Part shown: piece by piece, positions 1 to 64,000 of the stretch
Numbering within the stretch: position 1 is the stretch's first letter
Layout of the letters: each line of letters begins with the position of its first letter
Origin: an uncultured Eubacteriales bacterium
Lineage (GTDB): Bacteria > Bacillota > Clostridia > Lachnospirales > Lachnospiraceae
DNA length: 64,000 bases
Reading direction: 5' to 3'
Assembly (NCBI GenBank): GCA_900314565.1
Contig: OMVU01000004.1
Span: 18,404 to 82,403 of the forward strand
Translations under genes and position numbers: made by a program
The notes under the pieces: model-generated
Told to the model about the DNA's origin: nothing
What the model saw: the letters and a program-made list of their open reading frames with translations, nothing else
The model's database searches: none

Positions 1-688
1 CTGACGCAAGCAACAAGCATGCTCCTGCAATATCAGTCGGCTGTGCGATTCTTCCCATACAGATGTTATTAATTCTGCCTTGAAGTTTCTCCAAATCAGC
101 CTGCTCCATCATCTCTGTTTGAGTCAGACCGGGAGCAATGGAGTTGACCCGAATACCCTTCGGACCTAACTCCTTAGCAGCTGATTTCGTTAGTGCGATC
201 ACCGCGCCTTTCGTAGCAGAGTACACAAGCTGCCCGGTATTACCTCTCAATCCAACCATTGAACTGATGTTAATGATACTGCCGCCATTTTCATTGCGGC
301 TCATAATCCGGCTTACTGTCTGGAGCATTTCGATGGTGCCATAGACATTTACATTGAACATCTTCTCCATGTTGTCGCGGGAAATCATGCCGATCAGCTC
401 GTTAAATTCTACTCCAGCATTGTTCACAAGCACGTCGATGTGCCCAAATTGCCTCTTGATCGCCATTACATTCTGGCGGACAGCAGTGGAATCAGTGATG
501 TCAAAGTAATAGGGGTGGAGACGATCTCGGTGTTCACTATTTGCGATCCATTCATCTGCAGATCCCGGCCTCGTTCCGTTGACAATCACATCAGCACCTT
601 CAGCGGCATACAGTTTCGCTATCGCCTTGCCGATGCCTCTCGCAGAGCCCGTAACAATACAGATCTTATCTTTCAGCAATTCTCCCAT
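1..688 (-). CDS. SDR-family oxidoreductase, FabG-like (3' end outside window)
   Basis: Probably an NAD(P)H-dependent reductase, most like 3-oxoacyl-ACP reductases of the FabG type. The translation shows the cofactor motif TGSARGIG near residue 14, NNAG near residue 90, and the catalytic Ser/Tyr/Lys set (ISSMVG, then YSATK). The start ATG at 688 follows GGAGATCG and lies inside the end of the upstream hydrolase gene (22 bp overlap), so translation is probably coupled. It is the last visible gene of the glycan operon and sits two genes after an acyl carrier protein, which supports reduction of a carrier-bound 3-oxoacyl group. A sugar-nucleotide reductase role is an alternative. About 229 residues are present; the C-terminus is off the window. 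Confidence 0.85.
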   Translation of the reverse strand, partial: MGELLKDKICIVTGSARGIGKAIAKLYAAEGADVIVNGTRPGSADEWIANSEHRDRLHPYYFDITDSTAVRQNVMAIKRQFGHIDVLVNNAGVEFNELIGMISRDNMEKMFNVNVYGTIEMLQTVSRIMSRNENGGSIINISSMVGLRGNTGQLVYSATKGAVIALTKSAAKELGPKGIRVNSIAPGLTQTEMMEQADLEKLQGRINNICMGRIAQPTDIAGACLLLAS

Positions 689-1373
689 TCGATCTCCACT
701 CTTTCATCTGGAATACTTCACCGTGTCCAGGAAATACAACAGTTTCATCGGGAATCCTTATTATAATCGGTAGTGTAATGCTATTGAATGCAGCTTCGTC
801 TCCACCATCAAACTTCAGAAAGGTCTCTTCCTGAAGGATTGAATCTCCAGAGAAGATTCCTACGTCATCTATGTGAATTAACATGCTTCCCGGACTATGA
901 CCGGGAGTGTGACGGAATGTGATCTCATGTCCATTCCACATAAGCTTCAGCTTATCCTTAAAAACTATCTCCGCAGGTGCGCACGAATATGTTCTGTTCC
1001 GTGCTTCCGCGTTCTGATAGCTCTCGCCAAAACGCATGGTAGCGTATATGTGATACTGTTTTGCCTTGTTTCGTTTCGGATCACCTATCGCCTCATTGCA
1101 GTATTCTTGTGCGACAACCTGAACATTCGGAAAAGCACTTCTAATCGCATTCAAGCCCCATAAGTGATCACAATGCTCGTGCGTGAGGACAAGGTAATCG
1201 GGAGAAAGATTTCTTTTCTTCAGTTCCTTGGCAACATCCTTAGAACAGGCATCTATTAATATGGCGTGCCCATCTTCTTCTATGACGTAGGTATTAGCTC
1301 TTTCAACACCATATGACAGTTGAAGAATTGTTGGTCTCTTGCCTATGATAGAAATTCCATTCAGCTTTGGCAT
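666..1373 (-). CDS. Metallo-beta-lactamase-fold hydrolase
   Basis: A 235-residue single-domain protein of the MBL superfamily (glyoxalase II-like). The metal-binding motif THEHCDH is at residues 64-70, with HTPGHSPGS further on and a late PGHGE motif, so the usual His/Asp ligands are all present. Members hydrolyse thioesters, lactones or phosphoesters; next to an acyl carrier protein, an acyl thioesterase or proofreading role is plausible but inferred. The ATG overlaps the stop of the ACP gene (TAATG), indicating tight translational coupling. Substrate is unknown. Confidence 0.8.
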   Translation of the reverse strand: MPKLNGISIIGKRPTILQLSYGVERANTYVIEEDGHAILIDACSKDVAKELKKRNLSPDYLVLTHEHCDHLWGLNAIRSAFPNVQVVAQEYCNEAIGDPKRNKAKQYHIYATMRFGESYQNAEARNRTYSCAPAEIVFKDKLKLMWNGHEITFRHTPGHSPGSMLIHIDDVGIFSGDSILQEETFLKFDGGDEAAFNSITLPIIIRIPDETVVFPGHGEVFQMKEWRSNGRIAER

Positions 1374-1612
1374 TAAAACTCAACCCCATAACGGGCGAGA
1401 GTTTTCATGCCGTTCACATATCCACCGAAATGTAGAATATCGTCTGTCTCAAACATGATATCAAAGGCATCCTCCAACTCACTAATGAGTGTGAGGTGCG
1501 TCAGAGAATCCCATTTCTCTACATCTTTAAAATTAAAGGTGTCGTTCAAATCCTTTGCATCCACGTTAAAAATATTCACAAAGATATTCTGATACTTTTC
1601 TTTATTGCTCAT
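1373..1612 (-). CDS. Acyl carrier protein
   Basis: A 79-residue carrier protein. It has the DSLTHL motif whose serine (about residue 37) should receive 4'-phosphopantetheine, followed by an acidic helix as in ACPs. The start at 1612 is chosen because GAGGGAG lies six bases upstream and the protein then has normal ACP length; the frame is open further upstream, but that stretch encodes the tail of the preceding acyltransferase in another frame. It is divergent from the housekeeping AcpP and sits between an acyltransferase and an MBL hydrolase in a sugar-biosynthesis operon, so it is likely a dedicated carrier for the acyl group attached to the sugar. Confidence 0.85.
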   Translation of the reverse strand: MSNKEKYQNIFVNIFNVDAKDLNDTFNFKDVEKWDSLTHLTLISELEDAFDIMFETDDILHFGGYVNGMKTLARYGVEF

Positions 1613-1613
1613 A

Positions 1614-2167
1614 TCATTCTCCCTCTTCAAATTTCTTCCAAACCGCATTGACTGTCTCATCAGACAGTCCGCCTTTATTTCGGCTAATTCTGATCTTTGA
1701 CGCATTTCTTCTCTTCTCGATCAGATCATCCAGCGAGCATATATACTTCGCTGGTACCCCCCCCCATATACGCCATTTCCTGGTATGGATTTATTTACCA
1801 GGCTTCCGGCGGCAATCACGGTATTTGAGCCAATCATCACATTGGGGAGTATCGTGGAATTGGAGCCGATAAAAACATTATTCTTGATATCGATGCACCC
1901 GAGGTTCTCTTGAAACCCGCCGCCTTCTACAGAATTGTTCAGCATCCGGTGAATCACATCATGGGGTATGAGTAGAACATCTGAAGCGATCCAGACATTA
2001 TCTCCAATTGATATGAGCTTAGGGTAGAGCGGGATCTTACGAAACATAACCATGCACTTATCACCCATATGATAAAAAATGTTATGCTTCTTGATATACC
2101 TTGCTCTACCCTGCGCAGAGAATGTCAGATACATTCCTATAGTGTGGCGAACTCTATACCAATTCAC
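1614..2167 (-). pseudogene. Hexapeptide-repeat acyltransferase interrupted (or switched off) at a 9-G tract
   Basis: A left-handed beta-helix acyltransferase (CapG/serine-acetyltransferase-like) with hexapeptide repeats such as IGDNVWIASDV and VFIGSNSTILPN. Start GTG at 2167 follows GGAGG six bases away; a TTG at 2185 is the alternative. As written, the frame runs through nine G (plus-strand C at 1757-1765) and stops at 1721. Removing two G, or adding one, restores the family's conserved GVPAKYI ending and a further ~45 codons to a TGA at 1614-1616, two bases upstream of the ACP start codon. The gene is therefore either phase-variable, a sequencing-error casualty, or a recent frameshift. Role inferred: N- or O-acylation of the sugar made by the upstream enzymes. 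Confidence 0.8.
1757..1765 (-). repeat. Homopolymeric G(9) tract inside the acyltransferase gene
   Basis: Nine consecutive C on the plus strand (G on the coding strand) lie exactly where the acyltransferase frame is lost. Such tracts in surface-glycan genes are classical sites of slipped-strand phase variation; here that is an inference from one sequence. Confidence 0.9.
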
Positions 2168-2181
2168 ATTTATCCTCCATA

Positions 2182-2832
2182 TCAATGGCTACTGCTTTCT
2201 GTTGTAACTTCAGTCCCCATAAATTCTTCCATCGTAGCATACGTACCCGATGTGATTCCTTCATGTTTTAGCACTGTCTTTATTGTTGCAAATATTATTT
2301 TCCAATCACCAATAAAAGTGATATGATCTACGTATTTTACATCCCAGTCAAATTTATCTTCCCAACTGATTGAGTTTCTGCCATGAACCTGGGCTAATCC
2401 AGTAAAACCAGGGCGCACTTCATGGCGGCGAGCTTGATGTGCGTTATATCGCGGAAGATAGTGAGCGAGGAGAGGTCTTGGTCCTACAACAGCCATATCT
2501 CCCTTCAACATATTGAAAAGCTCTGGAAGTTCGTCAAGCGATGTTGATCTCAATTTTTGACCGAACGGTGTGAGCCTGATATAATCAGGTAACAGTTTCC
2601 CTGTTTCATCGGTTTGACTTGTCATGGTTCTAAACTTATAAAGTTTAAACAGTTTCCCATCTTTGCCCGGTCGATCCTGTGTGAATAGAACTGGTGATCC
2701 TAATTTGATTCTCACAAGGATTGCTGTTGCCAACATCACAGGTGAAAGAACTATCGTTGCCAACAACGCACACAGGAAATCCTGTGGCCGTTTTATAAAC
2801 TTTTCATATGGACCGTATGGTTTATGTTTCAT
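2182..2832 (-). CDS. PglC-type undecaprenyl-phosphate sugar phosphotransferase
   Basis: A 216-residue monotopic phosphoglycosyl transferase. It has one N-terminal hydrophobic segment (residues ~17-40), the KFRTM motif (~67), the catalytic region SLDELPEL (~98), VGPRPLL and RHEVRPGFTGLAQ. These enzymes move a sugar-1-phosphate from UDP to undecaprenyl phosphate at the inner membrane and start lipid-linked glycan assembly. The start has GGAGGA eight bases upstream. With the PglF- and PglE-like genes upstream, the sugar is probably a 4-amino-4,6-dideoxy hexose derivative such as bacillosamine. It has the small PglC form, without the large N-terminal membrane domain of WbaP-type enzymes. Confidence 0.9.
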   Translation of the reverse strand: MKHKPYGPYEKFIKRPQDFLCALLATIVLSPVMLATAILVRIKLGSPVLFTQDRPGKDGKLFKLYKFRTMTSQTDETGKLLPDYIRLTPFGQKLRSTSLDELPELFNMLKGDMAVVGPRPLLAHYLPRYNAHQARRHEVRPGFTGLAQVHGRNSISWEDKFDWDVKYVDHITFIGDWKIIFATIKTVLKHEGITSGTYATMEEFMGTEVTTESSSH

Positions 2833-3031
2833 ACGTGTCGTTCCTCCAAACCCTTCATAACGAAATCATCTATAGTTTCAAGTGAACCAATCTATCCAGG
2901 TGATACAAATTCAGCCGATACTGATATGACTACCTCATTCATATGCGGCAGATGTCGATATACAGTGCTCATGCATGCCCAGCAGATACCAATTTGACCG
3001 CCTCATTCACATCCAGCCAATGTTCCCGTTT

Positions 3032-4348
3032 TTACAAAAAACACCTGTGAATAATCTCAATAATCCTGTCCTGCTGCTCAGGCGTCATCTTGTTATCGCT
3101 GGGAAGGCACAACCCTCTACGGAAAATATCGGCTCCTACGTCGATTCCAGAACCCTTTATATACGCATTTGTACGGCCTCTGCCGTTGCCTTCGACTGTC
3201 ACGAACGGGTTCGTCCTATATATCGGCTGCATATGCATGGGCTTCCAGATCGGACGACCTTCCGCGTTAATTGAAGAAATTGCATCAAGTATTTCCTGCG
3301 GACTGCTTTTCCCGATCTCACTTTTGTAAAGGTAATCATGCTCTCCTCTGACCATCGGAGCCATTGCCTCTTCATCAATGAGCATGCAGGAGAGCCAGAA
3401 ATTCGGTCTGCTCTTTTCACGGTCCCAGGGATTCATCCTGACCGGAAGATCTTTGAGTCCCTCTTCATAGCGCTCATATATTGCGCGTTTCTGTGCTATA
3501 TGCTCCTCCAGATACGGAAGCTGCCCGCGGACGATCCCGGCAATAATGTTGCTCATCCGATAATTATAGCCAACCTCCTCATGCTGATACCACGGAGCGT
3601 TCTCGCGGCTCTGGGTAGACCACTTGCGGACTTTATTGGCATCCTCAAGGCTATCGGTCAGGAACATTCCGCCTGCACTGCCCGTTATAATTTTATTTCC
3701 ATTAAAGGAAATGCAGTTATAATCTCCAAGCGCACCGGTCTCGACCCACCTGCCATTCAGCTTATACTCGGCACCTAGGCTTTCCGCCGCATCCTCTACA
3801 ATCAAAGCACCGTGCTTCTCGGCAATCGCTTTAATCTCCTCCATCTTACCGGGCGTGCCATACAAATGCGCAACGATGATAAGCTTTACATCCGGGTACA
3901 TCTCGAAAGCCTTTTCCAGAGCTTCCGGACTCATATTCCAGGTGTCATATTCGGTATCAATGAACACAGCTTCACCGTTTTCATAGGCTACCGAATTGAT
4001 ACTTGCATCAAATGTACAGTCGGAGCAGAAGACCCTATGCCCCTGTAAAGTACCTTCATTTGGCTTTGCCTGGCCGTAGAGTTTCTCTCCAGCCAATTTT
4101 GTAGCGAGGTGAAGAGACGCTGTACCCGCAGACAATGCAACTGCATACCCGCAGCCGATATAGTCAGCGATCTGTTTTTCTATCTCATTTATATTTGCAC
4201 CTACTGTAGATACCCAATTCTTCTTGATTGCGTCGTCTACCCAATACTGTTCTTCTCCGTGCATGGTCGGGGAAGCAAGCCATACTTTTGACTCAAAAGG
4301 CTCAATTCCGGCGAATCTTGAATCTTTCAGGATATTGTGTGCTGTCAT
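3032..4348 (-). CDS. DegT/DnrJ/EryC1 sugar aminotransferase, PglE-like
   Basis: A 438-residue PLP enzyme that should transaminate the 4-keto-6-deoxy sugar made by the upstream dehydratase. Visible hallmarks are SAGTASLHLA (phosphate binding, ~85), VEDAAESLGA (Asp that contacts the pyridine nitrogen), and FNGNKIITGSAGGM carrying the Schiff-base lysine (~220). Start ATG at 4348 follows GAGGTAAGGA. Slightly longer than typical family members (about 370-400). A 200 bp gap without recognisable signals separates it from the phosphoglycosyl transferase gene downstream. Confidence 0.9.
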   Translation of the reverse strand: MTAHNILKDSRFAGIEPFESKVWLASPTMHGEEQYWVDDAIKKNWVSTVGANINEIEKQIADYIGCGYAVALSAGTASLHLATKLAGEKLYGQAKPNEGTLQGHRVFCSDCTFDASINSVAYENGEAVFIDTEYDTWNMSPEALEKAFEMYPDVKLIIVAHLYGTPGKMEEIKAIAEKHGALIVEDAAESLGAEYKLNGRWVETGALGDYNCISFNGNKIITGSAGGMFLTDSLEDANKVRKWSTQSRENAPWYQHEEVGYNYRMSNIIAGIVRGQLPYLEEHIAQKRAIYERYEEGLKDLPVRMNPWDREKSRPNFWLSCMLIDEEAMAPMVRGEHDYLYKSEIGKSSPQEILDAISSINAEGRPIWKPMHMQPIYRTNPFVTVEGNGRGRTNAYIKGSGIDVGADIFRRGLCLPSDNKMTPEQQDRIIEIIHRCFL

Positions 4349-4423
4349 AGAATCCTTACCTCACTTTATCTGTACGCCATAAATCTCTCATTTACAGCAG
4401 TTGACAACACGGCATTTACTATA

Positions 4424-6472
4424 TTATGCCGGATGATAGGTACTTACCATTTCTTCAACATACTTTCTGATATCAGAACGGTTGGAGTATGCATACTGCA
4501 TCAGATTCTCTAATTGTACCATAAAAGCGTCTTCATCAAAAGGAATCGGGCAGCCAATGTGTATCATATCATTATCCGTCTTCTTAAGCCCCTCCTCCGA
4601 CATCAGTTTCTCCTCATACAGTTTCTCACCGGGCCTGAGTCCGGTATACTCAATCTTTATATCAACATCCGGTTTGTAGCCGGACAGCCTGATCATATTC
4701 CTTGCCAGGTCAACAATCTTTACCGGGCTGCCCATATCGAGGACAAAAATCTCTCCGCCATGCGCATACGTTCCGGCCAGCATGACAAGGCTTACCGCCT
4801 CCGGGATCGTCATGAAATAGCGAATGATGTCCGGGTGAGTGACCGTCACAGGTCCTCCGTTCTCAATCTGTCTCTTGAAAATCGGGATGACAGAACCGTT
4901 GCTCCCCAGGACATTTCCGAATCGCACCGCGACAAACTCCGTCCGAATATTCTGATAGACGGCGCCGGTCCCATCCTTATCCGCATTTTCTGTCCCCTCG
5001 TGGGTAAAAAGCTGCGGTATTTCACTGGCCCGGCCTTCCTTGATTTTTCGATCAAAGCTCTGGATGATCATCTCACAGAGACGCTTGGAGGCCCCCATGA
5101 TGTTCGTCGGATTTACAGCCTTATCCGTGCTGATCAATACAAAACGTTCGCAGCCATGTACCATAGCCGCATAGGCTGTTTTGTACGTTCCGATTGCATT
5201 GTTCTTGATTGCCTCACACGGGCTGTCCTCCATAAGGGGAACATGCTTGTGTGCTGCTGCGTGATATACGATCTGCGGCCGATACTCTTCAAATACATCA
5301 TAGATCTTTCTGCTGTCGCGTACCGAGCCGATCAGTGTCACTAAATCAAGATTCGGATATTTCTTTCTTAATTCAAGCTGTATGTCATACGCGTTGTTTT
5401 CGTAAATATCAAATATGATCAGTCTTCTCGGGCTATGCCCTGCTATCTGCCTGCATAACTCGGATCCGATAGAACCACCGCCGCCTGTAACAAGAACCGT
5501 CTTGCCATTGATGTATTCGAACACCTCCTGAAGATCCGCACGGATCGGCTCCCGGCCCAGCAGATCTTCCACAGAAACATCCTTCATCTTGCTGACTGCA
5601 ATTTCACCGACCAGGAACTGATACATTCCCGGAAGCTGCTTCAGCTCACAGTCCGTCTGACTGCAGATATTGAGGATATCACGCTTCTGCGCCGCAGTTG
5701 CCGACGGGATGGCAAGATAGATCTTATCTACCTTATACTTTTCAACGCAGCTTAATATTTCGTCTCTTCCGCCGACGACCGGAACGCCCTCCATTGTTCG
5801 ATGCCACTTATTCGGGTTATCATCGATAATGCATACGACCCGGTCCTGCACCTCTTTTGCTTTCATTATATCGCGCAGGATCATCTGTCCGGAGGAACCG
5901 GCACCGATCAGCATAACATTTTTTTCCGGCACACCGGGCGAACTGCGATGCTGTGAGCTGACCAGCCGCAGATAGAACCGGTAAGAGAACCTGATGGCCA
6001 TGACAGCCATGAACTGGATCCCAGCCCCTATAATATAGTAAGACAGCGGCATGCGTTTGTACAAAACCGTAATAAATATAGTGTGGAAAAACATCGTCGC
6101 GATAGACGCTTTGACAATTTTTATCAGCTCTTCAAATCCCGCGAACCGCCAAATGCTCCGATATAATCCGATCAGATAAAATGTCACAAGCACAAAGACC
6201 GAATAAATCGGAATGAACTGCCGCCATGCCAAAAGGTACTCTTTTTTAATGGCAGAATATTTACAGTCAAATCGGATCCAAAGCGCAAGAAAATAGGACA
6301 GGTTGACCACTACAAAATCATACGCCATCAGCAGAAGTGCAATAATCTGCCAGTGCTCAAGTCTCCCTGCGCCCCTGCCACGCCTCTTGTTTCGGGTGGA
6401 TTTTTCGCCGCCACTCAGTTCTGTGTCTCCGGCATTCTGAAAGTCCCTCTCATCTTTCGCACTGTTCGACAT
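4424..6472 (-). CDS. Membrane nucleotide-sugar 4,6-dehydratase (PglF/CapD/FlaA1 family)
   Basis: A ~682-residue protein with four predicted N-terminal transmembrane helices (residues ~40-165), a first Rossmann-like region (LIGAGSSGQM), and a C-terminal SDR-type catalytic domain with VTGGGGSIGSE (~325) and STDKAVNPTNIMGASKR. The last motif carries the Met-x3-Lys that replaces the usual Tyr-x3-Lys in PglF/FlaA1 dehydratases. It should convert UDP-GlcNAc to the 4-keto-6-deoxy intermediate at the membrane. Start at 6472 chosen because GAGGT precedes it; a GTG seven codons upstream is possible. First gene of the operon, behind a leader of ~370 nt. Confidence 0.92.
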   Translation of the reverse strand: MSNSAKDERDFQNAGDTELSGGEKSTRNKRRGRGAGRLEHWQIIALLLMAYDFVVVNLSYFLALWIRFDCKYSAIKKEYLLAWRQFIPIYSVFVLVTFYLIGLYRSIWRFAGFEELIKIVKASIATMFFHTIFITVLYKRMPLSYYIIGAGIQFMAVMAIRFSYRFYLRLVSSQHRSSPGVPEKNVMLIGAGSSGQMILRDIMKAKEVQDRVVCIIDDNPNKWHRTMEGVPVVGGRDEILSCVEKYKVDKIYLAIPSATAAQKRDILNICSQTDCELKQLPGMYQFLVGEIAVSKMKDVSVEDLLGREPIRADLQEVFEYINGKTVLVTGGGGSIGSELCRQIAGHSPRRLIIFDIYENNAYDIQLELRKKYPNLDLVTLIGSVRDSRKIYDVFEEYRPQIVYHAAAHKHVPLMEDSPCEAIKNNAIGTYKTAYAAMVHGCERFVLISTDKAVNPTNIMGASKRLCEMIIQSFDRKIKEGRASEIPQLFTHEGTENADKDGTGAVYQNIRTEFVAVRFGNVLGSNGSVIPIFKRQIENGGPVTVTHPDIIRYFMTIPEAVSLVMLAGTYAHGGEIFVLDMGSPVKIVDLARNMIRLSGYKPDVDIKIEYTGLRPGEKLYEEKLMSEEGLKKTDNDMIHIGCPIPFDEDAFMVQLENLMQYAYSNRSDIRKYVEEMVSTYHPA

Positions 6473-7160
6473 CTCTACCTCACAAATCACCAAAAATCAT
6501 TTCATCTTCCTTCAGGCAGTTTTTCCCGTCTCAAAAGCAAGTCTATTCTGCAACTGTTTCCTTTGCGAAAAATCCAGGCACTTAACATCTCTTTCAGAGG
6601 AAATGTCCGCCTTGTACTCTGCTGTATATATTAATGTAGATAAAGGATTCAGGGGCATCACCCCTCAACGGGTGTCTCATTTCCGGCTGTCCACCAACAC
6701 CGGTCAACATAATAACACTCCGGCTGTCTCCATACAACATAATCCTGATAAAGTTCACGAACCCTCATAATGTCACGTATCTCTGAAATCTGAGGACATA
6801 TTCTGTAGGTCCATATTCGTCATGACAAACTTAACCGCATTATTTCGTATTATATTTCATTATTACTCTTCATACAACAGGATTTTTTCCCTTACCGGAA
6901 GCCATGTCCCGATTTCAGCGGAACGTTCGTAATTATGTCCGGTATTCTATGTTGCCGTTTCCCTATAAAATATCCGGATGCAAGATACAGGAAAAGGACT
7001 AAGAATTATGGTCTTTTAACTAATATTATTTATGATACAGCACTTATTAGCCTGGCATCTCCTGACGAAATGAGACAACCGGCTTTGCTGTCAAATCGGC
7101 ACGGAATACCCTGATGCAAGGACCTGCCGAAAATAAAAATTTAACGAATCTCTCCAAATG
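6473..7160. other. Long gene-free AT-rich gap before the glycan operon
   Basis: About 690 bp without a convincing reading frame on either strand. Apart from the candidate promoter at 6849-6877 I see no riboswitch or repeat-family copy. It is noticeably AT-rich compared with the housekeeping regions, like the first 2.8 kb of the operon. Confidence 0.6.
6849..6877 (-). promoter_or_regulatory. Candidate promoter of the glycan operon
   Basis: On the minus strand, TTGTAT (6872-6877) and TATAAT (6849-6854) are separated by 17 bases. The -10 is consensus and the -35 matches at four of six positions. It would give a 5' leader of about 370 nt before the dehydratase gene. Confidence 0.5.
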
Positions 7161-7196
7161 TAAAAAACTGCCGCACTTACTCTCATAGTGCGGCAG
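7161..7196 (-). terminator. Rho-independent terminator
   Basis: Perfect 9 bp stem CTGCCGCAC / GTGCGGCAG (7168-7176, 7188-7196) with an 11-base loop, followed on the minus strand by a T-run. It lies just past the end of the permease remnant. Confidence 0.8.
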
Positions 7197-7237
7197 CCCT
7201 TATACTGCGTTAAAAGAATTTGAACCTTTCTCCGCCA

Positions 7238-7750
7238 TTAACGAATGGCATTTTCTTTTCCGCTTATGATCCGGTAATACACACCGGACGTTATGCGATA
7301 CACGATCCAGTAAAACGCCGCGAACACGGCAAAGCTGATCAGCGTGGTTCGAATGAACAGGCCGATGTCCGTAAGGCCGAACAGCAGGAGCATCTTGCGG
7401 ATCATAGGAAAGGCGAAGGCAAGATGCATACCGGCGAAAGCCAGCGGCAGCATGAACACCAGGAGCACCGCCGCGAAAAACCACATGAGTGCGTCCAACG
7501 GGTTCCTGATGCTCAGCGCCATCCAGTAAGCCACACCCAGAATGACGACTCCAAGAATCGCCAGAAGCCAGTTGCTTCGGGGCGGCTTCTCACCGGCATT
7601 CTCCGCCTTCAGAAGGTTCACCGCACTGCTGCGCCGCGTGCGGATGACAGCAGCCAGAGCATTTATCACGAAAACCGGCACATAGCATACCACTGTTCGG
7701 AAAACGGCCTTAAAGTCCAGCTGGATGCCGTAATCGATCTCTCTGTTCAT
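7238..7750 (-). pseudogene. Remnant of a BceB/FtsX-type ABC transporter permease
   Basis: A 170-residue membrane protein with four hydrophobic segments. The N-terminal half ends in TRRSSAVNLLK and GEKPPRSNWLLAILG, typical of the region before the large extracellular domain of BceB/VraG-type antimicrobial-peptide export permeases. The C-terminal half (PLAFAGMHLAFAFPMI, then VYRITSGVYYRI) matches the end of the same family. The normal ~650-residue protein has been shortened by loss of its start and its middle, joining the two parts. No ATPase partner is nearby and an in-frame stop lies just upstream of the ATG, so I read it as decayed rather than functional. Confidence 0.7.
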
Positions 7751-7838
7751 CAGACGTCAATATCATTGAATAGCCTGCAATGGAAAGACAGCGTGCCCTC
7801 TCAGCTGCATGCTCTTCCTCCTTTCGGTCAGGGACAGA

Positions 7839-8330
7839 TCACAGGAAAGCAGCCATATATAAAGGCAGTGTAATTATCCTGTTGCCGCTGGCCCCTATAT
7901 TACCGTCAATAAATTTATATCCGTACTCAATATCCGTTTTTTTCTCCATGATTGAGATCAAAGATGTGGCGCGAGCATTTCCGCTCTTCACTTCGACCGG
8001 AACCACAGATCCGTTTTTTTGTATCAGCATATCAATCTCTTTTTTAGAAGACTCATTCTTATAAAAATACAGTGAATACCCTCGTTTATAAAAGGCGTCC
8101 GCGACTGCGCATTAATATATACCGCCCCTGGTATTCCCTGACAAAGTATTCTCTACAATATGTTGTTTAATTGAAAAATCTTTCATGGAAATCAGCAGTG
8201 ATAAGTCTGTAGTATACGTTTTCCCCGTCTGTCTTGCTCCCTGTACCACTAAGCACTTTTTATCTTTCGAGTCCTTCCACTTTTTTATCAAAGCAGTGGC
8301 TTTCCTTTTAAAACAAAAGCACCTCCTCAA
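7839..8330 (-). pseudogene. Decayed AAA ATPase (DUF4143-type)
   Basis: Fragments of one ATPase gene in successive frames. The N-terminal part has the Walker A stretch VVQGARQTGKTYT with a basic lead-in. It jumps, through a deletion of roughly 250-300 codons, to a C-terminal part (VENTLSGNTRGGIY, then after a frameshift at about 8105 RGYSLYFYKNESSKKEIDMLIQK and VEVKSGNARA) typical of the DUF4143 nuclease-like end. The original start codon appears lost, although GAGGAGG is still visible near 8330. Clearly non-functional. Confidence 0.8.
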
Positions 8331-8519
8331 ACATAATATACAGCGCAAAATATCCTCTTATCAACATTTTGGAAGATCAAAACGTATGCTTTATCAACAT
8401 TTTGGTTAATTATTCCATATGAACCCAATCTTGAAGGAACAAAAGAAAAGGCGGATGTGATCCGGGCTTCCCTCCCCCTGCATAGCAGGCACACGAGTGA
8501 GAGCTGATTTTTTTCGACG

Positions 8520-8550
8520 CAAAAAAAGACCTGTATCTTACGATCCAGGC
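8520..8550 (-). terminator. Terminator after tRNA-Gln
   Basis: On the minus strand a hairpin with CCTG-ATC arms and GAT-CAGG arms is followed by seven T. It lies directly 3' of the tRNA gene. Confidence 0.7.
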
Positions 8551-8556
8551 CTTGAG

Positions 8557-8628
8557 CTGGGCTACAAGGATTCGAACCTTGAAATGACGGAGTCAGAGTC
8601 CGTTGCCTTACCATTTGGCGATAGCCCA
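8557..8628 (-). tRNA. tRNA-Gln (CTG anticodon)
   Basis: Full cloverleaf: acceptor TGGGCTA / TAGCCCA, D-arm, anticodon stem ACGGA / TCCGT with loop CTCTGAC (anticodon CTG), and T-arm GGTTCGAATCC. Discriminator base G; the 3' CCA is not encoded. Confidence 0.95.
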
Positions 8629-8740
8629 TTATTTGCAGCGAATTAGATTTTATCCCAATCCGCTGCAAAATGCAAGAACAATTTTTTTTATTTACTGAAA
8701 AGCAATGTACTGACAGAATGATCTGTCTGAACGATATGGC

Positions 8741-10213
8741 TTATTTGCTGATCTGCTCCATGGCCATCTCCTCCAGAAGATCGCTCTTGATCTTGAAGAG
8801 CTTGTCGGACAGGTCGACATACATCTCGTGCGGGTTGACCAGACGTCTGGTCTCCTCCCACATGGTCTCCTGCTCCTTTCTGCATCTCTCACGGATCTCC
8901 ATCGTCGTGGCCGTTTCCTCATAGACGCAGACGCCTCTCTCAAAGACCGGGACCATGATCTCGCGCAGCGTAAATGTCCCTGCGCGGAGCTTTGTCTTCT
9001 TCCATGTCTCGATGGGGTCGAAGATTATGAGATCCTTATCTTCAGAGAAGGTCTCCTCCACGAGGCAGATCAGATCCGCACGGATCTTTCCGGATTCCTT
9101 GTCATAGATGCGGACGATCTTCTTATTGCCCGGGTTCGTGACTTTCTCGGAATTCTCGGAGACCTTGATCTTGGGCACGAACTCCTCATCCTCACTGTTC
9201 TTGATCGCGGCCAGCTTATAGACACCGCCGAATGCAGGATTATCCTTGGATGTGATCAGATTTGTGCCTACGCCCCAGGAATTGATCTTTGCGCCCTGTT
9301 CTTTCAGCGCTGTGATCAGATACTCATCGAGGTCGGAAGAAGCAGAGATGATCGCATCCGGGAAGCCCGCCGCACTGAGCATCTCATATGCTTTCTTGGA
9401 GAGGTATGCAAGGTCGCCGGAGTCGATGCGGATACCGTACTTTGTGAGCTTGATACCGGCTTCGCGCATCTCGGTGAAGACCCGGATCGCATTCGGAACA
9501 CCGGACTCGAGGACATCGTAGGTGTCGACGAGGAGCGTGCAGGCATTCGGATAGATCTTCGCGTAGGCCTTGAATGCTTCGTACTCGCTCGGGAAGCTCA
9601 TGATCCAGCTGTGCGCATGTGTTCCGAGGACCGGAACGTCGAACATCTGGCCCGTCAGGACATTGGATGTGCCCGCACATCCCGCAATGACAGCGGCTCG
9701 CGCGCCGTAGATTCCGGCATCCGGACCCTGCGCGCGGCGAAGACCGAATTCCATGACTGCATCCCCCTTCGCGGCGTAGCAGACCCGGGCTGCCTTGGTG
9801 GCGATCAGCGACTGATGATTCAGAATATTGAGGACAGCTGTCTCGACGAGCTGGGCCTGCATGATCGGCGCGATGACTTTGAGCATCGGCTCGCGCGGGA
9901 AAATGACCGTGCCCTCCGGGATTCCCCAGATATCGCCGGTAAAATGAAATCCCGCAAGATAATCCAGGAAATCATCCTCAAAAATGTTGAGGCTCTTCAG
10001 ATACTGGATATCCTCGTAGGAAAAATGCAGATTCTTGATATACTCTATGACCTGGCTCAGGCCGCAGCAGATCGCGTAGCCTCCATCACAGGGATTCTTG
10101 CGGTAGAATGCGTCGAAGACGACGATCTGATCCGTCGGATTTTTGAAATATCCCTGCATCATTGTCAATTCATAGAGATCTGTAAGCAGTGTAAGATTTG
10201 TTGCTCTCATCGG
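8741..10213 (-). CDS. pncB: Nicotinate phosphoribosyltransferase
   Basis: Converts nicotinate and PRPP to nicotinate mononucleotide in the NAD salvage (Preiss-Handler) route. The 490-residue protein carries TDLYELTMMQGY at its start, MEFGLRRAQGPDAG, GCAGTSNVL, the conserved-His segment GTHAHSWIMSF and RIDSGDLAYLSKKA, all hallmarks of the NAPRT family. The start at 10213 is preferred because AAAGGA lies eight bases upstream; an ATG five codons earlier lacks a clear site. Monocistronic, with PPK2 upstream in the same orientation. Confidence 0.95.
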   Translation of the reverse strand, partial: PMRATNLTLLTDLYELTMMQGYFKNPTDQIVVFDAFYRKNPCDGGYAICCGLSQVIEYIKNLHFSYEDIQYLKSLNIFEDDFLDYLAGFHFTGDIWGIPEGTVIFPREPMLKVIAPIMQAQLVETAVLNILNHQSLIATKAARVCYAAKGDAVMEFGLRRAQGPDAGIYGARAAVIAGCAGTSNVLTGQMFDVPVLGTHAHSWIMSFPSEYEAFKAYAKIYPNACTLLVDTYDVLESGVPNAIRVFTEMREAGIKLTKYGIRIDSGDLAYLSKKAYEMLSAAGFPDAIISASSDLDEYLITALKEQGAKINSWGVGTNLITSKDNPAFGGVYKLAAIKNSEDEEFVPKIKVSENSEKVTNPGNKKIVRIYDKESGKIRADLICLVEETFSEDKDLIIFDPIETWKKTKLRAGTFTLREIMVPVFERGVCVYEETATTMEIRERCRKEQETMWEETRRLVNPHEMYVDLSDKLFKIKSDLLEEMAMEQISK

Positions 10214-10366
10214 ATTTGTCCTTTCCATTCAGCCAGCACATTGGCATCAATCAGGTGTCTTTACACTATTGTATATACCCTGCCAAATAAATCAACTGTT
10301 CTTTTTATTTCACACGCGACCATCCTGCGAACTGCAGCAGGTGAGCTCATTCAGGAACGCTTTTTT

Positions 10367-11959
10367 TTACGACCCGCCGCGTTTCCGGGCGCGTCTTGCG
10401 AGGGTCTCCCCGACTGTCTTCGGCGGACCGTCTTTACGGGCCTGCCGCCGTTTCGGAGTCTCCGTGGAAGCTTCTTTTTCTTTTCCGGAACGGGCTTTTT
10501 TCACGGAGCCGGCCGCTTTTGAGGCGGATGATCCGACTTCAGGGGATTCTTTTTCCGCTGCCGGCTTCCGGGTCCTTCTCCGTCTGGCCGCGGGCTTTTC
10601 AGGAGGCTCTTCCCCGGTATCTGCGACGGTCTCCGTCTCAGCAGGATCGGCAGGTGATGTTTCTTCGGCTGTACCGGGAACATCGGCCGTTTCTGCCGCC
10701 TCTGTATCCGGAGCTGCGGCTGTTTCTGCTGCTTCTGTATCTGGAACAGCGGCCGTTTCTGCCGCCTCTGTATCCGGGGCTTTTTCAGTCTCTGCTGCGT
10801 CCGGATCCGGTGCAGCGGCTGCTTCTTCGACCTCTGTATCCGGAGCTGCGGCCGTTTCTGCTGCTGTATCCGAAGCTGCAGCCATTTCTTCAACATCCGA
10901 AGTGTCAGCCGTAACTGCTTCCGCATCAGGGGCTTTGCCTGTATCCTCTGCATTCACAGGATCCTCTGCGTCTCGGACCTCCGGCTCACTCAGGAGCTCC
11001 TTGAAATCCTTCTCCGTGCTGTCCTCTTCCGGGATCTCTTCCACAGCATTGCGAGCCTCCTCCTTCTTTTTGCTTCTCTGAAGGATAGCTTTCCGATCGA
11101 ACTTACCCGAAAGAAGCGCCTCCCTGTAGGCTGAGAACCCTTCCTCCGCTGCCACCGGCGGAAAATGCGGATCCATCTCCTCCATCACCTTCAGAATCAC
11201 TTCCGATACGAGATAATTCGCATACCATTTCCGGTCAGCCGGTATTACGTACCACGGACTGTGCTCCGTCGCAGTTGCCTTGATGATTTTCTCGATCGTC
11301 TTCTGGTACTCGAACCACTTCATTCTATCGTCAAGCACTTCAGGCCCCAGACTCCAGTTCTGCTCAGGATCACCGAACCGCTTGAGCAGGCGTTTTTTCT
11401 GCTTTTTAAGCGACAGGTTCAGATATATTTTCACAACGCGGTAGCTGCTCCCGTAGAGGTACTCCTCAAAATCCCGGGCATATTTAAAATGCCTTTCATA
11501 TGTGATCTGCTTATCGATCCGGGGCGCAACGCGAATCGGCACTGCTTCTCCCTTTACCGCATACCATAGCATGTCTTCATAATAGGTGCCGCTCAGGATC
11601 GCAATCTCGCCTCTCTCAGGTACATTCATGTGCACCCTCCGGAGCATATCATGTTTTATGTCCTTTTTTTCGGGACGAATGTACCTTTGGACACTGATGC
11701 CCTGGGGATCAAGGGCACCGACCAGCTTCCGTATGATACGATCCTTTCCGGAGGCCTCCATTCCGACGATAATGACGATCAGGCCTTCCCGCTGATCCGC
11801 GTAAAGGCGCTTCTGGAGATTCCGGATCTTAATGCGGTTCTTCTGCTCTTTTTTATAAATTGCCTCCCGGTCAGCGTTATCCTTCTTCCCGTTGGTGGAG
11901 AAGTCCGCAAGCTTCCGCCCGGCCGTCTCGTCCCAGATATAGCGATCCGTCAAATTCAT
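10367..11959 (-). CDS. PPK2-family polyphosphate kinase with long repetitive C-terminal tail
   Basis: Residues ~1-300 are a PPK2 domain: Walker A IVGMEASGKD (~73), a Walker B region ending GTYYEDMLWY, and a lid module with YERHFKYARDFEEYL. PPK2 enzymes transfer phosphate between polyphosphate and nucleotides. In the Walker B region the usual Asn/Asp-Arg-Ser is replaced by Ser-Gly-Thr. Residues ~310-530 form a low-complexity extension: an Ala/Glu/Asp/Pro segment with several copies of AAETAAxPDTE, then a Lys/Arg/Ala-rich end with RRRRTRKPAAEK, resembling histone H1-like tails. Start at 11959 is set by GGGAGG five bases upstream. Length (530) far exceeds the usual ~270-300. Confidence 0.88.
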   Translation of the reverse strand: MNLTDRYIWDETAGRKLADFSTNGKKDNADREAIYKKEQKNRIKIRNLQKRLYADQREGLIVIIVGMEASGKDRIIRKLVGALDPQGISVQRYIRPEKKDIKHDMLRRVHMNVPERGEIAILSGTYYEDMLWYAVKGEAVPIRVAPRIDKQITYERHFKYARDFEEYLYGSSYRVVKIYLNLSLKKQKKRLLKRFGDPEQNWSLGPEVLDDRMKWFEYQKTIEKIIKATATEHSPWYVIPADRKWYANYLVSEVILKVMEEMDPHFPPVAAEEGFSAYREALLSGKFDRKAILQRSKKKEEARNAVEEIPEEDSTEKDFKELLSEPEVRDAEDPVNAEDTGKAPDAEAVTADTSDVEEMAAASDTAAETAAAPDTEVEEAAAAPDPDAAETEKAPDTEAAETAAVPDTEAAETAAAPDTEAAETADVPGTAEETSPADPAETETVADTGEEPPEKPAARRRRTRKPAAEKESPEVGSSASKAAGSVKKARSGKEKEASTETPKRRQARKDGPPKTVGETLARRARKRGGS

Positions 11960-12010
11960 AAAAACCTCCCTGTACAAATCCATCCGCCGCGGGCTATACT
12001 TTACTTTGTT

Positions 12011-13156
12011 TCACAGCAGATCCTTCTCATCGAAGATCATGACCCTGTCCACCTTGAGCGCCGGCTGCGCGCGGTAAGCGTAGGCCGCCGATTCAAAGAG
12101 GCAGTACAGCTTTCCGTCATAGACGTAGATCTGTTCCATTTTCTGCGGAAAACTATACTTCTTCAGCATGGCACTCTCCTTAAAATCCGAGAGTTCTTCC
12201 CAGACTGCATACATCTGGAGATCCGAGTCAAAAATCCCCCAGGATTTTGAGAAGAGCATATTTTTCTCTGTCGCCATCACAGACTGGATCCTGTGGGATG
12301 TCTCCGCAAGGACATCCGCGCTCACTGCCTCATAGAGCCTGTCCCCCGACAGCTTCACCGTGGAATTCAGGCGGCCGGCCGTATCCATCGCAAAACGCTG
12401 GAGCGTGGCATTACCGTTTTCCTGAAACAGTCCGATGAGGAGCGCATTCGGCGCATAACTCATGTAGGAATTCCGCTCGATCGACTCAAGGAGATAATCC
12501 TGGGACTTTCTGATCGGTCTTTCTGTCTCATCGAAATCGTACGCCTCGATCGTCTCCATATCATAGGCGACCGCTCTGGCCTTCCCCTTGCCTCCGCCGG
12601 AGACCCACAGGTTGTTATTTACCGGATCATAAGCCAGCCCTCCGACATGGGAGGTGTCAGGCAGGACGATTTCCTTCAGAAAGCTTCCGGTATGGCGGCT
12701 CAGCATCAGGATCACGGAATTATGCTGTTTCGTGTGACAGTACGCGCTGATGAAAATATAGTCCTCCGTGACTGCCATCCCCTGCGGCGTCATGCTGGTG
12801 CAGGTCGTTATGCCGTGGAATCCATGCAGTGTGGTCCTCGTCGCGTTAAGTCCCGGAATGACGACCGTTCCCTTCAGCTTTTTCGCAAGCTCCGGAAAAT
12901 CACTCCGAAGTGCCAGAGCAAAGGCTTTCTCGGAGCCGTAGCATACGGGATTTGTATTGGTCTCAACGTACTTCGCCTCAGGCTCCTTGTCTCCCCGGGC
13001 GATCATGGCGTAATAGAGGTAAGCGCCGATTCCCCCGCCGGCGACCAGGAGGACCGCCAGCGTCACGAGAGCCCATCTTTTCAGACTTCGCCGTTCTTCC
13101 GTCTTCTCCTTTGATGTATTCACTTTCCCTTTGTGTGTTTTAAAAATTCTGAACAT
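12011..13156 (-). CDS. Membrane-anchored protein with propeller-like extracellular domain, function unknown
   Basis: A 381-residue protein with a basic N-terminus, one transmembrane segment (residues ~29-50) and a large outside domain. The latter has recurring patterns such as GGLAYDPVNNNLWVSGGG and MTPQGMAVTEDYIFISAYC, which look like beta-propeller blades of the NHL/YncE kind. I do not recognise a named family or catalytic residues. It is just upstream of, and co-oriented with, the PPK2 gene and divergent from recQ. Confidence 0.6.
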   Translation of the reverse strand: MFRIFKTHKGKVNTSKEKTEERRSLKRWALVTLAVLLVAGGGIGAYLYYAMIARGDKEPEAKYVETNTNPVCYGSEKAFALALRSDFPELAKKLKGTVVIPGLNATRTTLHGFHGITTCTSMTPQGMAVTEDYIFISAYCHTKQHNSVILMLSRHTGSFLKEIVLPDTSHVGGLAYDPVNNNLWVSGGGKGKARAVAYDMETIEAYDFDETERPIRKSQDYLLESIERNSYMSYAPNALLIGLFQENGNATLQRFAMDTAGRLNSTVKLSGDRLYEAVSADVLAETSHRIQSVMATEKNMLFSKSWGIFDSDLQMYAVWEELSDFKESAMLKKYSFPQKMEQIYVYDGKLYCLFESAAYAYRAQPALKVDRVMIFDEKDLL

Positions 13157-13207
13157 ATTATTATTTTATGCCACTTGACAGGCATTCGCAAGAAGGAAGG
13201 TCATTAC

Positions 13208-14707
13208 ATGGATGAACTGCATAAGACACTCTGGACGTATTACGGCTACAGCTCTTTCCGGCCCGGTCAGGAACGTCTGATCCGTGCGCTCCTTGAAGGA
13301 AATGACGTACTCGGCGTCATGCCGACCGGCGCGGGCAAATCCCTCTGCTACCAGATCCCGGCCCTGCTCCTCCCGGGTCTCACGATCGTCGTCTCTCCCC
13401 TGATCTCCCTGATGGAAGACCAGGTCGGCACTCTCAGAAAACGGGGAATTCCCGCTGCTTTCCTGCATGCCGCCATGCGCTCATCCGAACGCCGTGCGCT
13501 CTGTCAGAAAATCCTTGATGGGCAGCGAACCGGCAGTCCGAGCACCGTGCGCCTCCTCTATGTCTCTCCCGAGAGGCTTATGGCGCGCGAGTTCCTTTCA
13601 TTTTCGGAAAATGCAGACATCTCGCTCCTCGCAGTCGACGAAGCCCACTGTATCTCGAACTGGGGCCGGGATTTTCGCCCCGCCTATCGAAAGATCGGGG
13701 ATTTCGCAGACCGCATGAAACATCGTCCGCCGATCGGTGCATTCACGGCTTCCGCGACACCGGCCGTGCGGGAGGAGATCATTTCGTATCTGCACCTCAA
13801 AGATCCCGCATCGCTCACGACAGGATTCGACAGGCCGAATCTGTATTTCGAAGTCAGGCACGCAGAAGACAAATGGACAGAGCTCCTCCGCGTTCTGGAC
13901 GAGCACAGGACCGGGACCGGCATCATCTACTGTCTCACAAGGAAGACCACGGAAGCACTCGCCAAAAAGCTCAATAAGAACGGGATCCCGGCAGCCTTCT
14001 ACCATGGGGGGCTTACGTCCTGCGAACGGGAAAAAAGTCAGGAAGACTGGATCCGGGGCCGTGTCCGCCTGATCGTCGCGACCTGCGCGTTCGGCATGGG
14101 GATCGACAAGCCGGATGTGCGTTTCGTCATTCACTATAATTTGCCCGGGAGCATGGAGAATTATTATCAGGAGGCCGGCAGAGCGAGCCGGGACGGAAGA
14201 CCGGGGGAATGTATCCTGCTCTATAATATTCGAGACGTGACCATCAACAGATTTTTTATTCGAAGGGCGGGAAGCGGAAACAAAGGGGAATCCCTTCAGG
14301 AGATGCTGCGGCAGGATCTTCTGGTCATGCAGGACTATGTGAGCTGTCACACCTGCCTGCGAGCCTTCATGCTTCGCTATTTCGGGGAGGAGACAGAACC
14401 TTTCTGCGGAAAGTGCTCCGTCTGCCTGAGCGATACGGGTCCTCTCCCACGGGGAAGTACGCTCATCCCCGGCGTGGAATCTCCCGAACTCTACCGGGAG
14501 CTCAGAGCTCTCCGACTGGATCTCGCGAACAGGCAGGGAAAGCTTCCCTTTGAGATTTTCTCTGACAGAACGCTGCACGATCTGGCGGCTGTACGCCCCG
14601 AAAATCTGAAGGATATGTTGCTCATAGAGGGTGCCGGCATTTTAAATGTCCTGAAATTCGGTCCTGTTTTTCTGAAAGAGATCCGTTATTGGAACCATAC
14701 TCATTAA
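13208..14707 (+). CDS. recQ: RecQ-family ATP-dependent DNA helicase
   Basis: 3'-5' DNA helicase for recombinational repair. Helicase motifs are all visible: motif 0 FRPGQ, Walker A MPTGAGKSLCYQ, DEAHCISNWGRDFRP, FTASATP, and a motif VI near QEAGRASRDG. A four-Cys zinc subdomain follows (CHTCLR ... CGKCSVC, ~380-415), then an HRDC-like domain (~430-495). The winged-helix RQC domain between zinc and HRDC seems to be missing, giving 499 residues rather than ~600. Start at 13208 is set by AAGGAAGG seven bases upstream. Confidence 0.92.
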   Translation: MDELHKTLWTYYGYSSFRPGQERLIRALLEGNDVLGVMPTGAGKSLCYQIPALLLPGLTIVVSPLISLMEDQVGTLRKRGIPAAFLHAAMRSSERRALCQKILDGQRTGSPSTVRLLYVSPERLMAREFLSFSENADISLLAVDEAHCISNWGRDFRPAYRKIGDFADRMKHRPPIGAFTASATPAVREEIISYLHLKDPASLTTGFDRPNLYFEVRHAEDKWTELLRVLDEHRTGTGIIYCLTRKTTEALAKKLNKNGIPAAFYHGGLTSCEREKSQEDWIRGRVRLIVATCAFGMGIDKPDVRFVIHYNLPGSMENYYQEAGRASRDGRPGECILLYNIRDVTINRFFIRRAGSGNKGESLQEMLRQDLLVMQDYVSCHTCLRAFMLRYFGEETEPFCGKCSVCLSDTGPLPRGSTLIPGVESPELYRELRALRLDLANRQGKLPFEIFSDRTLHDLAAVRPENLKDMLLIEGAGILNVLKFGPVFLKEIRYWNHTH

Positions 14708-14843
14708 CAAAAACCTCCCGCATCCTGACTTCTGAGCCTCCCGGAACAGCTATTCAGGGAATTGTTTCGAAATTCACAGAAATTTGTGGATTTTTCACAG
14801 AATCTGTATTCACATTTCCCCTGTTTATGGTAAAATGAAATCA

Positions 14844-14899
14844 CAAAAAAGGGCGTTTTCCCCGGAAATCTTTCAGAACTGAAAGCCGCCAAAACGCTC
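14844..14899 (-). terminator. Nested inverted repeat with T-run on the minus strand
   Basis: Outer arms AGGGCGTTTT and AAAACGCTCT enclose an inner perfect hairpin CTTTCAG/CTGAAAG. On the minus strand the structure is followed by six T. No minus-strand gene is evident just upstream, so it may end an antisense or small transcript, or act as a structured leader of the downstream kinase gene. Confidence 0.45.
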
Positions 14900-14967
14900 T
14901 GATCTGTGCGTTTGCGGACAATGTTCATCACATGCTCCTTGTGATAACCGAAAGGGGGGTAATTATT

Positions 14968-15582
14968 ATGAAGGTAAAAAAGAAATTTCTCATCACTGTG
15001 GGACGCGAGTACGGAAGCGGCGGCAAGGTCATTGCCGAGCAGATCGGGAAGGATCTCGACATCAAAGTCTATGACAAGAATCTGATCGAGATGATCGCCA
15101 AAAAGCATGATCTGGATAAGGATACCCTGGTCAATGACGACGAGCGTCTCTCGAACCCGTTCTTTGAGCCCTACATCAATTACGGCATTGACACCGCCTC
15201 CCGCAGCTCCCGCCTGTTCGCTCTGCAGTCGCAGATCATCCGCGAGGAGGCCAACGAGGGTCCGGCTATCTTCCTCGGCCGCTGCGCAGATGATATTCTC
15301 TGGGAGTATCCGGATGTCATCCGCATCTTCATCTACGCGCCGAAAGCGGACAGAGTCGAGCGGATCATGAACGTCGAGGGAATCAGCGAATCTCTGGCGG
15401 CGGAGAAGATCATCCGCAGGATGGATAAGCAGAGAAAGGCTTACTATCAGTTCTACACGGACAAGAAGTGGGGCACCCCGGAAGGCATGGATTTCATGAT
15501 CAACAGTTCTGCGCTCGGCATCGACGGGACAGTGAAGTTGATCGAGGAGATCCTGAAAATGAAAGGCTATATCGAAGATTAA
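14968..15582 (+). CDS. Cytidylate kinase-like protein
   Basis: A 204-residue P-loop protein of the cytidylate kinase-like family. The P-loop region reads TVGREYGSGGK (~10-20), a variant of the normal GxxGxGK, followed by a NMP-binding-like segment and DRVERIMNVEGIS plus RRMDKQRKAYYQFY, typical of this group. It likely phosphorylates a nucleotide or acts as a regulatory relative of Cmk; substrate not provable here. Start at 14968 has AAAGGGGGG upstream; spacing is rather long, at about nine bases. Confidence 0.8.
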   Translation: MKVKKKFLITVGREYGSGGKVIAEQIGKDLDIKVYDKNLIEMIAKKHDLDKDTLVNDDERLSNPFFEPYINYGIDTASRSSRLFALQSQIIREEANEGPAIFLGRCADDILWEYPDVIRIFIYAPKADRVERIMNVEGISESLAAEKIIRRMDKQRKAYYQFYTDKKWGTPEGMDFMINSSALGIDGTVKLIEEILKMKGYIED

Positions 15583-15606
15583 TATCCTCTCATCCCTGAT
15601 AAAAAG

Positions 15607-15691
15607 CAGGCAATTGCGAAAGTCTGTGCTTCATGGGAATTGTATGAGCATTCAAATAATTCCATTTCGCACAGAGTTTCGCAGGAGCCTG
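15607..15691 (+). repeat. Dispersed palindromic repeat family 1, copy A
   Basis: 85 bp element bounded by CAGGC and GCCTG. Left half contains GCGAAAGTCTGTGCTTCATG, right half the near-complement TTTCGCACAGAGTTTCGC, so the element folds into one long imperfect hairpin. Other copies are listed at 33988, 43193 and 55937, with fragments at 26698 and 56325. Confidence 0.85.
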
Positions 15692-15696
15692 TTGAT

Positions 15697-15767
15697 AAAA
15701 ACAGAACCGCTGCACAGGGCGTACGGTGTAATAAGACCGACGAGACCTGTGCAGCGGTTCTGTTTTT
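15697..15767. terminator. Bidirectional terminator
   Basis: Perfect 21 bp stem from AAAACAGAACCGC to GCGGTTCTGTTTT enclosing 28 bases, flanked by A-run on one side and T-run on the other. It serves the kinase gene on the plus strand and rsmI on the minus strand. Confidence 0.85.
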
Positions 15768-15770
15768 CGG

Positions 15771-15846
15771 CGGATCGCAGCCGCGCAAAAAGGAAGGTGC
15801 TTCGCACGTAAGCGCGGCGCAGCAAGAACGCTGAGGCGTTCTTGAA
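15771..15846 (+). repeat. Dispersed repeat family 2, copy 1
   Basis: About 75 bp with ATCGCAGCCGCGCAAA, GTGCTTCGCACGTAAGCGCG and an ending hairpin of AAGAACGC/GCGTTCTT. Closely matched at 20861 and more loosely at 56106. Confidence 0.75.
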
Positions 15847-15852
15847 TTTTTA

Positions 15853-16701
15853 TCACTCTTCTTCAAGACACATCCGATAGACGTCTCTTTTGGAAATCCC
15901 GCGCTCCTTCGCCACGGCTTTCATGGCGTCCTTTCTGGACATTCCCTGTGCTTCGAACCGGGCAACATGCTCGGGGACCGGAAGATTTTCGTAGAGTTCC
16001 TCCTTCTCCCCCCGGATCTCCTCATCGGATTTTCCCTCGATCACAAGAACATATTCGCCGCGCGGCGGTTCTGTCTGCGCCCGGGCGATCGCCTGATCGA
16101 TGGTCGTCCGATCGACCGTCTCATACTTTTTCGTGAGTTCCCGGCAGAGCGTGATGCCTCTGCCTCCGCCAAGCTCTTCCCGAAGCGTCTCCAGTGTCCG
16201 GACGAGCCTGTGCGGAGCCTCGTAGAGGATCATGGTGCGGCGTTCGGTCTTCATTTCCGCGAGGACTTCCTTCCGCTCCTTTTTATCCCCGGGGAGAAAT
16301 CCCTCAAATGCAAACCGCCGCGTGTCCTGTCCGGAGAGCGTGAGGGCGGTTATGCAGGCATTCGCGCCCGGCAGAGATGTGACCTCGATCCCGTTCTCCA
16401 TGCAGAGCCTGACCAGGATCTCGCCCGGATCCGAGATTGCGGGCGTACCGGCGTCCGTGATGAGCGCGATGTTCTCTCCGGCAATCAACCGGCCGATCAG
16501 CTCCTGCCCTTTTTCTTTCTCATTGAATTTATGATAGCTCGTGAGCTTTGTCGTGATCTCATAGCGGGACAGAAGATGCCCGGATGTGCGGGTATCCTCC
16601 GCTGCGATGAGATCGACCTCCCTGAGGGTCCGGAGGACTCTGAGCGTGATATCCTCAAGATTCCCGATCGGGGTCGCGCACAAATATAAAGTTCCGCTCA
16701 T
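15853..16701 (-). CDS. rsmI: 16S rRNA 2'-O-ribose C1402 methyltransferase
   Basis: SAM-dependent tetrapyrrole-methylase-fold enzyme modifying C1402 in the 16S rRNA decoding centre. Conserved elements: LYLCATPIGNLEDITLRVL at the start, AAEDTRTSGHLL, TDAGTPAISDPG (~85-97), and the SLPGANACITAL segment. 282 residues, normal length. Start follows AAAGG. Terminal gene of the gmk-holB-ricT-trmN6-rsmI cluster, as its homologue yabC is in Bacillus. Confidence 0.95.
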   Translation of the reverse strand: MSGTLYLCATPIGNLEDITLRVLRTLREVDLIAAEDTRTSGHLLSRYEITTKLTSYHKFNEKEKGQELIGRLIAGENIALITDAGTPAISDPGEILVRLCMENGIEVTSLPGANACITALTLSGQDTRRFAFEGFLPGDKKERKEVLAEMKTERRTMILYEAPHRLVRTLETLREELGGGRGITLCRELTKKYETVDRTTIDQAIARAQTEPPRGEYVLVIEGKSDEEIRGEKEELYENLPVPEHVARFEAQGMSRKDAMKAVAKERGISKRDVYRMCLEEE

Positions 16702-16816
16702 GGATCAAACCTTTCTCATTTTTTAAGGTCATCAGATACGCCGAATCATTCCTGCAGGAGATTTCTGCGTAAGGATCCTGCCAAAGGATCCTGTCAAAGG
16801 AATCCTTCTCGGTCCT

Positions 16817-17545
16817 TCAGATCTTCCCGTAGATCTGCAGGACCTCGCGGGTATATTCTCCGCTCTTCTCATACACAATGAGCGGCGGGTCAACATTGAG
16901 CTGCGGACCTCCGCCCCTGACAGCTTCCAAAAGAACGAGGTTCGGTGCCTTGTCAGCGAACGGATACACCATCCGCATGCGTTTCGGCTCCAGACCATAC
17001 GTGCGCATGCAGGCAAATATCTCTGCAAGCCGCGAGGGTCTGTGGATCATGGCAAGACGGCCTTTCATTTTGAGTAGCTTCGACGCTTCCTCCACCACGT
17101 CGGAAAGCGTGCAGAGAACTTCATGCCGGGCGATCGTCTTCCGGTCGTCCTCCCCGCGAAGCCCTCCGCCTCCCGGCGTGTAGGGCGGGTTGCAGGTCAC
17201 AAGTGAAAAAGAAGCTGCGCCGAACAGATTCGCAGCTTCCTTCACATCTCCTGTTATGATCCCGATCTCGTCGGAAAGGCCGTTCAGACGGACGGATTCC
17301 CGCGCGAGCGATGCCGCGCCCTCCTGGATCTCCAGTCCTCTGAACGAGACCCTTTTCGCCTCGTCTCTCGCCGTTCCGTGCATGATGAGCGGTATGACAC
17401 CGTTCCCGGTACAAAGGTCCATCACACAGTCACCGTCCTTCATCACCGGATAGTGTGCGAGCAGGACTGCGTCGATCCCGAAACAAAAAGCCTCTGAGTC
17501 CTGCCAGATCCGATATCCGTTCTCAAGATCATCTAATCTTTTCAT
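16817..17545 (-). CDS. TrmN6-like SAM-dependent N6-adenine methyltransferase
   Basis: A 242-residue class I methyltransferase. SAM motif region VMDLCTGNGVIPLI (~40) and the NPPY catalytic motif in VTCNPPYTPGG (~115) identify the N6-adenine type, closest to TrmN6/YabB-like proteins that modify A37 of tRNA1(Val). Its start overlaps the stop of the ricT gene by four bases. Position in the cluster matches yabB in Bacillus. The exact RNA target is not shown by sequence. Confidence 0.85.
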   Translation of the reverse strand: MKRLDDLENGYRIWQDSEAFCFGIDAVLLAHYPVMKDGDCVMDLCTGNGVIPLIMHGTARDEAKRVSFRGLEIQEGAASLARESVRLNGLSDEIGIITGDVKEAANLFGAASFSLVTCNPPYTPGGGGLRGEDDRKTIARHEVLCTLSDVVEEASKLLKMKGRLAMIHRPSRLAEIFACMRTYGLEPKRMRMVYPFADKAPNLVLLEAVRGGGPQLNVDPPLIVYEKSGEYTREVLQIYGKI

Positions 17546-18942
17546 ACGGATTCTCCGGAATTTCCGCCGGCCCCTTCAGAGCCCGGTTTTCTCCTTCCGT
17601 GGCTTCTTCTGCGCCGTTTTCTGGATTTAGAGGAGGCTTCCTGCCCTTCTCCTTCTTTTCGCTCCGTCATTTCTCCGCTCCCGGTCTGGTCTGCCCCGGC
17701 TTTCTCCTCGTCCGGTCCGGACTTTTCGTTCCGGGATGCTTTTTCCGTTCTGTCACCGCGGTTCGAACGTTCAGATCTGTCGGGTCTGCCGTTCTTTCCG
17801 GCTTTTTCGCCCCGGTCGGACTTTCCGTTTTTGTTCTCCCAATCCGCGTCCGCTGTCTGGTGCTCTTCACTCTGCTCTGCCTCGTTCCCGGACATCGTCG
17901 CCTTCTTCACGCGCATTTTCCGGTTCCGCGAACGGTCTTTGCCGTTCTTCTCAGACGCAGAAAATTCCTCTTCCCCGCGCTTTGCGCTGAAGTCTTCCTC
18001 TGCGGTCTCCTTCTCATCCGTCTCAAATTCGCGCGTTTCCTCGAAAGACTTCGCGCCGTGGTCCTTCCCGCGGGCCGGTTTTTCATTTTTCGTGGCAGCT
18101 CCCTGCTGGTTCTTCGGGCGCTTTGAATGAGGGATAAATGTGATCTCCGATACGTGGTAATCCACGAGCTCCCTCTCGTCGTTGTCCATATCGACGACGC
18201 ATTTTACCCGCTGCCGCAGAATGTCGACGCTCTGCACCTCGCCGTGACGGCCGTCCGGGGCGGTCATCTGATCGCCTCTTGCCGGAAGACCTTTGTTGAG
18301 GTATGCGTAAGTGTCCGCTTCATTTTTCAGACAGCACATGAGACGTCCGCAGCAGCCCGATATTTTGGTCGGGTTCAGGGACAGGTTCTGTTCCTTGGCC
18401 ATCTTGATGGAGACCGGCGCGAACTCGCTCAGGTATGTATGGCAGCAGAGCGGCCGACCGCAGATCCCGATCCCTCCGAGGATCTTCGTCTCGTCACGGA
18501 CACCGATCTGACGCAGCTCGATCCGCGTGCGGAATATGCCCGCCAGATCCTTTACCAGGTCGCGAAAGTCGATGCGGCCGTCCGCTGTAAAGTAGAAAAG
18601 GACCTTGCTGTTGTCAAATGTATATTCCGCCTGGATCAGCTTCATCTCCAGACCGCGTTCCAGGATCTTCTGTCTGCAGATCTTAAACGCTTCTTTTTCT
18701 TTGATGCGGTTCTCAGTCTCCCGTTCAACATCCTGCGCATCTGCGATGCGAAGGACCTCCCGGAGAGGCTGCGGGACCTTGTCATCCGCCAGCATCATCG
18801 GGGCCAGAACGACGGTTCCGAACTCGATCCCCCGCACGGTCTCGACGATGACGTGATCGTTATAGTGAATGTCCAGATCTTTCGGGTCAAAATAGTAGAC
18901 CTTGCTGGCATTTCTGAATTTTACTCCGATTATTTCCTGCAT
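17542..18942 (-). CDS. ricT: RicT/YaaT, PSP1-domain regulator with long charged tail
   Basis: Residues 1-285 are a PSP1/YaaT protein. It has the Cys-rich patches GICGRPLCCHTYL and SGCCGRLMCCL (~160-210), where Fe-S binding by the RicAFT complex occurs. In Bacillus it helps control mRNA maturation by RNase Y and sporulation phosphorelay. Residues ~285-466 are a low-complexity tail rich in Lys, Glu, Arg, Gly and Asn, ending in a basic SKSRKRRRRSHGRRK stretch; this nearly doubles the usual ~270-residue length. Good RBS GAGGAAAG. Follows holB in operon order, as in Bacillus. Confidence 0.92.
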   Translation of the reverse strand: MQEIIGVKFRNASKVYYFDPKDLDIHYNDHVIVETVRGIEFGTVVLAPMMLADDKVPQPLREVLRIADAQDVERETENRIKEKEAFKICRQKILERGLEMKLIQAEYTFDNSKVLFYFTADGRIDFRDLVKDLAGIFRTRIELRQIGVRDETKILGGIGICGRPLCCHTYLSEFAPVSIKMAKEQNLSLNPTKISGCCGRLMCCLKNEADTYAYLNKGLPARGDQMTAPDGRHGEVQSVDILRQRVKCVVDMDNDERELVDYHVSEITFIPHSKRPKNQQGAATKNEKPARGKDHGAKSFEETREFETDEKETAEEDFSAKRGEEEFSASEKNGKDRSRNRKMRVKKATMSGNEAEQSEEHQTADADWENKNGKSDRGEKAGKNGRPDRSERSNRGDRTEKASRNEKSGPDEEKAGADQTGSGEMTERKEGEGQEASSKSRKRRRRSHGRRKPGSEGAGGNSGESV

Positions 18943-18956
18943 TCTTTCCTCTTAAA

Positions 18957-19021
18957 TCTATTGAATCTCTGACGCAGAATTCTCATGATCCCGATCATGA
19001 GATGAATGTGCAAAGTGAAAC
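18957..19021 (+). repeat. Dispersed repeat family 3, copy 1
   Basis: About 65 bp starting TTGAATCTCTGACGCAGAATTC, with an inner 10 bp palindrome TCTCATGATC/GATCATGAGA and ending near CAAAGTGAAACT. Further copies at 33685, 48206 (partial) and 55751. Confidence 0.7.
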
Positions 19022-19069
19022 TTTTCTTTTGTATGGAATACAGACCCAGGTCAGTAATTACAGCCTGTA

Positions 19070-20071
19070 TTATGAGAGGTGCTCGGCGATCGTCATAAAG
19101 AGAAGCTCCATTGTGAGATCGAAATTGACGTTTGCGCGAAGCCTCGTCCTGGCTCTCTCGACCGCCTTCAGAATTTTGTCAAGTCCCTCATAGGAACTCT
19201 CCGCGGACTCCCTGCGGATCTCGACGAGTTCCCGCCGAAAGACCATGCTGTCCGCATCCTGTGTCGCCTTGTAGAGAAGAACATCCCTGAACCAGAGCTC
19301 GATCATATCGAGGTAACTGTAGATATCCTTTTTGTTCTCGGACATTTCCTTTACGATCTCGCCGATCTCATAGGTCTTCATTTCCCGAAGCTGCTTCATG
19401 AGCGCCACGACCCGGGCCGATATTTCCCGAAGAGCGGAGCCGGACGCCGCGTCCCTGGCCCTTCCGATATTGCCCTGGGCAAAAGCTCTGACGATCTCAG
19501 CTTCGTAATCAGGAAGCTGCATATCCGTCTGCAGATACTGAAGGACCTCTTCATCGCTCACAGCCCTGAGATTCAGGCGGACACAGCGGGACCGGATCGT
19601 CTCAAGGAGCGCATCAGGGTTCGATGAGAGCAGCATGATGACCGCGTAGACAGGCGGCTCCTCGATCGTCTTTAAGAGGGCGTTCTGGGCCTGCGGGTTC
19701 ATTTTTTCCGCCTCGTCGATGATATAGATCTTGTATTCGCTCTCATAGGGACGGATCCCGACGGTCGAGACGACCTGGCTTCGTATCTCGTCGACCGTGA
19801 TCACATCCGGTTTTTCATGATGAACATAGATGATGTCCGGATGGTTCATATTCACGGCTTTCCTGCAGGACTCACAGGCAAAGCATGGATTTTCGGAACT
19901 CTTCCTGCATTCGAGGAGCGTCGCAAAGAGCGATGAGATCAGCTTCTTCCCGGAGCCGGGCTCCCCCGAAAAGAGGTACGCATGCGAGACTCTTCCGTAG
20001 ACAGAAGCATTTTTTATATGTTGAATTACATCTTTATGGCCGACTACAGCCGCAAATCCTCTTTCATCCAT
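19070..20071 (-). CDS. holB: DNA polymerase III delta' subunit
   Basis: Clamp-loader subunit. AAA+ motifs: Walker A-like FSGEPGSGKK (~36), a four-Cys zinc module (CRKSSENPCFACESC, ~54-68), Walker B YIIDEAEKM (~120), sensor NALLKTIEEPP, and SRCVRLNL. 333 residues, normal size. Upstream RBS AAAGGAGG. Operon between gmk and ricT. Confidence 0.95.
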   Translation of the reverse strand: MDERGFAAVVGHKDVIQHIKNASVYGRVSHAYLFSGEPGSGKKLISSLFATLLECRKSSENPCFACESCRKAVNMNHPDIIYVHHEKPDVITVDEIRSQVVSTVGIRPYESEYKIYIIDEAEKMNPQAQNALLKTIEEPPVYAVIMLLSSNPDALLETIRSRCVRLNLRAVSDEEVLQYLQTDMQLPDYEAEIVRAFAQGNIGRARDAASGSALREISARVVALMKQLREMKTYEIGEIVKEMSENKKDIYSYLDMIELWFRDVLLYKATQDADSMVFRRELVEIRRESAESSYEGLDKILKAVERARTRLRANVNFDLTMELLFMTIAEHLS

Positions 20072-20086
20072 GCGATCCCTCCTTTC

Positions 20087-20722
20087 TTATACAGTACAGG
20101 ATCCGCTTCGCGAACCCTTTTTATCGAAAGCTGCTTTCGCATCTTCCGATAAAATAAATTTACAAATTTCAGCTATGCAGTCTGACAGTTCCCCGTTGTT
20201 GTCAAAGCGCCTGTCGATTCCGGCTTCGAGGATCTTCTCCTCCGAGAAATCCTCACTGTCCGTCAGAAAACGGCGGCACATCTCTTTATACTTCGGGACA
20301 TCCTGCTTTTTCTCTCGTTTCATCGCCCGCAGAAGGAGGTTCTCATCGCTCACCTCGATGTAAAGAGGCACAACGCGGTCCGTCCCGTAATAATCGCGAA
20401 GCTTCACAAAGGATTCCAGTGTCCCGATCGCAATATAACTGCCTTTTTGAAGGTCAATATCTTCGTCCACCGTCGCATAGGTCCAGGGTCCGTAGACTGT
20501 ATCGTACGTGCGCTCCTCGATGACGCGTCCTTCCCTGCGCAGCTCGAGAAGACGGCTCTCCTCCACAAAGTGGTAGGTCTCACCGTCGATCTCCCCCGCG
20601 CGCATGGGCCGGGTCGTGTACAGTATGAGCTCCGAGAGGTTCAGCACCGCGTCGCCTTTGAGGGCAGCGAAAATATGATCCTTTCCGGAGGCGGACTTTC
20701 CGATGATGTAAAAGATTTTCAT
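20087..20722 (-). CDS. Guanylate kinase-like protein
   Basis: A 211-residue P-loop kinase. Walker A IIGKSASGKDHIF, the LYTTRPMRAGEIDGETYHF substrate segment and ERTYDTVYGPWTY match guanylate kinase, including residues that bind GMP. The canonical GPSGSGK is changed to GKSASGKD. It occupies the place that tmk holds beside holB in Bacillus, so it may be a specialised paralogue rather than the sole essential Gmk. Confidence 0.85.
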   Translation of the reverse strand: MKIFYIIGKSASGKDHIFAALKGDAVLNLSELILYTTRPMRAGEIDGETYHFVEESRLLELRREGRVIEERTYDTVYGPWTYATVDEDIDLQKGSYIAIGTLESFVKLRDYYGTDRVVPLYIEVSDENLLLRAMKREKKQDVPKYKEMCRRFLTDSEDFSEEKILEAGIDRRFDNNGELSDCIAEICKFILSEDAKAAFDKKGSRSGSCTV

Positions 20723-20806
20723 GCAGATATTGCTTCCTTTTATCCCATAATTAATTTATTGTACCTTTTCTGAAAATGAAATTCAAGTCTTATGAGCGAA
20801 CCGTCA

Positions 20807-20835
20807 GATTCTCGGAGATTGAATCTCCGAGAATC
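20807..20835. repeat. Perfect 14 bp inverted repeat
   Basis: GATTCTCGGAGATT and its exact complement flank a single central G. It lies ~85 bp upstream of the guanylate kinase start. No T-run follows, so it is more likely an operator or repeat end than a terminator. Confidence 0.6.
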
Positions 20836-20860
20836 CTTGCTTAAATTTCTTGAACCGATC

Positions 20861-20935
20861 AGATCGCAGCCGGGCAAAGAGGACAGTGCTTCGCACGTAA
20901 GCGCGGCGCGTCAGGAACGCCGAGGAGTTCCTGAC
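20861..20935 (+). repeat. Dispersed repeat family 2, copy 2
   Basis: Shares GATCGCAGCCG, GTGCTTCGCACGTAAGCGCG and the ending hairpin AGGAACGC/GTTCCT with the copy at 15771. Confidence 0.75.
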
Positions 20936-20952
20936 AGCCTCTTCCGTCAAAC

Positions 20953-21058
20953 CTGCAGAACGTATGTCTGCTTTACGGTATCGGGCTCTTTTTACTTTGT
21001 TACGGAATCCAGCTTCCGGATCTCCTGCAAAACGAATGTCTGCTTTACAGAATCGTGC
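20953..21058 (+). repeat. Two direct copies of a ~34 bp sequence
   Basis: 20953-20986 and 21024-21058 share CTGCARAACG and ATGTCTGCTTTAC, ending ATCGKGCT. They sit in the gap between the family 2 repeat and the large inverted repeat. Confidence 0.6.
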
Positions 21059-21065
21059 TGATCCT

Positions 21066-21320
21066 GCAGCAGCTCAGATGACCCGTCACTTGCGTTTGCC
21101 GGCGGCAGCGGGGCTGCACTTCTGAAGAAAAACATTCGCAGTCCGACCGAGAAATCGAAAATGCTGCACTTTTTGTGACCAAAAGTATGCGAAGAGCGAC
21201 TTGCGGGAACAAAAAGTGCAGATGCATTTTTCGATTTCGCAGGGCAGGACAAGAGTTTTTCGAAGAAGATGCTGCCCTGCGCCGCCCCCTCATATGTGCC
21301 CGGGTCATCTGAATTGCTGC
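21066..21320. repeat. Large imperfect inverted repeat (~255 bp)
   Basis: The ends GCAGCAGCTCAGATGACCCG and CGGGTCATCTGAATTGCTGC are near complements. The arms remain complementary inward through GCGGCAGC/GCTGCC and GAAATCGAAAATGC / GCATTTTTCGATTTC to a short centre near 21195. No coding frame is convincing. It lies 3' of tex and could be a non-autonomous mobile element or a structured RNA. Confidence 0.7.
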
Positions 21321-21328
21321 CCCAGACC

Positions 21329-21366
21329 CCCTTCAGACCCCCTTCAGCCCCCTTCAGATCCCCTTC
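21329..21366 (-). repeat. Short tandem repeat at the 3' end of tex
   Basis: About four copies of a CTGAAGGGGG-like 10-11 bp unit start within the last codons of tex and run past its stop at 21354. Confidence 0.6.
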
Positions 21367-23516
21367 ATCGTCAGAGAGATCCTCTTTCTGCCCTCGTCCA
21401 CAGAAAGGACCTTCACCGTCACCACATCCCCGACACTCACCGCCTCGAGCGGATGCTTTATGTACCGGTCTGACATCTGGGAAATATGGACCAGCCCGTC
21501 CTGATGCACGCCGATATCCACGAACGCCCCGAAATCAATGACATTGCGGACGGTCCCCTTAAGGACCATGCCCGGCTTGAGATCCTTTATTTCCAGAATA
21601 TCGCTGCGAAGGACCGGCGCGTCGAGCTGCTCTCTGGGATCACGGCCCGGCTTCTCAAGCTCCTCAATGATATCGTGCAGGGTATACTCGCCGATCCCGA
21701 GATCCCGGGCAAGCTCCTTCTCATTGACGGAGGAGAGCTTCTTCCGAATCTCCCCGGTCCTGCCGTTCCTAATATCCTCTTCGCCAAAGCCGACCGTCGC
21801 AAGTAGCTTCTTCGCAGCCGCATAGCTCTCCGGATGGACGCCCGTCATATCGAGCGCGTCCGCCCCGCCGCGGATCCGCAGAAAGCCCGCACTCTGCTCA
21901 AAGGCCTTGGGACCGAGCTTCGGGACTTTCAGGAGCATGCGGCGGTTCCTGAACGGGCCATTGACTTCGCGGTATGCAACAATGTTCTTCGCAATCGTTT
22001 TATTGATGCCGGAAATGTAAGACAGGAGCGCGCCCGAAGCCGTATTCACATCGACGCCCACCCGGTTCACGCAGTCCTCAACGACACCGCCGAGGGCTTC
22101 GGACAGTCTTGTCTGATTCATATCGTGCTGGTACTGGCCCACGCCGATCGATTTCGGATCGATCTTGACGAGCTCCGCCAGCGGATCCTGCAGACGGCGG
22201 GCGATGGATGCCGCGCTTCTTACGCCGACGTCAAACTCGGGGAATTCCTCCGTTGCGAGCGCGCTCGCCGAGTAGACGGAAGCGCCGGCCTCATTGACGA
22301 TGACATATCTGAGCTCTCTGCCTTCCTCCGCCATCTCGCGGATGAAGTCCACAATTACAGCCTCGGACTCTCTGGAGGCCGTGCCGTTCCCGACCGATAT
22401 GACGTCCACATTCCAGCGCCTGACCAGTTCCTTAAGTTCCTCCTTCGCCCCCGCAATATCTTTTTGGGGCCCGTCCGTCGGGTAAATGACCGTCGCATCC
22501 AGCACTTTTCCGGTCGGATCGCAGACAGCCAGCTTGCAGCCCGTCCTGAAGGCCGGATCCCATCCGAGGACCGTCATGCCGGCGATCGGCGGCTGCATGA
22601 GGAGCTGGGTCAGATTCTTCCCGAAGACCGCGATGGCATCCTCCTGGGCTTTGCCGGTCAGTTCATTTCTCAGATCATTCTCGATCGACGGAGCGATGAG
22701 ACGCTTATATGCGTCGCGCGCAGCCTCCTCAATATACTTTCCTGTGGAAAGACGCTTTGCCGTGCCGAGCTTGAGCTTCAGATAGGTCTCGATCTCCTCG
22801 ACCGGGGCTGAAATCTTCACACCGATGATCTTTTCCTTCTCCGCGCGGTTGATCGCGAGCACGCGGTGGCCGGGGATCGTGCGAAGCGCTTCGCTGTAGT
22901 GGTAATAATTCTCGTAGACCGACTCCGCTTTCTCGTCCTTCGCCTCGCATACCAGGAGGCCGTCCGCGTAGGTCTTCCTTCGAATGAAAGACCGGTACTG
23001 CGCGTTATCGGAAATCTCCTCCGCGAGAATATCCTCCGCGAGATGCAGCGCATCTTTCGCGGTTTCGATTCCCTTCTCCGGATCGATATATTTCGAAGCC
23101 TCCGCTTCCGGATCACAGTTCGTAAAGGTATCGAGCAGGAATTTCGCGAGCGGCTCAAGCCCTTTCTCGCGGGCGATCATGCCCCTCGTTCTCTTCTTCT
23201 GCTTATAAGGCCTGTAGAGGTCCTCGAGCGCCACCAGCGTTTCCGCCGCGTCGATCTGCCGCCTCAGTTTCTCCGTCAGCTTTCCCTGCTCCTCGATGGC
23301 GGAGAGAATGGCTTCCCGTCTCGCATCCAGATTCCGGAGATAGGTCAGGCGCTCTTCAAGACGCCTGAGGATCTCGTCGTTCAGTGCGCCGTGCTTTTCC
23401 TTCCGGTAACGGGCAATGAAGGGAATCGTGTTCCCCTCGTCCAAAAGGCTGATGACAGCCTCCACCTGGTCTTCTCTGATGTCCAGTTCCTGTGCAATAA
23501 CTGCTGTAATATTCAT
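21354..23516 (-). CDS. tex: Tex-family RNA-binding transcription accessory protein
   Basis: A 720-residue Tex protein: N-terminal HTH-like region with VISLLDEGNTIPFIARYRKE, the YqgF/RuvX-like domain around GWDPAFRTGCKLAVCD, helix-hairpin-helix segment (SYISGINKTIAKNIVAYR), and a C-terminal S1 RNA-binding domain (LKPGMVLKGTVRNVIDFGAF). Tex binds nucleic acids and affects transcription; in several bacteria it influences toxin or surface gene expression. Start at 23516 has GGAGGG four bases upstream. The 3' end runs into a tandem CTGAAGGGGG array. Confidence 0.95.
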   Translation of the reverse strand: MNITAVIAQELDIREDQVEAVISLLDEGNTIPFIARYRKEKHGALNDEILRRLEERLTYLRNLDARREAILSAIEEQGKLTEKLRRQIDAAETLVALEDLYRPYKQKKRTRGMIAREKGLEPLAKFLLDTFTNCDPEAEASKYIDPEKGIETAKDALHLAEDILAEEISDNAQYRSFIRRKTYADGLLVCEAKDEKAESVYENYYHYSEALRTIPGHRVLAINRAEKEKIIGVKISAPVEEIETYLKLKLGTAKRLSTGKYIEEAARDAYKRLIAPSIENDLRNELTGKAQEDAIAVFGKNLTQLLMQPPIAGMTVLGWDPAFRTGCKLAVCDPTGKVLDATVIYPTDGPQKDIAGAKEELKELVRRWNVDVISVGNGTASRESEAVIVDFIREMAEEGRELRYVIVNEAGASVYSASALATEEFPEFDVGVRSAASIARRLQDPLAELVKIDPKSIGVGQYQHDMNQTRLSEALGGVVEDCVNRVGVDVNTASGALLSYISGINKTIAKNIVAYREVNGPFRNRRMLLKVPKLGPKAFEQSAGFLRIRGGADALDMTGVHPESYAAAKKLLATVGFGEEDIRNGRTGEIRKKLSSVNEKELARDLGIGEYTLHDIIEELEKPGRDPREQLDAPVLRSDILEIKDLKPGMVLKGTVRNVIDFGAFVDIGVHQDGLVHISQMSDRYIKHPLEAVSVGDVVTVKVLSVDEGRKRISLTMKGI

Positions 23517-23549
23517 AAAACCCTCCATGCAGCAGGCTGTGCGGCAGCT

Positions 23550-26525
23550 TCAATTTTCTTCCAGGATCCCTTTGAGCTCCTCACCCAGATTCGTCCCGAT
23601 CTTCTGTATCTTTCCGTTCTCCCCGGCGACGTACGTGGTCTTCATTTCCCTCTCCGCCTCCTTCACTTCCTCAAGGAAGTTCTGGGCGGACAGCCTGAGC
23701 GCGCCCGCGCCGTAAATGATGACCTGCTCGACCGCATCCGACGTCGCGACCGTGACGCGGTACTGGCGGCTCAGCTCATGGGCCGCCCGCTCAATATACA
23801 GATCGGCGGTCTCAGCCTCCCTCGTAAAGATGACGTCAATATTGTGGTGACGGTAGACCCACTCCTGCCCTCCGGCGACCTTGTAGGCGTCGAACACGCA
23901 GATGACGTTACGCTTCACATAGCCCGCATAGTTCGACAGGATCTCGAGAAGACGGTCCCGCGCGGCCTTCATGTCCCCGGAAGCCAGCTTCCGAAGCTCC
24001 TCCCAGGCGAAAATTATATTATATCCGTCCACGAGAAGATATTCCTTATCCGGCTGCTTTTTCTGCTTTCTGTATTTCGGTGCAGGTTCTGCGGTGACCT
24101 TTTTCGGCGACGCCTGCGCCATCAGGCTCCGGTCTTTGATCGGTCCGTATGTGCGCTCGAAGATGGCCATGAGCTCCCCTTCGGCAGCAAAACGATCCGC
24201 CTCCCGCTCCTTAAAGCTCCGCTCGTCCGGGCCTGTCTTTTTTGCGGCAGCGCGTCTTCCCTCCGCGCCCCGGTAACCGGCTTCCATCATATCGTCATCC
24301 GGGGTCCCCGGTCTGTCATCTGATTCCTCTTTCTCAAAAAATGAACTCCCGGCGCCCGCTCTCGACACCTGATTTTTCCCGCCGGCCGGGCCGGTAAATG
24401 CAGCCCCTTCGCGCCATCCGGTGTCGACATGCATATACTCGCGGACTTCGTACCAGGGGACGATGACGCCCGCTCCGTGCGAACAGAAGACAGAGGAGGC
24501 AGGATTTCTCTTGTCACTGTCCGGATCATAGCCGATCTCTTCGATCACCGCGTCCGGATCCTTACACGGACGGTATCCCCCCATCTCCGTCAGGAGGTGT
24601 CCCTGGCCTTTCGTGTAGGCGGAGAGCGTCTCCGCGTAGTCTCCGAATACGCTGACCGGCGCCTCGCCTGTCAGGATCGCGTTGTCACCGGAAAAATCAG
24701 GCTGTGAGAAGGAGGCTCCCATTTGCTGCAGGTCCGCGAGCGCCCGTCCGAGCGCCGTGCCCGGCAATTCCATTCGGAAGCTGTAAAATGGCTCGAGAAG
24801 AATATTTTCCGCCATCATGAGACCCTGCCGGACAGCCCGGTAGGTCGCCTGACGGAAGTCGCCTCCCTCTGTATGCTTTTCGTGAGCGCGTCCGCCGATC
24901 AGCGTGATCTTCATGTCCGTGATCTCGGATCCGGTGAGAACACCTCTGTGCTTTCTTTCCCGCAGATGCGTGAGGACCAGCCGCTGCCAGTTCTTCGCCA
25001 GCGTGTCCACCGTGCACATGCTCTCAAAGACAAGCCCGCTGCCCGGTTCACCCGGTTCGAGCAGAAGATGGACCTCCGCGTAGTGGCGGAGCGGCTCAAA
25101 GTGCCCGACGCCCTCCACCGGCCTCCTGATCGTCTCCTTGTAGATGATGGAAGGTCTCCCGTAATTGATCTCCAGACCGAACCGCTGCATGGCAAGGTTC
25201 TTCAGGATCTCTCTCTGGATCTCTCCCATGAGGCTGACCGTGATTTCCTTCTTCCGCTCGTTGTAGCGGACGGACAGCATGGGTTCCTCCTCCTCAAGGA
25301 TGCAGAGATCCCGGTAGGCCCGATAGGGATCTGTCCCCTGCGGAAGCAGGATCTGCCAGGTGAGGATCGGAACGACGAGACCTGCATTATCTGTCTGCGC
25401 AGCACCGAGGCCCTGCCCTGCATACGTGTCCGTCAGGCCGCAGACCGCGACGACGCTTCCCGCTTCCGCCTCCGGGAGTGCAGTGAATTTTTCTCCCGAG
25501 TACAGGCGTATCTGTGTAATTTTTTCATTTTTCTCGTTCGAATCCGTCTCCTCCGGGCTTTCATCGCTCCCGGAAATGAAATTCTCTCCGCGCCCCGAGT
25601 ACGACAGTACGTCGCGGACTTTGAGACTGCCGCCTGTGATCTTCATCCATGTAAGGCGCTCCCGCCCGTCGCGTGTGATCTTGAAGACGCGGGCTGAAAA
25701 CTCGTCGGAAAAATGAGCCGGGGCCGCGCATGCGTCAAGGCAGGCAAGCAGCCGGTCGACACCGTTCATGCGGAGCGCGGAGCCTGTGAGAACAGGGAAA
25801 AGCTTCCTCTCCGCGATCAGCTTTCTGATATCGCCCCAGGTGATTTCCCGGCCGTCCATGTAGGCGTCGAGGAGCTCCTCGTCGCAGAGCGCGATGGATT
25901 CCGCGGTGTCCGCGTCGATCGCGGGACCGTCCTCACTGCCTCCTGCCGCGGAGCTTTTTGCGTCGAACGCACTCCCGCCCTTCTCTGAAAATTCACCGGC
26001 ACTGCTGTCCGGGTACGGGATCCTGTCAAAATCAACTGCGTTTCCGCCGAGCTTTTCCTGGATCTCCGCAAAGACTTCCGCTCTGCGGCTCTCTCCCTCC
26101 CCGATCGCCTCCATCTGGTCCATCTTATTGACAAAAATGACCGTCGGGACGCCGTAGTGTTCAAGAAGGCTCCACAGCATGCGGACCTGGGCGTTTACGC
26201 CGTCCGCCGCGCTGATCACAAGGACAGCCAGGTCCAGGACCTGCAGTGTCCGTTCCATCTCCGGTGAAAAATCAGCGTGTCCCGGGGTGTCGAGCAGCGT
26301 ATACATGCGCTCGGTGCCGTCGGCAAGCGTCCGCTCGAACTGCGCCTGCTTGCTGAAGATCGTGATGCCGCGGGCGCGCTCCATCTCGTCCGTGTCCAGG
26401 AAGGCATCACGGTTGTCGACGCGGCCCATTTTCCGGATGCTTCCGCCGAGATAGAGAAGGCCTTCCGATAGTGTTGTCTTTCCGGCATCCACGTGCGCGC
26501 AGATCCCTATAATTAAATGATTCAT
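23550..26525 (-). CDS. TetM-like translational GTPase fused to a YacP/Rae1-type NYN nuclease
   Basis: Residues ~1-700 follow TetM/EF-G-like ribosomal protection proteins: G1 AHVDAGKTT (~10-18), an effector region with ARGITI, DTPGHADF, NKMD, EF-G domain IV/V signatures and the VIVPWYEVREYMH ending. A disordered charged linker follows (~715-825). Residues ~826-991 are an NYN/PIN-like domain with four acidic sites: LLVDGYNIIF, CVFDAYK, TADLYIERAA and VATSDAVEQ. This matches YacP, whose Bacillus member Rae1 cuts mRNA in the ribosomal A site. The fusion would link an A-site-binding GTPase to an RNase. Tetracycline resistance is not implied. Separated from tex by ~33 bp. Confidence 0.88.
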   Translation of the reverse strand: MNHLIIGICAHVDAGKTTLSEGLLYLGGSIRKMGRVDNRDAFLDTDEMERARGITIFSKQAQFERTLADGTERMYTLLDTPGHADFSPEMERTLQVLDLAVLVISAADGVNAQVRMLWSLLEHYGVPTVIFVNKMDQMEAIGEGESRRAEVFAEIQEKLGGNAVDFDRIPYPDSSAGEFSEKGGSAFDAKSSAAGGSEDGPAIDADTAESIALCDEELLDAYMDGREITWGDIRKLIAERKLFPVLTGSALRMNGVDRLLACLDACAAPAHFSDEFSARVFKITRDGRERLTWMKITGGSLKVRDVLSYSGRGENFISGSDESPEETDSNEKNEKITQIRLYSGEKFTALPEAEAGSVVAVCGLTDTYAGQGLGAAQTDNAGLVVPILTWQILLPQGTDPYRAYRDLCILEEEEPMLSVRYNERKKEITVSLMGEIQREILKNLAMQRFGLEINYGRPSIIYKETIRRPVEGVGHFEPLRHYAEVHLLLEPGEPGSGLVFESMCTVDTLAKNWQRLVLTHLRERKHRGVLTGSEITDMKITLIGGRAHEKHTEGGDFRQATYRAVRQGLMMAENILLEPFYSFRMELPGTALGRALADLQQMGASFSQPDFSGDNAILTGEAPVSVFGDYAETLSAYTKGQGHLLTEMGGYRPCKDPDAVIEEIGYDPDSDKRNPASSVFCSHGAGVIVPWYEVREYMHVDTGWREGAAFTGPAGGKNQVSRAGAGSSFFEKEESDDRPGTPDDDMMEAGYRGAEGRRAAAKKTGPDERSFKEREADRFAAEGELMAIFERTYGPIKDRSLMAQASPKKVTAEPAPKYRKQKKQPDKEYLLVDGYNIIFAWEELRKLASGDMKAARDRLLEILSNYAGYVKRNVICVFDAYKVAGGQEWVYRHHNIDVIFTREAETADLYIERAAHELSRQYRVTVATSDAVEQVIIYGAGALRLSAQNFLEEVKEAEREMKTTYVAGENGKIQKIGTNLGEELKGILEEN

Positions 26526-26697
26526 ATAAAATTTCCTTACTGACAGCTTCCCACATGCATGAACGCAGCAGCGACCGGGGTTCAGGACTCCGGATGTGGG
26601 AGGTTCCTATTACTGAATTCAAGAACGCCTCGGCGGACTTCCCCGCCTTGCATTATAATAATTCCTGGTGTCGTTCCTTGCAACCGATTATATCAGT

Positions 26698-26735
26698 GAG
26701 GCAATTCCCATGAAGCACAGACTGTCGCAATTGCA
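26698..26735 (-). repeat. Dispersed repeat family 1, half copy F
   Basis: Matches the left half in inverse orientation (CATGAAGCACAGACTGTCGC then AATTGC). The other half is missing; nearby 26621-26650 carries a fragment similar to the end of family 2 (AAGAACGCCTCGGCG). Confidence 0.6.
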
Positions 26736-26801
26736 TGAGTTTATTCAATAAGACGTTTGCGGAACTCCCGGCGAAATGGAATACTATGCATATTCAAACG
26801 G

Positions 26802-26839
26802 ACAAAAACAGGGCTGTCACAGTTCACTGCAACAGCCCC
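26802..26839 (-). terminator. Terminator of the maltose operon
   Basis: Stem GGGCTGT/ACAGCCC with a 14-base loop followed on the minus strand by a run of T, ~25 bp past the amylase stop. Confidence 0.8.
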
Positions 26840-26864
26840 GTCAAGGCAATACACCGACATCTTC

Positions 26865-28613
26865 TCAGTCTGCCGTACCGTCCAGTTTAAACACGGCAAT
26901 ACTGTAACCGGGCATCGTAAGCACACCCTGCTCATACGTGATGTTCTCCTCACCGGTATTCAGCACCGCGGCCGGCGTAACACCGGCGCCGTCCGCGCCA
27001 TTCACCGGAACGATTCCCGTCAGATCCTTCACCGCTGTCTCCGCGCGCAGATTCATCACGATCAGCAGATCGTCATACACCCCGCCGCCGGCTGTTCCGT
27101 TCTCCGGGCTTTTCCTCAGGAAAGCAGCCACGCTGTCATCACTGACGGAATCCACTCCCTCGGTCACGCCTCTGGCGATTGCCGGGAATGCATTTCTCAC
27201 GCGAATGACCTCCCTGAACCACGTCAGAAGCGACAGATCATCCTGCCTCTGCTCTGCTGCGGACGGGAACTTCATCGGCATTTCATCCATGTCCGGCGGG
27301 CCCGCACACATGTCCGGATCATCCGGATCATCGCTCCAGTACATCGGAGCGCGCTTGTTCTCATCTTTACCGGCCCCTTTCATACCGATCTCCTCACCGT
27401 AATAGACAAATGAGTTGCCGGTCATGAACAGGCTCATCGCATAGGCCATCTTCGTGACGGGGCCGTCATCGGCTCCATAATAGCCTGCGCTCCTGCCCAT
27501 ATCATGATTCGTATAGAACGGTGCGTCCACATAGGCCGGGTTCTTTCCGGCGTATGCCTCCTCGGCCAGCAGCATTCCTTTCACGTAATCCGAAGCCTTA
27601 TAAGTGCCGTTTATGATGTTTGCAATGAACCCGTCATTTCCGCTGAACGGAAAGTCGAACAGTGAATCGATCCCACTCCCGTAGAGCTCGGCAATCGTAT
27701 TCCGATCCGTCCACGCTTCTCCGACAAAATAGCAGTCGGCACTGATTTCCCTGCCTGCCTCCGTGAGGAACCGCAGGAACTCTATGTTGGCCTCCGTATT
27801 TCCCTCAAAATAATGCGTCACTGCATCCAGCCGGAACCCGGCAGCGCCTTTCCCCAGCCAGAAAGCCAGAATATTCCGGATTTCCCCTCTCACAGCCTCG
27901 CTCGAAAGGTTGAGGTCCGGCATTTCAGACCAGAATCTTGCCTCGTAGTACCATTCGGTGCCCTCAAGAGGCGCATAGCCGTCGGCAGGCTGTCTGGAAA
28001 AATTATAGTAGTTAAAATACGGACACGCAGACGGATCCGGCTCCGCCCCGGAGGGCAGTTTGCGCAGATAATCCGACGCGGCCAAAAACCATGCATTTTC
28101 ATCCGAAGTATGATTGAGCACGAGATCCATATACACGCGGATCCCCCGCTCACTGCACGCTTTCAGCAAGGCTTCACAGTCCTCCATTGTTCCGAACGCC
28201 GGATCGATCGCGTAATAGTCATCCACATCATACTTGTGATAGGTCGACGACGGATGCACGGGCGTCAGCCAGATCGCGTCAAAACCCAGATCTTCTATAT
28301 AATCCAATTTGGACCGGATGCCGTTCAGGTCTCCGATCCCGTCCCCGTTCGAGTCGCAGAACGAATACACAAAGATCTCATAGGTCGTACGATAGTTGTC
28401 ATCTGTCTGCGTCCGCACAAGGTCTTTGTTATAGTCCAGCATCTGGACATGAGAAGCAGCGGGCTTACTGCCGCCCGCTGCATTACTCCCGTCAGAAGAG
28501 ACAGCCGGTCTGTCCTCGCCCGTTGCCTGCTCTTTCTTCTGACTTTGGCTGCATCCTGTGATACACAGCATCGCGCACAGGATCATGCATATGATTTTCT
28601 GTATTCTTCTCAT
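26865..28613 (-). CDS. GH13 alpha-amylase-family lipoprotein
   Basis: Extracellular, membrane-tethered glycoside hydrolase (~582 residues) for starch or maltodextrin. A type II signal peptide ends in the lipobox ITGC (~18-21). GH13 conserved regions are visible: DLVLNHTS, GFRLDAVTHY (nucleophile Asp), FVGEAW (acid/base Glu) and FYTNHDMGR (third Asp). Start at 28613 has GGAGAG upstream and gives a proper signal peptide; a longer frame to 28694 overlaps malG and is less likely. Last gene of the lacI-malEFG operon, so it probably supplies oligosaccharides to the transporter. Confidence 0.93.
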   Translation of the reverse strand: MRRIQKIICMILCAMLCITGCSQSQKKEQATGEDRPAVSSDGSNAAGGSKPAASHVQMLDYNKDLVRTQTDDNYRTTYEIFVYSFCDSNGDGIGDLNGIRSKLDYIEDLGFDAIWLTPVHPSSTYHKYDVDDYYAIDPAFGTMEDCEALLKACSERGIRVYMDLVLNHTSDENAWFLAASDYLRKLPSGAEPDPSACPYFNYYNFSRQPADGYAPLEGTEWYYEARFWSEMPDLNLSSEAVRGEIRNILAFWLGKGAAGFRLDAVTHYFEGNTEANIEFLRFLTEAGREISADCYFVGEAWTDRNTIAELYGSGIDSLFDFPFSGNDGFIANIINGTYKASDYVKGMLLAEEAYAGKNPAYVDAPFYTNHDMGRSAGYYGADDGPVTKMAYAMSLFMTGNSFVYYGEEIGMKGAGKDENKRAPMYWSDDPDDPDMCAGPPDMDEMPMKFPSAAEQRQDDLSLLTWFREVIRVRNAFPAIARGVTEGVDSVSDDSVAAFLRKSPENGTAGGGVYDDLLIVMNLRAETAVKDLTGIVPVNGADGAGVTPAAVLNTGEENITYEQGVLTMPGYSIAVFKLDGTAD

Positions 28614-28659
28614 CCCGATATCTCTCCGATATGCGCAGAATAAGGTACTGCTCTTACGC

Positions 28660-29535
28660 TTATCCCTTGACCGCTCCCGACATGCCCTCGACATAGAACC
28701 TCTGCAGATAGAGGAACAGTATGGCGATCGGCACGGAAATCAGCACCGCGCCTGCGGCGAAGCAGGTGTACCACTGATAGATGTATTCCTTCTGCAGCAT
28801 GTTCCACAGACCGATGGCGACCGTGAACTGGTCGGAATTCGCCCTGCACAGAACCTTTGCAAAGATGAAATCTACCCAGGGCGCAATGAACGAGGTCATG
28901 ATGGTGTAGATGATGATCGGTTTGGACAGCGGCATTGTGATCTTGGTAAAGATCTGCCACCGTGTAGCCCCGTCGATGACTGCCGCCTCGTCGATGGCTT
29001 TGGGGATCGTGTCGAAAAAGCCCTTCGATATCTGGAATCCCAGACCGGTACACGCGCTGTAGACGATGATCAGTCCGAACCGGATGGAGGCTCCCTCCGT
29101 AAGGCCCATCGCCTTTAAAATGAAATACTGCGCGATCATTGTCATGAAGCCCGGGAACAGTCCCAGGATCATCGCCATATTCATGTACGGCTTACGCATT
29201 TTGAACCGCATTCGGCTGAGGGAATATGACACGGACAGCACAAAGGATGTGCTGATACAGCAGCTGCAGATTGCAATGATCAGTGTATTTTTGAACATTC
29301 TCGGGAAGTTCAGAACATTCTTGTCCGTCAGGAGCTTCACGTAATTTTGGATAGTGTAGCTTTTCGGCAGGAACGTGTTGGTGTATGCACCCGGCTCTGC
29401 CCGGAAACTGGTAAGGACGATCCACACAATGGGCATGACCCAGATCAGTGCCAGCACAGCCAGTAAAACATGTACGAGAAAGTTTATGATCCTCTTTCTG
29501 GGACTCCGACTGTTTTCCTGATGTTTCTTTTCCAT
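28660..29535 (-). CDS. malG: Maltose/maltodextrin ABC transporter permease, MalG type
   Basis: A 291-residue inner-membrane protein with six predicted transmembrane segments and the EAA loop (EAAVIDGATRWQIFTKITMPLSKP). MalG partner of the MalF-type protein just upstream; the malF stop overlaps its start by one base. No dedicated ATPase is present in the operon, so a shared MsmK/MalK-like ATPase elsewhere is inferred. Confidence 0.92.
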   Translation of the reverse strand: MEKKHQENSRSPRKRIINFLVHVLLAVLALIWVMPIVWIVLTSFRAEPGAYTNTFLPKSYTIQNYVKLLTDKNVLNFPRMFKNTLIIAICSCCISTSFVLSVSYSLSRMRFKMRKPYMNMAMILGLFPGFMTMIAQYFILKAMGLTEGASIRFGLIIVYSACTGLGFQISKGFFDTIPKAIDEAAVIDGATRWQIFTKITMPLSKPIIIYTIMTSFIAPWVDFIFAKVLCRANSDQFTVAIGLWNMLQKEYIYQWYTCFAAGAVLISVPIAILFLYLQRFYVEGMSGAVKG

Positions 29536-30881
29536 TACATGAACGCCTCCTCGTTTTTATAGGAACTGGAATTCCTGTATGTAGTCAGTGTGATGACAGT
29601 CAGTATGACGAAGGTCATAATACCGATCACAGCGCCGAGGTTATAATACTGCTGATCAATCGTCAACTTGTAGAGCCAGGTCACGAGCAGGTCGGTCTGA
29701 CCTGCGGTATCGCCGACATACGTAGGACCACCGCCCGACAGAAGATAGATGACATTGAAGTTATTGATATTGCCTACGAAGCTGGCAATCAGATACGGCA
29801 TCGTAACAAAAAGCATGTAAGGAAGCGTTATCTTGAAGAATATTGTCGCCGGACCTGCGCCGTCCATTTTGGCGGCTTCATAAAGGTCTTCGGGGATATT
29901 CTGCAGAATACCGGTCACCTGCAGTATCGTATACGGAATACCGACCCACAGGTTGATCACGATGATCGTGACCCTGGCAAGCATGGCATTGGTCCAGAAC
30001 GGAATCGATTCTTTTATGAGCCCCAGATTCTTGAGGAGTACATTAACGGCACCCGACGGCTGCAGCATGATGTTCATGATCATCAGCGAAACGAACTGGG
30101 GAACAGCGATGGAGAGCACAAAACAGAATCTCCAGAACGATTTCCATTTCGTTTCCTTCCTGTTGATGATCATGGCCAGAATCATACCGAGAATATAATT
30201 CAGGAATGTCGCAAAAACCGCCCATATGATCGTCCAGGCGAGTACGTGCCAGAACTGGCGGCCGATATTGCCGTTCATATTGAGCACTCTCTGGAACTGA
30301 TGCAGGCCGTCCCAGTCGAACAGGACCAGATGCTCATCTTCCTTGGAATACGTCGTGAACGCCATCGTGATCATGTAGACCAGCGGTACGATATTGAAAA
30401 TTAAAATACCGATGCAGGGAAGTGCCATCAGCGTAATATGAAGGTTGCCGTCGAACAGGTTCTTCACATCCTTGCCAAGGCTCGGTACCGTCTCTCCTTT
30501 TTCGATCATCTTCTGGAGCTTGTAGGAATGCTGAAGCTGCAGGATCCAGAGGGCAATGAACCCTGCAATCACAAAACATGTGACCACACCGGCGAGAAGG
30601 ATCTGCTGCGAATTGTCGCCGGTCGAATACTCATAGATCTGCTTGGCTTCGTTCCAGACCTTGCCCTGCGCTTCCGTACCAAGGCTCAACATCATGCTCA
30701 GATTATGAAAGCCTGTTGTGACCATAAACCCCAGGAATGCGATTTCCATGAGTAAGACGACAGCGCCTTTTATGATCTGCCGATGTCCTGCAATTCCCAC
30801 TCCCATAAGAACAGCAGAAAGTTTTGTAAAAAGATCACCCTTTAGCAATGCATTTTTTACGGTAATGCGATCTTCGTTCAT
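29535..30881 (-). CDS. malF: Maltose/maltodextrin ABC transporter permease, MalF type
   Basis: A 448-residue permease with extra N-terminal transmembrane segments and a soluble insertion like other MalF proteins, plus an EAA loop (EAAKMDGAGPATIFFKITLPY). Forms the channel with MalG. Start follows GAGGTAATC. Separated from malE by a ~190 bp gap containing a strong hairpin. Confidence 0.92.
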   Translation of the reverse strand: MNEDRITVKNALLKGDLFTKLSAVLMGVGIAGHRQIIKGAVVLLMEIAFLGFMVTTGFHNLSMMLSLGTEAQGKVWNEAKQIYEYSTGDNSQQILLAGVVTCFVIAGFIALWILQLQHSYKLQKMIEKGETVPSLGKDVKNLFDGNLHITLMALPCIGILIFNIVPLVYMITMAFTTYSKEDEHLVLFDWDGLHQFQRVLNMNGNIGRQFWHVLAWTIIWAVFATFLNYILGMILAMIINRKETKWKSFWRFCFVLSIAVPQFVSLMIMNIMLQPSGAVNVLLKNLGLIKESIPFWTNAMLARVTIIVINLWVGIPYTILQVTGILQNIPEDLYEAAKMDGAGPATIFFKITLPYMLFVTMPYLIASFVGNINNFNVIYLLSGGGPTYVGDTAGQTDLLVTWLYKLTIDQQYYNLGAVIGIMTFVILTVITLTTYRNSSSYKNEEAFM

Positions 30882-30913
30882 GAAAGATTACCTCCCGACA
30901 GAGTAAATAACAG

Positions 30914-30935
30914 GCGGCCGGTTGCTGCCGGCCGC
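30914..30935 (-). promoter_or_regulatory. Intercistronic hairpin between malE and malF
   Basis: Perfect 8 bp GC stem GCGGCCGG/CCGGCCGC with a 6-base loop and no T-run. Likely stabilises the malE message end, so that the binding protein is made in excess, as REP elements do in enteric malEFG. Confidence 0.6.
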
Positions 30936-31072
30936 AAAGATGCGCAGGGATTCGGTCTGGAAGACGTCAGCTGACGCTGACCCGAACCCCGCGCAAAGTC
31001 CGGCGCGGTTCATTCCGTTCGTCAGCACGGTCCGCGTTCCCCGATTGATCTGATTCAAATGACAGAGCTGTC

Positions 31073-32332
31073 TTACTGTACTGCAGAGGTATTCATCGAT
31101 GTGTTCATCGATTCTGTCTTATCTGCGGCATTGTCATGTGTCACAGTGCCGGACACGAGCTCTTTGCCCATGGATTCCGCAGGTGTCCAGTAATTGCCCA
31201 TGTTCGCCTGAAGCGGCTGTACGATAGAAGCAACAGACATCGTATCCATCTGTGCCTGGGCAAGAGGATCATCGACTTTGACATTGTTGTCGGTAGGAAT
31301 GATATTGCGAAGCTCATAGTGAGCCTTCTGTGCATCGGCGCCGCCAAGATATGCTGCCAGAGCAACGGCCACTTCGGGATGCTCTTTGTAAAGTGCGGTT
31401 GCAGGATTCACGCCGACCGCCTTGGAACCTGCAAAAGCCTTCATCTGCTTCAGCTCCCCATTGATCGTGATAGACGGTGCCGGTGCAATACCGAGATTCT
31501 CACCGTATGCGTCAACAGCCTTCTGATAATCCCATGTGCCGGAGAAGAATGCCTTGGCATCAGCGTTTGTTCCTACATCGCCGTTCGAGAAGTTCGGATT
31601 TGCGACCAGATCTACCAGATAATTGGTCACTGCCACTGCCTTGTCTCCGCTGAAGTCAAAGCCTGCATCGGCGTCACTGCCATCCGCTCCGAACAGTGTG
31701 CATCCGTTTGCCACATAGAAAGCGGCGATATACCAGGAGTTGTCCAGCGGGAAAGCTACCTTGCCCTTTTGGAGCATGGCATCCAGAGACTTAATATCCT
31801 CATCCGAGAAGACGGACTTATCATAATACATGAACCATGTATTGCCGGTAAACGGGAATCCGTAAACAGAACCGTTATAGGTCACGGTATTCACTGTGGT
31901 CTCGGAACTGTTGGCTTTCATGTTCTCGACACTGGTGCCGCCGAGCTCGGCGAGACCGCCGGTCTTGAGCAGATCCGGAATCTGGTCATTTGCAAACAGA
32001 TATACATCTGCACCGACGCTGGGGTCCGTTCCGATATTCGTCTTCGCGTCGCCTTCCGAGCAAACGCCATACTTGAAAGTAATGGTCCATTCAGGATGTG
32101 CTTTTGCAAATGCCTCGCACTGCGTCTGGAGCCACTTTCCGTTGTCATCGGACTGGTCTTCCTGCGGTCCCCAAACCGTGACGGTGGCACTGATCGCTTC
32201 CTTGCTCCCCGAGCCGCCGGATTCACCGCCTCCCGTGCTGCCTCCGCTCGAGCCGCCTGAGCTGCCCCCGCATCCTGCGAGCATGCATATGCACAGTACC
32301 AACGCCATCATTGTTGCTGCAAGCTTTTTCAT
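31073..32332 (-). CDS. malE: Maltose/maltodextrin-binding lipoprotein
   Basis: A ~419-residue solute-binding protein with a lipoprotein signal peptide (lipobox LAGC, ~19) followed by a Gly/Ser-rich linker. Conserved features: TVWGPQED, GVCSEGDAKTN, GFPFTGNTWFMYYDK. Start at 32332 is set by GGGAGG six bases upstream and gives the correct signal peptide. Delivers maltodextrins to MalFG. Confidence 0.92.
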   Translation of the reverse strand: MKKLAATMMALVLCICMLAGCGGSSGGSSGGSTGGGESGGSGSKEAISATVTVWGPQEDQSDDNGKWLQTQCEAFAKAHPEWTITFKYGVCSEGDAKTNIGTDPSVGADVYLFANDQIPDLLKTGGLAELGGTSVENMKANSSETTVNTVTYNGSVYGFPFTGNTWFMYYDKSVFSDEDIKSLDAMLQKGKVAFPLDNSWYIAAFYVANGCTLFGADGSDADAGFDFSGDKAVAVTNYLVDLVANPNFSNGDVGTNADAKAFFSGTWDYQKAVDAYGENLGIAPAPSITINGELKQMKAFAGSKAVGVNPATALYKEHPEVAVALAAYLGGADAQKAHYELRNIIPTDNNVKVDDPLAQAQMDTMSVASIVQPLQANMGNYWTPAESMGKELVSGTVTHDNAADKTESMNTSMNTSAVQ

Positions 32333-32404
32333 GTTGTTTCCTCCCTTAAAAAATAATTTTTTTATATACTGATCCAACAGAAACTTTGGATCTGCTACAC
32401 TTTA

Positions 32405-32485
32405 TTCTCAGTGCGGGAAAACCCGCTTCTGCAAGCGACAGGTAAAACAAATATCCTGCTCATTTCAGCGGCGGGTCTCAATCCC
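32405..32485 (-). repeat. Conserved ~80 nt element, copy 1 (3' of lacI)
   Basis: Closely resembles 47170-47251. On the minus strand both begin GGGATTGA, contain GAGCAGGATATT and GTTTTACC, then CGCTTGCAGAA and a GGGTTTTCCC hairpin. Both lie a few to 40 bp after the stop of a minus-strand gene and before the next gene. Confidence 0.7.
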
Positions 32486-32490
32486 TCTCG

Positions 32491-33513
32491 TCAGGATTTC
32501 CGGTTCACCGCCACACTCTCTCCTTCTATGTACTCATACGGTACCAGTTCGTGAACGGCTTCACCTCCGTAGCTGAGCCTCATCAGAAGATCATCAACAC
32601 TCTTTTTTGCCAGCCCCGCCGTATCCTGCCGGATCGTGGAGAGCCTTGGAATGGAATAGTTTGCATATGTGAGACCGTCGAAACCGATCACCGAGACGTC
32701 TTCGGGAACACGCAGGCCGATATCCTTCAGGGCTCTGATCGTACCAAATGCGATCGAATCACTGAGAGCAAAGACCGCCGTCAGGTCCGGCGATCGGCGG
32801 AACAATATCTCCAGCGCTTTGTAGCCGCTCTCCGCCGAATACGAACAGGGCTCATAATCCCTGTCAAAATCAAATAGAATACCGTTTTCACGAAGTGCTT
32901 CAACAGCTCCCAGGATCTTCCCGTTCTTATATTCTCTTCCCGGACCCTCGGGATACCCCCCGAGAATGCCGATCCTTGTGTGGCCCTCAGACAGCAGTCG
33001 ATCGACGACATATTTTCCGGCATCAAAATAGTCTGTTGTAAAACTTGACAGATTATCAAAGCCAAAATCCCGGGCATCGTTCGTCACAAGTACACACGGC
33101 AGATGAATCTGTGAAAAATCATGGCGAGATGCATCGATATACCCTCCCAGGAATATAATACCTTTCGGCTTCAGATACGTTATGATCCGGGCAGCCGTCT
33201 CCACCTCATTGTCTGTTTCACCGATGAACTGGACACTGATATTCTCATCGTACTCTCTCATCTTGATCTGGATTTCTTCCAGTATAGACTCGAAAAATAC
33301 GTTTTTACTGCCGCGTACGATGATGGATACTTCCGAGGAAACACTCTGCTTCAGTTTTCTGGCAATGGAATTCGGCTGATAGCCTCGCTCGCGTATGATC
33401 TTGCTGATCTTTTCTCTTGCTTCTTCACTGACATCCGCCCGGTTGTTGATTACTCTCGATACCGTACCGATACTGTAGCCGGATATCCGCGCAATGTCTT
33501 TGATTGTCGTCAT
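32491..33513 (-). CDS. LacI-family transcriptional regulator of the maltose operon
   Basis: A 340-residue repressor. N-terminal HTH TIKDIARISGYSIGTVSRVINNR (split as KDIARISGYSIGTVSR for the HTH core), then a periplasmic-binding-like sensor domain with GIIFLGGYIDA and VIGFDGLTYANY. First gene of the operon with malEFG and the amylase; an operator at its own promoter points to autoregulation. Inducer presumably a maltooligosaccharide. Confidence 0.93.
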   Translation of the reverse strand: MTTIKDIARISGYSIGTVSRVINNRADVSEEAREKISKIIRERGYQPNSIARKLKQSVSSEVSIIVRGSKNVFFESILEEIQIKMREYDENISVQFIGETDNEVETAARIITYLKPKGIIFLGGYIDASRHDFSQIHLPCVLVTNDARDFGFDNLSSFTTDYFDAGKYVVDRLLSEGHTRIGILGGYPEGPGREYKNGKILGAVEALRENGILFDFDRDYEPCSYSAESGYKALEILFRRSPDLTAVFALSDSIAFGTIRALKDIGLRVPEDVSVIGFDGLTYANYSIPRLSTIRQDTAGLAKKSVDDLLMRLSYGGEAVHELVPYEYIEGESVAVNRKS

Positions 33514-33560
33514 GCTTTCACCTTATCGGTATTGCCCGCATACCTTTCCCAGCCTTCCAT

Positions 33561-33582
33561 AAACGTTACCGTAAACGTTTCC
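33561..33582 (-). promoter_or_regulatory. LacI-type operator
   Basis: AAACGTTACC followed by GTAAACGTTT, a near-palindrome of the CGTAAACGTTTACG class bound by LacI-family repressors and CcpA. It lies directly downstream of the -10 box at 33590, over the presumed transcription start. Confidence 0.7.
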
Positions 33583-33589
33583 AAAGACA

Positions 33590-33620
33590 ATTATAGCATC
33601 CCTTGAATAGTCTTTGTCAA
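33590..33620 (-). promoter_or_regulatory. Promoter of the lacI-malEFG-amylase operon
   Basis: On the minus strand, TTGACA (33615-33620) and TATAAT (33590-33595), both perfect consensus, spaced by 19 bases, slightly long. Confidence 0.65.
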
Positions 33621-33684
33621 TAATTTTTCCAATAATTTTTCATCATTATATGTAAAAAAGATGATACTGCTGCATATATCAGAC

Positions 33685-33752
33685 TCTATTGAATCTCCGA
33701 CGCAGAATTCTCGTAATTTCAATCATATGATTCATGACCGCACGGAAAGTGA
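33685..33752 (+). repeat. Dispersed repeat family 3, copy 2
   Basis: Contains TTGAATCTCCGACGCAGAATTC followed by an imperfect palindrome; ends GAAAGTGAAC like the other copies. Confidence 0.65.
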
Positions 33753-33852
33753 ACGTGCCCCGAAAGATCGGAAATCACGGCTGCCGCTGCTTTACCGGTC
33801 TCCGCAAAGGCCGGCGCAGCGGTCTGAATCTGCCCGGATTTGACGTTTTTAC

Positions 33853-33946
33853 TTGCTTTACAAAAAAAATGCTTTATACTGATACTGTCATACGGAAACA
33901 GCTTGACTTCCCGTGCAGGTGCTGCGGGGAGTTTTGGTTTTTTATT
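33853..33946 (+). ncRNA. Candidate small RNA with own promoter and terminator
   Basis: A promoter-like TTGCTT (33853) and TATACT (33875) spaced 16 bases precede about 45 bases of non-coding sequence and a terminator: ACTTCCCG/CGGGGAGT stem (33906-33913, 33925-33932) and a T-rich tail. No open frame lies between, so the ~60 nt product would be an RNA. It could instead be an attenuator for purC. Confidence 0.35.
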
Positions 33947-33987
33947 TTCAACAGGCAGAAGCGAAACTGTGCGCCTGCTTTTTCAAA

Positions 33988-34234
33988 CAGGCATTTGCGA
34001 AAGTCTGTGCTTCACGGAAATTGTATGAACATTCAAACGGCTTCCGCGCCAAGAACTTCTAACATTCACTCAAGATATGGAAAAGCATTCGCAAAAACCG
34101 TAAACTCGCTTCGCTCAGACAGTACGGTTTTTGCTCATTCCATATCTTTCGTTCATGAAGAAGTTCTAAGGCTTGTGCAGATTGTTTGAATTGTTCAAAC
34201 AATTTCATTTCGCACAGAGTTTCGCAAGAGCCTG
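33988..34234 (+). repeat. Dispersed repeat family 1, long copy B
   Basis: Same CAGGC...GCCTG ends as copy A but 247 bp long. Inside are nested palindromes: AAGAACTTCT/AGAAGTTCT, ATATGGAA/TTCCATAT and AAAAACCGTA/TACGGTTTTT. It ends 30 bp before purC. Confidence 0.85.
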
Positions 34235-34263
34235 ACTTTATTTTAAGACAGAAAGGAATCACG

Positions 34264-35133
34264 ATGAAAGAATACACTCCGGTAAAAGAGGGCAAGGTCC
34301 GCGAGATCTACGATCTTGGAAATGAACTCGTCATGGTCGCCACAGACCGCATCTCCGCCTTCGACGTCATCCTGAAGAACAAAATCACGAAGAAAGGGAC
34401 TGTCCTCACTCAGATGTCAAAATTCTGGTTCGATTACACAAAGGACATCCTTCCGAACCACATGATCAGCGTCGATCCGGAGGATATGCCGGAGTTCTTC
34501 CGCGGAGAAGATTACTGCGGGAACAGCATGCTCGTAAAAAAACTCACCATGCTTCCGATCGAATGCATCGTGCGCGGCTACATCACGGGCAGCGGCTGGG
34601 CAAGCTATAAAAAGAACGGCACCGTCTGCGGAATCAAGCTGCCGGAAGGCCTTTCAGAGTGCGACAAACTGCCGGAGCCGATCTACACGCCGAGCACAAA
34701 GGCTGAAATCGGCGACCACGATGAAAATATCAGCTTTGAGCAGAGCATCGACGTTCTGGAAAAGCAGTTCCCCGGACACGGCGTCGAATACGCCGAGAAG
34801 CTCCGCGACTGCACGATCGCGCTCTACAAGAAGTGTGCGGATTACGCGCTCTCCCGCGGGATCATCATCGCGGATACAAAGTTCGAGTTCGGTCTGGACG
34901 AAGACGGAAATGTCATCCTCGGCGACGAAATGCTCACCCCGGACTCCAGCCGCTTCTGGCCGCTTCTTGGATATGAGCCGGGCCATGGCCAGCCGTCCTT
35001 CGACAAGCAGTTCGTCCGTGACTGGCTGAAGGCAAATCCGGACAGCGATTATGACCTTCCGCAGGATGTCATTGACAGGACGATCGAAAAGTATAAGGAA
35101 GCGTATCATCTGCTGACGGGAGAAGAGCTGTAA
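34264..35133 (+). CDS. purC: Phosphoribosylaminoimidazole-succinocarboxamide synthase
   Basis: SAICAR synthetase of purine synthesis, joining CAIR and aspartate with ATP. 289 residues. Conserved: KEGKVREIYDLG at the start, TDRISAFDVIL, ECIVRGYITGSGW, IADTKFEFGLDE, and DEMLTPDSSRFW. Start at 34264 is set by GAAAGGA; the longer frame begins inside the repeat. It stands alone, away from other pur genes. Confidence 0.96.
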   Translation: MKEYTPVKEGKVREIYDLGNELVMVATDRISAFDVILKNKITKKGTVLTQMSKFWFDYTKDILPNHMISVDPEDMPEFFRGEDYCGNSMLVKKLTMLPIECIVRGYITGSGWASYKKNGTVCGIKLPEGLSECDKLPEPIYTPSTKAEIGDHDENISFEQSIDVLEKQFPGHGVEYAEKLRDCTIALYKKCADYALSRGIIIADTKFEFGLDEDGNVILGDEMLTPDSSRFWPLLGYEPGHGQPSFDKQFVRDWLKANPDSDYDLPQDVIDRTIEKYKEAYHLLTGEEL

Positions 35134-35240
35134 AACAGTTCTCCCTGCGATCCGGGAAAATCTTTCCTTCAGGATATTGACGGGGCGATGAAGGCATTTC
35201 TCCATGCAATCCGGAAAATGCCGGCGATGGCAGAGAGCCG

Positions 35241-35286
35241 AAAAAAAAGCGATGGGACTCATATCGGATCCCATCGCTCTTTTTCT
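35241..35286. terminator. Bidirectional terminator
   Basis: Stem AGCGATGGGA/TCCCATCGCT (35248-35257, 35269-35278), eight A on the left, T-rich on the right. Serves purC and the convergent decarboxylase gene. Confidence 0.9.
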
Positions 35287-35375
35287 TTTACTATGCATTT
35301 AAGTTTTTGCAACCGGAAAATGCTCTGCCGGAACAAATGGTACGCATGTTTAAGCACGCGAACACTTTCGGGAAC

Positions 35376-36854
35376 TCAATTTTCCGATCGGACGCAGGAA
35401 ATTCTTCCGTTATCCACTCCCATCACGGAATATCCCCTGTCTGTCCACATTCCTATGTCCCTGATCACCTCTTTTGTGATCATCTCCCCCGGTACGATGA
35501 GCGGCGCGTCCGGCGGATAGAGGATCACGAAATCCCCGGAGATCCGATTCTCTGCCTCCCGGAGAGGAAGCATCTCACACGGAGCATCGACGGCTTCACA
35601 GATCCTTAATATCGGAGCCGGCATCCCATGTATTCCCGTTTCCACGGCAGGATCATGGTCTGCTGCCGGTCCGGATTTCTCAAAAATCCCGATTTCCGAA
35701 GAGGCTGCTGCTTTCAGACCCGTCCAATGTTCCTCACGGTCAAGCTCCCGCAGCGCCGCAGCAAGCCTCTCAAATCCTTCCTCCGTGTCCGCCGGCGACG
35801 TCATCGCGAGCACGTAACCCGGCGCACGCATCTCCATCTGCAGATGATAGCGCTCCCGCAGCACGTCATAAAGGGCATTTCCATCGGCGGTCAGGATCAC
35901 GAGCTTACCGGGATCCATCTCTGTCCCCGCAGGGAAGGGCGGAAGCTCGTCATCGCTTCGAAGGATCGAATCTTCCCCGCCTGCCAGTGCAAAGTTCTTA
36001 AGTCCGGAAAGTTCTCTTCGGATTTTCCGAAGCCGGTCTGCGTAGTCCGAAAAAGCCTCCGCCCCCTGCTCATACAGAAAATGAAGAGCCCCCGTGATCG
36101 ACGCGAGCAGCACGTAGGACGGACTCGATGTCTCATAGATATCCATGAAAAAATGGAGCCTTTTCGAGGACACCCTCCCGGTCACATTGTGGATCAGGGC
36201 TGTCTGCGTCATCGCAGGCAGCGTCTTATGCGTGCTCATGACAACAAGATCCGCGCCGAGCCGGACCGCCGATTCCGGAAAATAAGGATGAATGCCGAGA
36301 TGCGCTCCGTGCGCCCCGTCCACGATCAGGCACGCACCCCTCCTGTGGGCAAAACGGGCCCAGGCCGCGATATCACGGATACATCCTTCGTACCCGGGAC
36401 TCATGATAATGACCGCATCGATCTTCTCCTCCGCACCCTCCCCGTCTCCGGGTTCTTCCTCCGGCGGAGCGCAGACTCCCTCCCCGATATACGATACATG
36501 AAGCTTACGAAGGTAAGCCGCATGATAGACGGACATATGGCTCGTCCGCTCGATCAGGATCCTTCCGCCCTCCGGTACCGCTGCCGACACTGCTGCCAGC
36601 ATCCCGCAGGTCGACCCGTTCACAGAAAAAATCGTCTCCCGGGCACCGTAAAAGGCAGCTGCGCTCTTCATTTCCTCCGAAAGGATCTCCTGCGCGTCGT
36701 GCAGATTGTCAAATCCGTCGATCTCCGTGATATCGATTGCCCCGGCCTCCGCCGGCCATCCCGGCGTGAGGCGGCGCTTATGACCGGGCATATGAAAGGC
36801 GTACGCATCGGATTCCGCGTACGCCTTTAATAAATTCTCAAGTCTTCTCTTCAT
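35376..36854 (-). CDS. Orn/Lys/Arg decarboxylase-family PLP enzyme
   Basis: A 492-residue fold-type I PLP enzyme of the YaaO/SpeA-type decarboxylase group. Conserved: AFHMPGHKRR near the start, DITEIDGFDNLH, NGSTCGMLAAVSA, VDGAHGAHLG, and the PLP lysine in STHKTLPAMTQTA. The family makes polyamine precursors (cadaverine, agmatine or putrescine); substrate cannot be fixed. An acidic insertion (EEEPGDGEGAEEK) near residue ~150 is unusual. Confidence 0.9.
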   Translation of the reverse strand: MKRRLENLLKAYAESDAYAFHMPGHKRRLTPGWPAEAGAIDITEIDGFDNLHDAQEILSEEMKSAAAFYGARETIFSVNGSTCGMLAAVSAAVPEGGRILIERTSHMSVYHAAYLRKLHVSYIGEGVCAPPEEEPGDGEGAEEKIDAVIIMSPGYEGCIRDIAAWARFAHRRGACLIVDGAHGAHLGIHPYFPESAVRLGADLVVMSTHKTLPAMTQTALIHNVTGRVSSKRLHFFMDIYETSSPSYVLLASITGALHFLYEQGAEAFSDYADRLRKIRRELSGLKNFALAGGEDSILRSDDELPPFPAGTEMDPGKLVILTADGNALYDVLRERYHLQMEMRAPGYVLAMTSPADTEEGFERLAAALRELDREEHWTGLKAAASSEIGIFEKSGPAADHDPAVETGIHGMPAPILRICEAVDAPCEMLPLREAENRISGDFVILYPPDAPLIVPGEMITKEVIRDIGMWTDRGYSVMGVDNGRISCVRSEN

Positions 36855-36991
36855 ATAAAAAATCCCTGTCTGTACAGCACAGTATCCTGAACGAAGTTTT
36901 CCTTCGGATCACGTCGCCCCTGTGCACTGCTGTGATCAGAGAGCTCTCTTTCGCAGCGGGAAGCATCTCTCCCGAAGGATTTGCGCCCGGT

Positions 36992-37732
36992 TCACTCTAT
37001 ATCCCGGTATTCGATTGCACGGTCGATTGCGCGGTTCAGCTTCCGGAAATCGCGGAGCGCCTGAATCCCGATGCCGCCGATCTTCCGAACATTCACGGTA
37101 CTCTTTCCTCCCTGCCTCGGCCGGAACGTGACCGGGATCGAGAGGATTCTTGCCCCGACTTTTCCGAAAATCGCCATGACCGCGATATTTGTCAGATTGA
37201 AATCCGGAGGAACAAGGCCGATCCACTTCCGAAGCGTTTCCGCCTTCATGAGCCTGTACGGAACATTTACATCCCGCAGATCGAGCCCAAAAGTAAGCTT
37301 CACCGTCCCGCGGAGGACCGTGGTAATGACCTTTCTTGAAAAGCCGTCCTGCCGTCCGCGCCGCCAGCCCGCGATCAGATCGTACTCATTCCGCCTCTCC
37401 CAGAAGGGTTCGAACTCCTCCGGCAGCGTCTGCCCGTCCGAGTCCGTCTGGAAAATGAAATCCGCCCCCTCGTGAAGCGCATATTTATAACCGTAGAGGA
37501 CCGTCGCGCCGTGTCCCTTATTTTCCTTTGTGAGCGGCACGAGAAGCGGCCTCGTCTTCGCAGCTTCCTGCATGATTTCAAGCGTGCGGTCCCTGCTCCC
37601 GTCATCTATGATCACGAGCCTCGACTGCCCTCCGCCATTATGCTTTTCAATGATCGGGTACCAGCTCTCAATGACATCCCCGATGTTGGCCTCCTCGTTG
37701 TAGGCCGGTATGACAATATATAAAATATCCAT
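36992..37732 (-). CDS. Family 2 glycosyltransferase (DPM1-like)
   Basis: A ~246-residue GT-A enzyme: VIPAYNEEANIGDVI at the start, IDDGSRDRTLEI, the metal-binding QTDSDGQTLPEE, then a basic C-terminus. No membrane segment is visible. It resembles dolichol/polyprenyl-phosphate mannosyl- or glucosyltransferases; sugar unknown. Start at 37732 follows AGGAGAAG and gives the canonical N-terminus; upstream in-frame codons read as non-protein. Confidence 0.85.
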   Translation of the reverse strand: MDILYIVIPAYNEEANIGDVIESWYPIIEKHNGGGQSRLVIIDDGSRDRTLEIMQEAAKTRPLLVPLTKENKGHGATVLYGYKYALHEGADFIFQTDSDGQTLPEEFEPFWERRNEYDLIAGWRRGRQDGFSRKVITTVLRGTVKLTFGLDLRDVNVPYRLMKAETLRKWIGLVPPDFNLTNIAVMAIFGKVGARILSIPVTFRPRQGGKSTVNVRKIGGIGIQALRDFRKLNRAIDRAIEYRDIE

Positions 37733-37910
37733 TCTTCTCCTGTCTGTCAGGCCCTGGACCGGAAGCATGCTTCCGACACGGCCTGTGACTTCCTTTCGCA
37801 CGATTTCAGCATCAAATGCTGCTCTTCGGAAGAATCTTGCTCCACACTGAACCTGGAATATATATGATAGCACATCTTTGCAGAGAGGAAAACAATCATT
37901 TAAGGGGAAT

Positions 37911-37949
37911 AAAAAGCAGGAGGAGAGGTTTCTGGCCTCTCTTCCTGCT
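37911..37949 (-). terminator. Terminator of the cell-wall protein gene
   Basis: Stem AGCAGGAGGAGAGG / CCTCTCTTCCTGCT with one mismatch, 7-base loop, T-run on the minus strand. Confidence 0.85.
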
Positions 37950-38039
37950 CTATATACTGTCATTACTTTTCACATGACTTTTCCCGACCGGTTTCCATCC
38001 GGCTCAGGTCAGCCATCGATCCCGCTTCCGGTCTCAGAA

Positions 38040-41000
38040 TCAGGATCTCCCGTTCCTTCTCCTGCGCATCAGGACGACCCCGATGGTCGCAGCCGCTGCC
38101 GTAAGCAGTACAGCCCAGACGACGGCATTTGTATTATCGCCCGTCTTCGGCGATTTTTTCGCGGTCGTCTTCGCGGATGTGCCGGAACTCTTCGTGCTGC
38201 CGGCTTTCTGTGTGCTGCTCTTTTGTGTGTCGGTCTTTGGAGTATCCTTCTTTTCAGTACCCTTCTTATCCGTCTGATCGTCTGCCGGAGCCGTCTCTTT
38301 TTCCGTCACAGTAAAGCGCACGGTGACATCATCGGCATCATCGAACATTGCCGTAAGCGAATGCTCTCCCTTGGACAATGTCTCCAGATACGCCGGCTTC
38401 AGGTTGACAACAACGCTCCCGGACTCTGCGGTATAGTCGGCTGTGTCAGCTGCTTTCCCATCTACCAGAATGCCCGTGAAGTGGGAGAAGGCCGTCTCGT
38501 CATTTACATTGCGCTTGAACACGAACCGGAGAGACTCTGTGCTGCCTTTTTCCCGGGAGCTTCCATCTCCCTCAGTATTGCGGTACTCTACAGAAAGATG
38601 CGGGATAGCCCTCGTCTCTTTCTCCGGGCAGCGTGTACAGGTCCTGGTCTCCTCTCCGTCTTCCGTCTCGGTCGGCTCTTTGGTAATTTCCCATGCGCCC
38701 CAGTCGTGGCCGAGCGCCGGATCAGTTACCTCCGTGCGGGAAATTTCCGCACCGCATCCTGTGCAGTAGATGACTTCGTCATGGCTGCCTGCTTCGGTGC
38801 ATGTAGCCCCGATCTCGTTCTCTTTGACCGCATCGCCCGGAATGTGCTCGACTGCCACCCTGACAAGAACGCCAATACCCGCAAAGTGCGGACCTGCGCT
38901 TACGAGCTCGCCTCCGCTCACGGTGATCTGCGCGTCGTCAGCAAAATAGTAATGGAAATCTGCGGCCAGCTGGATCGCGGCCAGATATTGGATACCGCCT
39001 TTGAGCGCACCTTCATACGGTACAAGCGGATCGGCGTCCTCGCACCATACCGGAGTACCATCAAGGGTGCACTCGCCTGTCAGGACGGAAACCGCCGGGG
39101 CATCGGTACTGCCGCAGACAGGAGTGGCGACAGAAATCGAAGCAGCACCGAGTTCCTTGAACATTACAACATAAATGTCTGTGCTGTTCTCAATAACGTA
39201 ATCGTAGCCGATGCAGTCATCGTAGAAATCATTCTCATCAGAAAAGCTGTCGAACGGATGAAGCGAGCGATAACCGAAGTCCGCGTAGCCATCCTTACTG
39301 AAAATGTCATCATAGGGCTGTCCGGCAGCCGTCAAAGCATCGTCGAGCCGGGTGCCCGGCTTGGTCTCAATCGAAATCGGCTGCATGAGGTCCACACCGT
39401 CTGCAGATGACCAGTGCAGGGTAATCGTCGCTGTGCTCGGATCCACACTCGTATACTCTGCCACGAGCGTCACATCATACTGCCAGCTATGAAGGTACCC
39501 GCCGTCAATGATCATCAACGTGTAGACGTCTCCCGCACTGTCCTGACCATCAGTGAAGTATGTATAAGTCCGATCATCCTTGAAATCCTTGATTGCAGGG
39601 TCTGAGACCGTTTCGCTGACCGTCTTCACGGCACTCTCTCCGGCGTACTCCCCGGCTTTCTTTGCCGCAGCTTCCTTTGCCTCCGTGATCATGGCATTGA
39701 CGGTCACGTTGGATGGCTCTGTGAAGGCGGAAGCGGTGACTTCGTCAAATACGACCTCCGTGCGCTCCTCTCCCGTACGGGTATCCCTGAGAATGAGATG
39801 ACCGACTACATCCGTAACACTTCGGTCGACAGAATTATCGAGCCTCTGGATCTCCCGATAATGCCACACCGCCTTGACCACGGTGTCTTTCGTTACCGTG
39901 AACGACTCACCCAAGCTCAGGTACTTGCCGTCCACAGCCCACTTATAGAAGACCCGATCCGGGTTACTGTGACTGAAAGTGCATTCCGGAGGTGTGAAAC
40001 TCTCTCCATCGTCCACAGTATACGGCTTCATTTCTCCGTAGCCTGTACCGGGATCGAAGGAAACTGTGTGGGTCACGGCCTGATTCTTCTCGAACACGGC
40101 GCACACGTAACGCAGCGGTTCTGAATCGCCTGCCACGACAGTCTGTCCGGGCTTGTAGGTAAAGCTGTCCGCAGTCGAAATCGGACTGCCTTCCCATGCC
40201 AGAGTTTCACCCGGCCCCCATTCAATATTCACATGATACCAGCCTACAAAATGAAAACCCTCGTCTGCCTGCTGGTATACCGTACACTCGTCACCCTTGT
40301 AGAACGGAAGGATCTCGCCGGCGACAAAATTCGTGCCGTCCTTCGCTGTAATATCGGGATATATATCGTAGCTCGGCTCATATTTGACCGCTACCTTGCC
40401 TCCCTGCGCGGAGCTGTCCGGACCGATGACCTCTGTGTTGCCGACCCACATCTGCACCTGATCACCCTGCGGTGATTCATCCACATCGAACACGGCGCAG
40501 ATATAGGGCCTTGTCAGGCTGATGGGCGCATCGAACTCATAGACGCTGTCTGTCGTGAGCGGCTCGCCCGTATAGGGCTTTCCCTCCGCCCGATCAGGAT
40601 CTCCCTGGTACCATCCGAGGAATTTGTAGCCGTCAGCGGGATATGCCTCCAGATAAACGTCGCTGCCGTCCTCCACGAAGTTATTGGAGGAAGACGTTCT
40701 TGAAGGAGATCCTTCCATACCGGCATAATCCACCCAGTAGCTGCCGCCTTTGTTCGAGGTACCCTCAGCGTCGGAGATGAGCACTCCGAAGAAGGATGTC
40801 TGGGCAGCCACCCTGACAGCAATGATGATCTCCGCATAGGAGTGTGCACCGCCGTCAACGTCCGTCCAGTTCATGATCCAGGAGCTCTTCAGTTCGCCGC
40901 CCTCTGCTTCGAATGAGGTCCCGTCGCTTCCCTGCCGGAAGAAATACCCCTCCTCAGAGGAAGCGGATGCCTTGATGTAGTATGTCTCGCCTGCAGCGAA

Positions 41001-41603
41001 GGTCACGGTGGATCCAAGTTCGTTACCTTCCTCGTCGCACCAGTTCGCCGTTGTGATGTGATAGCCGCTGTCAAGCGCAAAGACGCGCGGGGCCGATTCT
41101 GTGGTATCACCTGCATGGGGAACGACGACTCCGACAACTACGGAGTCGACCGGCGTAAGGTCTGACACCGACTTGGGAGCTCCCACCAGCCCGGCATCTG
41201 CTCCTGCCGACGTTTTCGGCATCGGGGTCTTTTCCGTCCCGGATTCGGAGACAGGATTTTTTCCGCTTTCCCCGTCAGGAGTAACCACCTTTTCCTCCGG
41301 CGCTTTCGCACCGGCTTCTTCGACGTTCCCGGAAGGCTCGTGCGCCTCATTCGACTCTGTTGTTCCGGATTCCCCGTCTGTCTGCGCCGCGACTTCTGCA
41401 GCGGCCGTCCCGGCTTCCGCATACTGCTCCTCATGTTCGGACGGGATTTCAGCTTCCTCTGCTGCCTGAGCAGCTTCCACCGTCTCCACCACGGGTACAG
41501 CTTCTCCTGCCGCAGTAACGTCTTCTGACGCAGCGACAGTCTGCGGGATCTGACACAGGATCATGCCCAGAGCCACAAGCACAGCACATATCTTTCGTTT
41601 CAT
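38040..41603 (-). CDS. LPxTG-like cell-wall-anchored repeat protein
   Basis: A 1187-residue secreted protein. Signal peptide (residues 1-25), then a Glu/Ala-rich low-complexity region (~30-135), several InlB B-repeat-like modules (patterns such as DGYKFLGWYQG, GFHFVGWYH, VFYKWAVDGK, ~170-620), a small Cys-rich adhesin-type segment (CTEAGSHDEVIYCTGCG and GHDWGAWE), a Thr/Lys linker and a C-terminal sortase signal SPKTGDNTN, hydrophobic helix and RRRRNGRS. The anchor motif reads SPKTG rather than LPXTG, so a non-canonical sortase may be used. Probably an adhesin or surface-layer protein. Confidence 0.88.
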   Translation of the reverse strand: MKRKICAVLVALGMILCQIPQTVAASEDVTAAGEAVPVVETVEAAQAAEEAEIPSEHEEQYAEAGTAAAEVAAQTDGESGTTESNEAHEPSGNVEEAGAKAPEEKVVTPDGESGKNPVSESGTEKTPMPKTSAGADAGLVGAPKSVSDLTPVDSVVVGVVVPHAGDTTESAPRVFALDSGYHITTANWCDEEGNELGSTVTFAAGETYYIKASASSEEGYFFRQGSDGTSFEAEGGELKSSWIMNWTDVDGGAHSYAEIIIAVRVAAQTSFFGVLISDAEGTSNKGGSYWVDYAGMEGSPSRTSSSNNFVEDGSDVYLEAYPADGYKFLGWYQGDPDRAEGKPYTGEPLTTDSVYEFDAPISLTRPYICAVFDVDESPQGDQVQMWVGNTEVIGPDSSAQGGKVAVKYEPSYDIYPDITAKDGTNFVAGEILPFYKGDECTVYQQADEGFHFVGWYHVNIEWGPGETLAWEGSPISTADSFTYKPGQTVVAGDSEPLRYVCAVFEKNQAVTHTVSFDPGTGYGEMKPYTVDDGESFTPPECTFSHSNPDRVFYKWAVDGKYLSLGESFTVTKDTVVKAVWHYREIQRLDNSVDRSVTDVVGHLILRDTRTGEERTEVVFDEVTASAFTEPSNVTVNAMITEAKEAAAKKAGEYAGESAVKTVSETVSDPAIKDFKDDRTYTYFTDGQDSAGDVYTLMIIDGGYLHSWQYDVTLVAEYTSVDPSTATITLHWSSADGVDLMQPISIETKPGTRLDDALTAAGQPYDDIFSKDGYADFGYRSLHPFDSFSDENDFYDDCIGYDYVIENSTDIYVVMFKELGAASISVATPVCGSTDAPAVSVLTGECTLDGTPVWCEDADPLVPYEGALKGGIQYLAAIQLAADFHYYFADDAQITVSGGELVSAGPHFAGIGVLVRVAVEHIPGDAVKENEIGATCTEAGSHDEVIYCTGCGAEISRTEVTDPALGHDWGAWEITKEPTETEDGEETRTCTRCPEKETRAIPHLSVEYRNTEGDGSSREKGSTESLRFVFKRNVNDETAFSHFTGILVDGKAADTADYTAESGSVVVNLKPAYLETLSKGEHSLTAMFDDADDVTVRFTVTEKETAPADDQTDKKGTEKKDTPKTDTQKSSTQKAGSTKSSGTSAKTTAKKSPKTGDNTNAVVWAVLLTAAAATIGVVLMRRRRNGRS

Positions 41604-41624
41604 TTTGACACCTGCCCTTCAAAA

Positions 41625-41668
41625 ATAGTGTATAGCTGTATGAGTATACTCATACAGCTATACACTAT
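41625..41668. promoter_or_regulatory. Perfect 44 bp palindrome before the surface-protein gene
   Basis: Both 22 bp arms, meeting at 41646/41647, are exact complements (starting ATAGTGTATAGC). It lies 22 bp upstream of the start codon, in the leader or promoter zone. No T-run follows; could be a dimeric operator or an mRNA-stabilising hairpin. Confidence 0.75.
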
Positions 41669-41723
41669 CTTCCCGACCGGCCGGGTCTCAAGTAAGTTTC
41701 CGGCCAGTCGGGGCATTTTTCAG

Positions 41724-41761
41724 GGTAAGGTTTAGGTAAGGTAGGGGTAAACTGCCGGTTT
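41724..41761. promoter_or_regulatory. Direct GGTAA repeats at 11 bp spacing
   Basis: GGTAAGGT at 41724 and 41735, GGTAAAC at 41746 and a weaker GGTTTAC at 41757, each 11 bp apart. Direct repeats at 11 bp are typical of OmpR/PhoB-type binding sites. They lie ~120 bp upstream of the surface-protein gene. Confidence 0.5.
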
Positions 41762-41791
41762 ACCGCCTGTTTTGGCCCGCCATTTCCTGTT

Positions 41792-43180
41792 TCAGGTGTC
41801 CTGCTCGGCAGTAAAAGCGGAAAGAAGCCCCAGCCGGTTGCGGCAGCTGGTCTTCTGGAGAAGATTGTGAATATGGTATTTCACAGTGCCCTCGGAGATC
41901 GATAATTCTTCCGCGATCTCCTTATTGGTCTTTTCTTCCAAAAGGAATCGAAGCACTTCCCGCTCTCTGGCAGAAAGATCATGCCGCGCTGAAAAGCGAT
42001 TGAAGATCTCCTGTTCGCTTCTTGGCGGTTTTACCTCCGGCTGGTATATATACAGATAAACACGGAAGAATAGAAGGACCGCCGCCATGTACAGTATCGC
42101 AGTAAGACCGACAAAGATCACAAAATGTCCGGACATCGCAAGGCACAGCGCCTCTCCTGCCGCGTCGCCGATCCGTCCGATGAGCAGTCCGAAGCCGCAG
42201 AGCGGAATCAGCCCTTTCCCCCGGGCAATGTCGGAAAAGAGTATTATCCGGTAGATCGTATAGAAACCGAAGGTAAAATAGCTGAGCACCCAGAAGATCA
42301 TCATGGAGACCGGCTCCCCTCTGATTGCCATCATGAGGAACGGGATCACCAGCACGGCCACCGCGCAGATGGCACCGTACCGCCTGTTCCTGTCATTCAC
42401 AAATCCGGCGATCAGAAGCCCCGCCGCATAGAAGAGGCGGGAAAATTCCACGCTGATTCCTTTTTCCACATCTTCGGACGGAAAGCCGAAGCCGCAGCTG
42501 TTCACGATGCTGAACACCAGGACGAGCGCACCTGCCAGGAGCAGGAACTTCCGGAATTCCGTTTCCTTTGAGATTTGTATTCCCTCTGAAAACCCCTTTT
42601 CCGTCACTTCCTCTGTTTCTGCATCCGACTGCCCCTGCCCTATCCGGAGAAGGAAAAAGGCAATAGCCGTCAGGGCGAGACAGATGATCAGGATCCATAC
42701 GGAATGGTACAATGCTCCTCCGAAGAGGGCGGAGAGAGCCCACGAGACAACGATCGAAGCACTGTATCCGGCTCCCAGCGTCATGGCGGAACAGGCTGCG
42801 CTTACATCAGTCGTAAGACGGTACAGGTAATACCCCGCGATCCAGCCGCAGAAAAGGTTCATTACGGAGCCAAAGGCCGCTGCCTGTATAAAGGTACCTG
42901 CAAGAACAGCAGGAACAAGACAGAGCATATGAAGGATCAGCGCCGCATATACAGATACCCTCGCCAGATCCTCACGCCGCCGGATCAACAGGGAAAACAG
43001 CCCGATACCGGCAGCCTGAAAGAGATACCCTATGATCAGTGTAACGACTTCGGAGATCGGGGCTTTCACCAACCCCATAATATGATATGTCCATGCAAGA
43101 TACGCCGTCGAAGTCAGCAGGAAGCAGATACCGATGACACCTGCGCCGGGCAGATGTATTTTTTGTTCCATTGCTTTCAT
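41792..43180 (-). CDS. Membrane-embedded LuxR-type transcriptional regulator
   Basis: A 462-residue protein. Residues ~10-390 form about twelve transmembrane helices in an MFS-transporter-like arrangement; residues ~395-460 are a LuxR/GerE helix-turn-helix (ARHDLSAREREVLRFLLEE, then ISEGTVKYHIHNLLQK). The DNA-binding domain would face the cytoplasm while the membrane part senses or carries a ligand. It is adjacent to the surface-protein gene and is therefore its likely regulator. Confidence 0.85.
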   Translation of the reverse strand: MKAMEQKIHLPGAGVIGICFLLTSTAYLAWTYHIMGLVKAPISEVVTLIIGYLFQAAGIGLFSLLIRRREDLARVSVYAALILHMLCLVPAVLAGTFIQAAAFGSVMNLFCGWIAGYYLYRLTTDVSAACSAMTLGAGYSASIVVSWALSALFGGALYHSVWILIICLALTAIAFFLLRIGQGQSDAETEEVTEKGFSEGIQISKETEFRKFLLLAGALVLVFSIVNSCGFGFPSEDVEKGISVEFSRLFYAAGLLIAGFVNDRNRRYGAICAVAVLVIPFLMMAIRGEPVSMMIFWVLSYFTFGFYTIYRIILFSDIARGKGLIPLCGFGLLIGRIGDAAGEALCLAMSGHFVIFVGLTAILYMAAVLLFFRVYLYIYQPEVKPPRSEQEIFNRFSARHDLSAREREVLRFLLEEKTNKEIAEELSISEGTVKYHIHNLLQKTSCRNRLGLLSAFTAEQDT

Positions 43181-43192
43181 AAAAAATCTCCA

Positions 43193-43304
43193 CAGGCAAT
43201 TGCGAAAGTCTGTGCTTCATGGAAATTGTATGAACATTCAAACGGCTTCCGCGCCAATGAATGTTCACACAATTCCATTTCGCACAGAGTTTCGCAAGAG
43301 CCTG
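43193..43304 (+). repeat. Dispersed repeat family 1, copy C
   Basis: 112 bp, with the CAGGC/GCCTG ends and the same GCGAAAGTCTGTGC and GCACAGAGTTTCGC arms; lies between the response regulator and the LuxR gene. Confidence 0.85.
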
Positions 43305-43380
43305 AAACTCTCCATCCAGTAAGGAGTTCCGATTTGCGCATTCATCACAGACTTATATCACAAAGATACTGTGTCAGAGA

Positions 43381-44070
43381 TCAGACCTTAAAGCGGTATC
43401 CCACTCCCCAGATCGTCTCGATATACTGCGGTTTTGACGTATCGAACTCTATCTTTTCACGTATTTTCTTGATGTGTACCGTGACCGTCGCGATATCTCC
43501 AATCGACTCCATATTCCAGATCTGACGGAAAAGCTCATCCTTGGAATAGACGTGATTCGGATTCTCCGCGAGGAACGTCAGGAGATCGAATTCCTTGGTC
43601 GTGAACTGCGTTTCCTCGCCGTTGACCCAGACACGCCTTGCCGTCTTGTCAATTTTCAGACCGCGGATCTTGACGACGTCGTTCTTGTGCAGATTCGTCC
43701 CGATCAGCCTGTCGTATCTGGACAGATGCGCCTTCACACGCGCGACCAGCTCGCTCGGAGAAAACGGCTTCGTGATGTAATCGTCTGCACCAAGCCCGAG
43801 CCCGCGGATCTTATCAATATCGTCCTTCTTTGCGCTGACCATGAGGATCGGTGTGTCCCTGGCCTCGCGGATCTCACGGCAGATCTCGAAACCGTCCATC
43901 CCGGGCAGCATCAGATCCAGTATGTAGAGGTCATAGTCCTTGGTGAGCGCCTGTGTAAGACCCTTGCTCCCGTCTGTCTCTATATCGACCTCAAAGCCCG
44001 AGAGCTCCAGATAGTCCTTCTCCAGGCTCGCGATGGACTCTTCGTCTTCTATAATTAAAATTCTGCTCAT
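43381..44070 (-). CDS. OmpR/PhoB-family response regulator
   Basis: A 229-residue protein. Receiver domain with DEE near residue 9, phospho-acceptor Asp in LYILDLMLPGMDG (~55) and Lys in SAKKDD; C-terminal winged helix with ELVARVKAHLSRYDRL linker and TVTVHIKKIREKIE. Partner of the kinase upstream, whose stop overlaps its start by four bases. Confidence 0.95.
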   Translation of the reverse strand: MSRILIIEDEESIASLEKDYLELSGFEVDIETDGSKGLTQALTKDYDLYILDLMLPGMDGFEICREIREARDTPILMVSAKKDDIDKIRGLGLGADDYITKPFSPSELVARVKAHLSRYDRLIGTNLHKNDVVKIRGLKIDKTARRVWVNGEETQFTTKEFDLLTFLAENPNHVYSKDELFRQIWNMESIGDIATVTVHIKKIREKIEFDTSKPQYIETIWGVGYRFKV

Positions 44071-45182
44071 TTGCTGCCCTCCTGATACTTTCTAAGAGAA
44101 AAATACATTGTCGTGCCCTCTCCCTCACGGCTCTCCGCCCAGACACGGCCGCCATGGTCTTCCATGATCTTCTTGACGATGGAAAGTCCGATTCCGGAAC
44201 CGCCCGTCCCTGAATTTCTGGAAGAGTCCGCCCTGTAGAAACGGTCAAATATATTTCCGATATCCTTTGCTGAGATTCCCTTTCCGTTGTCGCGGATCGA
44301 TGTCTCGATCTCATCCCCGGCATCGCGGACCTTCATGTGGATCGTCTTTATGTCTTTATCCATATATTTCACGGAATTCCCGATAATATTGTTCAGGACC
44401 CGGCGGATCTGCTCAACGTCTGCGATCACGAGGACATCGGAAGCCACGTCATTTTCATACGAGAACGCTACGTTCTTCGCGGCAAGTTCGACCAGAAGAT
44501 CCTCCGACGCATCACCGAAAAATTCCCGCACATTGACTTTGCTGAACGTATAAGGGATCCGGTTCGTGTTGATTTTGGAGTAGAAGGTCAGCTCATTGAT
44601 CAGCCCGTCCATCTCGATGGATTTATTATAAATCGTCCGGATGTACCGGTCCATCTTCTCGGGCGTGTCCGCGACTCCGTCCATGATTCCCTCGACGTAA
44701 CCCTTGACTGCCGTGATCGGCGTTTTCAGGTCATGGGAAATGTTCGAAATCAGCTCCCTGTTCTGCCGGTCGACCTCAAGCTTCTCCTCGTTGGCCTGCA
44801 GCAGCTGCTTGCGCATGTCCTCAAAGTCCTCGCAGAGCTCCCGCACTTCCTTCGCGCCCTCCGCCTTCAGCTCGAACTCAAGGTTACCGTCCCGGATGTT
44901 GCGCGTCGCGTCCTTCAGATGATAAATCGGTCCGCTGATCCCGTTGTAGAGCCAGAGGCTCAGAACGATCGCGGTGATCGAGAGCACGATCAGCATGCTG
45001 ACGATCGTATCTAAGATCAGACCCTTTATCTGCGGGCTCAGGTCCGTGATGTCGATCCCGTATTCCGCCTTCAGACGCCTGCCCTGGAAGAGCAGAACGC
45101 CCGCTCCGATGATCAGCAGGAGCACGATCGGAACAAGTACGATGATGAAAAATGAAAGAAATATCCTGTTTTTCAGCTTCAT
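44067..45182 (-). CDS. Sensor histidine kinase
   Basis: A 371-residue kinase with two N-terminal transmembrane helices (~8-30, ~55-80) and a short extracellular loop, a HAMP domain, phospho-accepting His in SNISHDLKTPI (~150), and an HATPase domain with N box, DNGKGI and GSGIGLSIVKK. The short loop suggests membrane-stress sensing. Tight operon with the response regulator. Confidence 0.95.
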   Translation of the reverse strand: MKLKNRIFLSFFIIVLVPIVLLLIIGAGVLLFQGRRLKAEYGIDITDLSPQIKGLILDTIVSMLIVLSITAIVLSLWLYNGISGPIYHLKDATRNIRDGNLEFELKAEGAKEVRELCEDFEDMRKQLLQANEEKLEVDRQNRELISNISHDLKTPITAVKGYVEGIMDGVADTPEKMDRYIRTIYNKSIEMDGLINELTFYSKINTNRIPYTFSKVNVREFFGDASEDLLVELAAKNVAFSYENDVASDVLVIADVEQIRRVLNNIIGNSVKYMDKDIKTIHMKVRDAGDEIETSIRDNGKGISAKDIGNIFDRFYRADSSRNSGTGGSGIGLSIVKKIMEDHGGRVWAESREGEGTTMYFSLRKYQEGSK

Positions 45183-45251
45183 AATACCTCCCGCAAAAAT
45201 GTGTGTGCGCCTGTTGTATCGGCCTTTGGCCGCTTCCCGAACCCTGTAACA

Positions 45252-45510
45252 GAACTGCGGCTTGCTCCGCAGGCCTTTTATCGGAAGATGCTTCGCAACT
45301 TCCGATAATATATATTATAGGAACTGCTGGCGCGGTTCCTATAATCGAACTACGGCTTGCTCCGCAAGCCTTTTATCGGAAGATGCTGCGCAACTTCCGA
45401 TAATATATATTATAGGAACTGCTGCGCGGTTCCTATAATCGAACTACGGCTTGCTCCGCAAGCCTTTTATCGGAAGATGCTGCGCAACTTCCGATAATAT
45501 ATATTATAAT
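45252..45510. repeat. Tandem array of ~94 bp units, each with three hairpins
   Basis: Units at 45252-45346 (95 bp), 45347-45440 (94 bp) and a truncated third at 45441-45510. Each has the palindromes CTTGCTCCGCAAG, TATCGGAAG/CTTCCGATA and ATAGGAAC/GTTCCTAT, and an AT-rich stretch. The array fills the 500 bp gap between metK and the kinase gene. Isolated relatives of the TATCGGAAG hairpin occur at 63004. Confidence 0.85.
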
Positions 45511-45689
45511 TATACCGGCCTGCAAAGCAAGCCGGTACAAATATAAAAACTTACATATCTAAATTATAGAATACAGCTGCTGATATTGCCCCGTGCAGCT
45601 CCCCGTATATCATGATCTTCGATCACGGGCGAATTGCCCGAGGCACTCTGTGCGTCTCCTGTCTCACTGCTCTGCGTTCCGACGGAGTC

Positions 45690-46883
45690 TCAGCCCAGAT
45701 ACGCCCTCAGCGTCTCCGCCTTATCCGTCTTCTCCCACGGAAGGTCGACGTCCGTTCTGCCGAAATGTCCGTATGCAGCCGTCTGTCTGTAGATCGGACG
45801 GCGAAGATCCAGCATCTTAATGATTCCCGCCGGACGAAGATCGAAATTCTCCCGGATGATCTCGGAAATCTTCGCGTTGGAAAGTTTTCCTGTTCCTCTC
45901 GTATCGACCGTGATCGACATCGGCTGTGCCACGCCGATCGCGTAGGAGAGTTCGATCTGCACTTCATCCGCAAGACCGGCCGCAACGATATTCTTCGCGA
46001 TGTAGCGGGCTGCGTACGCTGCCGAGCGGTCTACCTTGGTCGGATCCTTTCCGGAGAATGCTCCGCCGCCGTGGCTTGCATATCCGCCGTATGTATCTAC
46101 GATGATCTTACGGCCGGTAAGACCTGAATCTCCCTGCGGTCCGCCGATGACAAAACGGCCTGTCGGATTGATATAAATCTTCGTATTCCCGTCGATCATG
46201 CCTTCCGGAACGACCGCATCGATGACGTACTTTCTGACGTCCGCATGGATCTGCTCCTGCGTGACGTCCGGCTCATGCTGCGTGGAGACAACGATCGCTT
46301 CCAGTCTCGCCGGCTTCCCGTCCTCGTCGTACTCTACGGAGACCTGTGTCTTTCCGTCCGGACGAAGATATTTGAGCGTTCCGTCCTTGCGGACCTTTGT
46401 CAGCTGAAGGGCAAGCTTCTGTGCGAGGGAGATCGGATACGGCATAAGTTCCGGAGTCTGATTCGATGCGTAGCCGAACATCATTCCCTGGTCACCGGCG
46501 CCGATGGCTTCGATCTGCTCTTCGGTCATTTCATTTTCCTTCGCCTCATAGGCCTTGTCTACGCCCATCGCGATATCCGCAGACTGCTTGTCCATCGCAA
46601 CGACGACCGCACAGGTGTCCGCGTCAAATCCCATTTTGGCGTCTGTGTAGCCGATTTCACGGATCGCATCCCGGGCGATCTTCTGGAAATCGATATTCGC
46701 TTTTGATGTGATCTCCCCCATGATGAGGACAAGACCGGTCGTCGCAGCCGTCTCGCAGGCCACGCGGCTCATCGGATCCTGCGCGAGGCAGGCATCGAGG
46801 ACGGAATCGGAAATCGCGTCGCATACTTTATCCGGATGCCCCTCTGTCACTGATTCTGATGTAAAATACCTTCTTTCTGCCAT
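45690..46883 (-). CDS. metK: S-adenosylmethionine synthetase
   Basis: Makes SAM from methionine and ATP. 397 residues; [16 protein letters not shown] at the start, [31 protein letters not shown]. Regulated by the SAM-I riboswitch upstream, consistent with product feedback. Confidence 0.97.
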
Positions 46884-46940
46884 ATGTTTTCCTTTCAGCC
46901 GCGAATGCGGCAGTGCTGCTTACCTGCTTTTAATTCTGCT

Positions 46941-46976
46941 GAAAAATAAAGAACGGGTCCGCAGGAACGGACCCGT
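46941..46976 (-). terminator. Terminator stem of the SAM riboswitch
   Basis: Perfect 9 bp stem ACGGGTCCG/CGGACCCGT, 6-base loop, followed on the minus strand by TTCTTTATTTTT, ~60 bp before metK. Confidence 0.85.
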
Positions 46977-47092
46977 AGTTGTCACACATTCCCTTATTGT
47001 TCGATTGCTCGCTCGAGGATGGCACCTTCCTTCATGAGGAGGTTGTCACGGCTTCGCAGATCCTCTGTATCTCCACCGTTCTTAATAAAGGT
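46977..47092 (-). promoter_or_regulatory. SAM-I (S-box) riboswitch
   Basis: On the minus strand the aptamer runs AAGAACGGTGGAG ... GATCTGCGAAGCC ... CAACCTC ... AAGGTGCCATCCTC ... CAATAAGGGA, matching the S-box order of conserved blocks (GA-rich P1 entry, GAARCC, CAACC, GGTGC, and AATAAG). Followed by a terminator and metK, as expected for an OFF switch. Confidence 0.9.
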
Positions 47093-47169
47093 AAGCAAAT
47101 ATTGATTCAGTTGTTGCCCTATACACTACCATCAGCCGGATGATTATGCAAGCAGCTTTTTTATTTTTT

Positions 47170-47251
47170 ATCTCAGTATGGGAAAACCCCGATTCTGCAA
47201 GCGGCGGGTAAAACAATATCCTGCTCGTCTCAACAGCAGATTTCAATCCCC
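47170..47251 (-). repeat. Conserved ~80 nt element, copy 2 (3' of hslO)
   Basis: Same order of blocks as 32405-32485; begins on the minus strand ~40 bp after the hslO stop and lies ahead of the metK riboswitch. Confidence 0.7.
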
Positions 47252-47291
47252 ACTGCGCTAAACGTCGCCGGCGGCAGCAGAGCATCCGTCT

Positions 47292-48170
47292 TCAGCTGCC
47301 GCACCTTTTGAGAATTTCGCACATCTCATCCACCGTGAACACATAATCCGTGTTGCAGAAGGCGCAGTTGAGCTTCTCCTCTTTCCCGTCCGCTATGATT
47401 GCAGCCAGCTCCTTCCGCCCGAGCGCGATCAAGGCTTTCGTGACCCGCTCCCTGCTGCAGTTGCATTCGAACTTTGCGGGAATCGTATCCAGAAAATGAA
47501 GATCCATATCGCCCAGTATCTTCTGAAGGATCGTTTCCGGTGTCTCACCGTTCCTCAGAAGATCCGTGACCGACGGCATCCCCGTGACCTTCTTCTCAAG
47601 CGCAGCGATCACGTCGTCAGGGCAGTCCGGCATGAGCTGGATGATATATCCTCCGCTCTCCCGGACCGTATTGTCCTTATTCATGAGGACGCCGAGCGCA
47701 ACGACAGACGGGACCTGTTCGCTGAGCGCATAATAATACGCGATATCCTGTGCGATCTCTCCCGTCTGAATATCGACCTGTCCGGAATACGGCTCCTTCA
47801 GGCCAAGATCCTTCAGAATAAGAAGATATCCCTTCCCGACAGCGCCTCCTACATCAAAATGTCCGAATTCATTCGGCGGCAGCACCACCGAGGGATTCGC
47901 CACATATCCCTTGACGGTTCCATTCGGCCCGGCTGTCACCGTGATGCCTCCGATCGGTCCGTCTCCCTTGAACTGGATAGTGAGGAGATCCTTCTCCCCC
48001 TTCAGCATAACGCCCATCATGAGCCCCGCTGCCATCGTGCGCCCGAGCGCAGCAGAACAGACCGGACTCAGCCCGTGAATTTTCCTCGCGTGTTCCGTCA
48101 CACCCCTTGTTGTACATGCAAATGCCCGGACGAACTGGTTCGCCGCAGTTGCCCTTACTATATAATCCAT
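47292..48170 (-). CDS. hslO: Hsp33 redox-regulated chaperone
   Basis: A ~292-residue holdase activated by oxidative unfolding. C-terminal zinc-binding cysteines CNCS ... CAFC (~236-268) are intact. Start at 48170 follows GGAGGA; upstream in-frame sequence is repeat-like. Confidence 0.95.
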   Translation of the reverse strand: MDYIVRATAANQFVRAFACTTRGVTEHARKIHGLSPVCSAALGRTMAAGLMMGVMLKGEKDLLTIQFKGDGPIGGITVTAGPNGTVKGYVANPSVVLPPNEFGHFDVGGAVGKGYLLILKDLGLKEPYSGQVDIQTGEIAQDIAYYYALSEQVPSVVALGVLMNKDNTVRESGGYIIQLMPDCPDDVIAALEKKVTGMPSVTDLLRNGETPETILQKILGDMDLHFLDTIPAKFECNCSRERVTKALIALGRKELAAIIADGKEEKLNCAFCNTDYVFTVDEMCEILKRCGS

Positions 48171-48205
48171 AAAAATCCTCCACGCAGCAGGCCGCTGCAC
48201 TGTAT

Positions 48206-48240
48206 ACTCTATGACGCAGAATTCCGGTGATTCAGGTGGT
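48206..48240 (+). repeat. Dispersed repeat family 3, partial copy
   Basis: Contains ATGACGCAGAATTC followed by GGTGATTCAGG; lacks the right end of the full copies. Confidence 0.5.
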
Positions 48241-48259
48241 AAAATGACTGCTCCGTCCC

Positions 48260-49171
48260 TCAAAGCCCCGTCCCGTCAAACTCCGGGATAAAGCTTTCCT
48301 TCGCCGTCTCTCCCTCCTGCACGAACGCGTTCGTGATCCCGATCTGCAGCGCAAAGTCGACGACCTTATCGTACTCTCTCCGCGTGATCCGGCGTCCGAG
48401 CTCAGGATATCTCTCCCCGATGCCGGGCATCGGCGTGTACTGATTCATGATGCTGATATAGATATCATCCCCGTAGGTCTCGTGCAGATAACGCAGGATC
48501 TGCTTCGAGTCCTTCGTATGTCCGGGGAGGATCATATGCCGGACCACGGTCCCCTTCCGCAGCATTCCGCGGGCGTCGAATTCACATTTTCCGGAAATGG
48601 ATACCATCTCCCGGATCGCCTTCGAAGCTACGTCAAAGTAATCCGGCGCGAAGGAATACTTCGCGGAGAGCGCCGTGTCATAATACTTGAGATCCGGCAG
48701 AAAAATGTCCACGGTCCCCATGAGCATCCGCACCGTCTCCGGCCGCTCGTAGGAAGCCGTATTGTAGACGATCGGAATTTCGAGCCCCATACGCCTTGCA
48801 TTTTCCACAGCGGAAATGATCTGCGGCACATAGTGCGTCGGCGTCACCAGATTGATATTATTCGCCTTCTGCTCCTGCAGCTCAAGAAAAATCTGTGCTA
48901 GACGGGGAAGGCTGATTTCCTTCCCTGTTTTTCCGAGCGCGATCGACCGGTTCTGGCAGAACACGCAGCCCAGCGGACAGCCCGAAAAAAAGACGGCGCC
49001 GGACCCTTCTCTTCCTGAAATGCACGGTTCTTCCCACATATGAAGAGCAGACCGCGCAGCGAAGACTTTATCCGTCCCGCCGCACCGGCCTGCCTCTCCA
49101 TGTATACGGTCGGCTCCGCACGATCGCGCGCAGAGCCGGCAATTTTCCAAAATATTTATTACACTTTCCAT
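48260..49171 (-). CDS. Radical SAM protein (PflA-like, AmmeMemoRadiSam-type relative)
   Basis: A 303-residue iron-sulfur enzyme. N-terminal CRLCARSCG motif, then the radical SAM CxxxCxxC in GCPLGCVFCQN (~66-74). Related to pyruvate formate-lyase-activating enzyme and to the uncharacterised YgiQ/NENLRCRACARSC group; substrate unknown. ATG overlaps the murA stop by one base. An alternative TTG start lies one codon upstream. Confidence 0.82.
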   Translation of the reverse strand: MESVINILENCRLCARSCGADRIHGEAGRCGGTDKVFAARSALHMWEEPCISGREGSGAVFFSGCPLGCVFCQNRSIALGKTGKEISLPRLAQIFLELQEQKANNINLVTPTHYVPQIISAVENARRMGLEIPIVYNTASYERPETVRMLMGTVDIFLPDLKYYDTALSAKYSFAPDYFDVASKAIREMVSISGKCEFDARGMLRKGTVVRHMILPGHTKDSKQILRYLHETYGDDIYISIMNQYTPMPGIGERYPELGRRITRREYDKVVDFALQIGITNAFVQEGETAKESFIPEFDGTGL

Positions 49172-50463
49172 CAACCGATTCTCAGTTTGAATTTTTCGAT
49201 TTCCTTCTCCGATGAGACCATCTCGATCTCAGCGCCGAGAGAGCGGAGCTTTCCGTCAAAATCTTCATATCCGCGAAGGATATAGCCGATATCGTCGACG
49301 ACAGAGATCCCCTCCGCCTGCAGTGCAGCGATCACGAGCGCTGCGCCGGCACGGAGATCCGGGGAAGATATTCTGGCACCCGTAAAGCCCGGCACACCGT
49401 CTATGATCGCGGTATTGCCCTCGACCTTGACATTCGCGCCCATACGGGTCAGCTCATCCACATATTTGAACCGGTTCTCAAAAATGCTCTCCGTGACGAT
49501 GGACGTACCGCGGGAAAGCGCAAGAACGACCGCGATCTGCGGCTGCATATCCGTCGGATAGCCCGGATACGGCTGTGTCTTAATGTGCGTGCGGATAAGT
49601 CTCTTGGCCGCAACAACGCGGATCGAGTCATCGAACTCCTCCACCTCGCAGCCGATCTCAAGAAGCTTTGCGGAGACAGCCTCCATATGCTTGGGGATGA
49701 CATTCTTTACAACGATATCTCCCTTTGTGGCCGCTGCCGCCATCATGAATGTTCCCGCCTCGATCATATCCGGAACGATAGCGTATGTACATCCGTGGAA
49801 TCTGGGAACGCCGACGATACGGATCACGTCCGTACCTGCGCCCTTGATATTGGCGCCCATACTGTTCAGGAAATTGGCCACATCGACTACGTGCGGCTCC
49901 TTGGCTGCATTTTCAATCGTTGTACGGCCTACCGCACGGGACGCGGCCATCATGATATTGATGGTAGCGCCGACAGATACGACATCCATGAAAATGTGTG
50001 CACCTGTCATATGATGGCAGCTGGCCAGAATCGTCCCGTTCTTAATATCGACCTTTGCGCCGATCGCGCGGAAACCCTTCAAATGCTGGTCGATCGGTCT
50101 GCTTCCGATATTACATCCGCCGGGAAGCGGAACTTCCGCCTTGTTATACTTGCCCAGAAGCGCGCCGAGAAGATAATAGGACGCGCGGATCTTTCTTATA
50201 TATTCATACTCGACCGAACAGTCGCGTATGGTCGAACCGTTTATTTTTACCGTATGCCTGTCTATGCGCTCAACGTGCGCGCCGATCCCGGAAATAGACT
50301 CCAGGAGAACATTGACATCATTGACATCCGGAAGATTTTCAAGTGTTACGGTTTCATCGGTCATGATCGCGGCGGAGATGATCGGGAGCGCTGCATTCTT
50401 GGCCCCTGCGATCTCAACTTCTCCCACCAGTGGATTTCCGCCCTTAATCACATATTGTTCCAT
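49171..50463 (-). CDS. murA: UDP-N-acetylglucosamine 1-carboxyvinyltransferase
   Basis: First committed step of peptidoglycan synthesis. 430 residues; GGNPLVGEVEIAGAKNAALP at the start, catalytic Cys in GGCNIGSRPID (~115), RASYYLLGALLGK. The Cys (not Asp) implies fosfomycin sensitivity. Start at 50463 with GAGGCAGG upstream. Confidence 0.97.
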   Translation of the reverse strand: MEQYVIKGGNPLVGEVEIAGAKNAALPIISAAIMTDETVTLENLPDVNDVNVLLESISGIGAHVERIDRHTVKINGSTIRDCSVEYEYIRKIRASYYLLGALLGKYNKAEVPLPGGCNIGSRPIDQHLKGFRAIGAKVDIKNGTILASCHHMTGAHIFMDVVSVGATINIMMAASRAVGRTTIENAAKEPHVVDVANFLNSMGANIKGAGTDVIRIVGVPRFHGCTYAIVPDMIEAGTFMMAAAATKGDIVVKNVIPKHMEAVSAKLLEIGCEVEEFDDSIRVVAAKRLIRTHIKTQPYPGYPTDMQPQIAVVLALSRGTSIVTESIFENRFKYVDELTRMGANVKVEGNTAIIDGVPGFTGARISSPDLRAGAALVIAALQAEGISVVDDIGYILRGYEDFDGKLRSLGAEIEMVSSEKEIEKFKLRIG

Positions 50464-50604
50464 ATTAAACCTGCCTCTTCTTACGTGAATAATCCCGTAT
50501 CCGGGACTCACTGCCGTAATCTTAGCGTAAATTTAACACTTTGTAAATGTTTCTTAAACGATTCGGCAATAGTCCATCATTTCGGGCTTTTGTTTATCAG
50601 TAAA

Positions 50605-51099
50605 TTAAATAATTTCTTCAAGGACTTTCTGTAAAGTTTCCTCGAGAGACAGATTCTGTTCCGCAATTGTGACATCTGCGTACTTTTCATAGAGTCTGCA
50701 CCGAGCATCATACATGTCCAGGAGCGTCTGCCCTTCAAGGAGAACAACGCCTCTCCTGCGATATTCATTCGCAAGGCGCCGCTCCATCTCCTCAAAGGGA
50801 ATGCTCAGATAAATGATCTTACCGTTCTCCCGGTAATTATTCATCGCCGCTTCCCCCATGACCATCGACCCTCCGGTCGCGATCACGGTGCGGTCAACAT
50901 GTATGCCGCTGCCAATGTCGTCTTCGATCCTCAGAAAACCATCTGTACCTTTTTCTTCAATGATTTCCCGGAGAAGCTTACTTTCCTTATTCTGGATCAC
51001 CAGATCGGTGTCCAAAAAAGAAAATCCGAGATACTTGGCCAACAGCACGCCCAGCGTGCTCTTACCAGATCCCGGCATTCCAATCAGAACGTAATTCAT
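50605..51099 (-). CDS. aroK: Shikimate kinase
   Basis: Phosphorylates shikimate in aromatic amino acid synthesis. 164 residues; Walker A GMPGSGKST at the start, LDTDLVIQ, and GGSMVM; the RLANEYRRRG segment provides the shikimate-binding Arg residues. Upstream of murA in the same orientation. Confidence 0.92.
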   Translation of the reverse strand: MNYVLIGMPGSGKSTLGVLLAKYLGFSFLDTDLVIQNKESKLLREIIEEKGTDGFLRIEDDIGSGIHVDRTVIATGGSMVMGEAAMNNYRENGKIIYLSIPFEEMERRLANEYRRRGVVLLEGQTLLDMYDARCRLYEKYADVTIAEQNLSLEETLQKVLEEII

Positions 51100-51260
51100 A
51101 CCCGGTCCCCCTTAATTTTTCGCGCAGCAAGTACAGTGCGGGTATGCACATGCCCCTGCTCCTTATATTCCCCATGAAGAATGATCTAAAGCGTCCCTTT
51201 TCGCCTTCCGACATATGGCCCGGAACCTTACCGATCTGCTGCGCAGTCTCCCTTCCCTTC

Positions 51261-52091
51261 TTAAGATCCTGTGCTTTTTTTGCCTCTGCGGGTTTCTCCC
51301 CTCCCGCTCCGGCCTTTTCCGGCAGACCCGGATTCCGTACCCTTCAAGCCGGTACGACCACTTCTTCTAATAGTATTGTCTCCGTTTAAGGATGACTTGT
51401 CAACAACTCTTTTACGCTCTTTGCCATGAAATCCAGTCTTATTTTCAGAGTCCTTAGTACAATTTCCTGTTTTGCCGGAAACTTCTTTTTTATTCCCTTT
51501 TTTATCCGAATCTTCTCTTTTGTTTTTCTTTTTTCGCACGCTGTACCCGAAGGTCCCGAACGCTTTTCCGATCCCTCTGTATTCGCCGTGACAGTATACG
51601 ATCGGCTTCACATCCGAAAAATGAAAAGCCCCCTTCGCATCCACATACGACGCGTCCACATGGACGCCAACGACCTCGCCGATGAACAGCGTGTGCGATC
51701 CCAGCGCAAGCTTCTCCTTCACCCTGCACTCGATCGATACCGGCGATTCGCCGATCATCGGGCAGTCAATATGTGCTGCGGGGACCGGTGTCAGATGCGC
51801 GGTCTCGAATTTGTTCTCATTTTTCCCGCTTTTCACGCCGCAGTAATCCACCGCGTGCGTCATCTCCTCCGTCGTCACATTTACGACGAACACGTCTGTC
51901 TCCGAGATGAACGCATAAGTCTGCCTGGAGGGTCTCAGGGAAATGCCGATCATCGGCGGATTCGTGCAGACCGTCCCTGCCCAGGCCACGGTACAGACAT
52001 CGATCCTTCCGTCCCCGCTCCTTGAGCTCACAAGGACTGCGGGAAGCGGGTAGAGCATATTTCCCGGTTTCCATTCGACTTTATTCTTCAT
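51261..52091 (-). CDS. Flavin reductase-like FMN-binding protein with basic tail
   Basis: Residues ~1-190 are a flavin reductase-like split-barrel: YPLPAVLVSSRSGDGR, NPPMIGISLRPSRQTY and GYSVRKKK at its end. Residues ~190-276 are a Lys/Gly/Ser-rich low-complexity extension (KKGNKKEVSGKTG) absent from relatives of ~180 residues. Like PPK2 and ricT it carries a long charged tail. Substrate unknown. Confidence 0.8.
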   Translation of the reverse strand: MKNKVEWKPGNMLYPLPAVLVSSRSGDGRIDVCTVAWAGTVCTNPPMIGISLRPSRQTYAFISETDVFVVNVTTEEMTHAVDYCGVKSGKNENKFETAHLTPVPAAHIDCPMIGESPVSIECRVKEKLALGSHTLFIGEVVGVHVDASYVDAKGAFHFSDVKPIVYCHGEYRGIGKAFGTFGYSVRKKKNKREDSDKKGNKKEVSGKTGNCTKDSENKTGFHGKERKRVVDKSSLNGDNTIRRSGRTGLKGTESGSAGKGRSGRGETRRGKKSTGS

Positions 52092-52186
52092 GATTCCTCA
52101 AAATCCCATCCCTTAAGAGACTGTGCGCAGAGTCGGAGTTTTCGTGCGGTATCCTCTTTTCGGAATACAAAGCACATTCGCCTGAA

Positions 52187-52217
52187 AGAGGCCGGTCCTC
52201 TTATGGATTCCGGCCTC
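52187..52217 (-). terminator. Possible terminator of the pyrophosphatase gene
   Basis: 8 bp GAGGCCGG/CCGGCCTC stem with a 14-base loop; only three T follow on the minus strand. Confidence 0.45.
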
Positions 52218-52357
52218 CCTTGTGTCATTCGCATTTCGCTGTCGCTACATGCTCATGTCGCGCTGTCGCGCTATGTGCGTGTTTGCATTACTGCGCTCGT
52301 GCGTGCAAGCCCGCACCGCGCAGTATGCAGCATCCACGCACCGCTCGTAGGAACGCG

Positions 52358-54010
52358 TCAGTTTTGCAGCGCATTCATAAATGCCGGGATCAGCTGTTTC
52401 TTTCTTGAGACGACCTTCGGCAGATATGCGATGTCATTCTCATCGATTTCCGTCTTGTAGCTGTCCTGCAGAAGCGCCGGGGCATCCTTGCCGTAGCACA
52501 GAAGCCTCGTATCTTCCTCGATGATGTTCGTCAGCATAAAGAACACCATGCTCATGCCGCTCTTCATCGACTCGACCGCAAGCTGCGGGCGGAGCTTATC
52601 CGCGATTTCCATGAGTTCATCCGAATCCATGGAGCTGATCTGGCCGACACCGAATACCGTATCACCGAAAATGAACTTCTTGAAATCCTGATGCAGGATC
52701 TCATCCGGCGTCTTATTTCCAAGTGCGGATCCCGCACGGAACATCTGCTTCGCATAATCTCCGGGGTTCACGCCGGCGATCTTTGCAAGCGCGAGGCCGG
52801 CGACCTGGTCGCGCGGTGTGCAGGTCGGTGAACGGAACAGCAGTGTATCGGAAATAATCGCTGACATCATAAGTCCCGCAATTTCTTTCGGAATCTCTAT
52901 ATCGTTCTCACGGAACATGGAGTAAAGGATCGTACAGGTACAGCCGACCGGCTCACCGCGGAAATAAATCGGATTGATCGTCTCGACCGTACCGACTCTG
53001 TGGTGATCGACGATCTCAAGGATCTCCGCCTGATCCAGATTGTCCACCGCCTGGGAAACTTCCGTGTGGTCGACCAGGATGACATGTTTCTTCTTAGCGT
53101 TCAGAAGATTCTGGGAGCCGATCATACCGACATACTCGTCCTTATGGTTCAGGACCGGATAGGAGCGATGACGAAGCTTACCCATCGTCTCACGGATATC
53201 ATCAATGAAATCATCCAGGTGGAAGGAGATCAGTCCGTCCTTCTTCATGAGGAACTTGGCAGGAATCGCCTGATTGATCAGACGGGCAACTGTATATGTA
53301 TCGAACTTCGTGCAGATGACAACACAGTTCTTATGCTCTGCAGACATGCGGACGATATCAGAGACCTTTCCGCTCAGGCAGCACACGATTGCGCTGGCAC
53401 CCATCTCGATCGCTGTAAGCTGGGTATCCATGCGGTCGCCGAGGATGACCAGATCCTTTGGCTGCATATACCTGGAGAAGCTCTCCGGTGTGGCAGCTCC
53501 GACGATGACGCGGCCTTCCGTGAAAAGATCCTCCTCGTTTCCTACCACGACATGTCCGTTGATCGTCTCCGCAATATCATAATATTTCGTTTTTGCCTCG
53601 GACATGATTGTTTTGGTATACGAATCCATATAGTAATTCGTGATATCGGAAACTGTGATCATGCCTTCCAGCTGATTCATGCTGTCCATGATCGGAAGCG
53701 CCGAGATGCCGCTCTCCTTCATGTACTCCCAGGCTATACGAATCGTGACATCATCCGGAGCACCCTCGGTCTCATCGATGTTCATATCCTTGACCTGTGT
53801 TCCAACGTTCGGCATATACAGAGGAGAATCTATGCCAAAATATTTCAGAACGAACTCTGTCTCCTCATTGATCTGGCCTGCGCGTCTCGGCAGATAACGA
53901 TCGGTCTTCTCGATCTGATTCTTCAGGTACGCCAGTGAAATGGCTGAGCAAATTGAGTCTGTATCCGGGTTTTTGTGTCCAACTACAAATACAAAATCTT
54001 CGTTACCCAT
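52358..54010 (-). CDS. ppaC: Family II manganese-dependent inorganic pyrophosphatase with CBS and DRTGG insert
   Basis: Hydrolyses pyrophosphate. 550 residues: DHH catalytic core split by regulation. VGHKNPDTDS near residue 10 and DHHRVG (~330) bind metal; between them (~70-300) lie two CBS domains with a DRTGG domain (VGAATPESFSRYM region), which in such enzymes bind adenine nucleotides and control activity. Last segment SRKKQLIP is the DHHA2 signature. RBS AGGAGGG. Confidence 0.95.
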   Translation of the reverse strand: MGNEDFVFVVGHKNPDTDSICSAISLAYLKNQIEKTDRYLPRRAGQINEETEFVLKYFGIDSPLYMPNVGTQVKDMNIDETEGAPDDVTIRIAWEYMKESGISALPIMDSMNQLEGMITVSDITNYYMDSYTKTIMSEAKTKYYDIAETINGHVVVGNEEDLFTEGRVIVGAATPESFSRYMQPKDLVILGDRMDTQLTAIEMGASAIVCCLSGKVSDIVRMSAEHKNCVVICTKFDTYTVARLINQAIPAKFLMKKDGLISFHLDDFIDDIRETMGKLRHRSYPVLNHKDEYVGMIGSQNLLNAKKKHVILVDHTEVSQAVDNLDQAEILEIVDHHRVGTVETINPIYFRGEPVGCTCTILYSMFRENDIEIPKEIAGLMMSAIISDTLLFRSPTCTPRDQVAGLALAKIAGVNPGDYAKQMFRAGSALGNKTPDEILHQDFKKFIFGDTVFGVGQISSMDSDELMEIADKLRPQLAVESMKSGMSMVFFMLTNIIEEDTRLLCYGKDAPALLQDSYKTEIDENDIAYLPKVVSRKKQLIPAFMNALQN

Positions 54011-54088
54011 AATCCCTCCTGTTTTTTCCGGGCATGGCCCGCTCGTGTTCTATATCCTAAAGGAACTCTCTCCCATTAGTTACCTGTC

Positions 54089-54418
54089 TCAAATTCCTGC
54101 GATCAGCTGCTTTTTTCCGGGTCTCTTCATTTTTTTAATAAAAAATTCCCGGGACATCGCCTCCTCCTTCGTCTCATATGTTTCCATATAAACGAAATGC
54201 ACCGGCCGTCTGCTTTTTGTGTATTTAGCGCCTCTTCCCTCATTGTGCGCCTGCAGCCTGAGGACCGGATGATTCGTCCACCCGGTATAATAGCTCCCGT
54301 CCCGGCACTCCACAATGTAGACGCAGTTGGCCTCCTCCGGAATCTCTCGGAGCGATTCTCCTCTGTAGACTCCGACGGGACAGAATGCTTTCCCGTCCTC
54401 CTCCGAATTCTTCTCCAT
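54089..54418 (-). CDS. GIY-YIG nuclease superfamily protein (YhbQ/YazA-like)
   Basis: A 109-residue protein. The single GIY-YIG domain begins at NCVYIVECRDGSYYTGWT and includes RLQAHNEGRGAKYT and the Glu-bearing EAMSREFFIKKMK; this is the UPF0213 group. It has ~30 extra N-terminal residues compared with typical ~85-100 members. Function unknown in this group; in Bacillus its relative yazA lies in the holB-rsmI cluster, here it is elsewhere. Confidence 0.85.
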   Translation of the reverse strand: MEKNSEEDGKAFCPVGVYRGESLREIPEEANCVYIVECRDGSYYTGWTNHPVLRLQAHNEGRGAKYTKSRRPVHFVYMETYETKEEAMSREFFIKKMKRPGKKQLIAGI

Positions 54419-54451
54419 TTCTCCGCTGCTCTCTGATTCTCCAAAAAACGT

Positions 54452-54928
54452 TCAGAGAATCATCTCCATCTCCTTCTTCAGCATCACAAGCCCCTGCTTT
54501 TCATAAAAAGCCATTGCCGACGGATTGCATGCCCATACATTGAGCGTCAGATTGTAACAGCCGATCTCACGCGCATACCTTACGATAAAATCATAGAGTA
54601 TTTTCCCTGTGCCCATACGGCGGATCTTCTCATCCACACACAGATCGTCGATATAGAGCGTCTTCATCGGCACCCTGTTCGAAGTCTCCTGCACATCCGT
54701 TATGATACAGAAACCGTATCCGCAGACAAAATCCTCCTCGTTCACGGCCACGAAGACCGGCCTCGTGTCGTCCTCCAGAAGGATCCTCAGCTGTCCGTCG
54801 GTGTACTTGACGCCTCCGGACTTGAAAATATCCGGGCGCCCGTCGGCGTGGACCTGATTGACCTGCACGAGAAGTGCCTGAATTCTCGGAATATCTTTCT
54901 CAATTGCCCGTCTCACATGCAATGTCAT
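54452..54928 (-). CDS. GNAT-family N-acetyltransferase
   Basis: A 158-residue acetyltransferase: LHVRRAIEKDIPRIQALL at the start, LYIDDLCVDEKIRRMGTG (acetyl-CoA-binding R-x2-G-x-G region) and AMAFYEKQGLVMLKKEM. Resembles RimI-like or aminoglycoside-like GNATs; substrate unknown. RBS GGGAGG. Confidence 0.85.
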   Translation of the reverse strand: MTLHVRRAIEKDIPRIQALLVQVNQVHADGRPDIFKSGGVKYTDGQLRILLEDDTRPVFVAVNEEDFVCGYGFCIITDVQETSNRVPMKTLYIDDLCVDEKIRRMGTGKILYDFIVRYAREIGCYNLTLNVWACNPSAMAFYEKQGLVMLKKEMEMIL

Positions 54929-55147
54929 AGAACCTCCCGGCGCAGAAATCTTTAATAATTCTGCACAAAACTTAACCTATATTATAAATCAAATACGTCT
55001 TTATTACTATATCGGATTCCGGCGGCTCCTCATTTTTTTCATTCCCTGCTCATGAAAATGAATGAATGACTCCGTCTGTTAGGTATTTTATTTAAAAAGG
55101 TCAAGTGTAATGTCTCTGTAAAATTTACCAAAAATTACAACAGAAAT

Positions 55148-55176
55148 TTGACAAATCAATCAATAAGTCTTATAAT
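55148..55176 (+). promoter_or_regulatory. Consensus sigma-A promoter of the DUF6465 gene
   Basis: TTGACA at 55148 and TATAAT at 55171, both perfect, 17-base spacing. The resulting leader is about 130 nt, containing a small CCGTC/GACGG hairpin. Confidence 0.85.
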
Positions 55177-55312
55177 CCACACCGTCAGAAAAAAAGACGG
55201 CATCGGGCTGTATTAAAAAGTCGGTTCACCACTGCAAAAAGCGTAAAAGTCCGACAAGAAAAGCCCGTATCAACGAAACAGATACCTTTCATTTTTGAGG
55301 AGGATAATTATT

Positions 55313-55738
55313 ATGGCAACCAGAAAAACAACTGCAACAAAGAAGACATCTGCTGCAAAGACGACCGCTAAGGCCGCTGAGAAGGCTGTTGCTGAGAAGG
55401 CTGTTGCTGAGAAGGCTGCAGAAGTAAAGGAAGCAGTCGCAGAGACAGTCGCTGAAGTAAAGACAGCTGCTGCAAAGAAGACAACTGAGGCGAAAGAGGC
55501 TGTTAAGAAGACTGCAGAGAAAGTTACGAAAAAGGCTGCTGACGTTACGATCACTGTCGAGTTCGCAGGCAGACAGGCTGTCATTACGGACATCGCAGCA
55601 AAGGCTGAGGCTGCTTACAAGGCAATGAATGCAGATGCTGAGATCAAGACTCTCGACATCTATGTCAAGCCGGAAGAGAACGCTGCTTACTATGTCGTAA
55701 ACGGCGAAGGCTCTGCAGATTTCCGCATCGAGCTTTAA
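55313..55738 (+). CDS. DUF6465 protein with histone H1-like N-terminal tail
   Basis: A 141-residue protein in two parts. Residues ~1-80 are Lys/Ala-rich, with KTTAKAAEK, KAVAEKAVAEK and KKTTEAKEAVKKTAEK, very like histone H1 or HU-type tails and likely helical, nucleic-acid-binding. Residues ~82-141 (DVTITVEFAGRQAVITDIAAKAEAAYK ... LDIYVKPEENAAYYVVNG, split as VTITVEFAGRQ and DIYVKPEENAAYYVVNG) form the small DUF6465 domain of clostridia. Start at 55313 with GAGGAGG; a perfect consensus promoter suggests abundant expression. Role in nucleoid structure is inferred. Confidence 0.85.
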   Translation: MATRKTTATKKTSAAKTTAKAAEKAVAEKAVAEKAAEVKEAVAETVAEVKTAAAKKTTEAKEAVKKTAEKVTKKAADVTITVEFAGRQAVITDIAAKAEAAYKAMNADAEIKTLDIYVKPEENAAYYVVNGEGSADFRIEL

Positions 55739-55750
55739 TCTCTTACGCAG

Positions 55751-55806
55751 TCCTGACGCAGAATTCTCGTGGTTTCAACCGTGAGATGCATGCGCAGAGC
55801 GAAACT
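55751..55806 (+). repeat. Dispersed repeat family 3, copy 4
   Basis: Contains TCCTGACGCAGAATTCTCGT followed by GGTTTCAACC and GAGATGCATGCGCAGAGC; sits between the DUF6465 stop and its terminator. Confidence 0.7.
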
Positions 55807-55860
55807 GAATATCTGCTATTTTCGGGCAGAAGATGCCCACCATGTCCAAGCGTAAATATT

Positions 55861-55898
55861 GCCGCAGAAAGGGTAAGTTCTCTTTCTGCGGTTTTTTT
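55861..55898 (+). terminator. Terminator of the DUF6465 gene
   Basis: Perfect 10 bp CCGCAGAAAG/CTTTCTGCGG stem with a 10-base loop and seven T. Confidence 0.9.
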
Positions 55899-55936
55899 AT
55901 CCCTTTCATTTTTTCCTTTCATTTTTAATATTCCTT

Positions 55937-56082
55937 AGGCGCTTGCGAAACTCTGTGCGAAATGGAATTGTTTGAACAATTCAAACAATCTGCACAAGCC
56001 TTAGAACTTCTTCATGAACGAAAGATGTGGAATGAGCAAAGTTCATACAATTTCCATGAAGCATAGACTTTCGCAATTGCCT
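55937..56082 (-). repeat. Dispersed repeat family 1, copy D (inverse orientation)
   Basis: 146 bp; begins AGGCGCTTGCGAAACTCTGTG and ends GCAATTGCCT, so oriented opposite to copies A-C. It shares AGAACTTCTTCATGAACGAAAG with the centre of long copy B (spelled here in two pieces: AGAACTTCTTCATG, AACGAAAG). Confidence 0.8.
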
Positions 56083-56105
56083 ATTAATATTCCTTTTCTT
56101 TTACG

Positions 56106-56180
56106 CCGGACCGCAGCCGCGTAAAGAGGAAACTGCTTCACACCCTGCGCAGTGCGGCAGGAACGCAGAGACGTACTTGA
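56106..56180 (+). repeat. Dispersed repeat family 2, copy 3
   Basis: More divergent copy: GACCGCAGCCGCGTAAAGAG, CTGCTTCACACC, then GCAGGAACGC and a weak hairpin end. A short family 2 end fragment recurs at 56299-56322 (AAGAACGCCGAGGCGTTCCT). Confidence 0.6.
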
Positions 56181-56324
56181 TGGTATGAAGGGACTTCCCT
56201 TATGTTATAATGAATCTGATCGGATGCTTAAAAGGCTCCCGATAAAAAACAGAACTTCCATTTTCGCAGCTTGCAAGAATGATAGAAGTTCCTGGCACGG
56301 CAAGAACGCCGAGGCGTTCCTGAT

Positions 56325-56369
56325 ATGTTCATACAATTCCCAGGAAGCACAGACTGTCGCAATTCCCTG
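56325..56369 (-). repeat. Dispersed repeat family 1, half copy E
   Basis: Inverse left half (CAGGAAGCACAGACTGTCGC and AATTCCCTGA), fused to the family 2 fragment before it; ends 30 bp upstream of the xylosidase start. Confidence 0.6.
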
Positions 56370-56400
56370 ATAAAAAGATAACAATCAAAGGAGTAACAGA

Positions 56401-58428
56401 ATGATCTACTATGTAAACTCCTCCGCCGGTACGCCCGGCGACGGCACGAAAGAAAATCCGTTTTCCACCATCCAGAAGGCAGCTGACCTGGCGCAGCCGG
56501 GCGATGAGGTCATCGTCCTGCCGGGCATTTACCGTGAAGACGTAGACCCAAAACACGCCGGACGTCCGGATGCCCGCATCACCTATCGTTCACTGAAGCC
56601 TCTCTCCGCCGTGATTACAGGCGCAGAACCGCTCGGGAACTGGACGCCGGAAGGAAACGGCGTCTGGACCTCGCGCGTCCCCAACACGCTTTTCGGAGAA
56701 TTCAACCCATATACAGCCCTGGTAAGCGGCGACTGGTTCAACGGAACCCTGACTCAGCACCTTGGCGATATCTTTTTAAATGATAAATCCATGTACGAAG
56801 TGCAGGATCCTGAACAGGTCCGTCATCCTGAAATCTCTCTGGCCTCCTGGGATCCGGATTTCTCTGTCTATACCTGGACCTGCCGGCAGGATGCGCAGAC
56901 GGACGAGACCGTATTCCTTGCCAATTTCCACGAGAAGGACCCGAATCTTGAGAACGTTGAGATTACTCTGCGGCGACACTGTTTTTATCCGCAGAAGGAA
57001 CAGGTCGGCTATATCACATTTTCCGGATTCACGGTCTGCAAGGCCTGCCCGCAGTGGGCGCCTCCCACCGCTTATCAGGAGGGAATGATCGGTCCGCACT
57101 GGTCGAAAGGCTGGATCATCGAGGACTGTGAGATTTTCGAGGCAAAGTGCTCAGGCATTTCTCTCGGAAAATATCTTCAGCCGGAAAATGACAACAAATG
57201 GCTCAAATGGAAATACAAAGACGGGACCCAGACAGAGCGCGACTGCATCATGCAGGCGGTAAATGAGGGCTGGAGCAAAGAGACCGTCGGCTCGCATATC
57301 GTTCGAAGATGCAACATTCACGACTGCGGCCAGACAGGGATCGTCGGACATCTTGGCGGCGTTTTCTCCCTGATTGAAGACAACCACATTCATCACATCA
57401 ACAATAAGCAGAACCTGGCCGGGGCGGAGATCGGCGGCATTAAAATGCACGCTGCGATCGACTGTATATTCCGCAGAAATCATATTCATCACTGTACCAG
57501 AGGAATCTGGCTGGACTGGCAGGCACAGGGCACACGGGTCACGCAGAATTTTATGCACCACAATACCCTGCCGAATCTGAAGGATACTGTCCAATATACG
57601 AAGGAAAGCAAAAAGTCATTGTTCAGCGGGCTGGGTGAAGATCTCTTTGTCGAAGTGTCGCACGGACCGACCCTGATCGACAACAATATCCTGCTCTCGA
57701 CGCGCTCCATCAAATTTGCCTCCCAGGGCGGTGCCATCGTGCACAATCTCATCGGCGGCAGTATTGTCAGTGTAGGGATCGGGACGGACAACGGCGTACC
57801 GGATCTTCCCACTCCGCGCTACACACCCTACCACGTGCCGCACGGGACCGCGGTCGCCGGCTTCATGACTTTTCTCCACGGAGATGTACGCTTTTACAAC
57901 AATGCCTTTGTCGGGCAGCATGTTCATCCGCTCCTCAAGGAGGAGGAAGCCTCTCACGCCGGTGTAAAAAATATGTGGGATGACAGATGCGCGACGGTCG
58001 GAACACATGTATATAACGGATTTGAGACTTTTGAAGAGTGGAACAGATCTTTTGAAGGTTACTGCGGACATGGCTCTCCTACCACGGACCGCTACTATAA
58101 GCATCTGCCTGTGTGGATGCACGGCAATGCATACTTTAACGGGGCGCTGGTCTGGGAAAAGGAAAATGACGCATATGTGGACAGCAGCCACAAAATAACC
58201 CTTGCTGTCACGGAAAAAGAAGCCGGAAGCAATGTCTGGGAGTTCACCACAAATCTCCGGGAATATCTTCCTGTCGTCTCAGAGGAACCGGTCTCCACGG
58301 AGACGCTCGGTATGGCTTTTGAGCCGGAGCAGCTCTTTGAGGCTCCTGACGGCTCAGCAATCGTATTTGACGTCTCCTACGACGGAGAGAGACGGAAAGG
58401 ATCTGTAAAAGCAGGTCCGTTCGTATAA
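56401..58428 (+). CDS. GH120 beta-xylosidase (parallel beta-helix)
   Basis: A 675-residue parallel beta-helix glycosidase closely resembling GH120 xylosidases (XylC type). Matching signatures: FGEFNPYTALVSGDWF, FLNDKSMYEV, RRHCFYPQKEQ, WAPPTAYQEGMIGPHWSKGW, HLGGVFSLIEDN, LDWQAQGTRV and FVEVSHGPTLIDN. By recollection the nucleophile is the Asp in LDW and the acid/base the Glu in FVEVSHGP; both are present. There is a ~20-residue insertion between them. No signal peptide, so it is likely cytoplasmic and hydrolyses imported xylo-oligosaccharides. RBS AAAGGAG. Confidence 0.85.
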   Translation: MIYYVNSSAGTPGDGTKENPFSTIQKAADLAQPGDEVIVLPGIYREDVDPKHAGRPDARITYRSLKPLSAVITGAEPLGNWTPEGNGVWTSRVPNTLFGEFNPYTALVSGDWFNGTLTQHLGDIFLNDKSMYEVQDPEQVRHPEISLASWDPDFSVYTWTCRQDAQTDETVFLANFHEKDPNLENVEITLRRHCFYPQKEQVGYITFSGFTVCKACPQWAPPTAYQEGMIGPHWSKGWIIEDCEIFEAKCSGISLGKYLQPENDNKWLKWKYKDGTQTERDCIMQAVNEGWSKETVGSHIVRRCNIHDCGQTGIVGHLGGVFSLIEDNHIHHINNKQNLAGAEIGGIKMHAAIDCIFRRNHIHHCTRGIWLDWQAQGTRVTQNFMHHNTLPNLKDTVQYTKESKKSLFSGLGEDLFVEVSHGPTLIDNNILLSTRSIKFASQGGAIVHNLIGGSIVSVGIGTDNGVPDLPTPRYTPYHVPHGTAVAGFMTFLHGDVRFYNNAFVGQHVHPLLKEEEASHAGVKNMWDDRCATVGTHVYNGFETFEEWNRSFEGYCGHGSPTTDRYYKHLPVWMHGNAYFNGALVWEKENDAYVDSSHKITLAVTEKEAGSNVWEFTTNLREYLPVVSEEPVSTETLGMAFEPEQLFEAPDGSAIVFDVSYDGERRKGSVKAGPFV

Positions 58429-58507
58429 AGAAAGTACCGTAACAGAACATATAAAGACCAGGTCTGCCTGAATTAACGAGAGAAAACAAAACAGATGTAC
58501 AAACAGA

Positions 58508-58546
58508 CACGGGCATCCGGTATTGAGCCGGATGCCCGTGTTTTTC
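58508..58546. terminator. Bidirectional terminator
   Basis: 13 bp perfect stem CACGGGCATCCGG/CCGGATGCCCGTG with 7-base loop and five T; between two convergent genes. Confidence 0.9.
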
Positions 58547-58595
58547 ATTTTCCTATGCTGTCATACGGTCTCAGACCTGTATTGCATTTTTTTCA

Positions 58596-61500
58596 TCAGT
58601 ACGGGAAGTACCCGTTCGCATGATATGTCGCGCCGTTATCGGTGTATCCGTAGTTGTTCGTATAGGCCGGATCCGTCGGGTCCACCACATCCCACGCCAT
58701 CGGCTGCGGAATGACATTGAACGGTCTCGCCAGATACTGTCCGACATAGCAGGTCGTATTGCTGTCACAGAATGTATACAGCCAGTAAGCATAGCGTACG
58801 CACACACGCACACAGCCGTGAGACTGTCTCGTTCCGAGAAGGTTGTAGGTATTCGGATCCAGGTTGGCGTTATTCGGTGCCGGGCATGCGACAGAGTGGA
58901 AATACTCGCCGTTGTTCGTCCATGTCATGTAAGAATCATTTCCTGCCGGATATGTGTAAGCCAGAAGCTCTGTAGCATACTGACCGTAGGACGGTCCCAT
59001 GAGGTCCTTCCACCTGTACTTATTCCTCGTCAGTCTCTCGCCGTAATCCGTCACGTAGCTTCCGCCGACGCCCGGTGAGCACAGGAAGGAGAATACCGGA
59101 AGGTTCCATCCGCTCGTTCCCGGATATCTCGTGTAAACAGTCACGATACAGGGCGCTGCATTATCGACGACCAGCCTGTAGGTCGTATTCGGGCAGGTTT
59201 GACCTCCCCTCGATGTTGCTCCGAAAAGGCTGATCAGATACGGTCTCGAGTCTGTCTTCTCCTGTCCGTCTCTTCCCTTATAGTAGTAATAATAAGAGCC
59301 GTACTTCTTCCAGCCGGTATATGCGTATCCGTTGCTGTCCACATAATACTTGCCGTCCTCGATGAACGTATTCCTCAGAAGATTTCCTGCGCTGTCATAA
59401 TATCTGTAGCCGCCGGATTCCTTATGCCATCCCTTTCTGAGGATCGGTGTGTCGAAATACCACTTCTGTCTGTTATTTCCGGATTTTTCCGCCTGAACGA
59501 TCTGAGCGCCGTTGCTCGTGCTCTTCGCGGTCAGATACAGCCAGCTGTTGATATTTCTGATATAGAAGCTGCCGTCTCCGTCTCCCGTTGACTCGATCGT
59601 GTACTGCTGCGCGGAAGACGCATTCCATGTATAAGACCACGCTTTGGTATTGGCGTCCTTCGATCCGTTGTAGATATCGATGACATTTCCGGAAGCCATG
59701 TTCACGATCCGATAATACTGTCCGTACTTCTCGATCGTAAATACCTGTGATGTATTCTGCCGCTCGTCATACAGCTGGATCGTTGCACCCGCATTGCTGG
59801 CTCCGTCCTTGACTTCGATCATCTTGGACGTATCTGCCTTGGAGCGGATAATGACCTTCGTATTGACCGGGAGTGCATCATCCATCGTCGCTTCCGTGAA
59901 CATCCACTTCTGTGCGTTCGTCCCGTTCTGGTCATATACCCAGATGTTCGTCCCGTTAGCTGTAGATCCGTTGCAGAGGTCAAGCGCGAGATCCGCGTTG
60001 GCACTCATGACCGCGTATCCTTTGTCCGTCGGCAGGATTCTCCACATCTGCGCGACTGTATTATTCGGGGTATAGGCCCAGACATTCGTTCCGGACGCGG
60101 TATTTCCGCCATAGACGTCAAGAGACAGGCCGGAAGTCGCGCTCTTAATGAAGTACAGACTTCCGTAACCGACCGGCTCGACGCTGAAGAACTCAGATCG
60201 TGCGTTGTTCTCATCCGAATAGTACACATTCGCCCCGGAAACTCGTCCATCTACCGCGATGACTCTCTTCTGAGCCGCAACGTTGCGGATCTTATAGGTG
60301 CCCGCTGCAAGCGCGTTTCCGTTCGGATCTGCTGCAGGGACAAGCTTCCATCTCTGTGCCTTCTCGCCGGATGAGAGAACAAGATTCACGTTGGATCCGT
60401 TCGACGTCCCCGCTGCATTCAAAACGTAGTTCTGGTCATTGGAAGAACTGATCGTCACATAATCCTTGTTCTTTTTAGAGACACGGATGTACCACTGCTG
60501 TGCGGAATCACCCTTATATTCCGCCTGCTTGACATTTGCGTATCCTTTGCCGTCCTCACCCCATCCTGCTGTCAGAGCTTTTCCTCCTGAACAAAATGAA
60601 GTGATCTTGTACTTTCCGTCTCCCGTCGGCTCCACATAGAATGTCTCACCTTCATGGTAGAAAGTACTGTTCAGCTCAATATTGGCATTATCCTTCACGG
60701 ATGCCTTGCTGACGTTGAGATTTTTGGACGTTGCGCTCTCCGGCACGATCGTATAATAACCGGCTGCGACATTCTTATCTTCACCGTTCACATCCATCCC
60801 CGCGACATCGCCGGCTTCCTTCAGCACCCATTTCTGAGCGTTCGTTCCATTCTGCGTATACAGCCAGATATTCGTCCCGTTATCCGTCCAGCCCATGTAA
60901 AGGTCAAAGGCCAGATTGCTCTTTGCGCCGAGAATCGTGTAAGATCCGTCGGAATTCTTTACAAGACGCCACATCTGAGCGCTCGTATTGTTCTGCGTAT
61001 ACTGCCAGATATTCGTTCCGCTCGTCGTCTGATTATTATAGGCGTCGAGCGACTTATTGGAGTATACGTTTACGATCGAGTACAGATTTCCGAAACCGAG
61101 TGAGCGCAGATAGAACTGCTGAGCACGCGTCCCGTTGTAGTCGTAAAGCCAGACATTTGCGCAGTTCTCCGCAGATCCCATATAGACATCCACGACTCTC
61201 TCACTGTTCCTTACATTATGAATAAAGTAAATACCGTTCGCCGGAGCGTCCGCTGTGGGATCTGACTCGGTCACGAACTTCCAGGTCTGTGCCTTGGACT
61301 TATTACTGTTGTATGCCCAGACATTCTGTCCTTCACTTGACACACCGCCGCTGACATCAAGCACAAATTTCGGATCCACTGCGGATGAGATCGTGACTGT
61401 TCCGGCTGTCGCGGCTTTCTGAATATACCATTTCTGAGACAGGTCACCCGTGTAGTCCTTCTGCAGGACATTCACGGTGTTGCTGACGGTCGTACCGTTC

Positions 61501-62906
61501 AGGGACACTGCTTTATTGGAGCAGAACGCTGTGATCGTATAGAGACCGTCGCCCAGAGGCGTGATCTTGAAGAGATCTGCCGTATCCGCTGTCTCAGCGC
61601 CGATCTGGACATTCCCGCCTGCATCGACCGTGGCATTGTTGATCTTCAGGAATCTGTTTTCAGCAAGGAGCGTATTGATCTTATAGTAGCCTTCCGCAAT
61701 CTGTGCGTCCTGGCCGACACCGACAACTTCTTCCTCTTCCTCTTCGTCCTCCACACCGTTCGCTTTATTGATGAGCTTTTTGATTTCCTTCGGAATTCCC
61801 TCACCGGAATATGCGATCACATCGGCATAATCAGAAAGAAGCACGCCTTCCGCATCATAAATGAGCGGGCTGTCTGCAAAAAGCAGCTCAAGAGCCTTGA
61901 ATGCATCAAGGACTTCCTGACTCTTAAAGTATATTTTGTTCCCGTTTACTTTATCGAGATAAAATACCTGCTTTGCAAGTTTTGCAGGAACCTTCTCCAG
62001 ATCAAATGCGATCTCAAGCGCGTTGGCCGGAGATACGACCGCCTTCTCCTGAAGTTCCTCGATTCCCTCCTGAAGAGCGATTGTTTTCAGGTTCGCCGCT
62101 TCAAAAAATGCTCCCGTATAAATGACCGCCGTCTGCTTCGGAACGACATATTCTTTCTCTTCGGAAGCAGACGGATAGAGGACGAGATCATACTTCAGAT
62201 CTTCCTCCGCAGTTCCTTCGGGCATCTCCTCCCTTGCGAAAAGGACTCCGTCTTTTGTAAAGAACTTCTCATTCTCAGAAGCCACCGTGATCGTCCTGAG
62301 CTTCTTCAGTTCCTGGCTTTCAAAGGTCTTTACCGTCGAAGGAATCTGAATCGACTCAATTGCGGAATTGCTCAGAGCATCCTTTTTTACAGAGACGACA
62401 CTGTATTTATTCTCGCCGTCTGTAACTTCGTTCGGAATGACAACATCCGTCTCTTCCGGCTTCTCCATCGCGATGACTTCCACTTCAGAAGGTGATATCT
62501 TCTGATATTCAAAGACACCGTCTTTCACCTTGTCGGACAGCTCAGCCTCTTTTGAGGATGTATCTGACGAAGTATCCGAAGAAGTATCAGGAGCTTTCGA
62601 CTCAGAACGATCCGCTGAAGATTCAGTGGATGCCGGAGCAGATTCCTGAGGTTTACTGTCTGAAGTGCCGTCAGTATCCTTTTCTGAGCTTTTCTCCGAA
62701 TCTGTCCCGGATGCCGTGCTGCCGGCCTCCGCTTTGGATTCTGAAGAGGCGTCAGCAGAACCCGCATCAGTATTATCTGCAGAAGCCGATCCAACGGCTT
62801 CCTCTGCTGAAGATTCCTGGACTGCTGCGGCCATGACAGTAGCTTCCGGCAGAGCTGTTGTCGCCATCAGGACGGACAACATAACTGCTAGCAGTTTCTT
62901 TTTCAT
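58596..62906 (-). CDS. Secreted L,D-transpeptidase (YkuD) with ricin-type repeats and BspA-like N-terminus
   Basis: A 1436-residue extracellular protein. Signal peptide (1-27); Ser/Glu/Asp-rich stretch (~30-125); BspA-type leucine-rich segment (~165-330); five ricin B-lectin-like modules of ~140 residues (~400-1160) with repeated QNGTNAQKWV-type endings; one or two choline-binding-like aromatic repeats (GWHKESGGYRYYDSAGNLL, then GWKKYGSYYYYY); and a C-terminal YkuD domain with the catalytic signature SHGCVRVCVRYAYWLY (Cys at about 1365). It should cross-link peptidoglycan while the lectin modules bind polysaccharide. Confidence 0.92.
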   Translation of the reverse strand: MKKKLLAVMLSVLMATTALPEATVMAAAVQESSAEEAVGSASADNTDAGSADASSESKAEAGSTASGTDSEKSSEKDTDGTSDSKPQESAPASTESSADRSESKAPDTSSDTSSDTSSKEAELSDKVKDGVFEYQKISPSEVEVIAMEKPEETDVVIPNEVTDGENKYSVVSVKKDALSNSAIESIQIPSTVKTFESQELKKLRTITVASENEKFFTKDGVLFAREEMPEGTAEEDLKYDLVLYPSASEEKEYVVPKQTAVIYTGAFFEAANLKTIALQEGIEELQEKAVVSPANALEIAFDLEKVPAKLAKQVFYLDKVNGNKIYFKSQEVLDAFKALELLFADSPLIYDAEGVLLSDYADVIAYSGEGIPKEIKKLINKANGVEDEEEEEEVVGVGQDAQIAEGYYKINTLLAENRFLKINNATVDAGGNVQIGAETADTADLFKITPLGDGLYTITAFCSNKAVSLNGTTVSNTVNVLQKDYTGDLSQKWYIQKAATAGTVTISSAVDPKFVLDVSGGVSSEGQNVWAYNSNKSKAQTWKFVTESDPTADAPANGIYFIHNVRNSERVVDVYMGSAENCANVWLYDYNGTRAQQFYLRSLGFGNLYSIVNVYSNKSLDAYNNQTTSGTNIWQYTQNNTSAQMWRLVKNSDGSYTILGAKSNLAFDLYMGWTDNGTNIWLYTQNGTNAQKWVLKEAGDVAGMDVNGEDKNVAAGYYTIVPESATSKNLNVSKASVKDNANIELNSTFYHEGETFYVEPTGDGKYKITSFCSGGKALTAGWGEDGKGYANVKQAEYKGDSAQQWYIRVSKKNKDYVTISSSNDQNYVLNAAGTSNGSNVNLVLSSGEKAQRWKLVPAADPNGNALAAGTYKIRNVAAQKRVIAVDGRVSGANVYYSDENNARSEFFSVEPVGYGSLYFIKSATSGLSLDVYGGNTASGTNVWAYTPNNTVAQMWRILPTDKGYAVMSANADLALDLCNGSTANGTNIWVYDQNGTNAQKWMFTEATMDDALPVNTKVIIRSKADTSKMIEVKDGASNAGATIQLYDERQNTSQVFTIEKYGQYYRIVNMASGNVIDIYNGSKDANTKAWSYTWNASSAQQYTIESTGDGDGSFYIRNINSWLYLTAKSTSNGAQIVQAEKSGNNRQKWYFDTPILRKGWHKESGGYRYYDSAGNLLRNTFIEDGKYYVDSNGYAYTGWKKYGSYYYYYKGRDGQEKTDSRPYLISLFGATSRGGQTCPNTTYRLVVDNAAPCIVTVYTRYPGTSGWNLPVFSFLCSPGVGGSYVTDYGERLTRNKYRWKDLMGPSYGQYATELLAYTYPAGNDSYMTWTNNGEYFHSVACPAPNNANLDPNTYNLLGTRQSHGCVRVCVRYAYWLYTFCDSNTTCYVGQYLARPFNVIPQPMAWDVVDPTDPAYTNNYGYTDNGATYHANGYFPY

Positions 62907-62949
62907 AGCTTATCTCCTCGTATGAACAATAGTTTACCAGGTAAAAAAT

Positions 62950-63035
62950 GTTTCATGAAGTTCGCAGACCTCATGAAACTATCACGGCCGATCATTCGGC
63001 CTTCTATCGGAAGTTCCGTAAGGAACTTTCGATAG
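62950..63035. repeat. Two hairpins in the transpeptidase leader
   Basis: GTTTCATGA/TCATGAAAC at about 62950-62980 and CTATCGGAAGTTCC/GGAACTTTCGATAG (63004-63017, 63022-63035). The second resembles hairpins in the tandem array at 45252. They may stabilise the leader of the 1436-codon message. Confidence 0.6.
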
Positions 63036-63225
63036 TGATTGAATGAGCCAAAGAGCATTGAATATTCCTCTCTTCTAATATGAAGATCCTGAATATGACG
63101 CTCAATACAGCAATCCATGTACATTTGCTGTCTGCCTCTGAACATGGATAGTAATAGAGTACCTTATTTCTTCCTATATTTCAAGGAAAGTAATTATGAA
63201 TAAAAATATTATACACAGAAATGGT

Positions 63226-63259
63226 AAAAAAAAATCGGAAACCCCGAAGAGTTTCCGAT
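63226..63259 (-). terminator. Terminator of the tRNA cluster
   Basis: Perfect 9 bp ATCGGAAAC/GTTTCCGAT stem followed by nine or more T on the minus strand. Confidence 0.9.
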
Positions 63260-63261
63260 CG

Positions 63262-63334
63262 TGCCCAGTTCCGGAATCGAACCAGAGACACGTGGATTTT
63301 CAGTCCACTGCTCTACCAACTGAGCTAACTGGGC
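63262..63334 (-). tRNA. tRNA-Phe (GAA)
   Basis: Cloverleaf with acceptor GCCCAGT/ACTGGGC, anticodon stem GTGGA/TCCAC and loop CTGAAAA (GAA); A discriminator; no encoded CCA. Confidence 0.95.
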
Positions 63335-63355
63335 GTACAAAGCATCTGCTTTGAG

Positions 63356-63429
63356 TAGCGGGGATAGGATTTGAACCTATGACCTTCGGGTTATGAGCCC
63401 GACGAGCTTCCAGACTGCTCCACCCCGCG
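63356..63429 (-). tRNA. tRNA-fMet (CAT), initiator
   Basis: Starts CGCGGGG with an unpaired C1 against T72 and has three G-C pairs next to the CAT anticodon loop (GGGCTCATAACCC), both initiator features. Confidence 0.93.
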
Positions 63430-63446
63430 ATATTAAAATAAAAAAG

Positions 63447-63528
63447 TGGATGGGGAAGGATTCGAACCTTCGAAGGCATCGCCAACAGATTTACAGTCTG
63501 CCCCCTTTGGCCACTCGGGAACCCATCC
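63447..63528 (-). tRNA. tRNA-Tyr (GTA)
   Basis: 82 nt with a long variable arm, acceptor GGATGGG/CCCATCC and anticodon loop CTGTAAA (GTA). Confidence 0.95.
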
Positions 63529-63542
63529 ATATTTGTTATAAA

Positions 63543-63615
63543 AGCCGATGAACGGACTCGAACCGTTAACCTGCTGATTACAAATCAGCTGCTCTGCCAA
63601 TTGAGCCACATCGGC
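63543..63615 (-). tRNA. tRNA-Thr (TGT)
   Basis: Acceptor GCCGATG/CATCGGC, anticodon stem CTGAT/ATCAG with loop TTGTA (TGT). Confidence 0.93.
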
Positions 63616-63621
63616 ATATAG

Positions 63622-63694
63622 TGGGGCGTACAGGGCTCGAACCTGTGACCCCCTGCTTGTAAGGCAGATGCTCTCCCAGCTGAGCTAACACCCC
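63622..63694 (-). tRNA. tRNA-Val (TAC)
   Basis: Acceptor GGGGTGT with GCGCCCC-like 3' strand, anticodon stem CTGCC with loop TTACAAG (TAC); T-arm GGTTCGAGCC. Confidence 0.93.
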
Positions 63695-63702
63695 AAGTTA
63701 AA

Positions 63703-63776
63703 CGACTCTGAAGGGACTCGAACCCTCGACCTCCGCCGTGACAGGGCGGCGTACTAACCAACTGTACCACAGAGCC
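63703..63776 (-). tRNA. tRNA-Asp (GTC)
   Basis: Acceptor GGCTCTG/CAGAGTC, anticodon loop CTGTCAC (GTC), T-arm GGTTCGAGTCC, G discriminator. Confidence 0.95.
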
Positions 63777-63866
63777 TTGGCATTGTGTGCCTTAACGCAC
63801 CTTCAAAACCGCATATACCTCTCTTACAGTTCCAAAGAATTCCCGGCTCCGCCGGTCTTTTTCTTT

Positions 63867-64000
63867 GGTCAAGCCCTCGTCCGATTAGTAGCAGTCAGCT
63901 GCATACATTACTGCACTTCCACCTCTGCCCTATCTACCTCGTCGTCTCCAAGGGGACTTACTTCTTTGAAAGAATGGGAGATCTCATCTTGGAGGGGGCT
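63867..64000 (-). rRNA. 23S ribosomal RNA, 3' end (partial)
   Basis: The minus strand reads the conserved end of 23S rRNA, including GGTAGATAGGGCAGAGGTGG and ACTAATCGGACGAGGGCTTG. The final bases can pair with sequence beyond the end (CCAAAGAA ... TTCTTTGG), as in an RNase III processing stem. The 3' boundary is approximate. No 5S gene follows before the tRNAs. Confidence 0.93.

Follow-up and report, generated by a model that had tools for sequence, protein, structure and literature searches.

A single gene on the reverse strand of the 64,000-nucleotide stretch of DNA analysed here (the window) encodes a translational GTPase that is extended at its C-terminus by a nuclease domain of the YacP/Rae1 type. 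With moderate confidence we favour the reading that the gene product is the sole Rae1 of the cell, recast as an enzyme that acts on paused ribosomes under the guidance of a GTPase. The architecture suggests a built-in machine for such ribosomes and not a drug-resistance gene. The Tet-NYN architecture is not new, since it is already in print: in the passage drawn on here, Atkinson 2015 (PMC4342817) mentions that Tet proteins of ten Clostridiales species carry a YacP-like NYN domain and suggests a resistance based on an RNase. Those proteins share the domain architecture with the fusion and very probably belong to the same family. That passage comprises two sentences, which treat the proteins within the Tet subfamily and in terms of possible resistance, whereas the data below point to a separate, nearly universal subfamily that seems to replace free Rae1. 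In the part of the literature that was covered, no other paper mentioning the fusion was found, nor any description of the function, the spread, the separate subfamily or the replacement of Rae1. Should our reading be right, ribosome surveillance and the cutting of mRNA would be coupled within a single GTP-driven protein in a major branch of the Clostridia. A candidate targeting module would then be physically attached to the nuclease, so that the question of how Rae1 finds ribosomes becomes directly testable.

Domain architecture of the fusion protein

A preliminary description of the window had proposed one 991-residue frame that joins a TetM-like GTPase to an NYN nuclease through a charged linker. 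Its coordinates and domain names proved correct. The features are as follows.

23550..26525, minus strand: whole fusion gene, 991 codons plus stop, a single uninterrupted open reading frame
25725..26522, minus strand: translational GTPase G domain, residues 2-267, with intact AHVDAGKTT, DTPGH and NKMD motifs
25416..25703, minus strand: domain II, residues 275-370, below the Pfam cut-off
25158..25301, minus strand: domain III, partial Pfam match, residues 409-456, below the Pfam cut-off
24810..25154, minus strand: domain IV, residues 458-572
24852..24884, minus strand: loop III of domain IV, HEKHTEGGDFR (H548-R558), standing where TetM/TetO have YYSPVSTPADFR
24558..24800, minus strand: domain V (EFG_C), residues 576-656
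24429..24578, minus strand: conserved Cys/His tail, residues 650-699, with C654, C681, H683 and H699; SVFCSHGAG..W..V..YMH
24039..24428, minus strand: charged linker, residues 700-829, with the short conserved motif ELxxIFxRTYG at 784-794
23562..24038, minus strand: NYN_YacP (Rae1-type) nuclease domain, residues 830-988, with acids D833, D879, D908 and D930
21354..23528, minus strand: tex (S1/YqgF), downstream neighbour on the same strand, 21 bases past the fusion

The gene starts with ATG, preceded a few bases upstream by AAGGAAA. In the N-terminal part, Pfam matches were obtained for GTP_EFTU (residues 2-267, E 7e-51), EFG_IV (458-572, 2e-20) and EFG_C (576-656, 2e-13), while domains II and III are recognisable but, at 22.4 and 22.2 bits, stay below the cut-off of 27. 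The G motifs and the domain order of EF-G and Tet proteins place the protein in the translational GTPase superfamily, with domains II and III seen only below cut-off. The best-matching solved structures for this part are TetO, TetM and EF-G; on the EF-G model TIGR00484 the protein scores 250.4 bits, under the cut-off of 659.4. The GTPase motifs, including the histidine of DTPGH, are invariant across 64 aligned fusions, which makes a switching GTPase likely.

The C-terminal domain matches NYN_YacP with E 3e-48 (164.2 bits, cut-off 24.6) and the Bacillus subtilis YacP structures 5mq8/5mq9 with E ~1e-27, in agreement with the proposed YacP/Rae1 type. It is the sole NYN_YacP match in the window's genome (4.2 Mb, 191 contigs). 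B. subtilis Rae1/YacP shares this domain and its acids with the fusion but is a free protein, with solved chains of 181 aa.

Residues 700-829 are indeed a charged linker (38% charged residues), to which no Pfam family matched at E 1e-6. The linker measures 69-143 residues (130 in the window copy) in 74 of 80 fusions, those in which the tail motif could be located. A linker of this length would also fit a fusion that merely co-localises two housekeeping activities, for shared expression or stability, with no mechanical coupling, and outside fusions the two halves occur separately and unassociated. Against such a reading, a motif like ELxxIFxRTYG is conserved in 56 of these 74 linkers and the fused proteins form one clade with few losses in the tree; we regard it as quite unlikely.

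A zinc site in the Cys/His tail is suggested by its residues but is not claimed, since H683 is replaced by Asn in L036 and by Lys in many unfused copies.

Comparison with tetracycline resistance proteins

The close structural relatives raise the possibility that the fusion is a tetracycline ribosomal protection protein with an added RNase, and thus a new resistance mechanism as suggested by Atkinson 2015. TetO and TetM are the closest solved relatives of its GTPase, and in Agathobacter rectalis PGAP assigns the fusion to the TetM/TetW/TetO/TetS family. On the curated NCBIfam model tet_protect, however, the window protein reaches 396.8 bits, about half the cut-off of 775, while a control gene of the Tet(M) type from the same class passes with 880.5 bits and passes the Tet(M) model as well. 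Among 291 genomes of the class, 19 contain a total of 22 matches that pass tet_protect; their frames span 643-666 aa, and none is of fusion length. Six of these 19 true-Tet genomes also carry a fusion-type gene, in frames of 841-909 aa (G225, G234, G247, G350, G429, G478). Furthermore, the gene is not patchy in its occurrence but nearly universal in the family (170/200 genomes).

Loop III of domain IV provides a second criterion. Its YSPVS sequence has been implicated in tetracycline displacement; according to the sections of the two papers drawn on, substitutions in the Tet(O) loop led to loss of resistance, and loop III and the C-terminal extension of Tet(M) are functionally important (PMC4750697, PMC8807479). 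The window protein has KHTEGGDF at this position and is not of the YSPVS type. Of 215 GTPase frames, 157 are fused and 58 unfused; KHTxGGDF is present in 151 of the former and 26 of the latter. The YSPVS loop occurs in 5 and the EF-G loop YHxVDSSE in 17 of the unfused frames, and neither class includes any of the 157 fused ones. The Cys/His tail tracks the KHT loop, being present in 151/157 fused and 28/58 unfused frames and in none of those with a YSPVS or EF-G loop. Loop III is not rigid in this respect: a Tet(M) triple mutant was described as still active, changes being tolerated if the shape of the loop is kept (PMC4750697), and L330 passes tet_protect yet lacks the YSPVS loop. Hence, the loop makes resistance less likely but is no proof against it.

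Tet(M) and Tet(O) share with the fusion the order of the GTPase domains but have a C-terminal helix and another loop III, where the fusion has the Cys/His tail and a score of half the curated cut-off. The earlier label "TetM-like" calls for one correction: the GTPase is not TetM itself. Judged by tree, loop III and tail, the GTPase of the fusion is a subfamily of its own, apart from the Tet(M) type, which is new here. The sequence also supports the earlier claim that the fusion is not a resistance protein, by its score, the missing YSPVS loop, its near-universal presence and its coexistence with true Tet genes, and we consider a role in tetracycline resistance very unlikely.

Distribution of the fusion

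The survey of clostridia for the same fusion that had been proposed was carried out in several genome samples, in all of which related genomes are counted as separate. In the family sample (200 genomes from 200 genera; GTPase called at E <= 1e-170), NYN_YacP is present in 180 and the GTPase in 170 genomes. Of these 170 GTPase matches 150 were listed, 148 of them in fusion-length frames (>= 800 aa). At least six of the 170 genomes have an unfused GTPase (G024, G029, G054, G059, G099, G161), and two have a split or broken fusion. In one of the latter (G042) GTPase and NYN lie in two frames at one locus, by an indel or a gene split, and in the other (G095) the halves lie at two contig ends. A further genome (G178) has a 931-aa frame with a weak match to the GTPase model (256 bits).

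The class sample of 291 genomes contains YacP in 189 and the GTPase in 122, with both in 115, YacP alone in 74, the GTPase alone in 7 and neither in 95; G434, which lacks YacP and has its GTPase split in two, was left out of the GTPase-alone count. The GTPase frame reaches >= 780 aa in 100 of the 115 genomes with both, and five further genomes look like fusions broken at contig ends (G250, G337, G378, G412, G421). Among 299 genomes of the phylum, 20 have the GTPase at a family-level score (>= 748 bits); the frame is at least 857 aa long in 18, of which 12 lie outside the class. Named genomes contain at least 594 relatives, this being their number among the 596 pattern matches listed, including Butyrivibrio, Oscillibacter, Intestinimonas, Mediterraneibacter and Flavonifractor. 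From 80 such loci, 66 GTPase frames were read by motif, and all 66 have the nuclease motif.

Many Clostridia, gut ones above all, carry a Rae1-type enzyme as the tail of a GTPase. A misassembly joining two frames, named earlier as a possible source of the gene, is excluded in practice, as fusion-length frames recur in >200 sampled genomes, some of them single-contig assemblies (G035, G046, G085, G191).

Phylogeny and origin

In a 73-row tree built with a quick method, the 33 fused GTPases fall into one clade of 37 rows with a support of 100, together with the split copy of G042, the contig-broken copy of G095 and two copies on viral contigs. Next to it, 21 unfused homologues group together (support 98) and one unfused row stands alone; fused and unfused homologues are set apart from the Tet-type and EF-G rows. 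A 101-row FastTree tree with other families added, which gave a long-branch warning for three Tet-type rows, places 67/67 fused-labelled and five unfused-labelled rows in one clade with a support of 99. Two of these five are really fusion frames of 884 and 863 aa (L149 and L293), and two are the split G042 and contig-broken G095 copies (L063 and L276). The fifth, L236, is a real unfused copy without NYN at the edge of a viral contig and likely represents a secondary loss of the nuclease. A tree of the NYN domains agrees in broad terms: it separates other free YacP from a clade that unites the fused domains with the family's free YacP (support 100); inner branches are weakly supported. These topologies suggest that the fusion arose once; this, too, is new.

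The unfused members of ~650 aa, annotated as "translation factor GTPase family protein" or as Tet, have the loop type and the tail of the fusion but neither linker nor nuclease; in the trees they form the clade next to the fused one. They occur in other clostridial families and in a Paenibacillus record (L300).

Free Rae1 and the rlmB locus

Exactly one YacP match is present in 175 of the 180 YacP-bearing genomes of the family; two matches were found in five of them (G039, G076, G130, G154, G173) and in 4 of 189 class genomes. Free-YacP relatives are mostly encoded beside rlmB, whereas the fused NYN forms the C-terminal domain of a GTPase encoded away from the rlmB locus. In detail, yacP adjoins rlmB in 15 of 20 free-YacP genomes, following it directly in 4/6 genomes of the family and in 11/14 class genomes outside the family. 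Of the five genomes without this adjacency, three of them outside the family, one is uninformative, as rlmB lies near a contig end (G308, outside the family). By contrast, none of 22 fusion genomes has yacP within 1.5 kb of rlmB (0/6 in the family, 0/16 elsewhere).

The gene that follows yacP in two free-YacP genomes encodes a sigma factor (G054, passing the SigH cut-off; G099, read by eye). In 5/6 fusion genomes of the family, a sigma-factor gene stands directly after rlmB. Three of these pass a SigH cut-off (G028, G102, G191) and one has sigma-70 Pfam domains (G127); in the window's genome the sigma gene follows rlmB with a gap of 27 bases and reaches a score of 152.8, below the SigH cut-off of 208. 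As yacP is missing from the rlmB slot in fusion genomes, the fusion seems to carry the ancestral function and does not look like an added paralogue. The fusion seems to have replaced free Rae1, a replacement newly described here.

The rlmB locus also bears on a role in ribosome biogenesis, in which the NYN domain would process stable RNA (rRNA or tRNA) and the GTPase would recruit it to the subunits. Such processing is an earlier prediction for the NYN domain, quoted in Atkinson 2015 (PMC4342817). It would fit the usual neighbourhood of free yacP and rlmB, a 23S methylase gene, and the RNase III-domain gene found upstream of rlmB in the window's genome. B. subtilis Rae1, however, is described in the sources drawn on as an A-site mRNA enzyme, and we hold a stable-RNA function to be very improbable.

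Conservation of the nuclease domain

The preliminary description had stated that four acidic residues are kept in the NYN domain, and the alignment bears this out: D833, D879, D908 and D930 are invariant in 80/80 fused and 26/26 other NYN domains. L023, L063 and L119, counted among the 26, are fragments of broken fusions. The C-terminal [MLFI]ExxR is kept in 32/80 fused versus 22/26 other domains and is absent from the window copy. The fused nuclease hence keeps its acids and often loses its C-terminal helix, which is a new observation. The lower frequency of the ExxR in fused than in free NYN domains fits some of the ribosome docking having moved to the GTPase, and the simplest account of the loss is that recruitment has partly been passed on to the latter.

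In B. subtilis Rae1, the exchange R166P, which affects the corresponding end of the protein, is reported as a suppressor mutation and read there as a loss of function (PMC6613710). The ExxR that the window copy lacks lies near this site, at which R166P apparently inactivates the B. subtilis enzyme.

Gene neighbourhood and co-occurrence

Clustering of up to four neighbours on each side of 100 fusion loci revealed no recurring operon partner; the 24 genes of the largest cluster, which draws on 20 loci, are scattered in position. Rescue factors are not among the recurring neighbours of the fusion, and no recurring partner was found beside unfused copies either. As tex is not a recurring neighbour at other fusion loci, it is probably not a partner. 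PADLOC gave no match to anti-phage defence, Rfam no RNA element in 20000-30000, and promoter and terminator scans near the fusion gene nothing above chance.

In the family sample, YacP is present in 170/170 genomes with the GTPase, and the GTPase in 0/20 genomes without YacP; an unfused GTPase was found in 6 of 10 free-YacP genomes tested versus 0/20 YacP-less ones. Across the class, separate GTPase and separate YacP show no association outside fusions (p 0.31; 10 genomes with both, 74 with YacP only, 7 with GTPase only, 95 with neither, the five contig-broken fusions being removed; p 0.04 with these five still counted). This indicates that the GTPase has uses without Rae1 and Rae1 without the GTPase.

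A different division of labour would be that the GTPase acts after the cut: the NYN domain would cleave first, and the GTPase would then translocate, split or recycle the ribosome like EF-G-type factors. The EF-G/Tet domain order and the retained DTPGH histidine agree with this, and the existence of unfused homologues without YacP implies that the GTPase has a job of its own. Loop III, however, aligns with the Tet and not the EF-G sequence (DFR is kept), and 74/291 class genomes have YacP without such a GTPase. We consider a GTPase acting after the cut rather unlikely.

Proposed mechanism

Rae1 is described as an endoribonuclease of the ribosomal A site (PMC6613710, PMC12320835), and Tet(O) as binding where EF-G binds (PMC4750697, PMC8807479), in the sections of these papers drawn on. 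Taken together, both domains of the fusion probably use the A site in turn. According to the guided-Rae1 reading that we favour, the Tet-like GTPase would bind to the factor site of ribosomes with a vacant or stuck A site, so that domain IV and the Cys/His tail could reach the decoding centre. The NYN domain, tethered by the ~70-140-residue linker, would then enter the A site, probably after GTP hydrolysis has loosened the GTPase, as both should not fit the A site together. There it would cut the mRNA, and the ribosome would be rescued or the message retired. From what is known of these protein families, we infer ribosome binding, A-site cutting, the order of events and the GTP dependence of the fusion. 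The earlier suggestion of a machine that clears or cuts stalled ribosomes is the reading best backed by homology and by the replacement of free Rae1.

For a GTPase-guided Rae1 speak the YacP/Rae1 homology with invariant acids, the invariant GTPase motifs, the single fused clade and the emptied rlmB slot, as well as the sole YacP in the window's genome and the finding that the GTPase never occurs without YacP in the family sample. Against it speak the halves that also live apart (74 YacP-only and 7 GTPase-only of 291 class genomes) and show no class-wide association outside fusions, the nested viral-contig copy without NYN, the lack of rescue factors among the recurring neighbours and the missing ExxR of the window copy. 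A more far-reaching version, which we put forward tentatively, is a GTP-gated mRNA nuclease: the GTPase would inspect the A site and, by hydrolysing GTP, cede it to the Rae1 domain tethered to it, and a translation-factor cycle would thereby license the cutting of mRNA. Much of the Clostridia would then rely on this enzyme as the standard route to mRNA cleavage in the A site, and its annotation as tetracycline resistance would have concealed it.

Annotation of fusion-type genes

At least one Agathobacter rectalis record carries a tetracycline-resistance label on this near-universal and probably non-resistance gene, and an unfused relative on plasmids of Ligilactobacillus salivarius is likewise labelled as tetracycline resistance. 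Such labels point to an annotation fault that could inflate resistome counts. The L. salivarius copy (L299), which lies outside the rows of the tree, is similar to the fusion in loop and tail.

Genomic context of the fusion gene

In the window, the gene encoding the fusion of the Tet-like GTPase and the NYN nuclease is preceded by the following run of genes, the first of which is separated from it by 339 bases.

26865-30881, same strand as the fusion gene, upstream: alpha-amylase and binding-protein-type transporter genes

These upstream neighbours do not recur next to other fusions.

Split, divergent and unfused relatives

At one locus of genome G042 (L063, 5513-8198), the GTPase and the NYN domain are encoded by two overlapping frames, which reflects either a natural split or an assembly indel. 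In genome G178, at C1:1210670-1211794, a 931-residue frame matches the GTPase model only partially (256 bits), and the YacP of this genome is likewise divergent; the frame is possibly a fast-evolving fusion.

The unfused GTPase of two viral contigs (L236 and L237) is nested within the fused clade, and its lineage has apparently shed the NYN domain. The gene lies at the extreme edge of both contigs (1-2181 in each) and is followed by opposite-strand genes that, judged by eye, are phage-like.

Resistance annotations and other Tet-like GTPases

A 933-residue fusion on an Agathobacter rectalis plasmid (L298, 2980-5781) is annotated as a tetracycline resistance protein, whereas the Monoglobus homologue (L297, 862 residues) is labelled 'translation factor GTPase family protein'.

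An unfused relative on plasmid pMP118 of Ligilactobacillus salivarius UCC118 (L299, 2402-4920), annotated as TetM/TetW/TetO/TetS resistance, is adjoined by rpsN and a putative metal homeostasis gene. A connection with zinc-limited ribosomes is conceivable.

Another group of Tet-like GTPases (L261, L262, L264 and L266) has neither the YSPVS loop nor the Cys/His tail; its loops read, for example, HTHPLDF. The tet_protect score of L261 is 453, the cut-off being 775.
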